Assembly (NCBI GenBank): GCA_944320725.1
Contig: CALUIM010000006.1
Location: 1 to 64,000 of the forward strand
DNA from: an uncultured Coriobacteriaceae bacterium
GTDB lineage: Bacteria; Actinomycetota; Coriobacteriia; Coriobacteriales; Coriobacteriaceae
Reading direction: 5' to 3'
Length of the DNA: 64,000 nucleotides
Shown here: positions 1 through 64,000 of the stretch, one piece after another
How the letters are laid out: each line of letters opens with the position of its first letter
Numbering within the stretch: the first letter of the stretch is position 1
Program-made: the position numbers and the translations under genes
Notes under the pieces: generated by a model
Databases searched by the model: none
What the model was told of the DNA's origin: nothing
What the model saw: only the letters and a program-made list of their open reading frames with translations

Positions 1-2
1 AG

Positions 3-41
3 TCGTACCGCGTGAGGCACGCCCTCATGCAGGAGGGGTAG
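3..41 (+). CDS. possible C-terminal tail of a gene entering the window
   Basis: The third plus-strand frame is open from the window edge and reads SYRVRHALMQEG before a TAG at 39-41. The next gene is on the other strand, so this could be the end of a gene cut by the window edge. Twelve residues do not allow identification, and it may be chance. Confidence 0.2.
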   Translation, partial: SYRVRHALMQEG

Positions 42-81
42 GCGCTCAGAACCCTCTGCTCAGATCGGCCGCGCGCACTGC

Positions 82-453
82 TCAATTCCCGATGCACATT
101 CTGCTCAAAACTACTTGACTAAACACAGCCACCTGCACGACCTGGACGAGCGCCCAGGCGCAGAGGAGCACGGCGTCCACACCCGCGAGCGCGCTCACCG
201 CCCGCACGCTGGCGGTGCGGCGGCGCGGCGCCTCGAAGCACAGGTACACGCAGCTGAGGGCGAAGAGGAGCGGCGTGACGCCGTCGGCCCCAGCGGCATC
301 GCCCACGGCGAGGCGCCAGAAGTAGAGGGCGAAGGCCGCGAGCGCGGCGACGAGGACGGCGCCGACGACGAAGAGGTCCGCCGGGCGCGGGTCCTCGGTG
401 GCAGCGCCCCTCTCGACGTCCTTCTCGATGGCTGCTGCGGTGGTCTCGGCCAT
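82..453 (-). CDS. small three-helix membrane protein (unknown function)
   Basis: A 123-residue protein with an acidic N-terminus (residues 1-26) and three hydrophobic stretches near 27-49, 59-73 and 88-115. The ATG at 453 is chosen because a strong GGAAAGGAG lies just upstream; the longer open frame starts with low-complexity sequence and no comparable site. It is the last gene of a minus-strand trio with a 111-residue membrane protein and an XRE regulator. The pairing of a tiny XRE regulator with small membrane proteins is common in Coriobacteriia and Firmicutes, but the function is unknown and I do not recognise the family. Confidence 0.6.
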   Translation of the reverse strand: MAETTAAAIEKDVERGAATEDPRPADLFVVGAVLVAALAAFALYFWRLAVGDAAGADGVTPLLFALSCVYLCFEAPRRRTASVRAVSALAGVDAVLLCAWALVQVVQVAVFSQVVLSRMCIGN

Positions 454-589
454 GGGTGGCTCCTTTCCTACGTGCCCCCCTCGGGGCTGACTGTCCATAG
501 CCGGAGTATCCGGTATTTCTCGCTCCATGTCAATTATTTCTATCATCCTGAGTGAAAGAGATGGCTCCGCCGCAGCGGAGCCGGAGACG

Positions 590-925
590 CTACATGACGC
601 GGCGCAGCACCAGGACGGCCACGATCCACACGGCGAGCACCAGGTTGTAGAGCCACTGGAGCGTACTCGCATAGAAGACGTAGGAGATCTCCATCGGCAC
701 GCCGCCCGAGGACTTGGCGATGAGGTTCACCGCGACGAAGAACACCACGAAGGCCACGACGCCCGCCTTGCCGAAGATCTTCCAACCACGCTCGTCGCGG
801 TTCCTTGGCCGCGCGACCATGACGATCACGGCAACGGAGAGCGGCAGGCACAGCCAAGCGCCCACCTTGAGCACGAGCGAGCTGTCGAGCAACTGGTAGA
901 GGGCGGTCCCAAGGGCGTCCATCAT
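590..925 (-). CDS. small membrane protein paired with XRE regulator (unknown function)
   Basis: A 111-residue protein with hydrophobic segments near 20-38, 53-70 and 90-107, separated by a basic loop (RPRNRDERGWK). Its ATG overlaps the TGA of the upstream regulator in an ATGA arrangement, with AAGGAGAACG before it, so the two are translationally coupled. The architecture resembles small membrane proteins that accompany the YozG-type XRE regulators. The job is unknown; the coupling implies that it is co-produced with, and perhaps controlled by, the regulator. Confidence 0.75.
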   Translation of the reverse strand: MMDALGTALYQLLDSSLVLKVGAWLCLPLSVAVIVMVARPRNRDERGWKIFGKAGVVAFVVFFVAVNLIAKSSGGVPMEISYVFYASTLQWLYNLVLAVWIVAVLVLRRVM

Positions 926-1143
926 TCGTTCTCCTTGAAATCGAAGAGATCCTCGACCGTGACGCCGAAGACCCGCGCGATGCTGTAGGCGAGCAGGAGC
1001 GAGGGGTTGTAGCGGTTGCGCTCGAGCTGGACGATGGTCTGGCGCGAGACGCCCACGGCCTCGGCGAGCTCGGCCTGCGTCATGCGCCGCGTGGCGCGGT
1101 ACACGTGGATCTTGCTCTCGAAGGCGTACCTCTGCTTGGCCAC
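922..1143 (-). CDS. XRE-family transcriptional regulator, short form
   Basis: A 73-residue protein consisting almost entirely of a Cro/CI helix-turn-helix. MTQAELAEAVGVSRQTI (about residues 21-37) holds the two core helices, and the C-terminal VEDLFDFKENE is typical of the YozG/HigA-like short regulators. Translation starts at a GTG at 1143 behind a G-rich AGAGGGGGGG. It heads a minus-strand unit with two small membrane proteins. A DNA-binding role is inferred from the fold; it probably controls its own unit. Confidence 0.88.
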   Translation of the reverse strand: MAKQRYAFESKIHVYRATRRMTQAELAEAVGVSRQTIVQLERNRYNPSLLLAYSIARVFGVTVEDLFDFKENE

Positions 1144-1234
1144 CGCCGCACCCCCCCCTCTCTTGCCTGCCGTGGAATGTATTTCTTACATTCTCGCACG
1201 CGGAGCCAGGCGGGGCAACGGGGCGACGCCACGC

Positions 1235-2059
1235 CTACCCGCGGCGGCTCCGCCCGATCGCCCAGAACGCGAGGAGCACCACCGCGCCGCCCGCGACGGC
1301 GAACCAGTCCCGGGGCGAGCCGAGGCCGCCCGTCGCCGCGCCGAGGGCGACGGCGCCCGCCACCCAGAGCGCCGGCAGGACGGTGGCCGCCCACGTCGGG
1401 CGGGCGAGGCGCCCCAAGGCGAAGGAACCTGCGAGCACGACGGCGACGGCGAGAACGACCGCCAGCTTTCGGAACGTCGCGGGGTCGAGGAGGACGTCTG
1501 CCGCCACGAGCACGCCGACGCCGACCGCGAGACCGGCGAAGACCTGCAGGACGACGCGCATCCCCAGGGCGGCGCCGCTCGCGCGGGCGGCCTCCACGGG
1601 CTCGCCCGTGGCCGCGCCGAGGAGCTCGGCGGCGCTCCTCGCGTCCTCGCCGCCACGCCCGCGCCGCGCCACCAGCACGGCCACCGAGAACGCCAGCGCC
1701 AGCACCGCGAGCAAAAGCCGCAGCACCGGCTCCAGGTACTCGCGCCCCGCGACCGCCGTCACGACGAGCGCCGTGACCACGACCACCTCGACCGCGGCCA
1801 GCGCCACCGCGAGGACCCTCGTCCGCAGCTCGTCCTTCTCCACCATCTCGCGCATCTCGTCCACGTCCCCTCTCACCATCTCGTCGATCGTGGTGCCGAA
1901 GAGATTCGCGAGCAGGAGCATGCTCTGGACGTCGGGCAGGGTCCTGCCGGTCTCCCAGTGGCTCACCGTGACGCGGGTCACGTAGAGCCGCTGCGCGAGC
2001 TCCTCCTGGGAGAGCCCGAGCCGCTGCCGCCGCTCCCTGATCTGGTTTCCGACGTCCAT
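1235..2059 (-). CDS. XRE-family regulator fused to a six-helix membrane domain
   Basis: A 274-residue protein. Residues 5-60 form a Cro/CI helix-turn-helix (LGLSQEELAQRLYVTRVTVS) followed by NLFGTTIDEMVRGD, a usual ending of this domain. The rest has about six hydrophobic segments (near 82-104, 111-131, 166-190, 198-217, 226-244 and 251-269). The ATG at 2059 is preferred over longer starts because the HTH begins immediately after it and AGGAAG lies upstream. Membrane-tethered XRE proteins could sense an envelope signal, but the ligand and target are unknown. GC is very high, like the neighbouring module. Confidence 0.8.
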   Translation of the reverse strand: MDVGNQIRERRQRLGLSQEELAQRLYVTRVTVSHWETGRTLPDVQSMLLLANLFGTTIDEMVRGDVDEMREMVEKDELRTRVLAVALAAVEVVVVTALVVTAVAGREYLEPVLRLLLAVLALAFSVAVLVARRGRGGEDARSAAELLGAATGEPVEAARASGAALGMRVVLQVFAGLAVGVGVLVAADVLLDPATFRKLAVVLAVAVVLAGSFALGRLARPTWAATVLPALWVAGAVALGAATGGLGSPRDWFAVAGGAVVLLAFWAIGRSRRG

Positions 2060-2379
2060 GCGCGCTTCCTCATCCCTCGCGACCTTTTCTGCAACCCCAA
2101 CGTAGCCGAGGGGCGTCCAAGGCGCAGTATAAAGTGATTTACAGGCTGTTTGAGCTGCGGAACAAGATCTATCATCCAAGTTGCGCTGTTAGAAATCGAG
2201 CGGAGCGCCCGACAGACATGGCAGTCGGTACGTTGCCGATCGGGCGGCGGCTACGAAGAGACCGAGCGGTCGCTCGCCTCCCAGGTTGCGTGAGGATGGA
2301 GCGCCCTGCGGGCACGTTCCCTGCAGGGCGCTGTCATCTGAGTAGGCTAGATAAATGATTGCCTGATCGTCTTAGGTCT
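2060..2379. other. gene-free stretch with one inverted repeat
   Basis: About 320 bases between the start of the membrane XRE gene and the end of the flavodoxin gene. No convincing reading frame was found. An AGTATA at 2126-2131 reads TATACT on the minus strand and could be the -10 of the XRE gene, but no good -35 precedes it. The only clear structure is the dyad at 2300-2332. Confidence 0.5.
2300..2332 (-). terminator. hairpin downstream of the flavodoxin gene
   Basis: Perfect 10-base arms AGCGCCCTGC (2300-2309) and GCAGGGCGCT (2323-2332) enclose a 13-base loop about 50 bases beyond the flavodoxin stop. There is no U-tract on the minus strand, so this may be an RNA-stabilising or factor-assisted end, not a classical intrinsic terminator. 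Confidence 0.45.
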
Positions 2380-2799
2380 CTACGCCAGTGCAGCCCCGAG
2401 TGCCCTGCAATCGACCGAAGCCGCCTCATCAGGATAGTCTTTCGCAATCACCGCGTCTGTAACGGTGATGCCCGCCGACTCGGCACGCTCACGCCACAGA
2501 TCCATCCATTCGCCATCAGCCCAATCGTAGCTGCCAAATAGCGCGACTTTGTGTCCTGGAAGCTTTGGCTCGACATCATCCCACATGGGTTCGAATTCGT
2601 CGCTTTCCAGCTCCTCGGAACCCATTGCGGGACACCCGAAGGCAAAAGCATCGTATGCATCAAGGTCGGATGCCGAGAAATCACTGCAGGCAATTACCTC
2701 AGCTTCGGCACCAGCGCCGCGCACCCCTTCGGCAACAAGTTCGGCCATGGCTTCGGTATTGCCCGTGCCGCTCCAGTACACCACTGCCACCTTGCTCAT
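2380..2799 (-). CDS. short-chain flavodoxin
   Basis: A 139-residue FMN electron carrier. The phosphate-binding loop SGTGNTEAMA is at residues 10-19. The flavin-flanking loops are GCPAMGSEEL (55-64) and FGSYDWADGEWM (88-99). Length and motifs match short-chain flavodoxins. The ATG at 2799 is chosen because MSKVAVVYWSG is the canonical first strand and GAAAGGA lies upstream; the 11 extra residues of the longer frame are not flavodoxin-like. It follows a DUF3793 gene on the same strand, and a ferrochelatase is further upstream, so iron status is a plausible regulator. Flavodoxins commonly replace ferredoxin when iron is scarce. Confidence 0.93.
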   Translation of the reverse strand: MSKVAVVYWSGTGNTEAMAELVAEGVRGAGAEAEVIACSDFSASDLDAYDAFAFGCPAMGSEELESDEFEPMWDDVEPKLPGHKVALFGSYDWADGEWMDLWRERAESAGITVTDAVIAKDYPDEAASVDCRALGAALA

Positions 2800-2863
2800 A
2801 TTCAAATCCTTTCTATCAAAGGCCAGCCCCATGCCAGCCTAGAACACCTGATGCGAACACCGT

Positions 2864-3604
2864 CTATGCGGCACGGAGACGAGCAGGGTCACCCGCAAGA
2901 TCCGTCAATGATGCTCCCGCTTCATACAAACGGAGCGCTCGCCGAGTGCAACGCTTGTATCGTGCAAACCGGCGCTGCGCTCCTCGGACATCGGCATATA
3001 CCTTCCAGCAGCCGCAGCATAAGAAGTCGCGACCCCCGTGCTCGATAAAACCGCGTACATCCGAGGCGGGGTACCCTAAGAAATAGCCGATCTCGTGTGG
3101 AAGAGCCTGCTCTTCAAATCGCGCAACGAGACGAGAGAGAAACCCCTCCAAGCGCTCATCATTTTCAGTAGGTGCATAATGCGCTCGACGGACGCGCGGC
3201 CCTGCAAGATGCCTTGTTACTCCGCGAGGATATCCCAGGCCGAGCAGATCTTGCGCCACCGAGTTATCACTCAGATGGCGCGCTACGAGTACGGGGCGAA
3301 ACACATATACAAGCGCTCCAAAAGGGCGCCATGCAAGAACACGGCACCGCGCGCCATGGGGAGAAAGTCGTGCATCAAGTTTGGAAACGATTTCCCTCAG
3401 GCGGGCGCGGCGCACCGATATCCGACGCTGCTCCCCTGCTTTTGTCGCCGAGACCCGACAAGCTTCATCGAGGCAGTCGGGGCAATCAAGCGCAAAGCAC
3501 CCGCAGAACGTAAAGAGATTTCCCGGCTTGGCGCCGAGCAGCACGGGCGCGCACAGCCGAACAACAGAAGCCTCAAGCTCACCTTGCGATATGGGACGTT
3601 CCAT
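2864..3604 (-). CDS. DUF3793 family protein
   Basis: A 246-residue cysteine-rich soluble protein. It has the features I associate with DUF3793: an N-terminal cysteine cluster (FCGCFALDCPDC), a central R-P-hydrophobic strand (YVFRPVLVARHL), the conserved HEIGYFLGYPASDV segment, and a late CCGCWKVY. The ATG at 3604 has AAGGAGCC upstream. The biochemical function is not known. Family members often sit beside iron transport genes and flavodoxins, and here the flavodoxin gene follows 64 bases downstream. A role in iron or redox homeostasis is inference from context only. Confidence 0.8.
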   Translation of the reverse strand: MERPISQGELEASVVRLCAPVLLGAKPGNLFTFCGCFALDCPDCLDEACRVSATKAGEQRRISVRRARLREIVSKLDARLSPHGARCRVLAWRPFGALVYVFRPVLVARHLSDNSVAQDLLGLGYPRGVTRHLAGPRVRRAHYAPTENDERLEGFLSRLVARFEEQALPHEIGYFLGYPASDVRGFIEHGGRDFLCCGCWKVYADVRGAQRRFARYKRCTRRALRLYEAGASLTDLAGDPARLRAA

Positions 3605-3612
3605 GCCGGCTC

Positions 3613-3625
3613 CTTGGTAGGCTAC
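3613..3625. promoter_or_regulatory. possible operator dyad upstream of the DUF3793 gene
   Basis: Just upstream of the DUF3793 ribosome-binding site the minus strand reads TAGGTAGCCTACC, a short dyad whose half-sites resemble those of the iron-dependent DtxR/IdeR box but with tighter spacing. It lies in an AT-rich 177-base gap that probably holds the promoter. The match to an iron box is imperfect. Confidence 0.3.
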
Positions 3626-3781
3626 CTACAACTTTGTTAACCGCATTTAACTTATCAGAAAGAACTGTGTTGCGTAGCAAAAAGTTAGCTTTATCTATCT
3701 TTTGTTCATCTCGAAGTATGCTTTCAAGGCTGCGGAACAAGCCGTTGTGGCAAACTCGTATTCGCAGCAACCGGATCTGCG

Positions 3782-4846
3782 CTATTCGTCATCGCGCGCA
3801 AGCGAGGTGGTTACCACGTGTGCCAACATACGAGCGTGCTCGTCTGCGTCGTCCAGACAGGGAACATAAAGAAAGTCATCGCCACGTTGGCTTCCACGCG
3901 CCTCGAGGAACAACCCTCGGAAAACCTGCTCGACGTCGTAGAGCGTCTCAAGGCAGTCAACCGAGAAACCAGGGCAGCACACCACAAGACGTCGTGTCGA
4001 CTCATGAGCAACTTGAGCGATGACTCGCTTGGTAAATGGCCCCGTCCATCGCCGGCCATCCTCGAATGGCGACTGATAGGCAATACCCCATGTACCTGAG
4101 GCAGCGCCAAGTCGCCGCGCTATCTCTTGCGAAGAAGCACCGACCTGTTGTGAATAGGTATCGCCTCGGTCAATGTCGGGCAGCGGCACGGCATGGAACG
4201 AGAGCAATAGGTAGTCGGAAGCGGGGTTGTATCCAGCAGATGAAATCGAAGCCGCAACGGCATCAAGATAGGCAACATTCATGCCATAGCTCTCGACGGT
4301 GAGAACACGGGGCGACCAGTCCAACTTGTCGAGCGCGCGATACGCACCATCGAGTGCCGCGGCAGTTGTGGAAAACGCCGACTGGGGATACAGCGGGATG
4401 ATTACAAGCTCACTGCAGCCCGCATCTCGAAGCTCGGCAAGCGTAACGGGCAGCGAGGGCGAACCGTACAGCATCGCTTGGCGCACCAGCGGCGATGCAG
4501 CGTCCTGGAGCCCTGCCTCCGTAAGCGCGGCACGCCATGAAGACGCGCCCTGCGCATCCCTCATCAGCATCTCGACCTTCTTGGCGAGCGAGCCGCCCGT
4601 AGCAACCAGCGGAGAGCCCTCGTCGGTCCAGATTGAACGGTACTTCTCTGCCGATGCGACGCTGCGCTTGGGCAAAATCATGTGGTTGAGGATCGCGCGC
4701 CAGAACGGCTTAGGCAGCGGCCGAATATGATCGTCCATCAAAAACGTCTCGAGATAGGCGCGGACCGCTTCGGGCGTCGGAGCGTCGGGCGATCCGGTGT
4801 TGATGAGCACAACACCCAGGCGATGAGCCTGATGAAGCTCTTCCAT
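3782..4846 (-). CDS. hemH: ferrochelatase
   Basis: A 354-residue enzyme that inserts Fe2+ into a porphyrin (protoporphyrin IX, or coproporphyrin III in many Gram-positives). Diagnostic features are the opening LGVVLINTGSPDAPTPEAV, the catalytic histidine in SFHAVPLPDIDRGDTY (His218), and the C-terminal metal-site motif CPGFSVDCLETL (residues 291-302, Glu300). The ATG at 4846 has AAGGGGAGGGAC upstream; the longer open frame is spurious. No other haem biosynthesis gene is in the window, so whether the organism makes or scavenges the porphyrin cannot be judged. It lies near flavodoxin and DUF3793 genes and is divergent from trmL. Confidence 0.93.
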   Translation of the reverse strand: MEELHQAHRLGVVLINTGSPDAPTPEAVRAYLETFLMDDHIRPLPKPFWRAILNHMILPKRSVASAEKYRSIWTDEGSPLVATGGSLAKKVEMLMRDAQGASSWRAALTEAGLQDAASPLVRQAMLYGSPSLPVTLAELRDAGCSELVIIPLYPQSAFSTTAAALDGAYRALDKLDWSPRVLTVESYGMNVAYLDAVAASISSAGYNPASDYLLLSFHAVPLPDIDRGDTYSQQVGASSQEIARRLGAASGTWGIAYQSPFEDGRRWTGPFTKRVIAQVAHESTRRLVVCCPGFSVDCLETLYDVEQVFRGLFLEARGSQRGDDFLYVPCLDDADEHARMLAHVVTTSLARDDE

Positions 4847-4975
4847 GTCCCTCCCCTTGCGGCGCGTAGATCTCGAAAGTAAAACACCTGATACTTTATC
4901 ACGTATCAAGGCAGGCAGATGGTACAGTAAAGTGATCGACATCGCCGATGATTCACGCGACAAGGAGCAGCCGCC

Positions 4976-5575
4976 GTGTTCAACCTCGTCTTGCTCGAAC
5001 CCGAGATTCCCGCAAATTCCGGCAACATTGGCCGTACCTGCGTGGTCACCGGCACGCGCTTGCACCTCATTCGTCCTCTTGGCTTCTCGCTCGACGATCG
5101 TGCGCTCCATCGCGCGGGGCTGGGCTACTGGCCCAACCTCGACGTGCGCGTGTACGACGGCTGGGACGACTTTCTCGCGCAGAACAACCTCACGGGAGAT
5201 GATGCCGGCGAGCGCCTGCATCTGCTCACGAAAAAGGCGCGCCGGCGCTATACCGAAGCTGCCTATCGCGACGGTGACTTTCTCGTACTCGGCAAGGAGA
5301 GCGCCGGCCTTCCCGAGGAACTGCTCGCCGCCTACCCTGCAAGCTGCGAGCGTATCCCCATGCTCACCGACCGCGCATCGCTCGCCAACCGCGACGCGTG
5401 GAAGGAGCCTGCCGGCGAGGACACCGAGCACACCGCGCTGCGCCAGCAAGACATCTGCGGCAATTTCATCGATCCCAACGACTACCGCATCAGCGCGCTC
5501 AATCTCTCAAACGCCGCCGCCGTCGTCCTCTATGAAGCGCTGCGGCAAACCGGGTTCACCGGCATCGACGCATAG
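4976..5575 (+). CDS. trmL: tRNA (cytidine(34)-2'-O)-methyltransferase TrmL
   Basis: A 199-residue SPOUT methyltransferase that methylates the ribose of the wobble base of leucine tRNAs. Motif 1 is EPEIPANSGNIGRTC (residues 9-22), motif 2 is VLGKESAGLPEEL (104-116) and motif 3 is NLSNAAAVVLYEAL (176-189), which form the deep-knot SAM site. A GTG at 4976 is the start, with AAGGAG ten bases earlier. The usual length is about 155 residues; here roughly 30 extra residues (about 131-165) separate motifs 2 and 3. It is divergent from hemH and monocistronic. Confidence 0.9.
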   Translation: MFNLVLLEPEIPANSGNIGRTCVVTGTRLHLIRPLGFSLDDRALHRAGLGYWPNLDVRVYDGWDDFLAQNNLTGDDAGERLHLLTKKARRRYTEAAYRDGDFLVLGKESAGLPEELLAAYPASCERIPMLTDRASLANRDAWKEPAGEDTEHTALRQQDICGNFIDPNDYRISALNLSNAAAVVLYEALRQTGFTGIDA

Positions 5576-5642
5576 ATCCAGACGGTGCGTAACGCTCCCG
5601 CTCGCAGCGCGGTGCTCGAGATTCGACGAAACGAAGCACTAC

Positions 5643-6803
5643 CTACCTACCTAGCACCATAGCAAGTGCGAGCAGCGCCACCAGAAACACGATGTTCCAC
5701 GCCGTGAAGAGCTTCATGTAGCGCCCTTTGGCATGCGGCAGCACAAGCGCGAGCTGCTTATAGGAGATGAGACTCGCCATCGAAGCGATGAGCGTTCCCA
5801 GCCCGCCGATGTTCGTGCCCACGATAAGCGCCGACCAGGCATCCGTGAAGCCCGAGAGCAGAATCGCGGCAGGCACGTTGGAAAGCACCTGACTGGCAGC
5901 CACGGAAACGATAAGCTCGTGTCCCGTCACCATCTGGGCAAATAAAGCGCTCACCGCACCGATGCGCCCCACATTGCCCACGAAGACGAAAAACGCCACG
6001 AACGTGAGCAGCAATCCGTAGTCCACATGGCGCAACGTCGCGCGGTCAAACGCGACACCCACGAGGGCCGCCGCAGCCACGGGGACTTCGAATGGCAGAA
6101 CGCGCGCGACCGAAAGCAGGGCAAGCGCAAACACCGCAAGCCACGGCAGAATCCTGCGAATCGCCATGCCCGCTGGAACATCCTCGTGAACGACCTGACG
6201 CTCGGTATCCGCACCGCCAGCCACATCGCTTGGTTTCCCGCACAGCCAGATGACAACGGCAAGCAGCGCGAGCGCCGCAAGCGCATACGGCAGCATGAGC
6301 AGCAAGAAGTCGCCGAGCGCCATGTGCGACACCGAATAGAGGTAGAGGTTCTGCGGATTCCCAACGGGCGTCGCCATGCTGCCGAGATTGGCGGCGACGG
6401 TCATGAGCGCCACGGTGAAGCACGTAAGCTGCTCGGATCGAAACGTCCGCAGCGCAAGTAGGGCAAGCGGCACGAAGGTAACGAGTGCGACATCGTTGGT
6501 GATGAGCATGCTCGAGAAAAACGCCAGCAGCACCAACGTCAGGCAGAGCCGCCGCGGACCGCGGGCGATGGCGAGCAGACGGCGGCACAGCGCGCTGAAC
6601 ACCCCGGCTCGCGTGAGCCCCGCCATGACCGCCATGAGGCTGAACAACATGCCGAGCGTGCGTACATCGACATACTCCAGGTACCCCGCATCCGGCGGAA
6701 CGGCAATGCAGGAGAGCAACGCAAACGCGAGCGCGATCATGAGCACGGGGTCCTTGCGCACGAACTCGTGCACGTCCACATATCGCTTTACCTTCGCGAG
6801 CAT
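5643..6803 (-). CDS. ArsB/NhaD/CitT-superfamily anion permease
   Basis: A 386-residue membrane protein with about ten hydrophobic segments. It belongs to the ion-transporter superfamily by the repeated half-motifs SSMLITNDVALVTFVPLALL and SNVPAAILLSGFTDAW and by the hairpin ANLGSMATPVGNPQNLYLY (first half), answered by GTNIGGLGTLIASMAS in the second half. These ND and GN segments form the substrate and cation sites in the family. The substrate could be a dicarboxylate, arsenite or sodium/proton and cannot be read from sequence. The ATG at 6803 has GGGGAGGG before it. It stands alone. Confidence 0.82.
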   Translation of the reverse strand: MLAKVKRYVDVHEFVRKDPVLMIALAFALLSCIAVPPDAGYLEYVDVRTLGMLFSLMAVMAGLTRAGVFSALCRRLLAIARGPRRLCLTLVLLAFFSSMLITNDVALVTFVPLALLALRTFRSEQLTCFTVALMTVAANLGSMATPVGNPQNLYLYSVSHMALGDFLLLMLPYALAALALLAVVIWLCGKPSDVAGGADTERQVVHEDVPAGMAIRRILPWLAVFALALLSVARVLPFEVPVAAAALVGVAFDRATLRHVDYGLLLTFVAFFVFVGNVGRIGAVSALFAQMVTGHELIVSVAASQVLSNVPAAILLSGFTDAWSALIVGTNIGGLGTLIASMASLISYKQLALVLPHAKGRYMKLFTAWNIVFLVALLALAMVLGR

Positions 6804-6908
6804 GACGCCCTCCCCTCGCCGCGTTGCCCCACAAGCGCAACAGTATATCGCGCACCGCGCACGTTTTGGGTACATACCATTCAGCTGCAAAATCTGGGAG
6901 GGATACCT

Positions 6909-6978
6909 ATGAGCACGACCACGTGCAAAGAGCGGCTTCTCATTCGGTGGTACTACCTGCTACCGTCGCTCGGAATGC
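6909..6978 (+). other. probable true 5' end of the following gene, now out of frame
   Basis: An ATG at 6909 sits behind a strong GGGAGGG and starts MSTTTCKERLLIRWYYLLPSL, which looks like a natural cytoplasmic N-terminus leading into a membrane helix. This frame stops at 7040. The membrane helix continues in a different frame from 6979 (GLFYIVLISAEWVFLSMLDD). A one-base change near 6970-6985 would join the two pieces. Confidence 0.5.
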
Positions 6979-8010
6979 ATGGGGCTGTTCTACATCGTTC
7001 TCATCTCGGCCGAGTGGGTATTCCTCTCCATGCTCGATGACCTGGTTTTTCATGACCCTGGCATGCCCATCTTCGGGATAGCTGTCATGCTCGCGCTCAT
7101 CATCGTCTGGACGTTTATCATCAGCTACCTCATCCTCGCCTCGCGCATCGACCTCAATAAGAAAACGTGGTCATCCACGGCGTATAAAGCACAGAAGGCA
7201 AAGCGGGGAGCAGGACGCGGAGAGCAGGACGGTGATACGGGCAACACGGAAGCCCAGGCCATCGGCCGTCGCCGCGGCGCAGGGCGCGCGCAGGACTACC
7301 CAGAAGATTCCGATGGGCTTGCCGCGGCGGCCGAACGCCTTGCCAAGCCGCTGGACATCGCGCTACCCAACCCCAAACGCGCACGGCGCATCGCGCTCGC
7401 GGCATCGCTGATGGTGCTCGCGCTCGCCTATGTGCCGCACTTCATCCAGCGCACGGCGATCATGGAGCAGGAGACCGAGACCGCGGCGCAAACCACCCGC
7501 GCCATCGCTACGGCATTCGAAGATGCCAGACTCGACGCCTTCAGCATCGACCCCACCGAGGAACACGATGAGCTCGGGTACTACGTCACCGCCGACATCC
7601 TCGATGCAGCCGGCGACAACACCGGAAGCTCGGCGCGCGTGGACGTTGACAACACGAGCGCTGTGGTAGAGGTGAGCTACACGCTTGCCGTCGACCCAAC
7701 CGCAACCCTCGAAGACAACCTTGCACGCGCCGAGGCAGGCCTCGCGCGCATGCACGCTCCCCTTGCCGCGCTCGACATCCCCGCACGCGCAGACGGCATG
7801 CTCACCTATGGCTCGCTTTCCGAGGCATTTCGACAGGCGTTTTTGACGGGATCAATCTACGAATCCATAGGCCTGCAGTACTACGAGCTCGATGATGCCG
7901 GCATCGTGGATGGCGCAGAGATCAACTGTTACTACTTCACCGATACCGAAAAGGATTGGGATGAGCATACCGAGCCGCGCATCTACCTTGTGCTTGAAGC
8001 GAGCGATTAA
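6979..8010 (+). CDS. membrane protein of unknown function, probably 5'-frameshifted
   Basis: A 343-residue reading with two N-terminal helices (about 1-20 and 30-53), a basic low-complexity cytoplasmic loop (about 66-105), another helix near 131-147 and an acidic extracytoplasmic domain rich in D, E and T. The ATG at 6979 has no good ribosome-binding site, whereas a well-formed start lies 70 bases upstream in another frame, so the intact gene was probably longer. I recognise no family. It is followed about 90 bases later by the MIF-like gene. Confidence 0.65.
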   Translation: MGLFYIVLISAEWVFLSMLDDLVFHDPGMPIFGIAVMLALIIVWTFIISYLILASRIDLNKKTWSSTAYKAQKAKRGAGRGEQDGDTGNTEAQAIGRRRGAGRAQDYPEDSDGLAAAAERLAKPLDIALPNPKRARRIALAASLMVLALAYVPHFIQRTAIMEQETETAAQTTRAIATAFEDARLDAFSIDPTEEHDELGYYVTADILDAAGDNTGSSARVDVDNTSAVVEVSYTLAVDPTATLEDNLARAEAGLARMHAPLAALDIPARADGMLTYGSLSEAFRQAFLTGSIYESIGLQYYELDDAGIVDGAEINCYYFTDTEKDWDEHTEPRIYLVLEASD

Positions 8011-8100
8011 GCGCGCCCGTGCAGCTGGATACGTCCCGGAGAAGTCAGTCTCAACTGGGTACAACGTTAGAAGCTACCGGCACGTGTGAAAGGAACCCGT

Positions 8101-8451
8101 ATGCCTGTCATCAAGACCCATACCTCTGCCACCATTTCCCTCGAGCACCGTGAGACGCTCAAGGCCGTCTACGGCGAGGCCATCGCCACGGTGCCCGGCA
8201 AGTCTGAACAATGGCTTATGTGCCTGTTCGATGACAAGGTGCCTATGTATTTTGCGGGAAGCGATGCCGCACCCTGCGCGCTCATCGAGGTCAGCGTCTA
8301 TGCGCGCAACGAGATTGCAGATGACGTATGGGAGCGTATGACCGAGCTCATCACACCCGTGGTTGCGGACACGTTGGGAATCGATCCCGCACACATCTAC
8401 ATCTCCTACGGCTCCACCCCCAACTTCGGATGGAACGGAGCGAACTTCTAG
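8101..8451 (+). CDS. macrophage migration inhibitory factor (MIF)-family tautomerase
   Basis: A 116-residue protein of the size and layout of MIF and D-dopachrome tautomerase. The catalytic Pro2 is present after Met1 (MPVIKTHTS). The family lysine lies in PGKSEQWL (Lys34). FAGSDAAPCALIEV matches the FGGSSEPCAL region of MIF, and the C-terminus STPNFGWNGANF matches MIF's NVGWNNSTF ending. Of the MIF C-x-x-C motif only the first cysteine remains (CALI). The ATG at 8101 has AAAGGAAC before it. Known activity is keto-enol tautomerisation of phenylpyruvate-like compounds; the physiological substrate is unknown. Confidence 0.85.
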   Translation: MPVIKTHTSATISLEHRETLKAVYGEAIATVPGKSEQWLMCLFDDKVPMYFAGSDAAPCALIEVSVYARNEIADDVWERMTELITPVVADTLGIDPAHIYISYGSTPNFGWNGANF

Positions 8452-8513
8452 CTCGCCTGCTATCATGGCGAAACCCCAAGATCCGTCGACGTGAGAGGAC
8501 CAGTGCCTCACCT

Positions 8514-9500
8514 ATGAAGATTTTTGCGTTTGCCCTGCGCCCCTATGACGAGCTACCCTATCTCGATGCGATCAGCCGGCAGCTCGACTTCTCATACGAC
8601 TGGACCGACGAGTACCCCACGCTCGAGAACGCCCACCTGGCTCGCGGGGCGGATGCGCTCAACATCATCACCAACCCCATGACGCCCGAGCTGCTCGATG
8701 CCTACCATAAGCTGGGCATCCGCGCGATAGCGACGCGCTCGATTGGCTACGACCATATCGATGTGGCTCATGCGCGCTCCCTCGGCATGCGACTCGCGCA
8801 CGCCGTCTACCCGCCCGAGGGCGTCGCCGACTACACCATCATGCTCATCCTGATGGCGCTGCGTCGAGCGAAGTTCGTCTTCAAGCAAGCCGCCGTGCAG
8901 GACTTCTCGCTTGCCGGCAAGATCGGGCGCGACCTCTCGTCGTGCACCGTGGGCGTGGTGGGAACCGGCGCTATCGGTAGCTGCGTGGTGCGCTACCTTT
9001 CGGGCTTTGGCTGCCGCATCCTCGCCTACGACCCGTACGAGCGAGCGGAGGTGCGCGAGCACGCCCGCTACACCGGCCTTGAGGAGCTGCTCGCCGCATC
9101 CGATGTGGTAACGCTGCACGCCCCCGGCCTTCCCGAAAACCACCACATGATCGGTGAAAAGGAGCTCGCGCTCATGCCCGAGGGAGCCATCCTCGTCAAC
9201 GCGGCACGCGGCATGCTCGTCGATACCGCCGCGCTCATCGATGCGCTCGAATCGGGCCATCTAGGCGGCGCAGCGCTCGACACGATCGAAGACGAGGCTG
9301 GTCTCTACTATCTCGATAGATCGCGTGATATCCTGCCGCATCGCGATCGTGCGGTGCTCGACGCGCTTCCCAACGTCATCGTCTCGCCCCATATGGCCTT
9401 CTACACCGCGCGCGATGTCGAGGGCATGGTCCGCAGCACCTGCGAGGCGCTGCTCGCGTTCTCGCGCGGCGAGGATGCACCGAACGAGATTCTTGGCTAG
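8514..9500 (+). CDS. D-lactate dehydrogenase, VanH-like
   Basis: A 328-residue D-2-hydroxyacid dehydrogenase reducing pyruvate to D-lactate with NADH. The Rossmann loop is GVVGTGAIG (147-155). The catalytic triad is Arg232 (NAARG), the acidic residue of DTIEDEAG (about 257-263) and His293 (SPHMAFYT). PPEGVADYTIMLILMALR resembles VanH and LdhA more than phosphoglycerate dehydrogenases. The ATG at 8514 follows a GAGAGGACC somewhat distally. It is alone: no D-Ala-D-Lac ligase gene follows, so fermentative lactate formation is more likely than glycopeptide resistance. Confidence 0.88.
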   Translation: MKIFAFALRPYDELPYLDAISRQLDFSYDWTDEYPTLENAHLARGADALNIITNPMTPELLDAYHKLGIRAIATRSIGYDHIDVAHARSLGMRLAHAVYPPEGVADYTIMLILMALRRAKFVFKQAAVQDFSLAGKIGRDLSSCTVGVVGTGAIGSCVVRYLSGFGCRILAYDPYERAEVREHARYTGLEELLAASDVVTLHAPGLPENHHMIGEKELALMPEGAILVNAARGMLVDTAALIDALESGHLGGAALDTIEDEAGLYYLDRSRDILPHRDRAVLDALPNVIVSPHMAFYTARDVEGMVRSTCEALLAFSRGEDAPNEILG

Positions 9501-9511
9501 CAGGCACCGCG

Positions 9512-10348
9512 CTAGACGTCCATTACACTGCCCGTAGCGAGATACCGTATGCGCTCGCCCAGCTCATCGCGCAAGATGCCAAACGCATCCATACCTGTAC
9601 AGTGGAAGGTATAGTAGCGCGCCGGCTTTTCTGCAAGCTGCCGCGCCAGACGACGCACCGCCTCAACGTCCTCGCCCGTACCGGCGCTCGGGCTCATGAG
9701 ATGAAAGCCCGCGACCACTGCATCGAGCGCGCCGCCCGCAAGCTCCTCTGCGCGTTCGATGATGTTGAGAATCCCCGCATGCGAACACCCAGAAACCAGC
9801 ACGTGGCGCTCCCCCTCGGTAACGAGCAGGCTCTGCTCGTGGGTGAAGGCATCTGACACGAACGTATCGCCCGACCGCTCGAACAAGCGCGCGTTGGACG
9901 CCGGCTCCGGATAGCGCCGCGAAACATCGGAGAAGAGCGTGATACCGGGCACCAGCTCGTGTTGCGCACCCACCTCGATCACGCGCTCGTCTTTCACAAG
10001 CGTCGCATCGAGACTGATCTCATGGTGCCGCTGCCGCGTACCCGAAACGTGTGGCGTAAAGGCACCCTGGCGAACATAAATCGGTACAGGATGCGCCGAA
10101 CCCTGTGTCGCCTTGAGAAATGCCTCCAGACCGCCACCATGGTCGGCATGACCGTGGGAGATAACTGCCGCATCGACACCGGCTATATCCACACCCAGCG
10201 TCGTGGCATTGCGCAAAAAGCTGGCATCGGGCCCCATATCGAACAAGATGCGCATTCCCTCAGCGCTCTCGAGCAACAGGCTCAGTCCATGACGGGCAAT
10301 GAATCGACTGGATGGCGTGGCATTTTCCAAGAGCACAGATACCTTCAC
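9512..10348 (-). CDS. metallo-beta-lactamase-fold hydrolase
   Basis: A 278-residue soluble enzyme with the dinuclear metal motif ISHGHADHGGG (His65, His67, Asp69, His70) and a later GCSHAGI and FHCTGMDAF supplying further ligands. The layout matches the subfamily often labelled 7,8-dihydropterin-6-methyl-4-(beta-D-ribofuranosyl)-aminobenzene-5'-phosphate synthase-like; the substrate in bacteria is not established. It starts at a GTG (10348) with AGGGGGC upstream, only eight bases after the pentapeptide-repeat gene stop, so the two form an operon. Confidence 0.85.
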   Translation of the reverse strand: MKVSVLLENATPSSRFIARHGLSLLLESAEGMRILFDMGPDASFLRNATTLGVDIAGVDAAVISHGHADHGGGLEAFLKATQGSAHPVPIYVRQGAFTPHVSGTRQRHHEISLDATLVKDERVIEVGAQHELVPGITLFSDVSRRYPEPASNARLFERSGDTFVSDAFTHEQSLLVTEGERHVLVSGCSHAGILNIIERAEELAGGALDAVVAGFHLMSPSAGTGEDVEAVRRLARQLAEKPARYYTFHCTGMDAFGILRDELGERIRYLATGSVMDV

Positions 10349-10356
10349 GATGCCCC

Positions 10357-11028
10357 CTAATCCTCGCGGATGCGCACGCCGAGCAGCCCGATGAGCTCGG
10401 TCGCCTGTTCCGGCGCGATGATGCAGCCACGCAGCTCGCGAAAGTCACTCGAAACGATGATGCCCGCGATGTCACACGACGAGAAGTCGATACCCGCCAG
10501 CGACGTGCGCGCAAACTCGGCGCGAGACAGATCGCACCCGTCGAATGCGGCGCCTGATAGGCGCGTGGCACGCCAGGCGCTCTCGGCCAGCGAGCATGAG
10601 CGGACGCGAAGCCCCTTGATGTTCACCTCGGAGAAGTTCGCATACCTAATCTGCGTATCTTCCATCGCCACACCGGTAAACCGCCCCTTGGCAAACGAGA
10701 TGCCGGGCGCCGAGCATGAACGGAAGTCCATGCGATTGAGCCAGCACGCTTCCATGCTGCACGAGAGAAACCGACAGCCTTCAAACACCACGTCGGTAAA
10801 GCCACTCCGTGAGAAATCGACGCCATCGAAGATACAATCACGAAAGACAACCTGGTTAAAGGTGGCATCCTGAGCATCGAGGCCCGTGAGCTCCAACCCG
10901 TGGAACCCGGTCATGGCAATCGCCGGCCCACCGGTTGTAAGGGCAGTTACCAGCTCATCTTCGCTCATATGGCAGCCAATGTTTTCGTTTACCTGGGCAT
11001 AACCCCTCAGCCGCTTAGCCGTGATCAT
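10357..11028 (-). CDS. pentapeptide-repeat protein
   Basis: A 223-residue protein whose body (about 35-205) consists of A/C-[D/N/E]-[L/F]-x-x-like pentads such as FRDCIFDGVDFSRSGF and FDGCDLSRAEFARTSL, predicting a right-handed quadrilateral beta-helix. Such proteins include DNA-mimicking gyrase protectors (Qnr/MfpA) and many of unknown role. The ATG at 11028 has GGGAGGGAACGCC upstream. It is immediately upstream of the metallo-hydrolase gene on the same strand. Whether it acts on gyrase cannot be read from the sequence. Confidence 0.85.
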   Translation of the reverse strand: MITAKRLRGYAQVNENIGCHMSEDELVTALTTGGPAIAMTGFHGLELTGLDAQDATFNQVVFRDCIFDGVDFSRSGFTDVVFEGCRFLSCSMEACWLNRMDFRSCSAPGISFAKGRFTGVAMEDTQIRYANFSEVNIKGLRVRSCSLAESAWRATRLSGAAFDGCDLSRAEFARTSLAGIDFSSCDIAGIIVSSDFRELRGCIIAPEQATELIGLLGVRIRED

Positions 11029-11136
11029 GGCGTTCCCTCCCGCGCTGTCACTCCAGAGCGTATACCCATGTGAGCCGCGTCCCCACACGCATTCGGAAAG
11101 AAGATGCTCAACCACGTACTTTCCGTCACCATTTTT

Positions 11137-11146
11137 CCGATATCGG
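11137..11146. promoter_or_regulatory. operator dyad 1 of the fic gene
   Basis: A perfect 10-base palindrome CCGATATCGG inside TTCCGATATCGGCA. It overlaps the -35 side of the fic promoter. The same site recurs in exact reverse orientation at 11191-11200. Confidence 0.65.
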
Positions 11147-11172
11147 CATAGTATCTAACACAGATGTATAAT
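11144..11172 (+). promoter_or_regulatory. fic promoter
   Basis: A consensus TATAAT lies at 11167-11172. The -35 region (around 11144-11149, CGGCAT) is weak and falls inside operator 1. Transcription would start near 11179, between the two operators, so a protein bound at either site would block it. Confidence 0.55.
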
Positions 11173-11190
11173 TTTACTGAGCTTAATTTG

Positions 11191-11200
11191 CCGATATCGG
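11191..11200. promoter_or_regulatory. operator dyad 2 of the fic gene
   Basis: The second CCGATATCGG lies within TGCCGATATCGGAA, the exact reverse complement of operator 1's flanked form, and directly abuts the AAGG ribosome-binding site of fic. The centre-to-centre distance is 54 bases, about five helical turns. Confidence 0.65.
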
Positions 11201-11210
11201 AAGGTTGTCT

Positions 11211-12098
11211 ATGGCGTTTCTCACGGTTGCAGAGACAGCGCGGCGTTGGGGTGTCTCTGAGCGCACGGTGCGCGGATACTGTTCCGATGCGCGCATTCCT
11301 GGCGCCGAACTCATCGGGAAAACATGGGTCATTCCCGAAGATGCCGAGCGCCCAGCCCGCAAACCGCGTACCCCAGCGAAGGGGCGTACGCTCCTGGATA
11401 CGCTGCGCGAGGAAAAGACCAGCGGCACCTCCGGGGGCATCTACCATCACATCCAAATCGAGCTTACCTACAACTCCAATCACATTGAGGGGAGCCGCCT
11501 CACACACGAGCAGACTCGGCTCATCTTCGAAACCAACACGATTGGCATCGCCGACACCATACGCGTGGACGACATCCTCGAAACCGCCAGTCATTTTCGA
11601 TGCGTTGACATGATTATCGACAACGCCAACCGTCACCTGACCGAGCGCCTTATCAAAGGCCTTCACGCCCAGCTGAAACAAGGCACAACAGACAGTCGCA
11701 AGGACTGGTTCGCGGTCGGCGACTACAAGCGCCTCCCCAACGAAGTGGGCGGACGGAGGACGGCGGCGCCCGAAGAGGTGGCTCAACGCATGGCGGAGCT
11801 CATCGCGAGATACGAAGCCCTATCTAGAAGAACGTTTGAGGACGTTGTGGCCTTCCATGCCGAATTTGAAGCCATCCATCCCTTCCAAGACGGGAACGGC
11901 CGCGTGGGCAGACTCATCATGTTCAAGGAGTGCCTGCGCAACGGCATCGTCCCCTTCATCATCACGGACGAGGTGAAACTGCTCTACTATCGCGGACTCG
12001 CGCAGTGGAATCAGGAGCGAGGCTACTTGCTCGACACATGTCGGACAGCACAGGACGCCTTTGCCGAGGTGCTCCGCTACTTTCGTATTGACAGCTAG
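11211..12098 (+). CDS. Fic-family protein with N-terminal excisionase-type HTH
   Basis: A 295-residue protein predicted to transfer AMP (or another phosphate-containing group) from a nucleotide to target hydroxyls. Residues 3-44 form an excisionase/MerR-like winged HTH (TVAETARRWGVSERTVRGYC). The Fic core has the complete catalytic motif HPFQDGNGRVGR (223-234). Upstream, SNHIEG (89-94) matches the inhibitory [S/T]xxxE[G/N] motif, making this a class II, self-inhibited Fic. The ATG at 11211 is preferred over a TTG two codons earlier because of CGGAAGG spacing. Two dyads flank the promoter, so autoregulation by the HTH is likely. There is no antitoxin gene next to it. Confidence 0.9.
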   Translation: MAFLTVAETARRWGVSERTVRGYCSDARIPGAELIGKTWVIPEDAERPARKPRTPAKGRTLLDTLREEKTSGTSGGIYHHIQIELTYNSNHIEGSRLTHEQTRLIFETNTIGIADTIRVDDILETASHFRCVDMIIDNANRHLTERLIKGLHAQLKQGTTDSRKDWFAVGDYKRLPNEVGGRRTAAPEEVAQRMAELIARYEALSRRTFEDVVAFHAEFEAIHPFQDGNGRVGRLIMFKECLRNGIVPFIITDEVKLLYYRGLAQWNQERGYLLDTCRTAQDAFAEVLRYFRIDS

Positions 12099-12209
12099 CG
12101 ATTTCGTCCCAGCGTCGTATGTCGACTGATGAGACGGCATCGGCAATCCCGCCGCTCGCGATGCCCTAGTTACCGGCGAGATACGGACTTGAGCAAGGTT
12201 TGGGCGCGG

Positions 12210-12231
12210 TTTTGCTCACGTTTTGCTCACG
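12210..12231. repeat. tandem 11-base repeat downstream of tRNA-Val
   Basis: Two head-to-tail copies of TTTTGCTCACG lie between fic and the 3' end of tRNA-Val. Their position 56 bases from a tRNA gene end would fit a relic of a tRNA-targeted integration, but no integrase gene is present. Confidence 0.4.
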
Positions 12232-12287
12232 CCTTGGCTCACCAAAGAAAAGAGGCCAACCGCCTAAGCCGTTGACCTCGTAGTTTG

Positions 12288-12362
12288 TGGTGGGCGTTAC
12301 AAGATTTGAACTTGTGACCTCTTCCGTGTCAGGGAAGCGCTCTCCCCCTGAGCTAAACGCCC
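12288..12362 (-). tRNA. tRNA-Val (anticodon GAC)
   Basis: The minus strand folds as a complete 75-base cloverleaf: GGGCGTT/AACGCCC acceptor, TAGCTCAGG D-arm, anticodon stem CTTCC/GGAAG with loop CTGACAC giving GAC, and TTCAAAT T-loop. The 3' ACCA is encoded. It reads GUC and GUU valine codons. Confidence 0.95.
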
Positions 12363-12393
12363 GAATATGTACGCGCTCGCAAGCGCAAGGGAT

Positions 12394-12422
12394 AATATAC
12401 CGAACCGAGCCGCTTCTGTAAA
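12394..12422 (-). promoter_or_regulatory. promoter of tRNA-Val
   Basis: On the minus strand TTTACA (12417-12422) and TATATT (12394-12399) are separated by exactly 17 bases, placing the start about 25-30 bases before the mature tRNA 5' end. Confidence 0.75.
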
Positions 12423-12493
12423 GCAAAAAGTCGAACGATTTTTCCGCCGACCGATTGTCCAGGGATATGCGCACGAACCCGAGCACGAAGTGC

Positions 12494-13408
12494 CTACCGA
12501 TCGACCGGCTCCAGATCCTCCCCTACGCGCATGTTCTCAAACGTCTCACGCATGAAGGCATCGTCAAAATGATTATCAACATAGCGCTCCAAGGCATTTT
12601 GCGGCGGAACGCCCTCGAGACGCTGCCCCGCCCGCCAAAAGCATGCCACCGTCATCACGATGTCGAGCGCCATGAAGACCGTGAGCAGCGATACCACAAC
12701 CACCTGGCGGCGCGTGGTGGGCTCGCCAATGCGAAAGATCGCCTCGGGCATGATGGCGCGGCACCAAACAATGCCGAGTATCCCCCATGCTACAAGGAAG
12801 CGCCACGCAACCCATTGGGTGATATGGTCGGGCAGCCCCAAGTATGTCCACGATTGAGCATGGGCAAAGTGTTCCAGGCTCCATCCAGCGAACTGCTCAA
12901 GCGTGCCTCCCAGCACCGCCGAGAGCAAGAAGAGCTTCCACGCCGGCTCATTGCGCATTGGCCAGAGGACCATGGTGAGCAGCACTGCACCCACACCATA
13001 CAGGGGCGAGAAAGGACCCCATACCAGCCCTACCCTGCTCTCGAACACGCCGAACATGACAAACGTGTAGATGGTCTCAATCACAAGCCCCAGCACCGAG
13101 GCGATAAGAAACAGGATGACATACTGGTAGAATCCCGGATCATTGTCGCTCAGGAAATCTTCGCGCATCTCAAGACGGGCACGGGCAATGGCGGCGCGCT
13201 GCTCCCGAGAAAGACGACGCTTCGCAGAAGAGGCGCGCTCATCGCCCCAGCGAGCTTGATCGTAGACGCCCGCATCGATACGGCCCTGCCGGATCATGCG
13301 CTTGAAGGCGGCACCTCGCGCCCGGCCCTCGAGATAGCGCTGCACGGCACCGATGATGGCGCGCACGAGCAGAAATGAGATCAATATGAACAGCGATACA
13401 ATAAGCAC
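12494..13408 (-). CDS. putative ABC-transporter type IV (CmpB-like, PF06541) membrane protein
   Basis: A 304-residue protein with one N-terminal helix (1-20), a basic cytoplasmic stretch and five or six later helices. GLVWGPFSPLYGVGAVLLT and LGGTLEQFAGWSLEHF correspond to the conserved GPLCPIYGFG and GG-x-LEY segments of the family annotated 'putative ABC-transporter type IV'. Transport has not been shown for that family. The start is a GTG at 13408 with AGAGGAATCTC before it. It lies alone between tRNA-Val and tRNA-Gly. Confidence 0.78.
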   Translation of the reverse strand: MLIVSLFILISFLLVRAIIGAVQRYLEGRARGAAFKRMIRQGRIDAGVYDQARWGDERASSAKRRLSREQRAAIARARLEMREDFLSDNDPGFYQYVILFLIASVLGLVIETIYTFVMFGVFESRVGLVWGPFSPLYGVGAVLLTMVLWPMRNEPAWKLFLLSAVLGGTLEQFAGWSLEHFAHAQSWTYLGLPDHITQWVAWRFLVAWGILGIVWCRAIMPEAIFRIGEPTTRRQVVVVSLLTVFMALDIVMTVACFWRAGQRLEGVPPQNALERYVDNHFDDAFMRETFENMRVGEDLEPVDR

Positions 13409-13506
13409 GAGATTCCTCTACCTAACAAAAGAGCAGCTCAACGTGTTAATTCCGACAGCATGGCGCCTGACACATTCTACCCCAGCAAATTTTTTCAAAA
13501 CAATGC

Positions 13507-13535
13507 TTGCACACCGCCCAAAACTCGCGTATATT
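13507..13535 (+). promoter_or_regulatory. promoter of tRNA-Gly
   Basis: TTGCAC (13507-13512) and TATATT (13530-13535) with a 17-base spacer, 12 bases upstream of the tRNA-Gly 5' end. Confidence 0.8.
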
Positions 13536-13547
13536 ATTTGCCTGCAA

Positions 13548-13623
13548 GCGGACATGGCTCAGTTGGTAGAGCACAACCTTGCCAAGGTTGGGGTCGCGGG
13601 TTCGAGCCCCGTTGTCCGCTCCA
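13548..13623 (+). tRNA. tRNA-Gly (anticodon GCC)
   Basis: A complete 76-base cloverleaf: GCGGACA/TGTCCGC acceptor, GGCTCAGTTGGTAGAGC D-arm, anticodon loop TTGCCAA giving GCC, and TTCGAGC T-loop, with CCA encoded. It decodes GGC and GGU. Confidence 0.96.
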
Positions 13624-13632
13624 TCGCATGTC

Positions 13633-13661
13633 AAGGGCCGGATTTTTAATTCGGCCTTTTT
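13633..13661 (+). terminator. terminator-like hairpin between tRNA-Gly and tRNA-Cys
   Basis: GGCCG and CGGCC arms around an AT-rich loop are followed by TTTTT. It may end part of the tRNA-Gly transcripts. No separate promoter for tRNA-Cys is evident, so tRNA-Cys probably depends on read-through. Confidence 0.6.
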
Positions 13662-13665
13662 CATC

Positions 13666-13739
13666 GGCGACGTGGCCAAGTGGTAAGGCAGAGGCCTGCA
13701 AAGCCTTTACCCCCAGTTCGAATCTGGGCGTCGCCTCCA
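13666..13739 (+). tRNA. tRNA-Cys (anticodon GCA)
   Basis: A complete 74-base cloverleaf: GGCGACG/CGTCGCC acceptor, anticodon loop CTGCAAA giving GCA, TTCGAAT T-loop and encoded CCA. It lies 42 bases after tRNA-Gly. Confidence 0.96.
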
Positions 13740-13750
13740 TTGCAGCATCA

Positions 13751-13773
13751 GGGCGCCTTCGGGCGCCCTTTTC
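13751..13773 (+). terminator. intrinsic terminator after tRNA-Cys
   Basis: Stem GGGCGCC/GGCGCCC with the stable TTCG tetraloop followed by TTTTC. It sits between tRNA-Cys and the convergent end of the STAS-kinase gene. Confidence 0.85.
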
Positions 13774-13781
13774 GTTATTCG

Positions 13782-14510
13782 TTAGAACAGCTTCACCAAG
13801 CGAACTATCGTGCCGCGTGCATCCGCGCGGCGCTTCACCTCGGCGCTATCAACGAGCATGCGCATGAGCTTGATGCCGCGCCCGCGCTCCTCGCTCGCCT
13901 CAGGTGTCTCATCGTCGGCGATCTCGAACCCCGCACCCGAATCGCTCACCTCAATCACCACGCGATCGCGGTAGGCACGCACGCTCATCATGCAGCCTAC
14001 GCCCCCGGCGTGATCGTAGGCGTTGCCCAGCGCCTCCCCTACCGCGAGCGCCATATCGAACACGGCATCGCTCGAAAGCGAGAGCCCCGAGATGAGCTCG
14101 ACCACGCGGTGCCGGTACTGCGCAAGATGCTCGATACCCGCGCGAACAGGAATGCTCTTGCTCCACAGGGGCACCTCGTTGGGCGAGAGGACCGGAACCG
14201 GCGGCTTATCTGCCGCGCTCACATGCAGCACGTCGATAAGCTGTGCAATCTGCAGAAAGCGCCCCACCGCCGCCGAGACGTTCACCAGCGAAAGCAACCC
14301 CTCGACCTGCATGAGGCGACGCGCCCGTGACAACAGAAACGCCAAGCCCGTCGAATCAATGAAGCCGACAGCCTCGCAATTGATGATGATGCGCCTCACG
14401 TCGCGCGCGATCAGATCATCAACCTGCTCACGCAGCGCGGGCACGGTAGCGATATCGATGTCGCCCGCCGGTGCGAGTACGGCGATATCATTCCACTCAC
14501 GCACGTTCAT
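13782..14510 (-). CDS. STAS anti-anti-sigma domain fused to RsbW-like anti-sigma kinase
   Basis: A 242-residue fusion. Residues 1-100 form a STAS domain with the phosphoacceptor motif GFIDSTGLAF (Ser53). Residues about 115-242 form a GHKL kinase domain with N-box EALGNAYDHA (159-168), G1 box DSGAGF (190-195) and G2 box GRGIKLM (210-216). In classical partner switching these are separate proteins that bind a sigma factor or each other. No sigma factor gene is adjacent. The ATG at 14510 is chosen (an ATG at 14528 is possible); it overlaps the end of the PP2C phosphatase gene, which would dephosphorylate Ser53. Output is inferred only. Confidence 0.88.
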   Translation of the reverse strand: MNVREWNDIAVLAPAGDIDIATVPALREQVDDLIARDVRRIIINCEAVGFIDSTGLAFLLSRARRLMQVEGLLSLVNVSAAVGRFLQIAQLIDVLHVSAADKPPVPVLSPNEVPLWSKSIPVRAGIEHLAQYRHRVVELISGLSLSSDAVFDMALAVGEALGNAYDHAGGVGCMMSVRAYRDRVVIEVSDSGAGFEIADDETPEASEERGRGIKLMRMLVDSAEVKRRADARGTIVRLVKLF

Positions 14511-16875
14511 CACCTGCCATCGGAGCATCGAACCTCAGCGCTACGAGCGCGATATCGTCTTCAAGCGCAGAATCCGTGAAATCATCGAGCTCGCCGAGGA
14601 CACGTTGGCAGAGCCCGTGGACATCCATGCCAGCGGTGGTGAGCAACACGTCGCGCAGGCGCCGTTCGCCAAAGAACTCCCCGTCGCGACTACGTGCCTC
14701 GATGGCTCCATCGGTATACATAAACAGCACGTCACCAGCGGTAAAGCGGAAGTTTCCGCCCTCGAAGCGCATGCTCTCGAACGCGCCCACCACACCCGAC
14801 TGTGTACTGAGCGACTCGATCTCAAAGCCCGCATGCCCGCCGTCATCTGCAGCAGGCGCACGGTGCACGAGCAACGATGGCGGATGTCCCGCCGAGCAAT
14901 ACGCGGCCTCGCCGCTTTTGAGGTCGATCTTTGCCACGAACATGGTGGCGAACGTCTCCACGCGCGAAAAGCTCATCAGCATGCTGTTGAGCGAGCGCAC
15001 CATGTGGACCGGGCTCGCGCCCTCCCAGGCATACGCCGTCAGCGCCGTTTTCACGAGCGCCGACATCGAGGCGGCCTCGATACCCTTGCCAGAGACGTCG
15101 CCCAAGATCATGACCGCCTGATCGTCCGGCAGCCGCATCAGCGTGTAGAAATCCCCGCCCACAAGCGCCTGGCGAGTCGCCGAGGAATACAGTGCGTCTG
15201 AGGTGATGCCGGGAACCTGCTCGAGCGAGCTGCGCATGCCAATTTGCAACGTCTGGGCTATGCGGCGGTCCTCGGTGTTGCGCTGGGCGCTCCGCGAGAC
15301 CAGCTCGAAATCATGCGCAAGGCGCACCAGATAGTCATACTCGATATCGTCGATGGGCTCTTGCGTGCCATCGCGCAGCAGCAACAGCTTCTGGGGCGGG
15401 CCCGCAACAGCCGGGTCCGCGGGCACAATCGCGCCGTCTGCGGCGGCCGCGGCCTTCTTATCTTCTTCGGTCGAGAGGTCGAAATACACTCCCTGGTTGG
15501 GCAACCCATGGGCGAGCAGCCACTCGCCAGCGCGCGAGAGCTGCTCGACGCGCGTGATTCGTATGAACCGCAGGCTGTCCTCCGCCATCCTGCCGACATC
15601 GGATTGCTGGGCGAAAAAATCCTCCATCGCCGGGTTGAGGCGCGCCGCCGGCGCAGTGGCCGAGAAGAACAACTGCTCAACGTCGCCGGGCAAGGGGACC
15701 TGGCTGCCGCCCTCGAAATCGACCACATAGCATCCCAGCTCGCGATCGTATGCCACCGGGCACAAATGGCACCGCAGCACGCGACGCACCTCCTGCGCAA
15801 GCTCTGCCCACGCGGTGTTGCGGTCGTCGCCGAGTGTGTACAGCGTATCGCGCACGTGATTGAGCGAGCGATTGAGCTCCGCGGCGCGGCGCGAGCGAAG
15901 CGTGGACACCAGGCTCACCAGCTCGATCGAAAGATAGTCGCACACCACCTCGATCACATTCACGTCGAAGCGACGCGGCATGGTAGGACGCTTCCATCCC
16001 ACCTCGATCACACCGAGCACCTGCGTGCCAAAGAACACCGGAACGGCGATGAGCGTCTTGAAGGGCGGCATCTCGTGCGCGCGCACCGAACGGGCGCGAC
16101 GGCGATCCATATCATAGAACTTGCCCGATGCCGAGCCGGCGTCTTCCCCCGGCATCGTCACCGAGAGGCGGCACGGCCTGGCTTCGCGCAGCACATAGGT
16201 AGGAACGCCCGCGCCGAGCGGAATGAACTCGGGCACGTAGTCGTGCAGCAGGCTCTCGGAGACGCCGCGAAGCTTGAAGCCGCCGTTCTCCGAAAAGTAA
16301 ATCGTGCTGCCGCCGGCATCGAGCGCGTCCACCAGCTTGTTGAGCACGGAGTTGAGAAGCTCGGGAAGGTCTTTGGCGCCCACGGTTGCCATGATGACCG
16401 AGAGCGTGCCCGAAAGGCGCTTATTCGCCGCCTGAAGCTCCGAGAGCACGCGTCGCATCTGACGGTCATGGGCATATTGCTCTTCAAGGCTCCGAATGAC
16501 CACGAGCACGCGCCCGCGGGCATGCAGGCGCTTGAGAATACCGCGCAGCAGCTCGTCGCGATGGGACGTGAGCGAGATGGCCCGTGCCTCAACGGGAACA
16601 AACGAGCCATCGGAAAGCTTGAGCATGAGCGACGATGCGGAACCGTCGAGCGGAAACGGAAGCTCGTGATCGAGCGCCCGCTCGAACGCGGCGCTGAAGA
16701 GCACATCCTTGATATCAGTTCCCACGATTGCACGACGCTCGCGCCCCATGAGCTCGCACAGGCGATGATTCACATGCCCTATGGTGCCGTCGAGCCCGCA
16801 GATTGCCACGGCATCGCTCGTAAGCTCAACGAGGCGTGAGACATCGGTCAGCTCCTCGCGGCTTGCAGCTTCCAT
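14497..16875 (-). CDS. PAS-GAF-PP2C (SpoIIE/RsbU-type) serine phosphatase
   Basis: A 792-residue signalling phosphatase. A PAS domain lies at about 1-125 (SDAVAICGLDGTIGHVNHRL), a GAF domain at about 160-325, a linker with a CHLC motif (369-372) at about 350-530, and a PP2C domain at about 545-785. The metal-binding motifs are complete: LVGGDFY (571-577), GDVSGKG (592-598), SAGHPP (661-666), YTDGAIEA (720-727) and EDDIAL (772-777). No membrane segments are seen, so it is probably cytoplasmic. The ATG at 16875 has GGGGAGG before it. It overlaps the STAS-kinase gene, its likely substrate. The PAS and GAF ligands are unknown. Confidence 0.92.
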   Translation of the reverse strand: MEAASREELTDVSRLVELTSDAVAICGLDGTIGHVNHRLCELMGRERRAIVGTDIKDVLFSAAFERALDHELPFPLDGSASSLMLKLSDGSFVPVEARAISLTSHRDELLRGILKRLHARGRVLVVIRSLEEQYAHDRQMRRVLSELQAANKRLSGTLSVIMATVGAKDLPELLNSVLNKLVDALDAGGSTIYFSENGGFKLRGVSESLLHDYVPEFIPLGAGVPTYVLREARPCRLSVTMPGEDAGSASGKFYDMDRRRARSVRAHEMPPFKTLIAVPVFFGTQVLGVIEVGWKRPTMPRRFDVNVIEVVCDYLSIELVSLVSTLRSRRAAELNRSLNHVRDTLYTLGDDRNTAWAELAQEVRRVLRCHLCPVAYDRELGCYVVDFEGGSQVPLPGDVEQLFFSATAPAARLNPAMEDFFAQQSDVGRMAEDSLRFIRITRVEQLSRAGEWLLAHGLPNQGVYFDLSTEEDKKAAAAADGAIVPADPAVAGPPQKLLLLRDGTQEPIDDIEYDYLVRLAHDFELVSRSAQRNTEDRRIAQTLQIGMRSSLEQVPGITSDALYSSATRQALVGGDFYTLMRLPDDQAVMILGDVSGKGIEAASMSALVKTALTAYAWEGASPVHMVRSLNSMLMSFSRVETFATMFVAKIDLKSGEAAYCSAGHPPSLLVHRAPAADDGGHAGFEIESLSTQSGVVGAFESMRFEGGNFRFTAGDVLFMYTDGAIEARSRDGEFFGERRLRDVLLTTAGMDVHGLCQRVLGELDDFTDSALEDDIALVALRFDAPMAGDERA

Positions 16876-16935
16876 GGCCTCCCCTTTGCATCCAACCAAT
16901 CCGACACGTTGTTCCGTATACCCCATATCGGCATG

Positions 16936-16956
16936 AAAAAAGCCTCCGAAGAGGCT
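16936..16956 (-). terminator. intrinsic terminator after tRNA-Leu
   Basis: On the minus strand AGCCTC and GAGGCT pair around a four-base loop followed by a run of five or more T. It separates tRNA-Leu from the phosphatase gene. Confidence 0.85.
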
Positions 16957-16968
16957 TCTAGGATGCGA

Positions 16969-17058
16969 TGGTGTCGGAGGCGGGACTTGAACCCGCATGT
17001 CCGTGGTTAGGACACTAGCACCTCAAGCTAGCGCGTCTGCCAATTCCGCCACTCCGAC
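16969..17058 (-). tRNA. tRNA-Leu (anticodon GAG)
   Basis: A 90-base class II tRNA: GTCGGAG/CTCCGAC acceptor, TGGCGGAATTGGCAGACGC D-arm, anticodon loop CTTGAGG giving GAG, a long variable arm, GTTCAAG T-loop and encoded CCA. It decodes CUC and CUU. Confidence 0.96.
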
Positions 17059-17074
17059 AAAAGCAGCAAGAAAG

Positions 17075-17103
17075 ATAATACCCAAGACCCTACCCAAGCG
17101 CAA
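17075..17103 (-). promoter_or_regulatory. promoter of tRNA-Leu
   Basis: On the minus strand TTGCGC (17098-17103) and TATTAT (17075-17080) are separated by 17 bases, ending 16 bases before the mature tRNA. Confidence 0.75.
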
Positions 17104-17159
17104 GAAGAAATTTGAGAAAGTTTCGCTCGCGCGCCCGCCCCTTCGACGGCAGCGGCCCC

Positions 17160-18833
17160 TTACGCGCCCTCTTCGACCAGCGCACCATCCTCTACCTGCG
17201 CGGCGCCGCTGGGATCGACCACCAAGTGCTCGATACGGTCTGACCCCACAACCGCGCGCTGCGCATAGGTGAGCGGAATAACGGGGAGCTCACGTGCCAC
17301 CATATCGTCGGCTTCTTGCAGCATCGCCATGCGATCTGCCACGTTCACTGTAGCGCGCGCCTGCTCGAACAGCGCATCGACCTCGGCACTCAAAAAACCG
17401 CTGTAATTGGTACTCCCCACACACGAGGTCGAGAAGAGCGGGAAGAGCACGCTGTCCATGACGGGTGCATCGGCGATCACATCGACGCGCGCGAGCTGGA
17501 ACGCACCTTGCGCCAGATGCTCATGCAGCTCGTCGAAATCGAGCTCCTCAAGCTCAACCTCCAGCCCGAGAGCGGCGCAGGCCTGCACAACAAACTCAAG
17601 CGCTTTCTCGTGGCCACCGTTGGAATAGTACGAGAAGGTGACGGTGGGCCTGTCCTCCTCGTCCGGGTACAGCACGCCCACCAAATCTGCGGCGCGCTGC
17701 GGATCGAAGGCGGTATCGGCCCATGCACCCGCACGATATCCACGAACATGCGGCGGCACGATGTCGCCTGCCGGCAGCGCAAGGTCGCGATACACCGTAC
17801 GGCACAGCGCGTCTCGATCGATCGCTAAGCTGAGTGCGCGGCGAACATCCGCATTGTCAAACGGGGGCTGCACGCAATTGCACACGAGATAGCTGCACGT
17901 GAGCTGCGTGTCCACGAGCAGGCGGCCATCCTCGCCCATCGTCAGACCGTCCTCGGCAACACCCAGGCGCTGGGCATGCTCGAGCTCGTCGACGGGACAC
18001 GCACACAAATCCACCGAGCCCGACAGGAAATCGGCATACGCCTCGGTGAGGTCGTCATACGCCAAAAACCGCACGCGCGAAATAGCGGGCTCGCCGGCCC
18101 AATACCCCTCATAGGCCGCAAGCGAGAGCACCGAGCGCTTGGGCGACCACGCACCATCGGGGGCATATGCACCGTTGCCCTGGGGAAACGCGTCGAACGC
18201 CTCGGGATCGTCATCGGCTGCATGCGGTACGGGTGCAAGTGCCGGATGCGCCAGCACATACGCAAAGTCGGCATACGGACGGGAAAGGTTCACCACGAGC
18301 GTCCGGTCGTCGGGACACGACACGCCTGCAAGCGATGAGGTGGCCCCGGAACGAATCTCATCGAAGCCCTCGATAAGGGCCAGCCGATACGCATGCGGAG
18401 CAGTGCCGTGCACGGTTGACGACGCGCTTTTGGGATTGAGCATGCGCTCCCATGCGCGCCTGAAATCTATAGCGCGCACCGCCGTCCCATCATGAAACGT
18501 TGCCGCACGCAAATGGAAGGTGAGCTGGCGCGCGTCGTCAGACATCTCGAAGCTCTCCGCAGCGCGGCACACAAGGGTATCGTTGACAAAGTCGTAGCTG
18601 CACAGCGGCTCAAAGAGCTGCGAGACCACCGCGAGCTCGGACGCCTCGCGTGCATACGCGGGATCGAGATGCACCGGACGGCCCATTGCCACACGAAGCA
18701 TGCCCTCGATATTCTCCCCCGCACTCGTGCCCTGCGATCCGCTCGAGCAACCTCCAAGCACCGCGGCAGAGCACAACGCGAGCATGCCGCTCAAAAGGCC
18801 CCTTCGGCTGAGATATGCATCTGAACGCGCCAT
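17160..18833 (-). CDS. peptide/nickel-type ABC transporter substrate-binding lipoprotein (family 5)
   Basis: A 557-residue extracytoplasmic binding protein. The N-terminus has SRRGLLSG, a hydrophobic run and the lipobox LGGC, so it is a Tat- or Sec-exported lipoprotein. GRPVHLDPAYA and HDGTAVRAIDFRRAWERML are typical of the oligopeptide-binding family. The ATG at 18833 gives a normal signal peptide; an ATG at 18872 would extend it by 13 residues. It lies downstream of the oppABCDF block, beyond a strong terminator, and may be a second receptor for the same permease. The ligand is unknown. Confidence 0.85.
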   Translation of the reverse strand: MARSDAYLSRRGLLSGMLALCSAAVLGGCSSGSQGTSAGENIEGMLRVAMGRPVHLDPAYAREASELAVVSQLFEPLCSYDFVNDTLVCRAAESFEMSDDARQLTFHLRAATFHDGTAVRAIDFRRAWERMLNPKSASSTVHGTAPHAYRLALIEGFDEIRSGATSSLAGVSCPDDRTLVVNLSRPYADFAYVLAHPALAPVPHAADDDPEAFDAFPQGNGAYAPDGAWSPKRSVLSLAAYEGYWAGEPAISRVRFLAYDDLTEAYADFLSGSVDLCACPVDELEHAQRLGVAEDGLTMGEDGRLLVDTQLTCSYLVCNCVQPPFDNADVRRALSLAIDRDALCRTVYRDLALPAGDIVPPHVRGYRAGAWADTAFDPQRAADLVGVLYPDEEDRPTVTFSYYSNGGHEKALEFVVQACAALGLEVELEELDFDELHEHLAQGAFQLARVDVIADAPVMDSVLFPLFSTSCVGSTNYSGFLSAEVDALFEQARATVNVADRMAMLQEADDMVARELPVIPLTYAQRAVVGSDRIEHLVVDPSGAAQVEDGALVEEGA

Positions 18834-18953
18834 TGCCACGAGAAACCTCCGGAAGTGCTCTGTGATCCTCATCTGCTCTCAAGGGTACCCCAACCGTACG
18901 CCAACGGCATAGACCGAATCCGCATGGACCTGCATCATCGCCGAGAACGCAAA

Positions 18954-19049
18954 AGCGGCCTGGATACTCCGACGGGCGTTTCCCGCAGGGTCCTCACGGC
19001 ATCGCCGTGAGGACCCGAGGACCACGCCCAAAGGAGCATCCAGGCCGCT
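18954..19049 (-). terminator. large nested-palindrome terminator after oppF
   Basis: Outer arms AGCGGCCTGGAT (18954-18965) and ATCCAGGCCGCT (19038-19049) are perfect, with a GGGCGT/ACGCCC pair inside. The core is a 13-base perfect stem GGGTCCTCACGGC/GCCGTGAGGACCC (18988-19016) with a three-base loop. On the minus strand the structure is followed by TTTT. It ends the opp operon and is unusually long at 96 bases. Confidence 0.8.
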
Positions 19050-19068
19050 CACAAAGCTTGACACATCA

Positions 19069-20088
19069 TTACAGGTCGATATGCGACTCCTTGATGGGGA
19101 ACGGTGCCGCATAATGGCATGCGCAGAAATGACCTGGCTCGATCTCGCGGAACTCAGGCTGCTCCTGGGAGCAACGCTCCTGCGCGATCGGGCAGCGCGT
19201 ATGGAAGCGGCATCCACTCGGCGGATCAAGCGGCGACGGCGGATCGCCCGCCAGGATGATGCGGCTCCTGCTCTTCTGCACATCCGGATCAGGGATGGGC
19301 GCGGCCGAGAGCAGCGACTGCGTATACGGGTGGTTCGGCTCGGCGTAGAGGCTCTTCCAGTCGGAGAGTTCGACGATCTTGCCGAGATACATCACCGCAA
19401 CGCGATCGGAGATATGCTGCACGACGGACAGGTCGTGCGCAATGAACAGATACGCCGTGCCAAACTGCTTCTGCAGGTCCTTCAAGAGGTTCAGCACCTG
19501 TGCCTGGATGGACACGTCGAGTGCCGACACCGGCTCGTCGCAGATGATGAGCTTGGGGTGCAAGGCGAAGGCGCGCGCGATGCCGATACGCTGACGCTGA
19601 CCGCCAGAGAACTCATGCGGATAGCGGTTGATGTGCTCGGGATTGAGACCCACAACATCGAGCAGCTCGCGCACGTACTTGTTGCGCTCGGACGCGCTGC
19701 GACCGTCACCATGGATCTGCAGCGGCTCGGAGACGATCTCGCCGATGGTCATACGCGGGTTCAGCGATGCATACGGATCCTGGAAGATGAACTGCATCTG
19801 GCGACGAAGGTCCTTGAGTTCCTTCTTGTTCATCTTCGCCACATCGCGGCCCTCGAAGAAGACCTTACCCTCGGTGGGATGCGTGAGACGCATGATGGTG
19901 CGACCAGTGGTGGATTTACCGCAGCCGGACTCGCCTACAAGACCCAAGGTCTCGCCAGCGTTAATCTCGAAGCTCACGTCGTTTACGGCGGAGACCTTCT
20001 TGGCAAAGCGGCTCATGAAGACGCCGGACTCGGCAGGAAACTCCTTAGAGAGATGCTCGACCTTAAGCAAGGGGGTGTTCTCAGCCAT
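19069..20088 (-). CDS. oppF: oligopeptide ABC transporter ATP-binding protein OppF
   Basis: A 339-residue ATPase of a peptide importer. Walker A is [13 protein letters not shown], the signature [14 protein letters not shown], and Walker [12 protein letters not shown]. The C-terminal oligopeptide-transporter extension contains the cysteine pattern [16 protein letters not shown]...CACHY, which in some Dpp/Opp ATPases binds an iron-sulfur cluster. The ATG at 20088 directly abuts the oppD stop. It is the last gene of oppABCDF, energising uptake of peptides delivered by OppA. Confidence 0.95.
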
Positions 20089-21207
20089 TTATGCCTCCTT
20101 CTTCTCAGTCGAGGCGGCGGCGCGGCGATCGTCGAGATCGGCGCGCGTACGGGAATTCTCGGGCGCGAACTTGAGGAAGTTCGGATCGTCCGCGAAATGG
20201 CAGGCAGAGTAATGGCCCGTCTCGGTGGTGATGTGCTCGGGCGCCTGCTCGTGGCAGATATCGACCGCATACGGGCAGCGCGGGGCAAACGGGCAGCCAG
20301 AAGGCAGGTTCACAAGCGACGGCGGATTGCCCGCAATCGGAGTGAGCTCCTTCTTCTCGGTCTGGCCATGATCGGGGATCGAGCGGATGAGACCCCAGGT
20401 ATACGGGTGACGGGAATCGTAGAAGATTTCCTCAGCCGTACCGAACTCCACAGGGCGGCCGGCATACATGACCATAATCTTGTCGGCCATATCGGCCACG
20501 ACACCCAGGTCGTGGGTGATCATGATGATGGCGTTGCCGTTATCCTCCTGCATCTTCTGCATGAGCTCGATAATCTGCGCCTGAATAGTCACGTCGAGCG
20601 CCGTGGTGGGCTCGTCGGCGATCAGGATGTCAGGGTCGCACGCGAGCGCCATGGCAATCATGACGCGCTGGCGCATACCGCCGGAGAACTGATGCGGATA
20701 CTCGTTCACGCGCTTCTCAGGCTCGGGGATACCCACAAGATCGAGCAGCTCAACAGCACGCTCCAGCGCCTGCTTCTTGGAGTACCCACGGTGCAGACGC
20801 AGGCCCTCGCCCACCTGGCGACCGATCTTGTAGACCGGGTTCAGGCTCGTCATGGGGTCCTGGAAGATCATCGCGATGTCGTTGCCGCGGATATGCTGCA
20901 TATCCTCTTCCGACATCTCGAGGATGGAATGACCGCGATAGCGGATGTCGCCACCCTCGATCTTGCCCGGAGGCATCTCGATGAGGCCCATGATCGTCAT
21001 GTGCGTGACCGACTTACCCGAGCCGGACTCGCCCACCACGCCGAGCGTCTCACCGCGGTCGAGCGTATACGACACGCCATCGACCGCATGAACCACGCCG
21101 TCTTGCGTATGGAAATACATCTTGAGGTTATCGACCTCGAGCAGATGTTGCCCCTCGGGCACTGGCTGCTCCTTGAGGTCTACGTAATGTGAATCGCGCT
21201 TAGCCAT
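20089..21207 (-). CDS. oppD: oligopeptide ABC transporter ATP-binding protein OppD
   Basis: A 372-residue ATPase, partner of OppF. It has [13 protein letters not shown] (Walker A), [14 protein letters not shown] (signature), [12 protein letters not shown] (Walker B) and the C-terminal cysteine module [16 protein letters not shown]...CHF. The N-terminus has a 25-residue polar extension before the first strand. The start overlaps the oppC stop by one base (TAATG), so translation is coupled. Confidence 0.95.
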
Positions 21208-22160
21208 TATGCATCCTTCATCTTCACGTCGAGAGCGTCGCGCAGGCCGTCACCGAGCAGCGTGAACGCAAGCACGGTGGAAAGGATCGCGAGACCCGGC
21301 AGGATCATGAGCCACGGCTCGGTCTGCAGGAACTGCTGGCCGGCCTGGATGAGCGTACCCCAGCTGGGATCCGGCGGAACAACGCCCATACCGAGGAACG
21401 ACAGCGCGCTCTCGGTGAGGATGGCGCCGCCGATGTTCATCGTGGCGTAGACCACAATCGAGGCAACCGAGTTGGGGAAGATATGGCGCGCGATGATGCG
21501 CACGTCGGAAGCGCCCATGGCACGGGCGGCATCAACGTAGTCGTTCTCTTTGACCGAAAGGATCGCCGAGCGGAACACGCGCGCAATCGACGGCCAGCCC
21601 AAGATACCGATGGCGATGAACACGTTCTGGATGCCGTTGCCGATGACCGCGATCATGGCGACGACGAACAGCGTGTATGGGAACGCCAAGAAGATGTCGG
21701 CGAGACGCATGATGATGGTGTCCCATATGCCGCCGTAGTAGGCAGCGATGGCGCCCATCACCAGACCGATGGCAGTCGAGATGCCCGTGGCAACAAGGCC
21801 AACGGTGAGCGAGATGCGCGCGCCATAGATAACGCGGGAAAGCACGTCGCGGCCGAGCGAGTCGGTGCCGAAGGGATGCTCGAGCGACGGCGGAAGGCGA
21901 CTCTCGGCAGCCATGTTGGCAGCGGTGGCGTTCGGATCGCCGAGTGTCTGGGGCACCCAGAGATCGGCAGAAAGCGCAATCAGGACGATGAAGAGGATCC
22001 AGATCGCAGCGATGATGGCGAGCTTGTTCTTCTTCAAGCGGCCCCACGCGTCGCCCCACAGCGTGCGCGACGCCTCGCTCGAGGAATCGGCGCCACCGTG
22101 GGCGGCTGCAATGGAATCGGCATACGCCTGCATATCGGGGCGTTGGTTAGGATAAATCAC
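21207..22160 (-). CDS. oppC: oligopeptide ABC transporter permease OppC
   Basis: A 317-residue inner-membrane permease with the N-terminal helix KNKLAIIAAIWILFIVLIAL, the large loop typical of OppC (PFGTDSLGRDVLSRVIYG) and the EAA coupling motif around DAARAMGASDVRIIARHIFPN. The start is a GTG at 22160 supported by GGAGGGGAG at 22166-22174; starts further upstream would overlap oppB. It pairs with OppB to form the channel. Confidence 0.94.
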   Translation of the reverse strand: MIYPNQRPDMQAYADSIAAAHGGADSSSEASRTLWGDAWGRLKKNKLAIIAAIWILFIVLIALSADLWVPQTLGDPNATAANMAAESRLPPSLEHPFGTDSLGRDVLSRVIYGARISLTVGLVATGISTAIGLVMGAIAAYYGGIWDTIIMRLADIFLAFPYTLFVVAMIAVIGNGIQNVFIAIGILGWPSIARVFRSAILSVKENDYVDAARAMGASDVRIIARHIFPNSVASIVVYATMNIGGAILTESALSFLGMGVVPPDPSWGTLIQAGQQFLQTEPWLMILPGLAILSTVLAFTLLGDGLRDALDVKMKDA

Positions 22161-22173
22161 GTTCGCTCCCCTC

Positions 22174-23211
22174 CTAGCCCTCGTTCTTGGAGCTACCAAG
22201 ACGGATGCGGGGATCCAGGAAGGCGTAGCTCACGTCTACGATCAAGTTGATGACCATGACCACGAACACGATAACCGTGACCGAGCCCATTACGATGGGC
22301 CAGTCGCGCTGGGTGATGGCAACATAGGTCTCACGACCAATGCCGGGCCACGAGAACACGGTCTCGGTAAGAATGGCGCCGGCGAGCATCGCGCCAAAAT
22401 CCATGCCCACATACGTGACAACAGGGATGAGCGCGTTCTTGAGCGCGTGCTTGCGAATGATCGCGCCCTTCGAAAGGCCCTTGGCCTTGGCGGTGCGGAT
22501 GTAGTCCTGATTCATAACATCCAGCAACTGCGAGCGCATGATGCGCGCCGTGTAGGCCGTGGAGACCGCCGCGAGCGTAAGAGCCGGCATAATGTAGTAC
22601 ATGTACTCCGGGTAACGCGCGATGGGACCGGCAACACCCGAGATGGGCAGCGCGATGGCGCCGCCGGTGATATTGGGCAGCCAGATACCAAAGATGAGCT
22701 GCAACAACATACCGAACCAGAAGGCAGGCATGGCCACGAGCAGCGACGTGACCAACGTGACCAGGATATCCCAGAACGAATACCGCTTGATCGCCGAGAT
22801 GATGCCGGCGCCAATACCTACGATTGCCTCGATGACAATCGCGACGAGCGCCAGCTGCACCGTATAGGGATACTTCTGCAGAATGATGCTCGAAACCTCG
22901 GTACCGCGCTGGTAGGACGTGCCCAAATCACCCTGGAGAAGATCGGTGAGATAGACCACGTAACGCTTCCACATGGGCGTCTCGATGGTCTCACCGTTCT
23001 CGTCGAAGATGATTTCACCGTTCTCATCCACTTCGATCAAACCATGCTGCGCACGGATATTGCGCTCGGTGACCGGGTCGAGCTTCCTTTCGCCGGCGAT
23101 CAGCTTGATGGGATCGCCCGGAACCACGTTCTGCATGATGAACAGAATCAACGTGACGCCGAGGAAGACAGGGATGAATTGTAGGATTCGCTTTGCGATG
23201 TATTTAATCAC
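22174..23211 (-). CDS. oppB: oligopeptide ABC transporter permease OppB
   Basis: A 345-residue permease with six helices. It has the standard N-terminus (YIAKRILQFIPVFLGVTLILF), the DPI segment and an EAA loop DYIRTAKAKGLSKGAIIRKHAL. Residues about 60-83 form an acidic extracytoplasmic insert (VDENGEIIFDENGETIE) containing a short internal repeat not found in all OppB. The 180-base gap to oppA holds a strong hairpin that may reduce permease expression relative to the binding protein. Confidence 0.94.
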   Translation of the reverse strand: MIKYIAKRILQFIPVFLGVTLILFIMQNVVPGDPIKLIAGERKLDPVTERNIRAQHGLIEVDENGEIIFDENGETIETPMWKRYVVYLTDLLQGDLGTSYQRGTEVSSIILQKYPYTVQLALVAIVIEAIVGIGAGIISAIKRYSFWDILVTLVTSLLVAMPAFWFGMLLQLIFGIWLPNITGGAIALPISGVAGPIARYPEYMYYIMPALTLAAVSTAYTARIMRSQLLDVMNQDYIRTAKAKGLSKGAIIRKHALKNALIPVVTYVGMDFGAMLAGAILTETVFSWPGIGRETYVAITQRDWPIVMGSVTVIVFVVMVINLIVDVSYAFLDPRIRLGSSKNEG

Positions 23212-23325
23212 AGCGATACCCTCCCTTATCCGACGGATACAACGCGACGCAAAGCGCCGTAATGTATGAGTATAACGAAAAAACGCAACGGTACCGAATA
23301 TTTAGTAATTCGCAACACATAAAGA

Positions 23326-23355
23326 GACGGGGTGCCGATTGCTCGGCACCCCGTC
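23326..23355 (-). terminator. intercistronic hairpin between oppA and oppB
   Basis: Perfect 13-base arms GACGGGGTGCCGA and TCGGCACCCCGTC with a four-base loop. On the minus strand it is followed by TCTTTATG, a weak U-tract. It probably acts as a partial terminator or mRNA stabiliser that leaves oppA in excess. Confidence 0.65.
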
Positions 23356-23391
23356 GAAGCAACGAGTTGCGCGCTCGCCTACCTAGCTTCC

Positions 23392-25071
23392 CTAGGCAAT
23401 CTGAGCGGTCTCGAAGTGCGGAATGGTCGCAGCGTCATAGTTGAAGCTGGCCATACGCTTGGAACCCACATAGTTGTGCGCGTAGAACATGATCGGGATG
23501 ACCGGCATGTCGTCGCCCACCATGCCGCAGGCGGCACGATAGGCCTCGCGGCGCTGCTCCTCGTCGGCAATCTGGCGGGCAGCCAGAATCGCGGCGTCGA
23601 AGTCGGGGTTGTTGTAGTGGTTGTAGTTGTTATCAGCGGTGCTGAAGAAGTTCGGATACAGGAAGTTGTCTTGGATCGGGTAGTCAGCAGTCCAGCCGAG
23701 ACGGGCGAGGCCGTAGCTGCCCTCAGAGAGGGAGTTGAGGTACGCAGCCCACTCGAGGGTGTTCTGGGTCACCTTGATGCCGATGGCCTCGAGGTCGGCC
23801 TGGATGGAGGACATGATGTCTTCGTGGCCGCCGTCGCCGTTGTAGTCAAGGGTGACGTTGATGCTCGCAGGATCGACACCGGCGTCGGCGAGGATCTGCT
23901 GGGCCTCCTCGGGCGCGTAGCGGCAGTACTGCCACACGTTCTGCTCGTTCTCGTCGATGGAGAGCGGCATGATGGAGTTCGCCGGCTCACGATAGCCCTC
24001 ATAGAGCGCGTCAACGATCTTCTGGCGGTCGATAGCCAGGGAGATGGCGCGACGGACCTCGGGCTTAGCGAGGTTCTCGTCCTCAAGGTTGGGGATGAGA
24101 TAGTAGGTGGAAAGCTCGGTACCGGTCATGACCTGAGCACCCGGCGTCGAGGTGAAGCCGTCCTCGGACTGACCATACTGGTCGATGTTGTCCTGAAGCT
24201 GGCCCAGCGGCACCTGAGCGAAGTCGAGCTCGCCGGCCTGGAAACCACGATACGCGGTGTCGGGATCGGCCTGGATGGAGAAGTACACGCCGTCGATCTC
24301 GGGCACGGTAGCACCGTTGTAGTCCTCGAACTTGGAGCAGAGGATGTACTGGTTGTGCTGCCAGGGCTCGTCCATCTTGAAGGGGCCGTTGCCGATGGGC
24401 TGCTCGAGGAAGGAAGCAGGATCATCGAGCGCAGCCTGCGGCACGGGCACGAGGCTCGGGTGGCAGCAGACAGCCGGGAAGTCGGCCATGGGGGCGGCGA
24501 GCGTCACCTCGAGGGTGAGGTCGTCGACAGCCACAACGCCGGTCATCTCGTCGGCGTCGCCTGCATGGAACTCCTCATAACCCGCGATCGGGGCGAGGTG
24601 ATAGCAGATGTCGGACGGCGTAGCCATCTCGGAGCTGGCAACGCGCTCCCAACCACGCTTGAAGGACGCAGCGTCAACGGGGTCGCCGTTGTGGAAGGTA
24701 GCGCCCTCGCGCAGCTTGAAGGTGTAGGTGAGGCCGTCCTCAGAGACGGTGGGGAGCTCGGCAGCAGCCAGCGGCACCGGCTCGTTGGTGGCATAGTCCC
24801 AAGTAAGCAGGGAGTCGAAGCAGGCGTGGATGACGGCCATGCCCTGGTTCTCCTGGCCGTTGTACGGATCGATGTACGCAGGCTCAGAGAGATAGAAGCT
24901 CATGTAGTTCTCGCCAACCGTGGGAGCCTCGACAGCGGCGGAGCCGGAGCCAGCGGTGCCGCTCTGGCCACCGGTGCAACCGGCGAGGGCAGCGAGGGCG
25001 CTCGTAGCGAGCGCGCCACCCACGAACTGGCGACGACCAAGCACGGGCTGCTTGAAGTTGAAATCTGCCAT
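23392..25071 (-). CDS. oppA: oligopeptide-binding lipoprotein OppA
   Basis: A 559-residue family 5 substrate-binding protein. The signal has GRRQFVGGALATSALAALAGC, that is, a near-Tat motif and lipobox LAGC. The mature domain shows the family fingerprint (FHNGDPVDAASFKRGWERV, ALSLAIDRQKIV-like ISLAIDRQKIVDAL). The ATG at 25071 follows GAAGGAGGAACG. It heads oppABCDF. The linker after the lipobox is G/S/T-rich. Confidence 0.94.
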   Translation of the reverse strand: MADFNFKQPVLGRRQFVGGALATSALAALAGCTGGQSGTAGSGSAAVEAPTVGENYMSFYLSEPAYIDPYNGQENQGMAVIHACFDSLLTWDYATNEPVPLAAAELPTVSEDGLTYTFKLREGATFHNGDPVDAASFKRGWERVASSEMATPSDICYHLAPIAGYEEFHAGDADEMTGVVAVDDLTLEVTLAAPMADFPAVCCHPSLVPVPQAALDDPASFLEQPIGNGPFKMDEPWQHNQYILCSKFEDYNGATVPEIDGVYFSIQADPDTAYRGFQAGELDFAQVPLGQLQDNIDQYGQSEDGFTSTPGAQVMTGTELSTYYLIPNLEDENLAKPEVRRAISLAIDRQKIVDALYEGYREPANSIMPLSIDENEQNVWQYCRYAPEEAQQILADAGVDPASINVTLDYNGDGGHEDIMSSIQADLEAIGIKVTQNTLEWAAYLNSLSEGSYGLARLGWTADYPIQDNFLYPNFFSTADNNYNHYNNPDFDAAILAARQIADEEQRREAYRAACGMVGDDMPVIPIMFYAHNYVGSKRMASFNYDAATIPHFETAQIA

Positions 25072-25091
25072 TCGTTCCTCCTTCAGGATTT

Positions 25092-25112
25092 GGGCATGCG
25101 CTTTGCATGCCC
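25092..25112 (-). promoter_or_regulatory. 5'-UTR hairpin just upstream of oppA
   Basis: Arms GGGCATGC and GCATGCCC with a five-base loop, immediately before the oppA ribosome-binding site. It could protect the mRNA 5' end or modulate initiation. Confidence 0.5.
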
Positions 25113-25234
25113 CTTACACGTAGCTTATCTACAAGCTGTCTACTACGATACCCGATATTTCGTATATCAATTACGAGTTTTTACATGCTTGATGCCACCA
25201 AGCGCAGCATAGACGCACTGGGCCTGCATATAGC

Positions 25235-25272
25235 TTGGTCCGCAACTCCCTCCCTAGGAAGCTGCGGACCAA
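25235..25272 (-). terminator. inverted repeat downstream of secG
   Basis: Perfect 10-base arms TTGGTCCGCA and TGCGGACCAA, with a further partly paired inner stem, about 65 bases past the secG stop. There is no U-tract, so it is a probable factor-assisted terminator or stabilising end. Confidence 0.5.
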
Positions 25273-25336
25273 TTGTTTCCGTTCTATTTCGTGATGTTCA
25301 GGGAGCTGTGCATGCACGGCCCCGGGGCACATCGCC

Positions 25337-25591
25337 TTAGATGCCGACGATGCCCTGCGGGAAGAAGAACATCGCGAGCACGATGCACGCTGCGAACACG
25401 CAGGCAACGATCACCGTGAGGCGATCGAGGTTCTTCTCCATAACGCCTGTGGCGGCGCTCGAGTTATACAGCGAGCTGGCGATCATGTCGGATACACCGG
25501 TGCCCTTGCCCGAATGCATGAGCACAAGCGCAATGAGGGCGAGCGTGGACGCTGCCCACACGATGAAAAGCAGAATCTGGAACGGACCCAT
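25337..25591 (-). CDS. secG: protein translocase subunit SecG
   Basis: An 84-residue protein with two membrane helices (about 5-25 and 60-78) and the family loop VLMHSGKGTGVSDM followed by an A/T/G-rich stretch. It is the accessory subunit of SecYEG. The ATG at 25591 follows GGAGTGACCC. Its position after the glycolytic gap-pgk-tpiA-gpmI genes follows the arrangement often seen in Gram-positives, although a terminator separates them here. Confidence 0.92.
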   Translation of the reverse strand: MGPFQILLFIVWAASTLALIALVLMHSGKGTGVSDMIASSLYNSSAATGVMEKNLDRLTVIVACVFAACIVLAMFFFPQGIVGI

Positions 25592-25691
25592 GGGTCACTC
25601 CTCGAACAAACTAGGAAATGCGCGATAACGTTCGATACTGTACCAGCAAATTGATAGCAGGTCAAAACAAGGTATCACCCATCTCCAATAA

Positions 25692-25723
25692 AACAAAAGC
25701 CCCCGACCGCTGTGGTCGGGGGC
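25692..25723 (-). terminator. intrinsic terminator of the glycolytic operon
   Basis: Perfect 10-base stem GCCCCCGACC/GGTCGGGGGC with a short loop, followed on the minus strand by TTTTGTTTTA. It lies about 35 bases past the gpmI stop. Confidence 0.93.
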
Positions 25724-25757
25724 CTGTGATGACAAGATTTGGCCTGTCCCTATGTTG

Positions 25758-27323
25758 TTACTCCTCGACGGCCAGCACGCGACCAGTCATCTCGGGGCTC
25801 GGCTCGAGACCGGCGAGCGTAAGCATCGTCGGCGCGATGTCCGACAGGCGACCATCCTCGATACCGGTGAGCTTAGCCTTGTCATCGACGACGATGAACG
25901 GCACACGATTGGTGGTGTGGGCGGTGAAAGGATGCTTCTCGCCCGACTCGTCCTCGTCATACATATGGTCGGCATTGCCATGGTCGGCGGTGATGAGCGC
26001 GAAGCCGCCCTTGGCGAGAATCGCGGGGATGACCTTCGAAAGACCATCGTCAACGGCCTCGACAGCCTTGACTGCCGCATCGAAGACGCCGGTGTGGCCC
26101 ACCATGTCGCAGTTCGCGTAGTTCACGATGTAGAAATCGGCGCGATCTTCGTTGATGGCCTCGACGAGCTTCTCGGTAACTTCGGGCTCGCTCATCTCGG
26201 GCTGCAGGTCATACGTGGCAACCTTCGGAGAGGAAACGAGCACGCGCTCCTCGCCCTCCTTGGGCTCCTCGATGCCGCCGTTCAGGAAGAACGTCACGTG
26301 AGCGTACTTCTCGGTCTCGGCGGTGTGCAGCTGCTTCAAGCCGTTCTGCGCGATGACGTCGGCCAGTACGTTCTCGGGGAACGTCTTGGGGAACGCCACC
26401 TCCACGTTCTTGAACGTCTCATCGTACTCCGTCATGGTGACGAAGTGAGAGAGCTTGGGTGCAACCTTGCGAGCGAAGCCGTCGAACTTCTCCTCGGTGA
26501 ACGCACGCGTCATCTCGCGGGCGCGATCGGGGCGGAAGTTGAAGAAGACCATCGCGTCGCCATCGTGCACGCCCTCGTTGTGGCAGGCGAACGGTACAAC
26601 GAACTCGTCGCCGCGCTCATCGTGCTCGTAGTAGGCGCGCACACCCTTAACCGGATCGGTCTCGGTCTCGCACGGCTGCGTGATGACGTCGTAGGCCTGC
26701 TCGACGCGCTCCCAACGGTTATCGCGGTCCATGGCCCAATAGCGACCGGACACGGTAGCGATGCGCGCATCGACACCCGTGTATTTGGAGAGTGCCTCCA
26801 AGTTCTCCTTCAAGGTCTGCATGTACCCGGCACCGGAGTGCGGATCGACATCGCGGCCGTCCATGAAGCAGTGGAAGCGGACCTTCTCGACACCGTGCAT
26901 GGCAGCGAGCGCCGCCAGATTCTCACCATGGCGCTGCATGGAGTGAACGCCACCCGGGGAGACAAGACCGAGCAGGTGCAGAGTCTTGCCGTGCTTGGCA
27001 ACGTCATCCATGGCCTTGGCGAGCGTGTCATTCTCCTGGATCGAGCCGTCCTTGATGGCGTTGTTGATGCGGGAGAGCTCCTGGAACACGATACGGCCGG
27101 CGCCGATGTTCAGGTGGCCCACCTCGGAGTTGCCCATCTGGCCGTCAGGAAGACCCACGTCCTCGCCCGAAGCACCGAGCGTGGTGTGCGGATACTCGTT
27201 CCACAGTTTGTCGAGGAACGGCTTCTTGGCCTTGTAGACGGCATTGTTGTCACCGGCCGGAGCCAGGCCAAAGCCGTCCATGATCACGAGCAGCGCCGGA
27301 AGGTGACGCTTGTTCTCAGCCAT
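25758..27323 (-). CDS. gpmI: 2,3-bisphosphoglycerate-independent phosphoglycerate mutase
   Basis: A 521-residue manganese enzyme that interconverts 3- and 2-phosphoglycerate. The phosphoserine nucleophile lies in GQMGNSEVGH (Ser66), the first metal aspartate in VIMDGFGL, and later ligands in ITADHGNADHM. Length is normal for the family. The ATG overlaps the tpiA stop by one base. It is the last gene of gap-pgk-tpiA-gpmI, followed by a strong terminator. Confidence 0.96.
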   Translation of the reverse strand: MAENKRHLPALLVIMDGFGLAPAGDNNAVYKAKKPFLDKLWNEYPHTTLGASGEDVGLPDGQMGNSEVGHLNIGAGRIVFQELSRINNAIKDGSIQENDTLAKAMDDVAKHGKTLHLLGLVSPGGVHSMQRHGENLAALAAMHGVEKVRFHCFMDGRDVDPHSGAGYMQTLKENLEALSKYTGVDARIATVSGRYWAMDRDNRWERVEQAYDVITQPCETETDPVKGVRAYYEHDERGDEFVVPFACHNEGVHDGDAMVFFNFRPDRAREMTRAFTEEKFDGFARKVAPKLSHFVTMTEYDETFKNVEVAFPKTFPENVLADVIAQNGLKQLHTAETEKYAHVTFFLNGGIEEPKEGEERVLVSSPKVATYDLQPEMSEPEVTEKLVEAINEDRADFYIVNYANCDMVGHTGVFDAAVKAVEAVDDGLSKVIPAILAKGGFALITADHGNADHMYDEDESGEKHPFTAHTTNRVPFIVVDDKAKLTGIEDGRLSDIAPTMLTLAGLEPSPEMTGRVLAVEE

Positions 27324-28090
27324 TACTCGGCCGCCTTCTCAACCATGGCAGCGAAGCTCTCGGCAACGAGCGAAGCGCCGCCCACGAGCGCGCCGTCGAC
27401 GTCTTCCTTCTCGAGGAAGCCAGCGATGTTCTCGGGCTTGGCGGAGCCGCCATACAGGACGCGGATGCCCTGCGCGGTCTGATCGCCGAAGATCTCGGTC
27501 AGGGTTGCACGGATGGCGCCGCAGACCTCCTGAGCGTCGTCGGCCGTAGCGGTCTTACCGGTGCCGATGGCCCAGATGGGCTCGTAAGCGACGACGTACT
27601 TGGCCGGATCGGTGATCTCGAGGCCCTCGGTGTCCTTCTTGATCTGGTCGACCACGAACTCGACGTGCTTGCCAGCCTCGCGAACCTCAAGGGACTCGCC
27701 GCAGCAGCTAATGGGCACGATACCCGCAGCCATGAGGGCCTTGGCCTTCTTGTTGATCTCCTCGTCGGTCTCATGGAAGTAGTCGCGACGCTCGGAGTGA
27801 CCGATGATGCAGTACTCGGCGTTCACGGACTTCAGCATGCCGCAGGAGGTCTCACCGGTGTAGGCGCCCTTCTCCTCCCAGTACACGTTCTGGCCACCGA
27901 GCTTGATGGCAGAATCTGCGATCTTGTGCGAGGTGCAAGCGAGATCGATCGTGGGCGGGCAGATGACGACCTCGACGGAGTCGTTGGCAGGAACCTGCTC
28001 GACGAGCTCCTCCGCCAGCTTCTTGGCAGCGGGGACGTCGTTGTTCATCTTCCAGTTGCCTGCGATGAGGCGGGTACGCTTACTCTGCAT
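27323..28090 (-). CDS. tpiA: triosephosphate isomerase
   Basis: A 255-residue TIM-barrel enzyme. It has GNWKMNN with the substrate lysine (Lys14), the electrophilic histidine in [11 protein letters not shown], the catalytic base in [13 protein letters not shown], and the phosphate loop [10 protein letters not shown]. The ATG at 28090 follows GGAGGCTCTTGAAG and lies inside the pgk 3' end (11-base overlap), so translation is coupled. The much longer upstream frame is spurious. Confidence 0.96.
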
Positions 28091-29276
28091 CTTCAAGAGC
28101 CTCCACTCCAGGAAGGGCCTTGCCCTCGACGAGCTCCATGGAGGCGCCGCCACCCGTGGAGATCCAGGACATCTTGTCGGCCAGGTTGAACTTGTTGATT
28201 GCCGCAACGGAGTCGCCGCCGCCAATGATCGAGGTGCAGTCCTCGTTGGCAGCGATGGCCTCGGCAACAGCCTGGGTGCCGTGTGCGAAGTTATCGAACT
28301 CAAACACGCCCATGGGGCCGTTCCAGAACACGGTCTTGGCGCCGGCGATGGCATCGGCGTAGAGCTTTTCGGTCTCGGGGCCAATGTCCATGCCCTCGCG
28401 ATCGTCGGGGATGGCGTCGGAGGCAACGACCTCGGGAACGGCATCCTCGCCGAAGTGGTCGGCAACGCGGTTGTCGATGGGGAGCAGGATCTTGACGCCC
28501 TTCTCCTCTGCCTTCTTGAGCATCTCGCCCGCGCGCTCAACCCAGTCCTCTTCCTTGAGGGAGTTGCCCACGGTCATGCCCTGAGCGAGGAAGAAGGTGT
28601 AGGCCATGCCGCCACCGATGATGAGGGTATCAGCGGAGTCGATGAGGTGATCGAGCACGCCGATCTTGGAGGACACCTTGGAGCCACCGACGATGGCGAC
28701 GAAGGGACGCTCGGGCTCGGCGAAGATGCCGGTGAGCGTGTCGACCTCCTTCTCAAGCAGGAAGCCAGCGACCGCAGGCAGATACGCGGCGGGGCCCACG
28801 ACGGAGCCCTGGGCGCGGTGCGCGGTGCCGAAAGCGTCGAGCACGAAGACGTCGCCATAGGAAGCGAGCGTCTTGGCGATCTCGGGATCGTTCTTCTTCT
28901 CGCGCTTGTCGAAGCGGACGTTCTCGAGCACGAGGATGTCGCCGGGCTCGAGCGCGTCAACGGCAGCGGCGGCCTTCTCGCCGTAGGTGTCGTCGACGAA
29001 CTTGACCTCATAGCCCGTGAGCTCGGCGAGCTTGTCGGCAGCCGGCTTGAGCGAGAGCGCGGGCTCGGGGCCGTCGCCCTTGGGGCGGCCAAGGTGGCTC
29101 ATGAGGATGATCTTGGCGTTGTGCTCCTTCAGATAGGAGATCGTGGGAATCGCGGCCTTGACGCGGGTGTCATCGGTCACGACGCCGTCCTTGAGCGGCA
29201 CGTTGAAGTCGACGCGCATGAGCACGCGCTTGCCGTCGACATCGATGTCGCGAACGGTCTTCTTGGTGAAAGCCAT
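28080..29276 (-). CDS. pgk: phosphoglycerate kinase
   Basis: A 398-residue two-domain kinase that makes ATP from 1,3-bisphosphoglycerate. The N-domain has RVDFNVPL and the substrate loop SHLGRPKG. The C-domain has GGSKVSSKI, the hinge and [11 protein letters not shown], and the nucleotide loop GGGDSVAAI. The ATG at 29276 is chosen over one three codons earlier by similarity to the usual start. It follows gap by about 160 bases. Confidence 0.96.
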
Positions 29277-29350
29277 GCTACTCAACCTTTCACTTGAACC
29301 TTACCGGACGTTCGGAGGGGCGACGGGGCGCCTCCCCTCCTTCATGACAA

Positions 29351-29391
29351 GGGCGCGGCCCGACGTGTGCATACGCCACCGGGCCGCGCCC
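29351..29391 (-). terminator. GC-rich hairpin between gap and pgk
   Basis: Perfect 12-base arms GGGCGCGGCCCG and CGGGCCGCGCCC with a 17-base loop. The minus-strand downstream TTGTCATG is not a full U-tract, so attenuation or mRNA processing that leaves gap more abundant is plausible. Confidence 0.6.
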
Positions 29392-29434
29392 TCAATCAGA
29401 CGCTTAGATGCGCATCTCGAAAACCTCGGGCAAT

Positions 29435-30460
29435 TTACGCCACGAACTTCTCGAAGTACTTGATGGTGCGGACCATCTGGGAGGTGTAGGAGTTCTCGTT
29501 GTCGTACCAGGAGACAACCTGAACGAGGGTCTGGCCGTTGCCCAGATCGGAGCACATGGTCTGCGTGGCGTCGAAGATCGAGCCGTGGGTCTCGCCGATG
29601 ATGTCGGTGGAAACGATGGGATCCTCGTTGTAGGCGAAGGTCTCGGAGATGGTCTCGGCGTAGGCCTTCATAGCAGCGTTGACCTCGTCGACGGTGACCT
29701 TCTTGTCAACGACGGCATAGAGGTTCGTGAGCGAGCCGGTGGGCGTGGGAACACGCTGGGCAGCACCGATAAGCTTGCCGTTGAGCTCGGGGAGCACGAG
29801 GCCGATGGCCTTGGCGGCACCGGTGGAGTTGGGGACGATGTTCACGGCGCAGGCGCGGCTGCGGCGCTTGTCACCCTTGCGCTGCGGGCCGTCGAGCGGC
29901 ATCTGGTCGCCGGTCCAGGCGTGGATGGTGGTCATGATGCCCGAGACGATGGGGGCGAAGTCGTTCAGACCCTTGGCCATGGGGGCAAGGCAGTTGGTGG
30001 TGCAGGAAGCGGCGGAGATGATGTTGTCCTCAGCCGTGAGCTCCTCATGGTTCACGTTGTAGACGATCGTGGGGAGGTCATTGCCCGCGGGAGCGGAGAT
30101 GACGACCTTCTTGGCGCCAGCGTTGATGTGGGCCTGAGCCTTCTCCTTGGAGGTGTAGAAGCCGGTGCACTCGAGCACGACGTCGACACCAAGCTCGCCC
30201 CAAGGCAGGTTGTTGGCGTCCGCCTCCTTGTAGATGGTGATCTCCTTGCCATCGACAATGATGGAGTTGTCGGTGGAGCTGACCTCATGATCGCGGGAAT
30301 AGTTGCCCTGGGTGGAGTCATACTTCAGAAGGTAGGCGAGCATATCGGGAGAGGTGAGGTCGTTGATAGCGACGATCTCGGAACCCTCGTGACCGAACAT
30401 CTGACGGAACGCCAGACGGCCGATGCGACCGAAGCCGTTAATAGCAACCTTTACTGCCAT
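29435..30460 (-). CDS. gap: glyceraldehyde-3-phosphate dehydrogenase
   Basis: A 341-residue enzyme with the NAD loop [14 protein letters not shown], the NAD-preferring segment [11 protein letters not shown], the catalytic cysteine in [12 protein letters not shown] and the family C-terminus [15 protein letters not shown]. The ATG at 30460 has GAAAGGAGAC before it. It heads gap-pgk-tpiA-gpmI and lies just downstream of whiA, as in many actinobacteria. Its own promoter probably lies in the 143-base gap before it, which contains a run of A on the minus strand. Confidence 0.96.
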
Positions 30461-30603
30461 TGTGTCTCCTTTCGTTGGACCCCCGCGCGCCGTCTGCACG
30501 CCGTCGAGGCCCACAAACTAACCACACTAACGAATTCTACCTTTTTTTCCGTTTCCCATTCGCGTCATTGACCACTTTTTGCGCGATTTGAGATACACGC
30601 AGG

Positions 30604-31539
30604 TCATGCCCCCGTCTCATGTTCGCCGAGGAGCTTCTCAAGCCGCAGCACCCGGTGATAGAGCGCGGATTTTGAGAGCGGGGGTTCGGCAAGCTGGCCC
30701 AAATCGCGCAAGGAAAGATCGGGGTGAGCCCGGCGCAACTCGCAGAAACTTCTGAGTGCCACGGGCAGCGTATCGATGAGGCCGCGACGCTCCAGCTCCT
30801 CGATGAGCTCCATCTGGTGCTGCGCGGCGCCAGCGGTTCGATTCTGGTTGGCCACCTCGGCGTTCACTTTTCGGTTGACGTCATTTTTCACAAGCTTCAT
30901 CGCGCGGGCATCCTCGATGTCGCCCACACTGCCCACAGCACCGGCAGCGGCGAGCAGCCGGCAGATGTCCTCCGCGCTCTTGATGTAGACCGCGTAAGTG
31001 GAGCGACGCTGGTTCACGCGAGCGTGCACGCCCTCCTTGCCTATCAGCGCCGCGAGCGCGCGAGCGTATTCCTCGCCCTGCACCGCGATCTCGAGATGGA
31101 AGTCACCGCGCGGATCGGCTACGAAACCGCCGGCGATGAGCGCGCCGCGAATGTAGGCTTTCCGACAACAGGGACGCGCCACCACATGCCGCGGGATGCC
31201 GCGCACCAAATCGCCTTTGCGATCGAGCACGCCCAACAACACGAGCGCCTTATCGAGCCCCGGCTGCTCGGGAAGCGAAATAAGGTAGTTGCGCACCTTG
31301 TGGAGCACCGAACGACGGGGTGTGAGCTCGGTTTTGAGCTTAAGCACCTTATGCGTGAGCATAATCATCGTGCGCGCCACGGCGCCCGTCTCGGTGGTCA
31401 CCGTGAGCCGGCGACCGCGCCCGGTGATGGAAAGCGTGCCGCACACGCGCACGAGCGCGGCAAGCGTTGCCAGGTCACAGTATTCGCACGTGGGAGCACA
31501 GCGCGCAAGCTCATCGCGCACCTCGGCCGTAAACGACAT
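30604..31539 (-). CDS. whiA: WhiA, LAGLIDADG-like/HTH DNA-binding regulator
   Basis: A 311-residue regulator of cell division and, in Streptomyces, of sporulation. It opens with SFTAEVRDELARC, has the degenerate homing-endonuclease fold (AYIRGALIAGGFVADP) and the C-terminal HTH (LSLRDLGQLAEPPLSKSALYHRVLRLEKL). The presence of GGFVADPRGDFHLE is diagnostic. It starts nine bases after the rapZ stop. The usual middle gene yvcK is absent. In a non-sporulating host a division or nucleoid role is the likely one. Confidence 0.95.
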   Translation of the reverse strand: MSFTAEVRDELARCAPTCEYCDLATLAALVRVCGTLSITGRGRRLTVTTETGAVARTMIMLTHKVLKLKTELTPRRSVLHKVRNYLISLPEQPGLDKALVLLGVLDRKGDLVRGIPRHVVARPCCRKAYIRGALIAGGFVADPRGDFHLEIAVQGEEYARALAALIGKEGVHARVNQRRSTYAVYIKSAEDICRLLAAAGAVGSVGDIEDARAMKLVKNDVNRKVNAEVANQNRTAGAAQHQMELIEELERRGLIDTLPVALRSFCELRRAHPDLSLRDLGQLAEPPLSKSALYHRVLRLEKLLGEHETGA

Positions 31540-31548
31540 CGCGCTCCC

Positions 31549-32469
31549 CTAGTTTCGGATGTTCGCCCGCGGCAAATCGCGGTGCGAGATGGACACGCGA
31601 TAGCCATTGCGCTCGAGATAGCGCGCCGTCGCCTCGGCAATCGCGACGCTGCGATGCTGCCCGCCCGTGCAGCCAACGGCAATAGAGAGCTGCGGCTTGC
31701 CTTCGGCGATGTACCCGGGCATCACCGCATCGAGCAGCTGATACCACGCCTTTAAGAAGGGGCTCGTCTTGGGATGCTCGAGCACGAACGTCGAGACCTT
31801 CTCATCGAGCCCGGTGAGCGTGCGCATCTCGGGGTCGTAGAAGGGGTTGGGCAAGAAGCGCACGTCGATCATGATATCGGCCTCGACCGGCATACCGTGC
31901 TTGAAGCCAAACGAAAAGACCTGCACCTCCATGAGCTGCTGGTCGGTGAGCTCGGAGAACGTCTGGCGCAGACGCGTGCGCAAAGCCGCGGTGGGCATCC
32001 TCGTGGTGTCGATGATCATATCGGCGCGGTCGCGCACCGCTTTGAGCGCGCGGCGCTCGCGTTTGATGGCGTCCGAAGTGCTCTCCCCCGCCATGGCAAG
32101 TGGATGCCGGCGGCGATTCTCCTTGTAGCGACTGATGAGCACCTCATCGGATGCCTCGAGAAACACGAGCTTGACCGTCATCTCGTGCGCCTCGAGGCTC
32201 GCGATCACATCGACCAGCTCGTCGAACAGGCCCTGGCTGCGCAGATCGCACGTTACGGCAAGATGCCTGCCCACGCCCGCGTTGATACCTACGAGCTCGG
32301 CGAGCTGCAACACGAGACGCGGCGGCAGATTGTCGATGCAGAAATATCCCATGTCCTCGAACACGTGCATCGCCTGCGTGCGACCGCTGCCCGACATGCC
32401 GGTGATGACCACGATATCGGGAACGCGATCTTGGATCTCGTTTTGGCGAATCTCCTCGTCTGCCGGCAT
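31549..32469 (-). CDS. rapZ: RapZ/YvcJ-family P-loop protein
   Basis: A 306-residue nucleotide-binding protein. The P-loop reads GMSGSGRT (24-31), with arginine where E. coli RapZ has lysine, which seems usual in actinobacterial members. The C-terminal phosphosugar-sensing domain keeps GCTGGQHRSVAIAE. In E. coli RapZ controls GlmS via a small RNA; in Gram-positives its partner is unclear. The ATG at 32469 follows GGGGAGGTGCC. It forms an operon with whiA and is isolated from the nan genes by a terminator. Confidence 0.93.
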   Translation of the reverse strand: MPADEEIRQNEIQDRVPDIVVITGMSGSGRTQAMHVFEDMGYFCIDNLPPRLVLQLAELVGINAGVGRHLAVTCDLRSQGLFDELVDVIASLEAHEMTVKLVFLEASDEVLISRYKENRRRHPLAMAGESTSDAIKRERRALKAVRDRADMIIDTTRMPTAALRTRLRQTFSELTDQQLMEVQVFSFGFKHGMPVEADIMIDVRFLPNPFYDPEMRTLTGLDEKVSTFVLEHPKTSPFLKAWYQLLDAVMPGYIAEGKPQLSIAVGCTGGQHRSVAIAEATARYLERNGYRVSISHRDLPRANIRN

Positions 32470-32480
32470 GGCACCTCCCC

Positions 32481-32516
32481 AAACAAACAGGGCGCGGTGA
32501 TTGTGCCCGCGCCCTG
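32481..32516 (-). terminator. intrinsic terminator of the nan operon
   Basis: On the minus strand CAGGGCGCGG and CCGCGCCCTG form a perfect 10-base stem followed by TTTGTTTG. It lies between nanE and rapZ. Confidence 0.9.
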
Positions 32517-32554
32517 CAGGAACCGTCTGGTTCCAGTATAGCCGTCCTTGACCC

Positions 32555-33241
32555 TTACGCCTCGAGCGCGTCCTTGAACCAGCTCGTAAGGCTCGTGGGA
32601 TGCGTGATGGCGGTACCAACCACAACAGACCACGCGCCGGCATCGATCGCGGCGCGCGCCTCGGCGGGCGTGTGCACGCGACCCTCGCAGATCACGGGGA
32701 ATCCCGGGAACTCCTTGGCAGCCTGCTCGAGCAGCGGCAGATCGGGGCCATCCTCGAGCGAGCAATCGGTTGCGGCGGCGTTATGCGACAGCGTGGTCGA
32801 AACGATGTCGAAACCCATGTCGACCGCACGTCGAATGTCGTCGATGGTCATGCAGTCGGCCATGGTGAGCACGCCCTCCTCCTTGAGGGGGCGCAGCGTA
32901 TCCTCGACGGTCTTGCCGTCCGGGCGCGGACGATCGGTGGCATCGAAGGCCACGATGTCGGCACCGGCAGAAACACAAGCGCGGGCATGACGCAACGTGG
33001 GCGTGATGTAGACGCCCTCGTGTCCGTCTTTCCACAGGCCGATCACGGGAATCGAGACACGGCCCTTGATGGCGGCGATATCGGCCAGGCCCTGGCATCG
33101 AATCGCGGCAGCGCCGCCCAGCTCGCACGCGCGCGACATGAGCGCCATGACCTCAGGGGTGCGCAGCGGCTCGCCAGGATAGGCCTGAACGCTCACCACG
33201 AGCTTGCCCTTCAATGATTGAATCAACGGATCGACGGCCAT
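32555..33241 (-). CDS. nanE: N-acylglucosamine-6-phosphate 2-epimerase
   Basis: A 228-residue TIM-barrel enzyme that converts N-acetylmannosamine-6-phosphate to GlcNAc-6-phosphate. LVVSVQAYPGEPLRTPEVM is the family opening, FDATDRPRP holds catalytic residues, and VICEGRVHTPAEARAAIDAGA forms the phosphate-side strand. The ATG at 33241 has AAGGAGGGCC before it. It is the last gene of the nan operon, about 100 bases after nanK. Confidence 0.94.
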   Translation of the reverse strand: MAVDPLIQSLKGKLVVSVQAYPGEPLRTPEVMALMSRACELGGAAAIRCQGLADIAAIKGRVSIPVIGLWKDGHEGVYITPTLRHARACVSAGADIVAFDATDRPRPDGKTVEDTLRPLKEEGVLTMADCMTIDDIRRAVDMGFDIVSTTLSHNAAATDCSLEDGPDLPLLEQAAKEFPGFPVICEGRVHTPAEARAAIDAGAWSVVVGTAITHPTSLTSWFKDALEA

Positions 33242-33266
33242 AGAGGCCCTCCTTCCATAACAGCGC

Positions 33267-33332
33267 GGGGACGGTCAAAGCCTGTCACACACCGCATGTA
33301 GTGCGGCTCTCGACAGGGCACGACGCGTCCCC
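33267..33332. repeat. nested imperfect palindrome between nanK and nanE
   Basis: Three nested stems: GGGGACG/CGTCCCC outside, CTGTC/GACAG in the middle and CCGCA/TGCGG in the core (33292-33306). It could be an RNA-processing or attenuation element that separates nanK from nanE expression. Confidence 0.55.
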
Positions 33333-33339
33333 TATGGCA

Positions 33340-34293
33340 TCAGCACTCAGCGTAACCTGAGGTAACGAAGTTCTCCGCAGCACCGATGAGCGGCGCATCG
33401 CCGCCCAGTGCACCATCCACGACAGGCGTGGTCGCTACCGGCGGCATCGCCTGGCCGAGGTAGGCCTCCTTCATGGCATCCGACCAGTTGGGGCCGCACT
33501 GAGCCACGGATCCCGAGAGGATGACAACCGACGGATCGAGCATGTTGACCATGCTGCCGAGCACCTCGCCGAGCGCACGTCCGGCACGAGCCTCGGCGGC
33601 GCAGGCCGCCTCGTCGCCCGCCGCCGCGCGGCGATCAATCTCGGCGCCGTCCATGGGCTTGCCGTCGTAGGTCTCGTCGCCACCAAGGCGCACGTATTCG
33701 GCAATGATACCCGGGCCGGCGGCGATGGGCTCGAGATGGCCCGTCGCACCGCACGAGCAGGGAACGCCCGCCGCCGCGGGGCAGCACACGTGCCCGATAT
33801 GACCGGCCTCGTCGTGCGCGCCCAGCATGATGTGGCCATGCTCGATAAAGGCGCCGCCGATACCGGTGCCCACGGCAACCACCAAACAGCTCGCCGCATC
33901 GCGGCCGCCGCCCCAGCGCGCCTCACCCAACGCATGGGCATGCACGTCGTTGAGCACACGGCACGGTAGACCGCACGACGCGGTGACCTCGGTGGCCAGC
34001 GCGGTACCACCCCAGCCGGGCATGAGGTCGTTCGCGAACGTAATGTCGCCGTTGCGGGGATTCACCACGCCGGCAGACGAGATGCCCACGCCGCACGGAG
34101 GCTCCTCAGCGCGCTCGATAGCGCCTTGCACCTGCTCGATAACGCGTGCAAGCACCTGCTTGCCGCCTTCCATGGCGCACGTGGGAACTTTCTCAACACC
34201 GTAGATGACGGGCTGCTCCCCGCCAAGTACCACCAAACCGCACGCGATCTTGGTACCGCCGATATCGACAGAGACGATGGTCTTGGTATCCAT
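33340..34293 (-). CDS. nanK: ROK-family sugar kinase, probable N-acetylmannosamine kinase
   Basis: A 317-residue kinase. The ATP loop is VDIGGTKIACG, the catalytic Asp is in VLNDVHAHALGEA, and GTGIGGAFIE and the GHIGHV histidine follow. The zinc loop reads PCSCGATGHLE: the canonical CxCGxxGCxE has its third cysteine replaced by histidine. Substrate assignment to ManNAc rests on position between nanA and nanE. The ATG at 34293 has GGAGTGAGG upstream, 12 bases past nanA. Confidence 0.85.
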   Translation of the reverse strand: MDTKTIVSVDIGGTKIACGLVVLGGEQPVIYGVEKVPTCAMEGGKQVLARVIEQVQGAIERAEEPPCGVGISSAGVVNPRNGDITFANDLMPGWGGTALATEVTASCGLPCRVLNDVHAHALGEARWGGGRDAASCLVVAVGTGIGGAFIEHGHIMLGAHDEAGHIGHVCCPAAAGVPCSCGATGHLEPIAAGPGIIAEYVRLGGDETYDGKPMDGAEIDRRAAAGDEAACAAEARAGRALGEVLGSMVNMLDPSVVILSGSVAQCGPNWSDAMKEAYLGQAMPPVATTPVVDGALGGDAPLIGAAENFVTSGYAEC

Positions 34294-34305
34294 GAGCCTC
34301 ACTCC

Positions 34306-35226
34306 TTACAGCAGGCCGTTGGCCTCGAGGACGCGACGGATGGCCTCGACGTTCTCGCCCTTGAGCGAATGAACGGGGCGCGGCATCTGGTTGGTCTCGA
34401 AGATGCCCATGAGCTGAAGCGCGGTCTTGAACGCGCCGACGCCCGCGCCGAAGCCAGCGACGCCGGACGTAACCGAGGTGATCTCCATGATGCGAGCAAG
34501 GCGATCCTGCTCCTTCTTCACGGTCTCCCAGTCACCCGCCTGTGCGGCCTTCCACTGGCGTACGTAGCCATAGGGCTCGACGTTGCCCAGGCCGGGAACC
34601 GAGCCGTCGGCACCGGAGAGGTAGGCGCCATCGACCACGACCTCGTGGCCGGTAAGGATCGACATGGGATGGCCCGCATCCTCGTTCTTCAGAACCAGGT
34701 AACGGAAGGAGATGTCATCACCCGAGGAATCCTTCACACCGGCAAGCACGCCGTCTTTGCCCAGGCGAATGAGCATGTCGGTGTTGAGCTTGTTGTGCAC
34801 GCAGACCGGAATGTCGTACGCGAACAGCGGCAGATCAATCGCATCGTGAATGCAGCGGAAGCTCCACTCGATCTCGTCGATGCCCTGCAGAGCATAGAAC
34901 GGGCAGGTTGCCACGAGTGCGTCGACGCCCAGATCCTGTGCGCGCTTGCCGTGCTCGATCATACGCTCGGTCTCGGTATCGATGATGCCCGCCAGCACCG
35001 GCACGCGCCCATCGACGATGCGCACGGTATTCTCGATGATGTCGGAGCGGCGCTTGTCGGTAGAGAATACAACCTCACTCGACGAGCCCAAGATGAAGAG
35101 ACCGTCGACACCGGCCTCGATCATACGGTTGATGCTGCGATCGAGCGAGACGACGTCGAGCTGGCGGTCCTTGGTGAGCGGCACGACGACCGGAGGAATA
35201 ACACCAGTAAATCTCTTATCAGCCAC
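34306..35226 (-). CDS. nanA: DapA/NanA-family aldolase, probable N-acetylneuraminate lyase
   Basis: A 306-residue class I aldolase. The Schiff-base lysine is in GVKDSSGD, and the tyrosine is in FAYDIPVC. The substrate loop reads LGSSSEVVF, unlike the GTTGE of dihydrodipicolinate synthases. The start is a GTG at 35226 with AAAGGAGC before it. Sequence alone leaves the substrate open; neighbouring nanK and nanE make sialic acid cleavage to ManNAc and pyruvate the likely reaction. It follows the ABC transporter genes on the same strand. Confidence 0.82.
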   Translation of the reverse strand: MADKRFTGVIPPVVVPLTKDRQLDVVSLDRSINRMIEAGVDGLFILGSSSEVVFSTDKRRSDIIENTVRIVDGRVPVLAGIIDTETERMIEHGKRAQDLGVDALVATCPFYALQGIDEIEWSFRCIHDAIDLPLFAYDIPVCVHNKLNTDMLIRLGKDGVLAGVKDSSGDDISFRYLVLKNEDAGHPMSILTGHEVVVDGAYLSGADGSVPGLGNVEPYGYVRQWKAAQAGDWETVKKEQDRLARIMEITSVTSGVAGFGAGVGAFKTALQLMGIFETNQMPRPVHSLKGENVEAIRRVLEANGLL

Positions 35227-35408
35227 AATTGCTCCTTTACGGTTGCATGATGAATACGTTCTTGGCATAACGTTCGCGCCCCGGCACCGTACCGGAGCAT
35301 GAACATGATAGACAGAACAACGGGAACAGCTGCGATGAATCGCAGATTATTTCCCATGGTGCAAGGGCGCGTCCGTGAAGTCGAACGCGCCCTTTGCGAG
35401 ATACCGTG

Positions 35409-36239
35409 CTATGCGGACTCCCCAAGCTTGGGGTGCAGTAGCGAGGGCGCTGCGCTCAGCAGCAATTTCGTGTAGGAATCCTGCGGATTCTCGAAGATCT
35501 GCTTCGCCGGACCCTGCTCCATGATCTGACCGTGATTCATAACGATGATGCGGTCGGAGATGTAGCGCTCCGTCTGGATGTCATGGCTAATGAAGACCAT
35601 GGCAAGACCGAGCTCCTTCTTGAGGTCGGTGAGCAGGTTCAAGATCTGGGCGCGAACCGAGACGTCAAGTGCCGAGGTAGGCTCGTCGGCAATGATGACG
35701 TCGGGGTTCAGCGACAGAGCACGCGCGATAGCGACACGCTGGCGCTGGCCGCCGGAGAGCTGGCCGGGCAGGGCGTACATCGCCGAGGACGGCAGGCCAA
35801 CAAGCCCGATGAGCTCCTTGACGCGTGCCTCGCGCTCGTCCTCGGTGCCAACCTTGTGCACGATCAAAGGATCGAGCAGCTGGTCATGGACGGACATACG
35901 CGGGTTCAGCGCCGTCGCGGGATTCTGGAACACCACGGAGACCACGCGGCCAATCTTCTTGCGAATCTCGGCGGTGCGCTTCGTGACGTCCTCGCCCTTG
36001 AAGAGCACGCGACCGCTTGTAGGCGACTGCAGGCCGCACATGACGTTCGCGGTCGTGGACTTGCCGCAGCCCGACTCACCCACGATGCCGATGGTCTCGC
36101 CCGGCATGAGCTTGAGGGTGAGACCGTTCACCGCGTGCACGAGGTTGGGGTGCAGAAGCGAACCCGTACGAGTCTTGAACGTAACCGAGATGTTATCCAG
36201 GAAGATGATGGGTGTCTGCTCGGAGGTCTTCTCTGCCAT
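35409..36239 (-). CDS. peptide-family ABC transporter ATP-binding protein (second importer)
   Basis: A 276-residue OppF-like ATPase: [27 protein letters not shown] and VIIADEPTSALD are intact. It is shorter than the other OppF in the window because the C-terminal cysteine-rich extension is missing. The ATG directly abuts the fusion gene upstream. In the context of nanA-nanK-nanE it is predicted to energise sialic acid import; a peptide substrate is the alternative. Confidence 0.92.
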   Translation of the reverse strand: MAEKTSEQTPIIFLDNISVTFKTRTGSLLHPNLVHAVNGLTLKLMPGETIGIVGESGCGKSTTANVMCGLQSPTSGRVLFKGEDVTKRTAEIRKKIGRVVSVVFQNPATALNPRMSVHDQLLDPLIVHKVGTEDEREARVKELIGLVGLPSSAMYALPGQLSGGQRQRVAIARALSLNPDVIIADEPTSALDVSVRAQILNLLTDLKKELGLAMVFISHDIQTERYISDRIIVMNHGQIMEQGPAKQIFENPQDSYTKLLLSAAPSLLHPKLGESA

Positions 36240-38264
36240 CTACCTCACCTCCAAACGGGAAACGAGACCGTTCTTGGCGAGCTCCTCGTCGGGAATCTCC
36301 GAGACGAGGTGATGGTCGGCGCCGGGAACGGGCTTCAGGATGGGATGGACGTCGAGGCCAACCGTAGGATGGCTCGAGCGCGGAGCAAAACGGTCGCCCT
36401 TGGGGAAGTCTGCCGGGCTGGGCACGGAGCCGGGAACCTGGTGCAGACGGGTGCCGTCGTGCGCCTCGATGGAGAGCACGGAGCCAAGCAGGCCCTGCGT
36501 GTACTCGTGGATCGGGTTGGTGAGCAGCTCCTTGGTGGGAGCGGACTCCACAACCTGACCGGCGTACATAACGGTGATCTCGGAGGCAACCTCTGCCACG
36601 AGGGCGAGGTCGTGCGACACGAAGATCATGGCGAAGCCGAGCTTCTTCTGGAGGTCGTTCAAAAGCTTGATAACCTGCTTCTGAACGGTCACGTCGAGCG
36701 CCGTGGTGGGCTCGTCGCAGATGACAAGCGACGGGTTGCGCGTAAGCGCCATAGCGATGATGACGCGCTGGCACTGACCACCGGAGAGCTCATGTGGATA
36801 GCTCTCGAGGGTGCGCTTGGGGTCGAGGCCCACGAGCTCGAGCAGATCCTCGGCGGAGCGGGTGCCGCCGCGGCTGGTGAGCTGCTTCATCTGCGCAGAG
36901 ATGAGCATCGAGGGGTTAAGGGCGGAAAGCGAATCCTGGTAGACCATCGCGATCTCGTGGCCGAGCAGCTTGCGATGCTCTTCCTTCGAAATCTTGAGCA
37001 GGTCCTTGCCCTTGTAGATAACCTCACCAGAAATACGGGCGGTATCAGGCAGGAGGTTCATGATGGTCTTCGTGGTGATGGACTTGCCGCAGCCAGACTC
37101 GCCCACGAGGGCCATGCACTGGCCGGGACGGACGTCGAACGAGACGTTGTCCACCACGTGCACGTCGCCGTGGCGCGGGAAGCCAATGGAGAGGTTCTTG
37201 ACCTGCAGAATAGGCTCCACCGAGTAATCGGGGACACGCCGGTCGGTACGTGCAAGCTCAACGGTACGCAGGGCACCCAGGCGAGAGGCCAAAGACTCAG
37301 CCTGCTCCTTGTAAGCACGGACAGGATCAGCAACCAGCAGGTCGGCCTCACGACGGCTCTCGGCGTCACCATCAGTGGCAACAGGAGCGGACGGAGCGGC
37401 AGCCATAGCGTCGGTCAGACCCTCGGAGAGGATGTTGAGCGCCAAGCAGGTAACCATAATCGCGATGCCCGGGAACAGCGCCTGCCACCAGCGACCGAGG
37501 AGCACGCCGTCGCGAGCGCTCGCGAGGATATTGCCCCATGTGGCGGTGGGCTCAGCGATGCCGGCGCCGATGAAGGTCAGCGAGGCCTCGAAGATGATGG
37601 CGTCTGCAACGAGCGTCACGGTAAAGACCATGATGGGTGCGATGCAGTTGCGCAGCACGTGCTTCATGAGAATCCACGGAGCGCGGGCGCCAGCAACAAT
37701 CACGGCGCGAACGTAGTCTTCACCATACTCGGACACCACGTTGGCACGCACGATGCGCGCAATCTGCGGCGTATACATAAAGCCGATGGAGAAGATAATC
37801 GCCGGAACGGAGTTGCCGAGAATGAGCACGAGAATTGCCGCAAGCGCGATGCCCGGGATCGACATGATGACGTCGAGCACGCGCATGATGACCTCAGAGA
37901 CGGCCTTGCGCGAAACTGCGGCGAGTGCGCCGATAATCGAGCCGAAGACAAGCGCCAGAAGCGTTGCGCCAAAGCCAATAATCAGTGAGTACTGGCCGCC
38001 ATAGAGCATACGCGAAAGGATGTCGCGGCCCTGGTTATCGGTACCAAAGATGAACTCTCCCGAAGGCGGCTGATACGCAGTGTAAATCTTGAGCGGATCA
38101 TGCGGGGCAATAACCGGCGCCAGAATAGCGGAAAGTGCCACAAGCACGAGCAGCACGAGTGAAATCTTGCTCGGCATGCTCATCTTGGAGATACCGCCGA
38201 GCTTCAAGCCCTTAGCAGCAGCGTGCTCAAGCTTGGCGGTCTTTTCTTCACGAATCTTAACCAT
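36240..38264 (-). CDS. fused OppC-type permease and OppD-type ATPase
   Basis: A 674-residue single polypeptide. Residues about 30-290 are an OppC permease (FGTDNQGRDILSRMLYG, EAA segment around VIVAGARAPWILMKHVL). About 55 polar residues form a linker, and about 348-600 are an ATPase with [25 protein letters not shown] and [12 protein letters not shown]. The C-terminal extension keeps FPKGDRFAPRS but has lost every cysteine of the usual C-x6-C-P motif. Permease-ATPase fusions occur in some peptide-family sialic acid importers, as I recall in the corynebacterial Sia system. There is no stop or frameshift between the two halves. Confidence 0.92.
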   Translation of the reverse strand: MVKIREEKTAKLEHAAAKGLKLGGISKMSMPSKISLVLLVLVALSAILAPVIAPHDPLKIYTAYQPPSGEFIFGTDNQGRDILSRMLYGGQYSLIIGFGATLLALVFGSIIGALAAVSRKAVSEVIMRVLDVIMSIPGIALAAILVLILGNSVPAIIFSIGFMYTPQIARIVRANVVSEYGEDYVRAVIVAGARAPWILMKHVLRNCIAPIMVFTVTLVADAIIFEASLTFIGAGIAEPTATWGNILASARDGVLLGRWWQALFPGIAIMVTCLALNILSEGLTDAMAAAPSAPVATDGDAESRREADLLVADPVRAYKEQAESLASRLGALRTVELARTDRRVPDYSVEPILQVKNLSIGFPRHGDVHVVDNVSFDVRPGQCMALVGESGCGKSITTKTIMNLLPDTARISGEVIYKGKDLLKISKEEHRKLLGHEIAMVYQDSLSALNPSMLISAQMKQLTSRGGTRSAEDLLELVGLDPKRTLESYPHELSGGQCQRVIIAMALTRNPSLVICDEPTTALDVTVQKQVIKLLNDLQKKLGFAMIFVSHDLALVAEVASEITVMYAGQVVESAPTKELLTNPIHEYTQGLLGSVLSIEAHDGTRLHQVPGSVPSPADFPKGDRFAPRSSHPTVGLDVHPILKPVPGADHHLVSEIPDEELAKNGLVSRLEVR

Positions 38265-38267
38265 GGC

Positions 38268-39233
38268 CTACACCGTCCTAATGCGCGGGTTGATCACGAG
38301 ATAGAGCATGTCAACCACGATGTTGATGATGACGAAGGCCAACGCGACCACAACGACAACGCCCTGGACAAGCATAATCTCGCCGCCGGTGATACCCTGC
38401 TGAATAAGCGTTCCCATGCCGGGGAGCGAGAAGATGACCTCGATGACCACGGCACCGCCCATGAGGTAACCAATCTTAAGGCCGAGCGTGGTGATAGGCG
38501 TGATGAGCGCGTTGCGCAGAACGTTTTTAGCGATGACGACGTTCTCAGGAATACCGCCACCGCGAGCAGTCTGCACGTAATCCTTGTCGAGCTCCTCGAC
38601 CATGGCGGTACGCACAATACGAGTCATCTGACCGATAACGGGGAATGCCAAAGCGACCGCAGGCATAATCATGCGGCCGAAGTAGCCCGCCGGGTTCACA
38701 AAGAAATCTGGCAGAGCGCCGGATGCTGGGAATATGCGCGTTGCATGCATAACCGTTACAGCCAGAATCAACAACACAGCGAGCCAGAACGAAGGCGTCG
38801 CGATACCAGCAATCGATATGACTCGGATAATTTGATCTGGCCATTTGTCACGGTATAGCGCCGCGACGACACCAAGCGTGAAAGAAACGACCGCGGCAAG
38901 AATGAGGCCAAAGAACGTGAGCTGCATGGTCACAGGAAGCGCCGAAGCGATTGCAGTCGCAACGGGCGTCTGGCGGCTGCCGTAAGTACCAAGATCACCT
39001 TGCACAAGACCGACAATATAGTCAACATATCGGACAGGCCACGGATCGTTCATACCGTTCGCGTCCATATATGCCGCCACCGCCTCAGGCGAAGCGCCCT
39101 CACCCAACACAGTGCGCGCCGGAATCGAAGGATCGGTAAACGACATGAGGAAGAACACGAGCAGCGTGACGCCCAAGGCCATGATCGGCAGCGCGATAAT
39201 ACGCCGACCGACGAGGCGCAAGAGGTTATTCAT
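38268..39233 (-). CDS. peptide-family ABC transporter permease (OppB/DppB-type)
   Basis: A 321-residue permease with six helices, the usual N-terminus (RRIIALPIMALGVTLLVFFL) and EAA loop DYVQTARGGGIPENVVIAKNVL. It lies three bases upstream of the permease-ATPase fusion, with which it should form the channel. The ATG at 39233 has GGGGAGGGT before it. Confidence 0.93.
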   Translation of the reverse strand: MNNLLRLVGRRIIALPIMALGVTLLVFFLMSFTDPSIPARTVLGEGASPEAVAAYMDANGMNDPWPVRYVDYIVGLVQGDLGTYGSRQTPVATAIASALPVTMQLTFFGLILAAVVSFTLGVVAALYRDKWPDQIIRVISIAGIATPSFWLAVLLILAVTVMHATRIFPASGALPDFFVNPAGYFGRMIMPAVALAFPVIGQMTRIVRTAMVEELDKDYVQTARGGGIPENVVIAKNVLRNALITPITTLGLKIGYLMGGAVVIEVIFSLPGMGTLIQQGITGGEIMLVQGVVVVVALAFVIINIVVDMLYLVINPRIRTV

Positions 39234-39359
39234 ACCCTCCCCTTTCCTTTGTCTTCGCTGCTATAACTACGAAGGGGCCCGAGCGGGCAATCGCCCGGAC
39301 CCCAACAATGAGCCAATCATCGTGCGGACCAGCCCCGCAGATTAGCTATATGCGCTGCG

Positions 39360-40982
39360 CTACGCCGAAACAGTCTTGCAGCCAATGAAGGACATACCAG
39401 TGGTGCCGATGCCCTCGAAGCCTTCGATGGCGGTACCACTCGGGCTGGCGGCGGGATCCGCCCAGGAAGCGGTGGCCGTCTGAACATGGATGAGCGGATA
39501 CAGGACGCAATTGTCGGCAATGATGTCGTAGACCTGCTTCCACGTAGCCTGCTGCTCTTCACCAGACTGACCAAGCGCGGTGCTCATGAGCTCGCGAATC
39601 TGAGCGAACTCTGCAGACTCGCCCCAACCGGTACGGGTGTTCTGCCACACGCCGTCACCGTACCACCAGTTGAGGAGCAAGTCCGGATCGCCGCCCCAGC
39701 AGCTGGGGTCACCAGGAGCGATCAGGATGTCGAAGTCATCTGAGCCGCCGTCGATGGCTGCGTAGGTGGAGGCGGAGGTGTTCTCCTCGATGGTTGCCTC
39801 AAAGCCGAGCGCGGAGAGGTCCTGCTGGACCTGGGTCGCCATAGCCGAAGCCTGGGTGTTGTCGGTGCAGCGAATCTTGATGGCACCAGGCGTCACGCCA
39901 GCCTCATCGAGCTTTGCCTTAGCCTGATCGACGTCATAGGTGTAAACCGTAGCGGCCTCCTGGTAGTTCGGGAAGTCGACCGGCAGGTAGCAGGACGCGG
40001 GCGCGGCGAGACCACTGAAGATGTTGGAGACCATCTTGTCGGTATCGATGGCATACATAACGGCCTGGCGGGCAGCTTTGTTGTCCCACGGGGCCTTCTT
40101 GGTGTTGAACAGGATGAAGCGAGTAGCGAAGCCCTGGACGGTATCGACCTTGCAACCATCGGATTCGATCTGATCGATAGCATCGGCGGTGACCATCTCC
40201 ATAACGAGTGTATTACCCTGCTGCTGAGCGGTCATGCGCGGAGTGGCATCGGTAAGGATGTCATAGTGCAGTGCGGCATCCTCCGCCGGGAACTCACCGT
40301 TGTACTCGGGATTCGGAACGAGGTCGACTGCGTTGTCCGTGATGTTGTCATACATCCACGGACCAGAACCGACGGGCTGATTCTTCAGATCATCGGCGGA
40401 CATGGACGCCGGGAAGACGCGTACGACAGCCAGACGCTCCTTGAGCAGCGAGAAGTTAGGAACCGTGGTGGTCACGGTAACAGTGGTGTCATCCTTGGCC
40501 TCGACGTTCGCGATGGGAACGAGGAACGGCGCGTAGGTGCCGGACTCGTCGTCACGCTCACGAACAAAGGACTGAGCGACATCCTCGGCGGTTACCGGAG
40601 TGCCGTCGGAGAACGCAGCGCCCTCGCGGATGGTGACCTCGAAGGTGGTGTCGTCGATCTGCGTGGGATCGCCCGTAGCGAGCTCAGGGAACGCACTGTA
40701 ATCATGATAGTCAATGCCATAGAGGCCCTCGAGCACGTGCCAGTTGGCGCCAATGCAGAACGCCGACGACGTGGAAAGCGGGCTGTAATCCGACGGAGCG
40801 TAGGCAGAACCGGCGGTGATGGTGCCACCGCCTGCCTCGCCACCAGCGGCGCCGCTGCCGGAAGCGGCAGTATCGCCGCCGCCACCGCAGCCTGCGAGAC
40901 CAAGACCTGCGACCGCAGCAGCACCACCTGCGACACCCAGGAAGGTCCTACGGGACAGCTCGTTGTTCAGAAGCTCACGCAT
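39360..40982 (-). CDS. substrate-binding lipoprotein of the nan-linked ABC importer
   Basis: A 540-residue family 5 binding protein. The start has SRRTFLGVAGG, a good Tat motif, then AGLGLAGC as lipobox, followed by a long G/S/A-rich tether. IREGAAFSDGTPVTAEDV and RQAVMYAIDTDKMV are family hallmarks. The ATG at 40982 has GGAGAGACC before it. It heads the operon with two permease/ATPase genes and nanA-nanK-nanE. It resembles the SAT/Sia type of sialic acid receptors in context; the ligand is unproven. Confidence 0.9.
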   Translation of the reverse strand: MRELLNNELSRRTFLGVAGGAAAVAGLGLAGCGGGGDTAASGSGAAGGEAGGGTITAGSAYAPSDYSPLSTSSAFCIGANWHVLEGLYGIDYHDYSAFPELATGDPTQIDDTTFEVTIREGAAFSDGTPVTAEDVAQSFVRERDDESGTYAPFLVPIANVEAKDDTTVTVTTTVPNFSLLKERLAVVRVFPASMSADDLKNQPVGSGPWMYDNITDNAVDLVPNPEYNGEFPAEDAALHYDILTDATPRMTAQQQGNTLVMEMVTADAIDQIESDGCKVDTVQGFATRFILFNTKKAPWDNKAARQAVMYAIDTDKMVSNIFSGLAAPASCYLPVDFPNYQEAATVYTYDVDQAKAKLDEAGVTPGAIKIRCTDNTQASAMATQVQQDLSALGFEATIEENTSASTYAAIDGGSDDFDILIAPGDPSCWGGDPDLLLNWWYGDGVWQNTRTGWGESAEFAQIRELMSTALGQSGEEQQATWKQVYDIIADNCVLYPLIHVQTATASWADPAASPSGTAIEGFEGIGTTGMSFIGCKTVSA

Positions 40983-41152
40983 AGGTCTCTCCAATCACTT
41001 TGATGCACCCCACCATGCGTTTTGAGAGGTACATATATGGACATGTTTATCATCCCGTATTTCGAGATTGTTACGGCGGGCCTATCGGTGAACGGACCAC
41101 GCGCCGCGCGGACGGTATTTACCACCGCTCGGGGGTTAGATTTGACAAGAAA

Positions 41153-41162
41153 ACCATTTGGT
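41153..41162. promoter_or_regulatory. GntR-type operator half, ACCA-TT-TGGT
   Basis: A palindromic ACCATTTGGT with the same ACCA-N2-TGGT layout as the site at 41184-41193; the centres are 31 bases apart, about three helical turns. It lies upstream of the nan-linked importer operon. Confidence 0.5.
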
Positions 41163-41180
41163 GTTAGTGGTTGTATCAAG

Positions 41181-41196
41181 CATACCAGTTGGTATG
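41181..41196. promoter_or_regulatory. GntR-type operator, CATACCA-GT-TGGTATG
   Basis: A perfect 7-base dyad CATACCAGTTGGTATG about 200 bases upstream of the importer operon. TGGTAT half-sites are characteristic of NanR and other GntR-family regulators of sialic acid genes. A weaker ACCA-N4-TGGT follows at 41208-41219. No regulator gene is in the window. Confidence 0.6.
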
Positions 41197-41227
41197 TATT
41201 TTACCATACCACTTTTGGTCTATTATC

Positions 41228-43222
41228 TTAGTTATCAGGTGTTACAGAATTGCTATCATGCTCAACTGGCTCAGAGGTGTCCATACCACTTTGTGGACCC
41301 CTCTCCATATTCCACGCACGGAGCGTGTCATACACTGCTTGCGCAACGTGACGCGGCACGCCCTTCACGGCGGCGATGTCATCAACACCTGCTGCACGCA
41401 GGCGCTTCATCGAGCCAAAATGCCGCATGATGGCCTTTTTGCGCGTGGGGCCAACCCCCTCTACTTCGTCGAGCACCGAGGTCGTCATGGCCTTGTCGCG
41501 AAGCTCGCGATGGAACGTGATCGCAAAACGGTGCGCCTCATCGCGCACTTGCTTCATGAGGTAGAGCGACGCCGAGCCCGAAGGGAGCACCACCGGCGTC
41601 TCGTCCCAGGGGACGAAGACCTCCTCATCGGCCTTCGCAAGACCGCACACGGGAATATCGAGGCTCAGATCACCAAGCTGCGTGAGCGCCGCAGTGAGCT
41701 GCGGCTTGCCTCCGTCGACCACCAGCAGATCGGGACGAGAGCCGAACCGCTCGTCGGCCATGCGCTCGGGGGCATAGCGCCTCCCCAGCACTTCCTGCAT
41801 CGAGAGGAAATCGTTTGCCTCACCGGTGACCGTGCGAATCTTGAAGCGCCGATATTGGCTTCGATCTGGCTTGCCGTTGGTGAATACCACCATCGACGCC
41901 ACGGTGAACGCGCCATGGATGGTCGAGATATCGAAGCACTCGATGCGCAGTGGCGGCTCGGGCAGCGCGAGCGCGCTCTCCAGCTGCAACAGCGCCTGGT
42001 TGGTGCGGTCGTCGGCATACCCTGTGCGCATCATGTAGCGCATGAGCGCATGGCGCGCGTTGCGCTCGCTCATCTCGAGCAGACGATGCTTCTCCCCGCG
42101 CTGCGGGCGATGCAGGCGGCACACGCGGCCGCGCTTGGACGTTAGCCACTCCCCTATCACCTGGGCATCGGCCAGATCGCACGCCACATCGACCTCAGCC
42201 GGGATATCCGATGTCTCGTCGTAGTAGCGCTTAATGAAGCCGGCGGCGAGCTCATCCTCCTCGACATCGAGACCCTTATCGAGGATGAACTCGCACGTTC
42301 GCTGGACCACGCCCTCGCGCACCACGAATACGCAGGCGCCCGCGATGGTCTCCTCGCGATAAAACCCCACGACATCGATATCGACGCTCGAGGGAAACAC
42401 CACCTGCTGGCGATCGTCGAGCCCCTGGATGATCTCCAAGCGCTTCTTCACGCGACCGGCACGCTCGAAATCCAGCTCTGCGGCGGCCTCTGCCATCTCG
42501 TGTTTGAGCTCGCCTACCACCTCGGAGCGTTTGCCGGAGAGAAACCGCTCGACGCGGCGCACGTTCTTTGCGTAATCCTCGGGTGAAATCGCGCCAACAC
42601 AGGCACCGGGCCCGCGCCCCACGTGGTAGTCGAAGCAGGGCCTTCCCTTCTCGGCCATGAGGAGCCCGATGATGTCCTCGTCGCCCTTGTGCGCCTCCGC
42701 GAGCCTGCGGCAGCGCTTCCACTCGGCACAGGTCCCGATACAGATGGGAATCACCTTGCGAATGGTGTCGATCGTGGCACGCGCGGCGCGGCTATCGGTA
42801 TAGGGGCCAAAATACCGCGTGCCGGGACGGTGCTTCTCGCGCGTGTACTTGATTGCCGGAAAGAGGTCCGCCTTCGTGATGGCAATGAAGGGATAGCTCT
42901 TGTCGTCTTTGAAGTCGACATTGAAATACGGATGGTACTGGCCAATGAGATTGCGCTCGAGCACCAGCGCCTCGTGCTCGCTCTCCACCACGATGTAGTC
43001 GAAGCTCTGCACGAGCTGCATCATAAGCGGAATCTTCTGGCGCTCATCTTGCAGCGTTACGTACTGGCGCATGCGCGCACGCAGGTTCTTTGCCTTGCCA
43101 ACGTAGATGACCTCGCCGGCGGCATCTTTCCACAGATAGCAACCAGGGCTCTGCGGCACCTGCGTCACCTCTCGGGCGAGGTCGGCAAGATGCGCAGCAA
43201 AGGCAGAATCGGCGGCACTCAC
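41228..43222 (-). CDS. uvrC: excinuclease ABC subunit C
   Basis: A 664-residue nuclease that makes both incisions in nucleotide excision repair. It has an N-terminal GIY-YIG domain (PGCYLWKDAAGEVIYVGKAKNLRARM), a UVR motif (AAAELDFERAGRVKKRLEII), the RNase H-like domain (IECFDISTIHGAFTVASMVVF) and C-terminal helix-hairpin-helix (LDEVEGVGPTRKKAIM). The start is a GTG at 43222 overlapping the murJ stop by three bases. It ends the ATP-grasp-ybaK-murJ-uvrC operon. Confidence 0.96.
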   Translation of the reverse strand: MSAADSAFAAHLADLAREVTQVPQSPGCYLWKDAAGEVIYVGKAKNLRARMRQYVTLQDERQKIPLMMQLVQSFDYIVVESEHEALVLERNLIGQYHPYFNVDFKDDKSYPFIAITKADLFPAIKYTREKHRPGTRYFGPYTDSRAARATIDTIRKVIPICIGTCAEWKRCRRLAEAHKGDEDIIGLLMAEKGRPCFDYHVGRGPGACVGAISPEDYAKNVRRVERFLSGKRSEVVGELKHEMAEAAAELDFERAGRVKKRLEIIQGLDDRQQVVFPSSVDIDVVGFYREETIAGACVFVVREGVVQRTCEFILDKGLDVEEDELAAGFIKRYYDETSDIPAEVDVACDLADAQVIGEWLTSKRGRVCRLHRPQRGEKHRLLEMSERNARHALMRYMMRTGYADDRTNQALLQLESALALPEPPLRIECFDISTIHGAFTVASMVVFTNGKPDRSQYRRFKIRTVTGEANDFLSMQEVLGRRYAPERMADERFGSRPDLLVVDGGKPQLTAALTQLGDLSLDIPVCGLAKADEEVFVPWDETPVVLPSGSASLYLMKQVRDEAHRFAITFHRELRDKAMTTSVLDEVEGVGPTRKKAIMRHFGSMKRLRAAGVDDIAAVKGVPRHVAQAVYDTLRAWNMERGPQSGMDTSEPVEHDSNSVTPDN

Positions 43223-44958
43223 CGTTTCACCTTTCGTGCCAGCGAGGTGAGCATGCCCGCCTCGGGCAGCTTAAGCACGACCGCCGGCGCAAAGGTGACG
43301 ATCAGGGAAACGATGCCCGAGACCGCCACATAGGCAAAGGTCTGGATCATGGGCGCGGTCTGTGCGGTGCCGTTAGCGGCAACAGTTGCCAGCGGCGCAA
43401 TGAACGTCTCGAGCAGCCAGAGCATCCCGCCACCTGCCGCAGCGCCCGCCGCGCCCAGCACCAGGCCCGTCAGCGCCCCGTGCGCAATCGTGCGCACGCG
43501 CAGGCCGCGCAGACGGCGGCGCATCCACACCATCGCGCCCGCATTGGCAACGATGTAGAACACGCACGACGAGAACGCGATGAAGGGCATGCCGCCGCCG
43601 AGCCCCACGCCCAGCCCGAGCGACCATGCCACCTGAGCGATGGCACCAAGCGTCATGAAGACCGCATAGGGCCGCATATCGGCAAGCGCCGAGCAGCCTT
43701 TCTGCATGAGCATGCACACGCCGTAGATGGGCAGCGCCGGCGCGAGGAAGCGCAGATACTCGCTCACCAGCTCCACACCAGCCAGATCGAAGCGACCGGA
43801 GCAGTAGATCATATTGAGCGGCGTGGCAAACACGATGAGATAGAGGGCAAACGGGATGAGGAAAAACAGCTGCTGCGCGATGCCGCGTGACATGCCCTCG
43901 CGCACGGCATCCATCGCACCCGCCGACGCATCGCGCGCCAGCTCGGTGTAAAGCGCCGTGTTGAGCGAGACGGAGAGCAGCGCGTAGGGCAGCGTGTACC
44001 ACAGGCGCGCGTATGCGATCACCGACGCGCCGGATCCCGGCTGTACCGCGAGCGCGGAGGAATTCTGCACCGACGTGGTCACGAGCGTGCACAGCGTCGC
44101 CAAGAGCGTGGGCACGCCCAGCGAGACCGTCTTACGCAGCAGGGGATCAGAGAGATCGATATGCAGCCGCGGATGCACTCCGTGCTTGGCAAGCGCCGGA
44201 ATCTGACACGCCATCTGCACGAACACGCCCGCGGTGGTGCCAACGGCAAGCACCGTGATCGCCAGCTGCTGGCTGATACCCTCAAGCCAGGGAAACGTCG
44301 CAAAGCTTGCGATAACCACGATGTTGTTGAGCACGGGAGCGAAGTTGCTCCAGAAGTAATCGCGATGAGCGTTGAGCACACCGGAAAACACCGAGCCCAA
44401 GCCATAGAAGAGAATCTGGATGGCGAAGAAGCGGAAGAAGTAGATGGCAACGTCCATCTCGCCAGAATCGCCGCTCATGAATGATTGCGTCCAGATGAGG
44501 CCCGGAGCGAACGCGATGGCGAGCACCGATACGACGCCCAGAAGCACGAGCAGCACCGAAAGCAGGTTGCCCACATAGCTGTCGGCGGCATCGCGCCCGC
44601 CTTCCTTGCGGGCCTCCAGATACACCGGCAAAAAGGCCGTGACGAGCATGCCCCCCATCACGAGCTCATAGAGCATATTGGGAAGGTTGTTGGCGATGTT
44701 GTACGACGATGCGAGAACCGAGACGCCGAACGCGATGCCCATGACCCAGGTGCGCATGAAACCGGTCACGCGCGAGACGATGATGAGGCCCGTCATGAGG
44801 CTCGCCGAGCGGCCTACGCTCTCGTAATCGCCGCCTCCGGCAAACTCATCGTCATCGGTTGGCGCAGCGGGCTTCTGCGCGACAGGCTCCGTGCCTGCGG
44901 TACGCTTCTTCACCGCAGGCGCATAATGCGCGCCCCGCATACGTTCCTCATCCGACAT
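43219..44958 (-). CDS. murJ: MurJ/MviN lipid II flippase
   Basis: A 579-residue membrane protein of the MOP superfamily with about 14 helices. After a 50-residue disordered cytoplasmic tail it has the hallmark SLMTGLIIVSRVTGFMRTW and NNLPNMLYELVMGGMLVTAF. It moves lipid-linked peptidoglycan precursor across the membrane. The ATG at 44958 lies inside the end of ybaK (11-base overlap). Its operon includes an ATP-grasp ligase that may modify the same precursor. Confidence 0.93.
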   Translation of the reverse strand: MSDEERMRGAHYAPAVKKRTAGTEPVAQKPAAPTDDDEFAGGGDYESVGRSASLMTGLIIVSRVTGFMRTWVMGIAFGVSVLASSYNIANNLPNMLYELVMGGMLVTAFLPVYLEARKEGGRDAADSYVGNLLSVLLVLLGVVSVLAIAFAPGLIWTQSFMSGDSGEMDVAIYFFRFFAIQILFYGLGSVFSGVLNAHRDYFWSNFAPVLNNIVVIASFATFPWLEGISQQLAITVLAVGTTAGVFVQMACQIPALAKHGVHPRLHIDLSDPLLRKTVSLGVPTLLATLCTLVTTSVQNSSALAVQPGSGASVIAYARLWYTLPYALLSVSLNTALYTELARDASAGAMDAVREGMSRGIAQQLFFLIPFALYLIVFATPLNMIYCSGRFDLAGVELVSEYLRFLAPALPIYGVCMLMQKGCSALADMRPYAVFMTLGAIAQVAWSLGLGVGLGGGMPFIAFSSCVFYIVANAGAMVWMRRRLRGLRVRTIAHGALTGLVLGAAGAAAGGGMLWLLETFIAPLATVAANGTAQTAPMIQTFAYVAVSGIVSLIVTFAPAVVLKLPEAGMLTSLARKVKR

Positions 44959-45451
44959 GGCTGTCCTCCCTCTTGCAGATGTCGGCCATCTGCGCGCCCA
45001 GATGTGCAACGAGCTCGTTAGGGTCGAGCTCGAGCTGCAAGCCGCGCCTGCCGCCCGAAACCATGATGGTATCGAACAACTGGCAGGTCTCATCGATAAT
45101 CACGGGAAGCCGACGCTTCATCCCCACCGGCGAGCAGCCGCCGCGGATATATCCCGTTACGCCCAGCAGATCTTTCACATGCAGCATAGCGAGCGACTTC
45201 TCGTGTGCCGCGCGCGCCGCCGCCTTAAGGTCGAGCTCCTCGGCAACGGGAATACAACACACCACATGTGCGCCCGACGGCGCCACCGTCACCAGCGTTT
45301 TGAACACCTGATCGGCATCCTCACCGAGCTGCTGCGCCACATGCACGCCCGAAAGATCGTGCTCGTCGACCTCGTAGGGAATCGCATGATACGCAATGCC
45401 CGCAACATCGAGCTCGCGCATGGCGTTGGTCTTTTTCACCGCGTTGCCCAT
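44948..45451 (-). CDS. ybaK: Cys-tRNA(Pro)/Cys-tRNA(Cys) deacylase YbaK
   Basis: A 167-residue aminoacyl-tRNA editing protein. VFKTLVTVAPSGAHVVCCIP contains the family lysine. HVKDLLGVTGYIRGGCSPVG matches the G-Y-x-x-G-x-x-S/P-G motif of YbaK, and SGGRRGLQLELDP is the usual late segment. The ATG at 45451 is 16 bases after the ATP-grasp stop. It removes mischarged cysteine from tRNA-Pro. Confidence 0.94.
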   Translation of the reverse strand: MGNAVKKTNAMRELDVAGIAYHAIPYEVDEHDLSGVHVAQQLGEDADQVFKTLVTVAPSGAHVVCCIPVAEELDLKAAARAAHEKSLAMLHVKDLLGVTGYIRGGCSPVGMKRRLPVIIDETCQLFDTIMVSGGRRGLQLELDPNELVAHLGAQMADICKREDSHVG

Positions 45452-45467
45452 CGATGCCTCCGCCGCG

Positions 45468-46733
45468 CTAGGCGTAGTTCTTCGCGCTATCTCCCCATAC
45501 GTACTTCTGGAACTTCGAAATCTGGTGATAGTAGTTCACCGCGGCCCAGAACTTCTGCTCGAGCCCCTCTTCCTTCCAGAAGAGCGGGAACTGCGCACGA
45601 CCATCCTTGAACGCCGCAAGCACATCGTCGCGAAGTGCAGGGTCGGACACGGTCTTTTTCACCACATAGGGTGGCACCGTGGTGTAAACAAACGGCTTAG
45701 TCGCAGGCAGCAGCTCCATCTGCTTGCCCAGCAAGACATCGTCCACCTGAACCTTGGCGAAATTGATGCCCGCCTGCCACACGAAAAAGGAGCTGCGGCC
45801 GGGACGCGTGTTGATCTCGAAGAAGCGATAGGAGCCATCGCGCTCATCAAACTTCACATCGAAGTTCGCCATGCCCGTGTAGCCCACATGCTGCATGAAC
45901 TTGAGTGCATCGTCGAGTACACGCTGGTTGCGCTCGGGAATGATGATCGCGGGATTGCCAATGGCGCCGGGCGCATGGTCCTCCAAGATGACGCGGCCGC
46001 CCACCATGAACACCGGATTGCTATGGGAATCCGTGTACGCCGAGAGGATGCGGATCTGCGTGTCGTCTCCAGGCACGTACTCCTGCACGATAAGCGAGCG
46101 ATCATAGCTCGACGCCTGCAGGTTCTGATAGACCTCAGCGAGCTCGGCGCGATCCCGAATGAGGAAGACCTTCTTCTTGTTCGGAATCTTGGCGTAGTGG
46201 TATGCCGCAGAGTTCGAGGGCTTCGCGATGAGCGGGTAGGCGAATCCACCGTCATCCACCTCGGCCGCGGTATCGGCGCAATCGAGAAAGACCGTCGCGG
46301 GATACGGGATGCCAATCTCGTCGCAAATCTTGTAGAAGTTCTCCTTCTGCGTGATGCGGTCGAGCAGATCGAAGTCGATATAGGGAACGTAGAAACGCTC
46401 TTCAAGCTCGGCTTTGTTGCGCGAGATGATGCGCGCGTAATGATCGCCGCAACCCACGAGGAACGGCACCTTGCCAGCAGCGATAATGCTATCGCCCACC
46501 TCGGCCAAGGTGCGCAGGAACACATCCTCGGTATCGAAGTGCTCCACCACGCGGTAGTCGACGAAACGCGAACGCGCAACAGACTTGATGTCGGCGGAAC
46601 CGATCATGAGCGGGCGCACGCCGTACGCCTCGTGAAAGCAGCGAATATACGCGTATCCGCAGAAGTCAGCCCCTACGATGACAGGCTGGAGCACGCGCGG
46701 CAGATCGCGCTCATCGGGCGGACAAGGTCTCAT
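45468..46733 (-). CDS. ATP-grasp carboxylate-amine ligase, candidate D-aspartate ligase
   Basis: A 421-residue ATP-grasp enzyme. The N-terminal pre-ATP-grasp fold reads VIVGADFCGYAYIRCFHEAYG, very like the opening of the D-aspartate ligase Aslfm of Enterococcus faecium. ATP-binding lysine and strand lie in YPLIAKPSNSAAYH (167-180), VQEYVPGDD supplies the adenine hinge, and FEINTRPGRSS (306-316) holds the metal-binding Glu and Asn. The ATG at 46733 is chosen; longer frames read antisense to the racemase. It heads an operon with ybaK, murJ and uvrC and is divergent from an aspartate racemase. The amine and carboxylate substrates are inferred. Confidence 0.85.
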   Translation of the reverse strand: MRPCPPDERDLPRVLQPVIVGADFCGYAYIRCFHEAYGVRPLMIGSADIKSVARSRFVDYRVVEHFDTEDVFLRTLAEVGDSIIAAGKVPFLVGCGDHYARIISRNKAELEERFYVPYIDFDLLDRITQKENFYKICDEIGIPYPATVFLDCADTAAEVDDGGFAYPLIAKPSNSAAYHYAKIPNKKKVFLIRDRAELAEVYQNLQASSYDRSLIVQEYVPGDDTQIRILSAYTDSHSNPVFMVGGRVILEDHAPGAIGNPAIIIPERNQRVLDDALKFMQHVGYTGMANFDVKFDERDGSYRFFEINTRPGRSSFFVWQAGINFAKVQVDDVLLGKQMELLPATKPFVYTTVPPYVVKKTVSDPALRDDVLAAFKDGRAQFPLFWKEEGLEQKFWAAVNYYHQISKFQKYVWGDSAKNYA

Positions 46734-46847
46734 GCAATCACACCTCTCGACGGCAGGATTGGTAATCGGATGAATCGCGCAGCGGCAACACATGCAGCTG
46801 CTAGTATATCGATGATACGCATCTGCCCTTCGAATGGAGCAATCCGC

Positions 46848-47552
46848 ATGGAAAAACAGATTCTCGGTGTCATTGGCGGCATGGGACCCGAGGCAACGGA
46901 ATACTTCTACGAGCAGGTGATTGAGCACACGCAGGCGTCGTGCGACCAAGATCACCTCGATATGGTCATCCTGTCTGCCGCCTCCATGCCCGACCGCACG
47001 CGCGCCATCGAGACGGGCGAGACGGCGGAGCTGCTCGACGTCATGCGAACCTGCATCAGCCGCCTTGAAGCATGCGGAGCGGCGCAAATCGCCATTCCCT
47101 GCAATACCTCGCATTACTTCTACGATGATATTCAGGCCATGACCTCGATCCCCATCATCCACATGCCGCGCGAGACAGTGCGCGCCTGCGCGAGCGATCC
47201 TGGCGTGCGACGCATTGGAATCATGGGTACCGACGGCACCGTAAACGCCGGTGTCTATGCACGCGAATGCGAGCGCGCGGGCATCGAGCCCATTCACCCC
47301 TCCCCCGAACGCCAACGTGATGTTATGTCGCTCATCTACGACGACATTAAAGCGGGCAAGACGCCGCACATCGCCGCATTCGAGCGTGTGCTCGAGCATT
47401 TCGACAACCTTGGTTGCGATCGCATCATTCTCGCCTGCACCGAGCTCTCGGTGCTTCGGAAGTACCGCACCATGCCCGACACCGTTGTCGATGCCATGGA
47501 TGTGCTCGTACACGAATCGATCGTCCGCTGCGGCGGGACGTACGTAGCGTGA
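46848..47552 (+). CDS. aspartate/glutamate racemase family protein, probable aspartate racemase
   Basis: A 234-residue cofactor-independent racemase. The family start GVIGGMGPEATEYFYEQV is typical of aspartate racemases. The two catalytic cysteines are Cys85 (IPCNTSHYF) and Cys197 (LACTELSVL). Glutamate racemase MurI proteins start differently, so D-aspartate is the more likely product. The ATG at 46848 has GGAGC nine bases before it. The 114-base gap to the divergent ATP-grasp gene must hold both promoters. Confidence 0.9.
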   Translation: MEKQILGVIGGMGPEATEYFYEQVIEHTQASCDQDHLDMVILSAASMPDRTRAIETGETAELLDVMRTCISRLEACGAAQIAIPCNTSHYFYDDIQAMTSIPIIHMPRETVRACASDPGVRRIGIMGTDGTVNAGVYARECERAGIEPIHPSPERQRDVMSLIYDDIKAGKTPHIAAFERVLEHFDNLGCDRIILACTELSVLRKYRTMPDTVVDAMDVLVHESIVRCGGTYVA

Positions 47553-47615
47553 TACGGCCGGGGCCGCACAAGGCGGCCCCTATCACAGCTTCTCTTGTCG
47601 CGGCATCGTATGCTT

Positions 47616-48341
47616 CTAGTTTGTTGGCACAACGTAGAACAGCGAAAGGCTCACCCCAAGCGTCATATCGGGATTGGGGATCTCGACATTTTCCGATGTT
47701 TCCATAATCGATACGGTGTATTCGTTTTCCGCGCCAAATGCTGTGGACGCACCGCTAAAGTTGCCCACGATCGTATCGTCGATGCCGAACGGAGTAAGCG
47801 TTGACGACGTCATGGGCGTCATCCCAAACGCATCGATAACCTGCCCGGCAATACCCTCATATTCCGAACTATCGACGGACGCATGATAGAACGAAAGCGT
47901 AGCGCCATTGGGCACCGTACCGTCGGCGAGCGATTCGAGCGTCTGCTCGGTTGTGCCCTCGTCGAATGTCGGATTCTCCACACTCAAATCGATATAGACA
48001 TGCTCATCGACATCGGTCAGCGGATTATCATCCGGCGTACCCACGAAGGTGAGGTAAAAGAAATCAGGATGCGGATCCTCCTGGTCGATGAAGCCCTCAT
48101 CCTCAACTTCAAAGCCTAGAAGCTCGAGGTCGCCTGCGATCTCCGTAGCAGGACGCTCGTAGAACGCTGTTGCCTGCCAATTTGTCATGGCGGGTGTGGG
48201 CGCTGCCTCTTGCGCCGTCTCCGTCGTCGCCGAACCGGCGGCAGGCGCAGACCCCGTATCTGGCGAGGCTCCTTGGCTACAGCCCGCGAGCAACGCCGCA
48301 GATAGCAGCACAACTGGTGCAAGTGCACGGTTCACGTTCAT
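47616..48341 (-). CDS. lipoprotein of unknown function
   Basis: A 241-residue protein with a signal peptide (ALAPVVLLSAALLAGC) and lipobox LAGC, then a tether rich in A, T, S and E, and an acidic beta-rich domain with repeated 'PDDNPLTDVDEHVYIDLSV'-like strands. It has no cysteine after the lipobox. The ATG at 48341 follows GGAAGGAG. I do not recognise the family; the surface-exposed acidic domain may bind ligand or partner proteins. It is convergent with the racemase. Confidence 0.8.
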   Translation of the reverse strand: MNVNRALAPVVLLSAALLAGCSQGASPDTGSAPAAGSATTETAQEAAPTPAMTNWQATAFYERPATEIAGDLELLGFEVEDEGFIDQEDPHPDFFYLTFVGTPDDNPLTDVDEHVYIDLSVENPTFDEGTTEQTLESLADGTVPNGATLSFYHASVDSSEYEGIAGQVIDAFGMTPMTSSTLTPFGIDDTIVGNFSGASTAFGAENEYTVSIMETSENVEIPNPDMTLGVSLSLFYVVPTN

Positions 48342-48461
48342 ACGGTACTCCTTCCCTGTACAAATAACTCATCCCCCGATGAGATCTCTTCTCATCGTAC
48401 AAGCATATGGGATAGGGGCCCCATAATAAATCGGTCAGCGGAGCAGGTGGGGTGCCGCCGC

Positions 48462-48493
48462 AACAAAACGGCCTCGGGTGATACCCGAGGCCG
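48462..48493 (-). terminator. intrinsic terminator of the NlpC/P60 gene
   Basis: On the minus strand CGGCCTCGGGT and ACCCGAGGCCG pair around a three-base loop, followed by TTTTGTT, about 35 bases after the stop. Confidence 0.92.
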
Positions 48494-48526
48494 CTCATTT
48501 CACGATGTGCTCTAGGCTCTGAGCCG

Positions 48527-49783
48527 CTACAGCTGGCCGGCACCCAAGAACGTAAAGTACTGGAGTCCCGTGGAGCTTGCGCCCACGCCGGGCTTGCGCG
48601 CGCCAAACACGCTGCCACCACCCTCGTAGAACGCGACGTGCCCCGGGAAGAAGCAGACATCGCCCACGCGTAGCTCGCTCTTGCTCGTGGTCCAGTGCGG
48701 CGCATACTTCTGGAAATACGACATCTGGCCCGACGTGGTACGCGGAATCGAGTAACCCAGCTGCTTGTAGCAGTACTGCACCAAACCCGAACAGTCCATC
48801 GCGCCATATGAGGGATCGTTGTAGTGCCCGTACGGCAACCCCTTGAACTGGTAGGCGATGTTGAGCGCGGCGGTGCCCACCGTAGACGCGCCGTTATGAG
48901 ATCCGCCCGACGATGAAGAGCCGCCGGACGAGGAGCTGCCGCCTTGGTTAGAGCTACCTCCCGAGCTACTGGAGTTATTCGAACCGCTGGAGTTGTTGGA
49001 GTTCGAAGAGCCGTTCGAACCAGCATTCGAGCTTGAGCCAGAGCCTGCGTTGGAGTTCGAACCATCGTTCGAACCGGCACTGGAGCTCGAATCCTGGCTG
49101 GCATCGTCCGAAGAATCAGCATTGCCTGAGCTCTCTGCAGCGCCGTCCTCCGCGCCCTGGCCACTCGCCGACTCGAGACCCGCCTGCACCGCAGCATTCG
49201 CCGCCGCCTCGGCCTCAAGCTCGGCACGCACCTGGGCGCTCAGCGACGATACCAGCTCGCTGGCACGCTGCTGGTTATCCGCCTGCTCGGCCAAGCGCTC
49301 CTCGGCATCGTCCATAGCTGCCGACTGCTCCGCCTGCTGGTTCTCGAGCTCGGTCTGCAACGCTTTGACCTCGTCGATGGTGCGAATCTGCGCGTCCGAC
49401 ATCTTGTTGAGATAGAACAACCCCGAAATCAGGTCGTCGAAGCTCTCCGAGCCCAGCAGCACCTTGGTGATGCTCATCCCACCGTCTTTATAGCCCGATG
49501 CGACAAGCTTCGCCAACTCGCCCTGCGAGACGCCCAGCTTCTCCTGGGTCTCCTGAATCTTTTGAACCGTAGCAGAGAGATCGGCGGTAAGCTGCCCAAT
49601 CTCCTCTTGAATACCCTGGTACTCCCGGCCGATCTCCTCCAGCTGCGCACGGGCGGCAGCAAGATCACCCTCGGAAGGGGCGGCGTGGGCGTCGGCGGGT
49701 ACAAGCGAACCCAACACGGCAAGCGCAAGGCCACTCAGGGCAGCCTGACGCGACAGGGGCTGGTTGAAATGATTAAACTGCAT
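48527..49783 (-). CDS. NlpC/P60 peptidoglycan endopeptidase with coiled coil
   Basis: A 418-residue secreted hydrolase. A signal peptide (1-34, ending ADAHA-A) is followed by a coiled coil (about 38-205, interrupted at GYKDGGMSITKVLLGSESF), a low-complexity Ser/Asn/Gly linker (about 210-298) and a C-terminal NlpC/P60 domain. The catalytic cysteine is Cys331 (MDCSGLVQYCY) and histidine His382 (PGHVAFYEG). It should cleave D-Glu-diamino acid bonds in peptidoglycan, with the coiled coil acting as a regulatory domain as in RipA/CwlO-type enzymes. The ATG at 49783 has GGAGGC before it. Confidence 0.93.
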   Translation of the reverse strand: MQFNHFNQPLSRQAALSGLALAVLGSLVPADAHAAPSEGDLAAARAQLEEIGREYQGIQEEIGQLTADLSATVQKIQETQEKLGVSQGELAKLVASGYKDGGMSITKVLLGSESFDDLISGLFYLNKMSDAQIRTIDEVKALQTELENQQAEQSAAMDDAEERLAEQADNQQRASELVSSLSAQVRAELEAEAAANAAVQAGLESASGQGAEDGAAESSGNADSSDDASQDSSSSAGSNDGSNSNAGSGSSSNAGSNGSSNSNNSSGSNNSSSSGGSSNQGGSSSSGGSSSSGGSHNGASTVGTAALNIAYQFKGLPYGHYNDPSYGAMDCSGLVQYCYKQLGYSIPRTTSGQMSYFQKYAPHWTTSKSELRVGDVCFFPGHVAFYEGGGSVFGARKPGVGASSTGLQYFTFLGAGQL

Positions 49784-49898
49784 GACACATGCCTCCGTGT
49801 GCGTTGGAAAGACAACGTACCGGTTCATTGTATCGAGGACAGCACACGGGCACATAATCCCCACCAACCCTTAAGGTTCGCGGGAGCGCCCGCGCGCC

Positions 49899-52772
<2,874 letters not shown>

Positions 52773-52854
52773 AGGTGCCCGCCTCTCTGCCTAAATAAGT
52801 CTCACCGGATAGCCCGGTGTCGGTATGCCAATCCATGAGTTTACCGCCAGACGC

Positions 52855-52890
52855 AAACGGTGCAGACACGCGCACGCGCCTGCACCGTTT
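52855..52890 (-). terminator. hairpin between the small membrane-anchored gene and uvrA
   Basis: Perfect 11-base arms AAACGGTGCAG and CTGCACCGTTT with a 14-base loop. The terminal TTT is part of the stem; it is a possible terminator for the gene at 52963-53310. Confidence 0.6.
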
Positions 52891-52962
52891 GTTCAAGCCT
52901 TGTTCGATGGTAGGCACCGGCAGCGATCGTACCGCTCGGTCAACCCACTCTAATGCACCGGC

Positions 52963-53310
52963 TTATTCTGCGTCGGCAAGCTCCTGGAACTCGCCTGCAA
53001 GCTCCTCCGCCGTGTCGAGCCCTACCCACAGCGTACGTTCATCGCGCGAGATGAACTGACGCGTGCCGTCCTCAAGCACGAGCACCTCGATGTTCTCAGG
53101 CGAGAGCACGAACAGCTCGTCGTCGTAGGTGAGCACCTCGAGATCGTCGCCAGAGACGGTCACGCTGCGAATCTCGCGCGCGTCGGTATCAACGCCCTCG
53201 GGATAGTTGCTGCCCAGCGGATCGAAGAACACAAAGCCAATCGCGATGAAGATGACAACCAAGATGATCGCGACGACGCGACCCTTACCCGGTGTTGCCG
53301 GTACTGCCAT
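52963..53310 (-). CDS. small membrane-anchored protein of unknown function
   Basis: A 115-residue protein with one N-terminal helix (about 11-29, VVAIILVVIFIAIGFVFF) and an acidic, beta-rich domain outside the membrane (about 35-115) ending in a Glu-rich helix. No known motif. The ATG at 53310 is preceded by GGGGAAGGGGTAACC. It stands alone between uvrA and the HxlR regulator. Confidence 0.75.
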   Translation of the reverse strand: MAVPATPGKGRVVAIILVVIFIAIGFVFFDPLGSNYPEGVDTDAREIRSVTVSGDDLEVLTYDDELFVLSPENIEVLVLEDGTRQFISRDERTLWVGLDTAEELAGEFQELADAE

Positions 53311-53419
53311 GGTTACCCCTTCCCCTCAATGTAACCGCTCCCTATTTTGCCTACTTAACAGCGAATATGAAGCGTATCAATTATTGGTTGAGGAAAACCA
53401 TCACAGCGAGCCGATGCGA

Positions 53420-53779
53420 TCACTTCCCCGCGTCGAGGCCCGCCTTGAAGCCCTCGCCCCATACTTTGAGCGCATCAATTACCGGCTCCAAGCTTCGTCC
53501 GAGCGGCGTCAAGGAGTACTCCACGCGAGGCGGCACCTCGGCAAAGACCTCGCGATGGACGAGCCCGTCCGCCTCCATGGCACGCAACTGGCTGGTGAGC
53601 ACCTTCTGCGATACGTGACCAACGCTTTTCTGAAGTTCTCCGAAGCGCTTGGTACCGGTGAGCAGGTCGCGCAGGATCAGAGGCTTCCATTTATCGCCGA
53701 TGAGCACGAGTGTGGTCTCCACCGGACACGCCGGCCATTCGCGTGCGGCGCCATCCGCACCTCGTTTCTGATTGCCCAT
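53420..53779 (-). CDS. HxlR-family transcriptional regulator
   Basis: A 119-residue winged-helix repressor or activator. The family signature CPVETTLVLIGDKWKPLILRDL (about 18-39) contains the conserved Cys-P and GDKW. RFGELQKSVGHVSQKVLTSQLR is the recognition helix region, and EYSLTPLGRSLEPV the wing and end. HxlR proteins often sense aldehydes, quinones or disulfide stress through the N-terminal cysteine. It is divergent from an NmrA-like reductase gene, its likely target. Confidence 0.93.
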   Translation of the reverse strand: MGNQKRGADGAAREWPACPVETTLVLIGDKWKPLILRDLLTGTKRFGELQKSVGHVSQKVLTSQLRAMEADGLVHREVFAEVPPRVEYSLTPLGRSLEPVIDALKVWGEGFKAGLDAGK

Positions 53780-53814
53780 ATGCCCGCCTCTCCCTAAAGC
53801 TAACTAACAGCCAT

Positions 53815-53897
53815 AGTCATACGACTCATGCTTGTTCACAATCGCATCACATTATATTTCGCAGGTAAAACTCATTACTTACCTTAAGGTACTTACC
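53815..53897. promoter_or_regulatory. divergent control region of the HxlR and NmrA/macrodomain/sirtuin genes
   Basis: The AT-rich 237-base gap contains AGTCATACGACT (53815-53826), the palindrome TACCTTAAGGTA (53880-53891) and two direct copies of ACTTACC (53877-53883 and 53891-53897). These are good candidates for HxlR binding. Exact promoter boxes are not clear. Confidence 0.5.
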
Positions 53898-54016
53898 GCA
53901 CTTTATTGTGCTTACTTCCCTATTGTACTCCATGAGCAGAGCATGATGGTGCCGGCAGGGAGCCGGAGCAAACAACGCTACGCCCGAGGTCGGCCTCGGG
54001 CAGATAGGAGGCCATC

Positions 54017-54655
54017 ATGGCAAGCAAGAAGATCGCCGTCGTCGCTGCAAACGGGCGTGTGGGCCAGCTCGTGGTCAAGGAGGCCGCAGACCGCGGCTTC
54101 GACGTCACTGCCATCGTCCGCGAGGAAAACAAGACCGCCGCGCCCCATGTGATCGTGAAAGACGCGCTCGACCTCACCACGCAGGACCTCGCGGGCTTTG
54201 ATGCCGTCGTCGACGCCGTCGGTGGTTGGACGCCCGAGACCATCCCCGCCATTACCGAGGCGGCCGTCTATCTGGCAGACACCCTCGCCGGCACGGACGC
54301 CCGCCTTATCGTCGTGGGCGGCGCGGGCAGCCTGTTCGTGAATCCTGAGCACACCGTGACCGTCGATATGGGCCCCGACTTCCCCGAGGACTGGAAGCCG
54401 CTTTCCGCCGCCCACGGCGCGGCGCTTGCCAACCTGCGCCAGCGCGAGAACGTGAAGTGGACCTATGTCTCGCCCGCCGCCGATTTCCAGGCCGACGGTG
54501 TACGCACCGGCACTTACACGCTCGCGGGCGAGGAGCTCGCCCTGAACGCTGCTGGTGAGTCGACCGTGAGCTACGCCGACTATGCCATCGCCATCGTCGA
54601 CCTTATCGAGAGCGGCGAGCACGTGCGCGAGCGCGTCTCTGTCGTGAGCAAGTAA
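54017..54655 (+). CDS. NAD(P)-binding NmrA/YwnB-like oxidoreductase
   Basis: A 212-residue atypical short-chain reductase. The Rossmann loop reads VVAANGRVGQLVVKEA, a variant of the G-x-x-G-x-x-G motif with ANGRVG, and the middle has VVGGAGSLFVNPE and VSPAADFQADG, as in YwnB/BVR-B-type reductases. The catalytic Tyr-x3-Lys is not evident. The ATG at 54017 has AGGAGGCC before it. It starts the operon with macrodomain and sirtuin genes and is divergent from HxlR, a common arrangement for redox-responsive reductases. Confidence 0.88.
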   Translation: MASKKIAVVAANGRVGQLVVKEAADRGFDVTAIVREENKTAAPHVIVKDALDLTTQDLAGFDAVVDAVGGWTPETIPAITEAAVYLADTLAGTDARLIVVGGAGSLFVNPEHTVTVDMGPDFPEDWKPLSAAHGAALANLRQRENVKWTYVSPAADFQADGVRTGTYTLAGEELALNAAGESTVSYADYAIAIVDLIESGEHVRERVSVVSK

Positions 54656-54689
54656 CGGAATCGCCGCTCGAACGCGAAAGGTGGGCGCC

Positions 54690-55496
54690 ATGCTCCAGAA
54701 CGAACGTCGCCGGACGCTCATAGATGCGCTGCTGGCGGAGCGAGCGGACAGCGCGAACATCGTTATCCCCGCCGACGCTCCCGGACAACGGGCCCTCCTC
54801 CGCGCCCTCATGAACGTGCGGCCGCCTGCGCCCGCGGCGGACGAGTTACTCGCTGCACAGGACGCCTACCTTGCGGAGCGCCTGCGGGAGCGGGGCGGAG
54901 CGGTGGATGCGGCGGGGCTTGCGACCGTCGATGCGGCAGATCCCGCTCTCTCCCGTATCGCACTCTGGCGCGGAGACATCACGCTGCTCGCGGCGGACGC
55001 CATCGTGAACGCCGCCAACAGCCAGATGCTCGGCTGCTTCGTACCTGGACACCACTGCATCGACAACGCGATCCACACCTTTGCGGGCATGCAGCTGCGG
55101 CAGGAATGCGACCGCGTCATGAGGGTTCAGGGACATGCAGAGCCGCCCGGACGGGTCAAGGTCACCCCGGCGTTCAACCTACCGAGTAAGCTCATCTTCC
55201 ACACGGTCGGCCCCATTATTCAGGACGGCAGGCCCACGCAACGCGACCGTGAGCTACTGGCTTGCTGCTATCGCTCGTGTCTTGCCGAGGCAACGCGCCG
55301 CGGTCTGCGCACGATCGCATTCTGCTGCATTTCCACCGGAATCTTCGGTTTCCCGCAGGACGAGGCGGCACGCATCGCCGTCGGCGCCGTGCGAGACCAT
55401 CTGACCAATCGCGATAGGAACCTGAAGGTGATCCTCGATGTGTTCACTGACGCTGACCAGCGCATCTACCAGAACCTGCTCGCAGGAGCTCGATAG
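54690..55496 (+). CDS. zinc-type macrodomain, protein ADP-ribosylhydrolase
   Basis: A 268-residue protein with an N-terminal helical extension (1-88) and a macrodomain (about 89-262). ADP-ribose motifs are AIVNAANSQMLGCFVPGHHC (105-124) and CCISTGIFGFP (212-222). The GCF-x-P-x-H-x-CIDNAIH pattern supplies a zinc site (Cys116, His121 or His122, Cys123), as in the macrodomains co-encoded with SirTM sirtuins. It should remove ADP-ribose from proteins. The ATG at 54690 has AAAGGTGGG before it. It lies 34 bases after the reductase gene and overlaps the sirtuin gene. Confidence 0.93.
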   Translation: MLQNERRRTLIDALLAERADSANIVIPADAPGQRALLRALMNVRPPAPAADELLAAQDAYLAERLRERGGAVDAAGLATVDAADPALSRIALWRGDITLLAADAIVNAANSQMLGCFVPGHHCIDNAIHTFAGMQLRQECDRVMRVQGHAEPPGRVKVTPAFNLPSKLIFHTVGPIIQDGRPTQRDRELLACCYRSCLAEATRRGLRTIAFCCISTGIFGFPQDEAARIAVGAVRDHLTNRDRNLKVILDVFTDADQRIYQNLLAGAR

Positions 55497-56418
55497 ACTC
55501 TGCACCGCGATCGAACGATGTGACGCCGTGGTGATCGGCGCGGGTTCGGGGCTCTCCACCGCCGCCGGACTTACCTACACGGGCGAGCGGCTCCAGCGCT
55601 ACTTCGCCGACTTCGTTGCGCGCTATGGCTTTACCGATATGTATTCCGGCGGGTTCTTCCCCTTCCCCACGGAGGAGGAGCGCTGGGCGTACTGGAGCCG
55701 CTACATCTGGATCAACCGCTATGCGCCGCTGCCGAGCGACCTCTACCAAAAGCTCCTTGCGCTCGTGGCGGACAAGGACCACTTCGTGCTCACCACCAAC
55801 GTCGATCACTGCTTCCAATGCACCGGATTCGACAAGCAACGTCTGTTTTATACGCAGGGCGATTACGGCCTCTGGCAGTGCAGCGAGCCCTGTCACGCGA
55901 AAAGCTACGACAACCGCGATGCCGTACGGCAAATGGTGGAGGCCCAGGGTTGGCGCGTTGTTCCAAACGGCGAACTCCTGGCGCCCGAGGATGGCGCTTC
56001 GCCCAAGCGCTTCATCCCCACCTCGCTCATCCCCCATTGCCCCGTCTGCGGCAAGCCCATGGCCATGAACCTGCGCGCGGACGACACCTTCGTGGAGGAC
56101 AAGGGCTGGCACGCCGCTGCGGCGCGCTACCAGGATTTCCTCCGCAGGCACCGTCGCGGGCGCGTCCTCTATCTGGAAATCGGCGTGGGCGGCAATACCC
56201 CCGTCATCATCAAGTTCCCGTTCTGGCGCATGACGGCGGAAAACCCGCGGGCGATCTATGCCTGCGTGAATCCCGGTGAAGCCTTCGCACCTGCCCAGAT
56301 CGCTGATCGCTCCATCCTCATCGATGCAGATGCCACTGAGACAATCGCTTATGCAGCGGCATCGCGCACCTTCCCTAGAAAAGATTCTCTTGCTGCAGCA
56401 GTTTATGCGTTCGCATAA
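55438..56418 (+). CDS. class M sirtuin (SirTM), protein ADP-ribosyltransferase
   Basis: A 326-residue sirtuin. The NAD loop is VIGAGSGLSTAAGLTY (32-47) and the active-site segment TTNVDHCFQCTG (119-130). The usual catalytic histidine is replaced by Gln140 in YTQGDYG, and NLRADDTFVED (211-221) is a SirTM hallmark. The zinc ligands are Cys148, Cys152, Cys201 and Cys204 (HCPVCG). These changes match the sirtuins that ADP-ribosylate and do not deacetylate. The ATG at 55438 gives a 59-base overlap with the macrodomain gene; no better start is seen. No GcvH-L or lipoate ligase genes follow. Confidence 0.92.
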   Translation: MCSLTLTSASTRTCSQELDRLCTAIERCDAVVIGAGSGLSTAAGLTYTGERLQRYFADFVARYGFTDMYSGGFFPFPTEEERWAYWSRYIWINRYAPLPSDLYQKLLALVADKDHFVLTTNVDHCFQCTGFDKQRLFYTQGDYGLWQCSEPCHAKSYDNRDAVRQMVEAQGWRVVPNGELLAPEDGASPKRFIPTSLIPHCPVCGKPMAMNLRADDTFVEDKGWHAAAARYQDFLRRHRRGRVLYLEIGVGGNTPVIIKFPFWRMTAENPRAIYACVNPGEAFAPAQIADRSILIDADATETIAYAAASRTFPRKDSLAAAVYAFA

Positions 56419-56458
56419 ACTCGGGAGCGCCTGGCCTTGTTTTATGCGTTCGCATAAA
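56402..56458. repeat. two identical 18-base dyads at the end of the sirtuin gene
   Basis: TTTATGCGTTCGCATAAA occurs at 56402-56419, covering the sirtuin stop codon, and again at 56441-56458. Each has 8-base arms TTTATGCG/CGCATAAA; the copies start 39 bases apart. They look like protein-binding sites or a duplicated hairpin; there is no U-tract. Confidence 0.75.
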
Positions 56459-56657
56459 AGTAATTATGCCGATAGCACCCAAAAATGGGCGACGTCCACG
56501 CCCCGCGCTCTAGACGAATTCGCCCGGAGCTAATCCCGCGCCTTACGCCACGGTGAGCTGCACCGGCAAGATGGGTACAATGGAGCCGTGTTTACTCTTT
56601 AGCCCAGCATGCGTCGCCTCATTGCGATGCAGAGGCTCCACTTGAAAGGACGTATCC

Positions 56658-57503
56658 ATGGCAACCTGCGAACATGCTGCCGCCGCTGGCGGCCAGAGCG
56701 CGCCTTTGCAATTCGAGGAAAACAGCCTGTCTGAAGTGAAGCGCGTCATCGCCGTGCTCTCGGGCAAAGGTGGCGTGGGCAAGTCGTTCGTTACCGGCTC
56801 GCTTGCCGTCGAGTTGGCGCGCCGCGGCAACAAGGTGGGCGTCCTCGACGCCGACATCACCGGCCCCTCCATCCCCAAGATGCTCGGCATGAGCGGCAAG
56901 CGCGCCAGTGGCTTGGGCAATCTGCTGCTGCCCGAAATCTCTGAGACCGGCATCAAGGTCATGTCATCCAACCTGCTGCTTGCCAACGAGACCGACCCCG
57001 TGCTTTGGCGCGGCCCGGTAATCGCCGGCGCCATTCGCCAGTTCTGGAGCGATACCTCATGGGGCCCGCTCGATTACCTGCTCGTCGACATGCCTCCGGG
57101 CACCGGCGACGTTGCCCTCACCGTATTCCAATCGCTGCCTGTCGACGGCATCGTGGTGGTCACGAGCCCGCAGGACCTCGTCTCGATGATCGTCGCCAAG
57201 GCCGTCAATATGGCCGATAAGATGAACGTCCCCATTCTCGGCATCATCGAGAACATGAGCTACATCACCTGCCCTGATTGCGGCAAGAAGATCGAGGTGT
57301 TCGGCACCAGCAAGATCGACGAGGTCGCATCGGGCTACGGTGTCAGCGTGCTCGGCAGGCTGCCCATCAATCCTGCACTTGCCGCGGCATGCGACGCCGG
57401 AGCACTCGAGGACGCGCTCCCCGAGAACCTCCTCCCCGATGCCGTCGCCGCCTGCGAGGCTGTCGCGCCCCATGAGGGCGACGGCGCTCCTGCAGCCGAG
57501 TAA
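56658..57503 (+). CDS. mrp: Mrp/ApbC/NBP35-family iron-sulfur carrier ATPase
   Basis: A 281-residue P-loop ATPase that carries or inserts Fe-S clusters. It has the deviant Walker A VLSGKGGVGKSFVTG, ILDADITGPSIPKMLG (here VLDADITGPSIPKM), the DMPPGTGD strand and the conserved CPDC pair (residues about 207-210) that binds the bridging cluster. The N-terminal extension includes a C-x-x-H. The ATG at 56658 has GAAAGGAC before it. It precedes two flavoprotein genes. Confidence 0.93.
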   Translation: MATCEHAAAAGGQSAPLQFEENSLSEVKRVIAVLSGKGGVGKSFVTGSLAVELARRGNKVGVLDADITGPSIPKMLGMSGKRASGLGNLLLPEISETGIKVMSSNLLLANETDPVLWRGPVIAGAIRQFWSDTSWGPLDYLLVDMPPGTGDVALTVFQSLPVDGIVVVTSPQDLVSMIVAKAVNMADKMNVPILGIIENMSYITCPDCGKKIEVFGTSKIDEVASGYGVSVLGRLPINPALAAACDAGALEDALPENLLPDAVAACEAVAPHEGDGAPAAE

Positions 57504-57511
57504 CTGGCCCC

Positions 57512-58861
57512 ATGACGACGTGGGATCCGAGTCCAACGCTTTGCGACGGCGACGCATGTGATGTCGTTGTCATCGGCGGCGGGGCATCCGGCCTCGCCGC
57601 CGCTATCGCATGCGCCAGGCTCGATGCCAGCGTCCTTATCATCGAGCGCGATGTCGAACTTGGCTTGCCCATCTTGGCGACGGGCAATGGCCGCTGCAAC
57701 ATCTCGAACATGCTTCTTGACCCCACGCGGTATCGACACCCCGAGATAGCCCGCGCGGTCATGGGGCATCATCCCGAAGCGGAGCTCGATACGTTTTTCT
57801 CCTCGTGTGGCATCTGGGTCACCGAGGAGGATGGGAGACTCTATCCGTATAGCAAACGCGCGGAGTCGGTGCGTAGCGCACTTTTCAACGCTGCGGGCAG
57901 CCTAGAAATCTACAACGAGACGGCAGCGCATGTCGAAGACGCCTCCTTTCATGAGGCAGACAGCTGCTGGCATCTCACCGTCAGCGTGCCGCAAACGCGC
58001 CATCGCAGACCCCGAAAGGGTTCCGCGCATGCGCAGCTGCGCGCATGGCGGCGCGCGTACGACGCCACGCCGCGCACGCTTGTTCACATCCAGGCTCGCG
58101 CGGTAATCATTGCCTGCGGCGGCTCTTCAGCAGATACGGCAACAGTCTTCGGCATGCCCCACCTTGAGGAACATCCCGTCCTCTGCCCCATCGCGTGCAC
58201 GCTCGACGTCGAGGACCCAAAGCTCAACGAGCCTCCCCTCGACATGCTCGACGGACTGCGCGTTGAGGGCGCGCTTACGCTGCAGCGCCATGGCACCGCC
58301 TGCTGGCATGAGGAGGGTGAGGTGCTCTTCCGTCCCTACGGGCTGTCCGGCATCGCCGCGTTCAACCTCTCACGCCGCGCACGTCCCGGCGACATCATCG
58401 CACTCGATCTCTTCCCCCATCTCTCCGAAGATGAGCTCATCGATCGACTCACCACGCGTGAGCAGATATGTGGCTCACTCTTCCACCAGGGCGACCGCTG
58501 GTTTGACGGCCTGCTTGACCAGACCCTCGCGCGCGTGGTGCGCATACAGTCAGGCGGAGGCTACGATGTCACCCCCTGGGCACGGACTGCCAAGGCCCTC
58601 GCCTTTACCTACATGGGAACCGCCGACGAGCGGGCCGCCCAAGTCAGGCGCGGCGGCATTCCCTTCGATGTCGTCTCGACACCTTCGTTGCGCATCGATG
58701 CGGCGTGTGCCCCTAACGCCTTCGCGTGTGGCGAAGCCCTCGATATGGATGCCGACTGCGGCGGCTTCAACCTCGCGTGGGCATGGCTCTCGGGCGCGCG
58801 TGCAGGCGAGGCGGCCGCCCATCTGGTTCGGCGGGAACAGGAGGCATCATGCTCGAGATAA
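57512..58861 (+). CDS. HI0933/BaiN-family flavoprotein
   Basis: A 449-residue FAD-dependent protein. The FAD loop VVIGGGASGLAAAIACARL is at about 19-37, TGNGRCNISN is the family motif, and ITACGGSSADT-like IIACGGSSADTA and GEALDMDADCGGFNLAWAWL form the second dinucleotide and C-terminal signature. A basic insertion (about 155-185) is rich in Arg and His. Some members act on bile acids (BaiN) or other alkenes; the substrate here is unknown. It starts eight bases after mrp and overlaps the next flavoprotein. Confidence 0.9.
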   Translation: MTTWDPSPTLCDGDACDVVVIGGGASGLAAAIACARLDASVLIIERDVELGLPILATGNGRCNISNMLLDPTRYRHPEIARAVMGHHPEAELDTFFSSCGIWVTEEDGRLYPYSKRAESVRSALFNAAGSLEIYNETAAHVEDASFHEADSCWHLTVSVPQTRHRRPRKGSAHAQLRAWRRAYDATPRTLVHIQARAVIIACGGSSADTATVFGMPHLEEHPVLCPIACTLDVEDPKLNEPPLDMLDGLRVEGALTLQRHGTACWHEEGEVLFRPYGLSGIAAFNLSRRARPGDIIALDLFPHLSEDELIDRLTTREQICGSLFHQGDRWFDGLLDQTLARVVRIQSGGGYDVTPWARTAKALAFTYMGTADERAAQVRRGGIPFDVVSTPSLRIDAACAPNAFACGEALDMDADCGGFNLAWAWLSGARAGEAAAHLVRREQEASCSR

Positions 58862-60498
58862 CTGGAATCACCGCAAGCCTCGCGCAGGGCCGAGGGCCAC
58901 ATAGCTCGCTCGCCGTTGGACTGAGCGATGCCGTTCGGCTGCTTGGCTGCCTGCCTCATGAGATCGCATCGATCGAGCTGCACCGCAAATCCATCGATGC
59001 GCGTCAGAAGAAGCACGTGCACTTCATCCTGAGCATCCGCATCTCGTTTGTCGACGGAGTCGACGAAGAGCAGATGCTGGCGCATGTCCCTACATCTGAA
59101 CGTCATCGGGTGCGCTGCATCAATGTCGAGGACCCACGTTTCCCCGCGCCCGTTCCGCACAAACCGGCTCACGCTCCCATTGTGGTAGGTGCCGGATGCG
59201 CCGGCCTGTTCTGCGCCCTCGCGCTCGCAGAGGCGGGCTTGGAGCCGCTCCTCATCGAACGCGGCGACGACGCATCGCACAGGAGCGAAGCAATCGAGCG
59301 GTTCTATGCTACCGGCGAACTCGACGAAGAGAGCAACATCCAGTTTGGTGCAGGCGGTGCGGGCACATTCTCCGATGGCAAGCTCACCACCGGCACCAAG
59401 AACCCGTATCACCGGCTCATCCTCGAGACGTTCCACGCCGCCGGCGCGCCGCAGAACATCCTGTGGGACGCCAAACCCCATATTGGTTCCGATATCCTGC
59501 CGCGCGTCGTCGACAACATCGTTGCGCGTATTCGCGAGCTGGGCGGCGAGGTTCGCTTCCGAACGAGGCTCGAAGGCATCGAGCGTGCTCAGGACGGCTC
59601 GGTCCGAGCCATCACCGTCTCATCCAACCATGGGTGTGAACGCATTGTCTGCAACCACCTCGTACTCGCCTGCGGCCACTCCGCACGCGATGTCTTTGAG
59701 ATGCTCGAAGCCTCGAACTTCACGCTCGCGCGCAAAACATTCGCCATGGGCGTGCGTATCGAACATCTGCAGTCCTCGATCGATGTGGCGCAGTACGGAC
59801 CCGCCGCCGGTCATCCCACGTTGGGAGCCGCGCCCTATAAGCTCGTCACCCACCTTCCCTCCGGACGAAGCGTCTTCTCCTTCTGCATGTGCCCTGGCGG
59901 CACGGTTGTTGCCGCAGCGTCCGAGACAGGCGGCGTGGTGACCAATGGTGCGAGCGAGAACGCGCGCGCCGGACGCAACGCCAACGCGGCCCTACTCGTC
60001 AACGTCTATCCCGAGGACCTTCCGGGTACGAGCGCGCTTGCCGGCATCGAGTTGCAACGTACCTGCGAACACCGCGCGTTCGATATGGGCGGCGGGCGGT
60101 ATCGTGCTCCCGCGCAGCTCGTCGGCGATTTCCTCGAAGGCCGTCCCAGCATGTGCGGAGGAGCTATCGAGCCCACCTACCCGCTTGGCGTGACATGGAC
60201 ATCGCTCGATGATGCACTGCCCACGCATATTATCGCCTCGCTGCGCGAGGGTATCCCCCTGCTCGATCGCAAGCTGCATGGCTTCAACGAAGCTGACGCC
60301 ATACTCACCGGCGTCGAAACGCGCTCAAGCTCACCGCTAACCGTGCTGCGCGACCGCTCGTGCACAGCACTCGGCGCGCCTGGCATCTTTCCGTGCGGCG
60401 AGGGCTCAGGGTATGCAGGCGGCATCATGAGCGCGGCGACAGACGGTTTGCGCGTCGCTCAGGCCCTGATCGATAGCCTAGGTGCATCTCAACCGTAA
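58849..60498 (+). CDS. FAD-dependent dehydrogenase of COG2509 type
   Basis: A 549-residue protein. Residues 1-105 form an RNA-binding-like ferredoxin-fold domain (RKSIDARQKKHVHFILSI), followed by the FAD loop IVVGAGCAGLFCALALAEAG (about 111-130). Family motifs are FGAGGAGTFSDGKLTTG, KPHIGSD, CGHSARD and FPCGEGSGYAGGIMSAATDG. The function is unknown. The ATG at 58849 follows CAGGAGGC and lies within the end of the preceding gene (13-base overlap), so the two flavoproteins are co-translated. Confidence 0.92.
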   Translation: MLEITGITASLAQGRGPHSSLAVGLSDAVRLLGCLPHEIASIELHRKSIDARQKKHVHFILSIRISFVDGVDEEQMLAHVPTSERHRVRCINVEDPRFPAPVPHKPAHAPIVVGAGCAGLFCALALAEAGLEPLLIERGDDASHRSEAIERFYATGELDEESNIQFGAGGAGTFSDGKLTTGTKNPYHRLILETFHAAGAPQNILWDAKPHIGSDILPRVVDNIVARIRELGGEVRFRTRLEGIERAQDGSVRAITVSSNHGCERIVCNHLVLACGHSARDVFEMLEASNFTLARKTFAMGVRIEHLQSSIDVAQYGPAAGHPTLGAAPYKLVTHLPSGRSVFSFCMCPGGTVVAAASETGGVVTNGASENARAGRNANAALLVNVYPEDLPGTSALAGIELQRTCEHRAFDMGGGRYRAPAQLVGDFLEGRPSMCGGAIEPTYPLGVTWTSLDDALPTHIIASLREGIPLLDRKLHGFNEADAILTGVETRSSSPLTVLRDRSCTALGAPGIFPCGEGSGYAGGIMSAATDGLRVAQALIDSLGASQP

Positions 60499-60676
60499 CG
60501 GACACCGCAACCGGTCCCCCGCGTCAACACGCTATCCAATAGAGCCGCCGGACGCATGGTGGCTAGACCCCCTGCGCTTTTTCGGCATCTCGTTCGTAGC
60601 AATACCACCTCGCTGGTCAAAATGTTCGACCTATGGGCGCTTGAAAACGTTATACATTTTCCATTTGGCGCACCAT

Positions 60677-60712
60677 AACGCATATTCCTATATTGTTATA
60701 GAAATATGCGTT
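60677..60712. repeat. 36-base AT-rich dyad
   Basis: Left arm AACGCATATTCCTATA and right arm TATAGAAATATGCGTT pair with a single mismatch around a TTGT centre. The outer 10 bases AACGCATATT/AATATGCGTT are perfect. It shares TATGCGTT with the dyads at 56402-56458. It could be a recombinase or regulator binding site or a hairpin. Confidence 0.65.
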
Positions 60713-60877
60713 GCGTTAGGCAGGTCAACGCCATACGCGCTTTGATTCCGCCTCATTTTCTACGCCTGCGATTACCCAACTCCTCAACATCCAGCCACAC
60801 CGCACCCATACCTCGGACAATTTGACCATCACATACGAGGCCCTAGAAAACGGCGCTTTTGGTCGCTGCATAAAAGT

Positions 60878-60919
60878 ACCCCTACCAAGCTGAAACTTGT
60901 ATATCAGCTCGATAGGGGT
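60878..60919 (-). terminator. long hairpin downstream of the 60996-61646 gene
   Basis: On the minus strand ACCCCTATCGAGCTGA pairs with TCAGCTTGGTAGGGGT, 16 base pairs with two wobble-type mismatches, followed by ACTTTTATG. It is a likely terminator of the membrane protein gene. Confidence 0.6.
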
Positions 60920-60995
60920 GAAATACGCGTCGTATACCTACCATCACGCCGGAAGATCTCGCGCGGCATGATAAGAAGAGGGGTAACGTGCAGCC

Positions 60996-61646
60996 TTATG
61001 CCACCTCAGCGACGGGCGCCTCCTCCTCGGCCTGCACGGTGCCGTTGAGCGCAATTGCACCATAGACAAAGCCCCATGCCGCAATGAAGAGCGCAAGACT
61101 TGCCGCGGGCACAAGCTCGTTCACCGGAGCATGGTTCAGCCCATTAACAAGAACGATGGCCCACACCACAGCGGCAACAATGAGCTCGATATGCCAGCGG
61201 TCTGCGCCGCGACGATTCAGCTCGAGCGCTACAAGCGCGATATAGAGGGCGAGATAAACACCGAGCACCGTATAGGCGGCACCAAACGAAAGCGTCGACG
61301 CGCCACCCCAAAGGCCCCAGAGCCCCGCGGCGATGAGTACGATGTTGGCGATGGGCTCGGTCCAGCCCAGCACCCATGCGGTGCGCGAGAGTACCGTGCC
61401 CAAAAAGCTCACCAGCCCCGTCAAGATCAGGCAGAGCGGCAGCGCAGCAACCAGGCCGGCAGGACCCTCTTCAGGCGTGATCATGAATACACCGGCACCG
61501 CCAAACGGCGCGGTGACAAACGTGTACGCAGCCCATGCGAAGCAGAAGACCGCCATGACGATCAGGCTCCACTTGGCGCCCTTCAGCTTGCCAGCAAACG
61601 CCTGCTTGTCGAACTCGTGGTATTCCGGCATATACTCTTCAGTCAT
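60996..61646 (-). CDS. six-helix membrane protein of unknown function
   Basis: A 216-residue protein with a polar N-terminus (MTEEYMPEYHEFDKQAF) and six hydrophobic segments from about residue 26 to 200, ending in an acidic tail (EEEAPVAEVA). A loop PFGGAGVFMITPEEGPAG lies between the first two helices. No transporter motif that I know is evident; an acetate-uptake (YaaH-like) protein was considered, but the NPAPL motif is absent. The ATG at 61646 has GAGGGGATATGCC before it. It lies downstream of uvrB on the same strand. Confidence 0.75.
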   Translation of the reverse strand: MTEEYMPEYHEFDKQAFAGKLKGAKWSLIVMAVFCFAWAAYTFVTAPFGGAGVFMITPEEGPAGLVAALPLCLILTGLVSFLGTVLSRTAWVLGWTEPIANIVLIAAGLWGLWGGASTLSFGAAYTVLGVYLALYIALVALELNRRGADRWHIELIVAAVVWAIVLVNGLNHAPVNELVPAASLALFIAAWGFVYGAIALNGTVQAEEEAPVAEVA

Positions 61647-61719
61647 GGCATATCCCCTCGACTATCCCCTCAATTCCGGCGCTGGCGAAGCGCCTCGCCT
61701 ACCAAGTATACCATCGCCA

Positions 61720-63963
61720 TCAATGCTTGGACCGATGGCCTTGCCGCTTCCGGCCGCCACCGAACACGCTCCCCTTGCGTGCCGTCCGACGTAGATTCTC
61801 GATTACCTCGTCCTCGCTCGCTCCTTCGGCGATGGCGCGCAGGTGCACGATCGCATCGCGCAGGCGTGCCGCCTCCTCGAAATCCATCGCCTCGGATGCC
61901 GAGCGCATATCGTCTTCCATCGTGGCGATAATGCGCGACAACTCGTCCTTGGGCAGGTTGGCGAGCTCTTCGGCAAGCTGCTGTCCCGTTGATGGACTGG
62001 CATCGGGCGCCGCATCCGCTCCATCGCCGGCGGGCGTGAAGAACGCACCATGGCCCAGGGTGTCACCGCGAGAGCGATCGCGCTTGCCCACGGTATCGGA
62101 TGCCTCGGCAATGAAGCTCGAGATGTCGTTGATGGCTTTCCGTACCGTTTTGGGTTCGATGCCATGATCCTCGTTGAACTTCATCTGGATTGCACGGCGA
62201 CGGTTCGTTTCGTCGATGGCTTCACGCATTGAGTCGGTAATGGTATCTGCGTACATGACGACCTCGCCATCAGCGTTGCGTGCAGCGCGACCGATGGTCT
62301 GAATGAGCGAACGACGGTTGCGCAAGAATCCCTCTTTATCGGCATCCAAGATCGCGACCAGCGACACCTCGGGCAAATCGAGACCCTCGCGCAAGAGGTT
62401 GATGCCCACCAGCACATCGATCTTGCCCTGGCGCAGGTCGCGCAGAATCTCAACGCGATCCATCGTGGCGGTATCCGAGTGCATGTAATTCACTTTGATG
62501 CCGGCGTCGAGTAGATGATCGGTCAGATCCTCCGCCATGCGCTTGGTGAGTGTTGTCACCAGCACGCGCTCATGCCGCGCGGTACGCACCCGTATCTCGT
62601 CGAGCAAATCATCAATCTGCCCGTGCACCGGCCGCACATCGATCTTGGGGTCGAGCAGACCGGTGGGACGAATGATCTGCTCCACGTTGTTCTGACTTAC
62701 CCGAAGCTCGTAATCGCCCGGCGTCGCCGAGACATAGATGAATTGCGGCACGCGCGCCTCGAACTCATCGAAGCGCAAAGGGCGGTTATCGAGGGCCGAG
62801 GGCAGGCGGAACCCGTGCTCCACGAGCGTCACCTTGCGCGAGCGATCGCCTTCATGCATACCGCGAATCTGAGGCACGGTCACATGGCTCTCGTCGATAA
62901 TGCAGAGCATGTCTTTCGGGAAGTAGTCGATGAGCGTAAACGGCGGTTCACCAGGCTTTCGCCCATCGAGATGCCGCGAGTAGTTCTCGATGCCATTGCA
63001 GTAGCCCATGGTTTCGAGCATCTCGAGGTCGTAATCGGTGCGCTGCTGCAGACGCTGAGCCTCAAGCAGCTTATCCGCCGCCTTGAGCTCGGCAACGCGC
63101 CCCTCGAGCTCTTCTTCGATGGTTTTAAGCGCGTGCGTCACCTTGGGTTTTTCGGTTACATAATGCGAGGCCGGCCATACGGGAATGGCGTCGTACTCAC
63201 GCAGGATCTCACCGGTCACCTCATCGATTTCGGCAATGAGTTCAACTTCGTCGCCAAAGAACTCAAAACGTAGCGGGTGCTCGGCATAGGGCGGGAATAC
63301 ATCGACCACATCGCCGCGGACGCGAAACGTGCCACGTGCAAGGTCGAAATCGTTGCGGTCATATTGGATGTCGATCAGCGCGTGAATGAAATCATCGCGC
63401 TCAAGCGGTACCCGTTTGTCGACATTCGGTGCCAAGCCCGCATAGTCCTCGGGCGAGCCGATACCGTAGATGCACGACACACTCGCGACAACGATGACAT
63501 CACGGCGCGAAAGCAGCGACGCCGTCGCCTGATGTCGCAACATCTCGACTTCCCCGTTGATTGAGGCATCCTTCTCGATGTAGGTATCCGACTGGGGAAC
63601 GTATGCTTCAGGCTGGTAGTAATCGTAGTAGGATACGAAGTACACAACCGCATTATGCGGGAAGAACTCCTTGAGCTCGCTGGCAAGCTGGGCTGCAAGC
63701 GTTTTGTTGGGCGCCATGACCAGCGTGGGCTTGCCGAGCGCCTCGATCGTCTTCGCCATTGTATAGGTCTTACCGGAACCCGTTACGCCCAACAGCACCT
63801 GATAGCGATCGCCATCGCGCACACCCTGCACCAACGCGTCGATTGCCTGCGGCTGATCGCCCGACGGCTGAAACGGCGATACGACCTCGAATGCAACAGG
63901 TTCGCCGGCGACACCAAAACGCTTCAGCTCGCCGCCAACGCGCTCGACCTCTTGAATCTCCAT
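61720..63963 (-). CDS. uvrB: excinuclease ABC subunit B
   Basis: A 747-residue helicase-like damage verifier. It has Walker [13 protein letters not shown], the beta-hairpin [24 protein letters not shown] ([11 protein letters not shown]), [13 protein letters not shown] and the QTIGRAARN motif VI. The C-terminal UVR domain ([19 protein letters not shown]), which contacts UvrC, follows a long acidic linker (about 640-690). It ends in a basic tail [13 protein letters not shown]. The ATG at 63963 has AAGGAGCC before it. Confidence 0.97.
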
Positions 63964-64000
63964 AGCAGGCTCCTTAGGACGCGCAATTGCTAGGAGGAGA

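Follow-up and report, generated by a model that had tools for sequence, protein, structure and literature searches.

The window, the whole 64,000-nucleotide stretch of DNA analysed here, comes from an uncultured Coriobacteriaceae bacterium with a genome of 2.07 Mb in 20 contigs. It carries an ATP-grasp ligase gene and an aspartate racemase gene in divergent orientation with 114 bp between their start codons (Table 1), and the coordinates and orientation given for this pair in the initial annotation are right. No sigma-70-like match was found in the intergenic region. Downstream of the ligase, ybaK (16 bp away), murJ and uvrC follow on the same strand in close succession, with uvrC overlapping murJ. 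The initial annotation placed murJ in the ligase operon and took it as a sign of function. The gene does lie on the same strand, downstream of the ligase; as functional evidence it was rejected, since the pair is found without murJ in most relatives and the arrangement is kept in near relatives only. As a local feature that stands outside the conserved pair, murJ is weak evidence. An NlpC/P60 wall hydrolase with a PcsB-like coiled coil is encoded near the pair (window 48527–49867, minus strand) and adjoins it in some relatives. Further away, a single open reading frame (window 36240–38264, minus strand) fuses an oligopeptide-transport permease domain with its ABC ATPase domain.

Table 1. Features of the ligase–racemase locus and the MurE-like proteins encoded elsewhere in the genome
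Feature	Position	Strand	Details
UvrC (uvrC), at the end of the run; landmark of the conserved slot in the chromosome	41228–43222	-	65–95% identity in relatives
MurJ lipid II flippase (murJ), local neighbour	43219–44958	-	
YbaK/EbsC-type Cys-tRNA(Pro) deacylase (ybaK), local neighbour	44948–45451	-	TIGR00011 182.6 bits
ATP-grasp ligase, predicted D-aspartate ligase (Aslfm/AslA type), 421 aa	45468–46733	-	motif N308-T-R310-P-G312-R313-S314
Divergent intergenic region, 114 bp between both start codons	46734–46847	.	
Aspartate racemase (PF01177/TIGR00035), 234 aa	46848–47552	+	catalytic Cys85 and Cys197
MurE-like protein (L155)	contig C13, 47837–49237		above TIGR01085 cut-off
MurE-like protein (L156)	contig C1, 66661–68010		above TIGR01085 cut-off

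The racemase belongs to the aspartate racemase family, as the initial annotation had it from Cys85 and Cys197. Both are present and, in an alignment with the solved structure of aspartate racemase 1JFL (E 2.8e-39), match its catalytic cysteine pair, within the motifs PCNT.H and CTE.S. Its score on the aspartate racemase model TIGR00035 is 200.8 bits (cut-off 93.1).

The ligase is an ATP-grasp enzyme that profile searches recognize only through weak generic matches (PF07478, 29.6 bits; PF02786, 27.5 bits). An AlphaFold2 model, built from an alignment without plasmid rows, is confident (pLDDT 94, pTM 0.91) and has the ATP-grasp fold according to its Foldseek and VIA matches; K130, K171, D292, N308, R310 and R313 are invariant. 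The top structural matches are a CPS-like protein followed by structures of PylC from pyrrolysine biosynthesis (Z 25.4, 25.0 and 23.6). PylC ligates the epsilon amine of L-Lys with a D-amino acid and so makes a bond of the kind proposed for the window ligase, although PylC acts on free Lys and a D-ornithine, its identity to the window ligase is about 15%, and a common fold by itself is no proof of function. Lactobacillar homologues (Lactobacillus crispatus, L. curvatus, L. fermentum) are 33–36% identical over about 76% of the query, with E values down to 4e-62. The initial annotation likened the N-terminus of the ligase to Aslfm, the D-aspartate ligase of Enterococcus faecium; our comparison with Aslfm and AslA runs through these homologues, themselves uncharacterised, as the nearest substitute for Aslfm. 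No relative of the ligase was found in viral contigs.

The pairing of ligase and racemase is far above chance. A racemase lies within 1.5 kb of 73 of the 141 ligases read in their genomic context (63 co-oriented, 10 divergent). The two genes are neighbours, in several gene orders, in dozens of genomes of Coriobacteriia, Clostridia and Cellulomonadaceae and in a Lactobacillus relative. Sixty coriobacterial relatives contain 47 full-length ligase homologues, besides weak matches to other ATP-grasp enzymes. In these genomes the racemase adjoins both the window-type ligase, divergently, and a ligase type 34–39% identical to it, co-oriented and usually at another locus. Genome-wide, a racemase is present in every one of the 60 that has either type, while genomes with the remaining ligase types have no racemase or just 26–28% identical matches. 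The pair also occurs in Adlercreutzia and, outside Coriobacteriia, in Clostridia, Peptostreptococcaceae, Tissierella, Cellulomonas, Isoptericola and Phycicoccus, and the ligase is present in 193 of 194 genomes of the Cellulomonas family. In Latilactobacillus curvatus a racemase gene is directly upstream of the ligase gene, and in Lactobacillus crispatus an asnB-type gene takes that place; both arrangements are as expected from the RacD/AslA/AsnH pathway for D-Asp that is published for lactic acid bacteria (PMC4155827).

Phylogenies of the two proteins place the window pair in different company. Both trees come from quick searches and contain several long branches. In the ligase tree, the window sequence groups with the g2 species, the genome matching Olsenella uli VPI D76D-27C (G083) and two g38 genomes, all with a divergent racemase. 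This clade also takes in two relatives that lack the racemase (G048, G063); with 10 rows and a support of 100, it lies within a clade of 44 rows, most of which lack a racemase. In the racemase tree, the window racemase falls within the group that accompanies the other ligase type of Coriobacteriaceae, and the racemase of the O. uli match and its kin forms a separate, distant branch. On the simplest reading, one ligase clade gained racemase neighbours from two lineages, and this would point to a real need for D-Asp. We take the family of the window (f1) to be Coriobacteriaceae and family f5, which includes the O. uli and Atopobium parvulum matches, to be Atopobiaceae; within f1, the ligases of genus g3 members are almost the same as that of a named Collinsella MAG.

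The O. uli match, the nearest relative with a chemically typed wall, carries the closest homologue of the ligase outside the window's family, 68% identical and with a divergent racemase 221 bp away, and the wall of O. uli is reported as A4beta, L-Orn-D-Asp. Its racemase, however, is just 38% identical to that of the window and of another lineage. One exception that stands unexplained is Atopobium parvulum. L-Lys-D-Asp is reported for its wall, and searches of its matching genome (G073) and of four other g33 genomes gave no match to a bridge ligase, an aspartate racemase or FemAB; either another bridge enzyme is at work or the wall record is doubtful. Because the A. parvulum match has neither gene of the pair, the L-Lys-D-Asp chemotype can arise, or be reported, without it. 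In the window's own genome, a PF02388 search found no FemAB, the main alternative bridge enzyme, and a PF01678 search found no DAP epimerase. The two MurE-like proteins have the motifs EDPA and DDPG, not DNPR, which is the MurE motif of DAP enzymes (PMC3829189). Residue 3 is probably Lys or Orn because the DAP epimerase is missing and the MurE motifs are EDPA and DDPG, so that the stem peptide of this organism is probably of a non-DAP type. The initial annotation had also suggested looking for an amidation gene set elsewhere; no AsnB/AsnH-type enzyme was found in the window's genome, where PF00733 gave three weak partial matches only, two of which fall in proteins resembling MnmA and GuaA, respectively.

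In all likelihood, the ligase and the racemase form a D-Asp bridge module. The initial annotation proposed D-Asp addition to peptidoglycan precursors, and this proposal is supported by the recurrence of the pair across phyla, by the L-Orn-D-Asp wall of the O. uli match and by the lack of FemAB and DAP epimerase. We infer the substrates, the acceptor and the wall product as follows. The racemase would convert L-Asp to D-Asp, and the ligase would form an acyl phosphate on one carboxylate of D-Asp (by analogy with Aslfm and AslA, the beta-carboxylate) and couple D-Asp to the amine in the side chain of residue 3, L-Lys or L-Orn, of a cytoplasmic peptidoglycan precursor. The precursor bearing D-Asp would then be flipped, and the D-Asp amine would accept a 4-3 cross-link, giving A4-type peptidoglycan. 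As in Enterococcus faecium (Aslfm) and Lactococcus lactis (AslA) with RacD, an ATP-grasp ligase gene adjoins an aspartate racemase gene, and a D-Asp bridge on a Lys- or Orn-type precursor is predicted here. Unlike those systems, the window pair is actinobacterial, its racemase gene is divergent rather than in the same operon, and its genome yielded no AsnB/AsnH-type amidation gene. Very probably, then, the window pair has a D-Asp role and adds Coriobacteriaceae to the known Aslfm/AslA–RacD kind. A literature search that left most subscription journals outside its reach returned no gene-level work on a D-Asp bridge pathway in Coriobacteriia. The pair would assign genes to a wall chemistry known in this class from chemotaxonomy only. 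Which bridge a wall has matters for the specificity of lysins, for cross-linking by the targets of beta-lactams and for the muropeptides that gut bacteria release.

Residue 314 of the ligase may distinguish D-Asp from D-Glu ligases. The motif N308-x-R310-x-G312-R313, together with column 314, aligns to N-P-R-V-S-R-S of carbamoyl phosphate synthetase, whose arginines in this motif hold the acyl phosphate; by this alignment, residue 314 is placed next to the acyl-phosphate arginines. The window clade has Ser in column 314, as do 59 of 61 ligases with a co-oriented racemase, and every member of two racemase-less groups (28 of 28 and 11 of 11) has Asn there. Among 226 ligases, 100 have Ser with a racemase, 92 Asn without, 16 Ser without and 13 Asn with a racemase, and 5 are others; in this count Cellulomonadaceae were scored by the local region only and both members of tandem ligases as having a racemase. 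Among the exceptions, 15 genomes of the sister subclade of the window (the G048 type; L205, L037 and others of L224–L243) have Ser314 and no racemase anywhere in the genome.

The residue fits the published walls of O. uli and C. flavigena (Ser, D-Asp) and of S. keddieii (Asn, D-Glu) in their matching genomes. A 3,742,776-bp chromosome, which we take to be that of Xylanimonas cellulosilytica, has Ser and Asn ligases in tandem with a racemase, and the wall of this species is L-Lys-D-Asp. The genome matching Cellulomonas flavigena has Ser314 and a racemase, and the C. flavigena wall contains ornithine with a D-Asp bridge; the genome matching Sanguibacter keddieii has Asn314 and no racemase nearby, and the S. 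keddieii wall is L-Lys-Ser-D-Glu. A D-Glu wall, L-Lys-L-Ser-D-Glu, is also published for Jonesia denitrificans (PMC3035236). Nothing usable on cell-wall types was found in the literature for Rubneribacter, Paraeggerthella, Bifidobacterium bohemicum and several Cellulomonas species. The Ser/Asn marker is a hypothesis that is not statistically established, because the link with the racemase comprises four independent phylogenetic contrasts only, all of which agree (p 0.125 in a sign test). We tentatively suggest, as a possibility that falls somewhat short of an even chance, that the family divides into Ser314, racemase-linked D-Asp ligases and Asn314, racemase-less D-Glu bridge ligases, with residue 314 a main determinant. 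Ligase and D-amino acid supply may have been swapped on repeated occasions. The window's lineage would be one such case, as a ligase of a mostly racemase-less clade stands there beside the family's racemase. If this were true, Ser or Asn at one site, with or without a racemase, would predict D-Asp or D-Glu bridges from genomes. In some Isoptericola- or Xylanimonas-like genomes (L345, L347, L360, L363), two tandem ligases, one with Asn and one with Ser, precede a racemase. Several Phycicoccus and Nostocoides genomes (L095, L099, L107, L112, L119) have a Ser314 ligase with an adjacent racemase.

Counting against the D-Asp module are the wider ligase clade that mostly lacks a racemase, the 15 Ser314 genomes of the sister subclade that lack it altogether, the A. 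parvulum match with neither gene, and the score of the racemase on a cysteate racemase model (see below). Because the other branches of the clade are mostly without racemase, the D-Asp assignment rests on the window's own subclade, with its racemase, its Ser314 and the O. uli match, and not on the family alone. The same wider clade speaks for a rival in which the ligase adds D-Glu, supplied by MurI, and the racemase is a retained leftover with another use; A4 walls with D-Glu do occur in genera that bear homologues, S. keddieii among them. However, the window subclade shares Ser314 with D-Asp species whereas the S. keddieii match has Asn, the racemase is retained beside the ligase in two lineages, and the O. 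uli match is an L-Orn-D-Asp organism, so that we regard a D-Glu ligase as improbable. It is very improbable that the ligase works outside peptidoglycan, for example on a small peptide or a modified polymer. ATP-grasp ligases are diverse, and homologues with a racemase occur in Phycicoccus and Nostocoides, which are meso-DAP types, but the distribution tracks A4-type walls where these are published, the ligase is nearly universal in the Cellulomonas family, and no secondary-metabolite genes lie beside it.

Aspartate is a more probable substrate of the racemase than cysteate. The window racemase scores 206.5 bits on NF052483, the CuyB cysteate racemase model (cut-off 190), while passing TIGR00035 as well. 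This model does not discriminate, because ligase-adjacent racemases of Lactobacillus and other Coriobacteria score 180–202 on it (185 for the Lactobacillus racemase beside its ligase), and the CuyB match was set aside on that ground. With racemase presence also following ligase type across genomes, a cysteate racemase that lies next to the ligase incidentally is very improbable. The window pair lies in the stretch between uvrA and uvrC (window 41228–52772), in which different Coriobacteriaceae have bridge ligases of differing subfamilies (L032–L036, L055, L061–L068), as if it were a slot for the exchange of ligase types.
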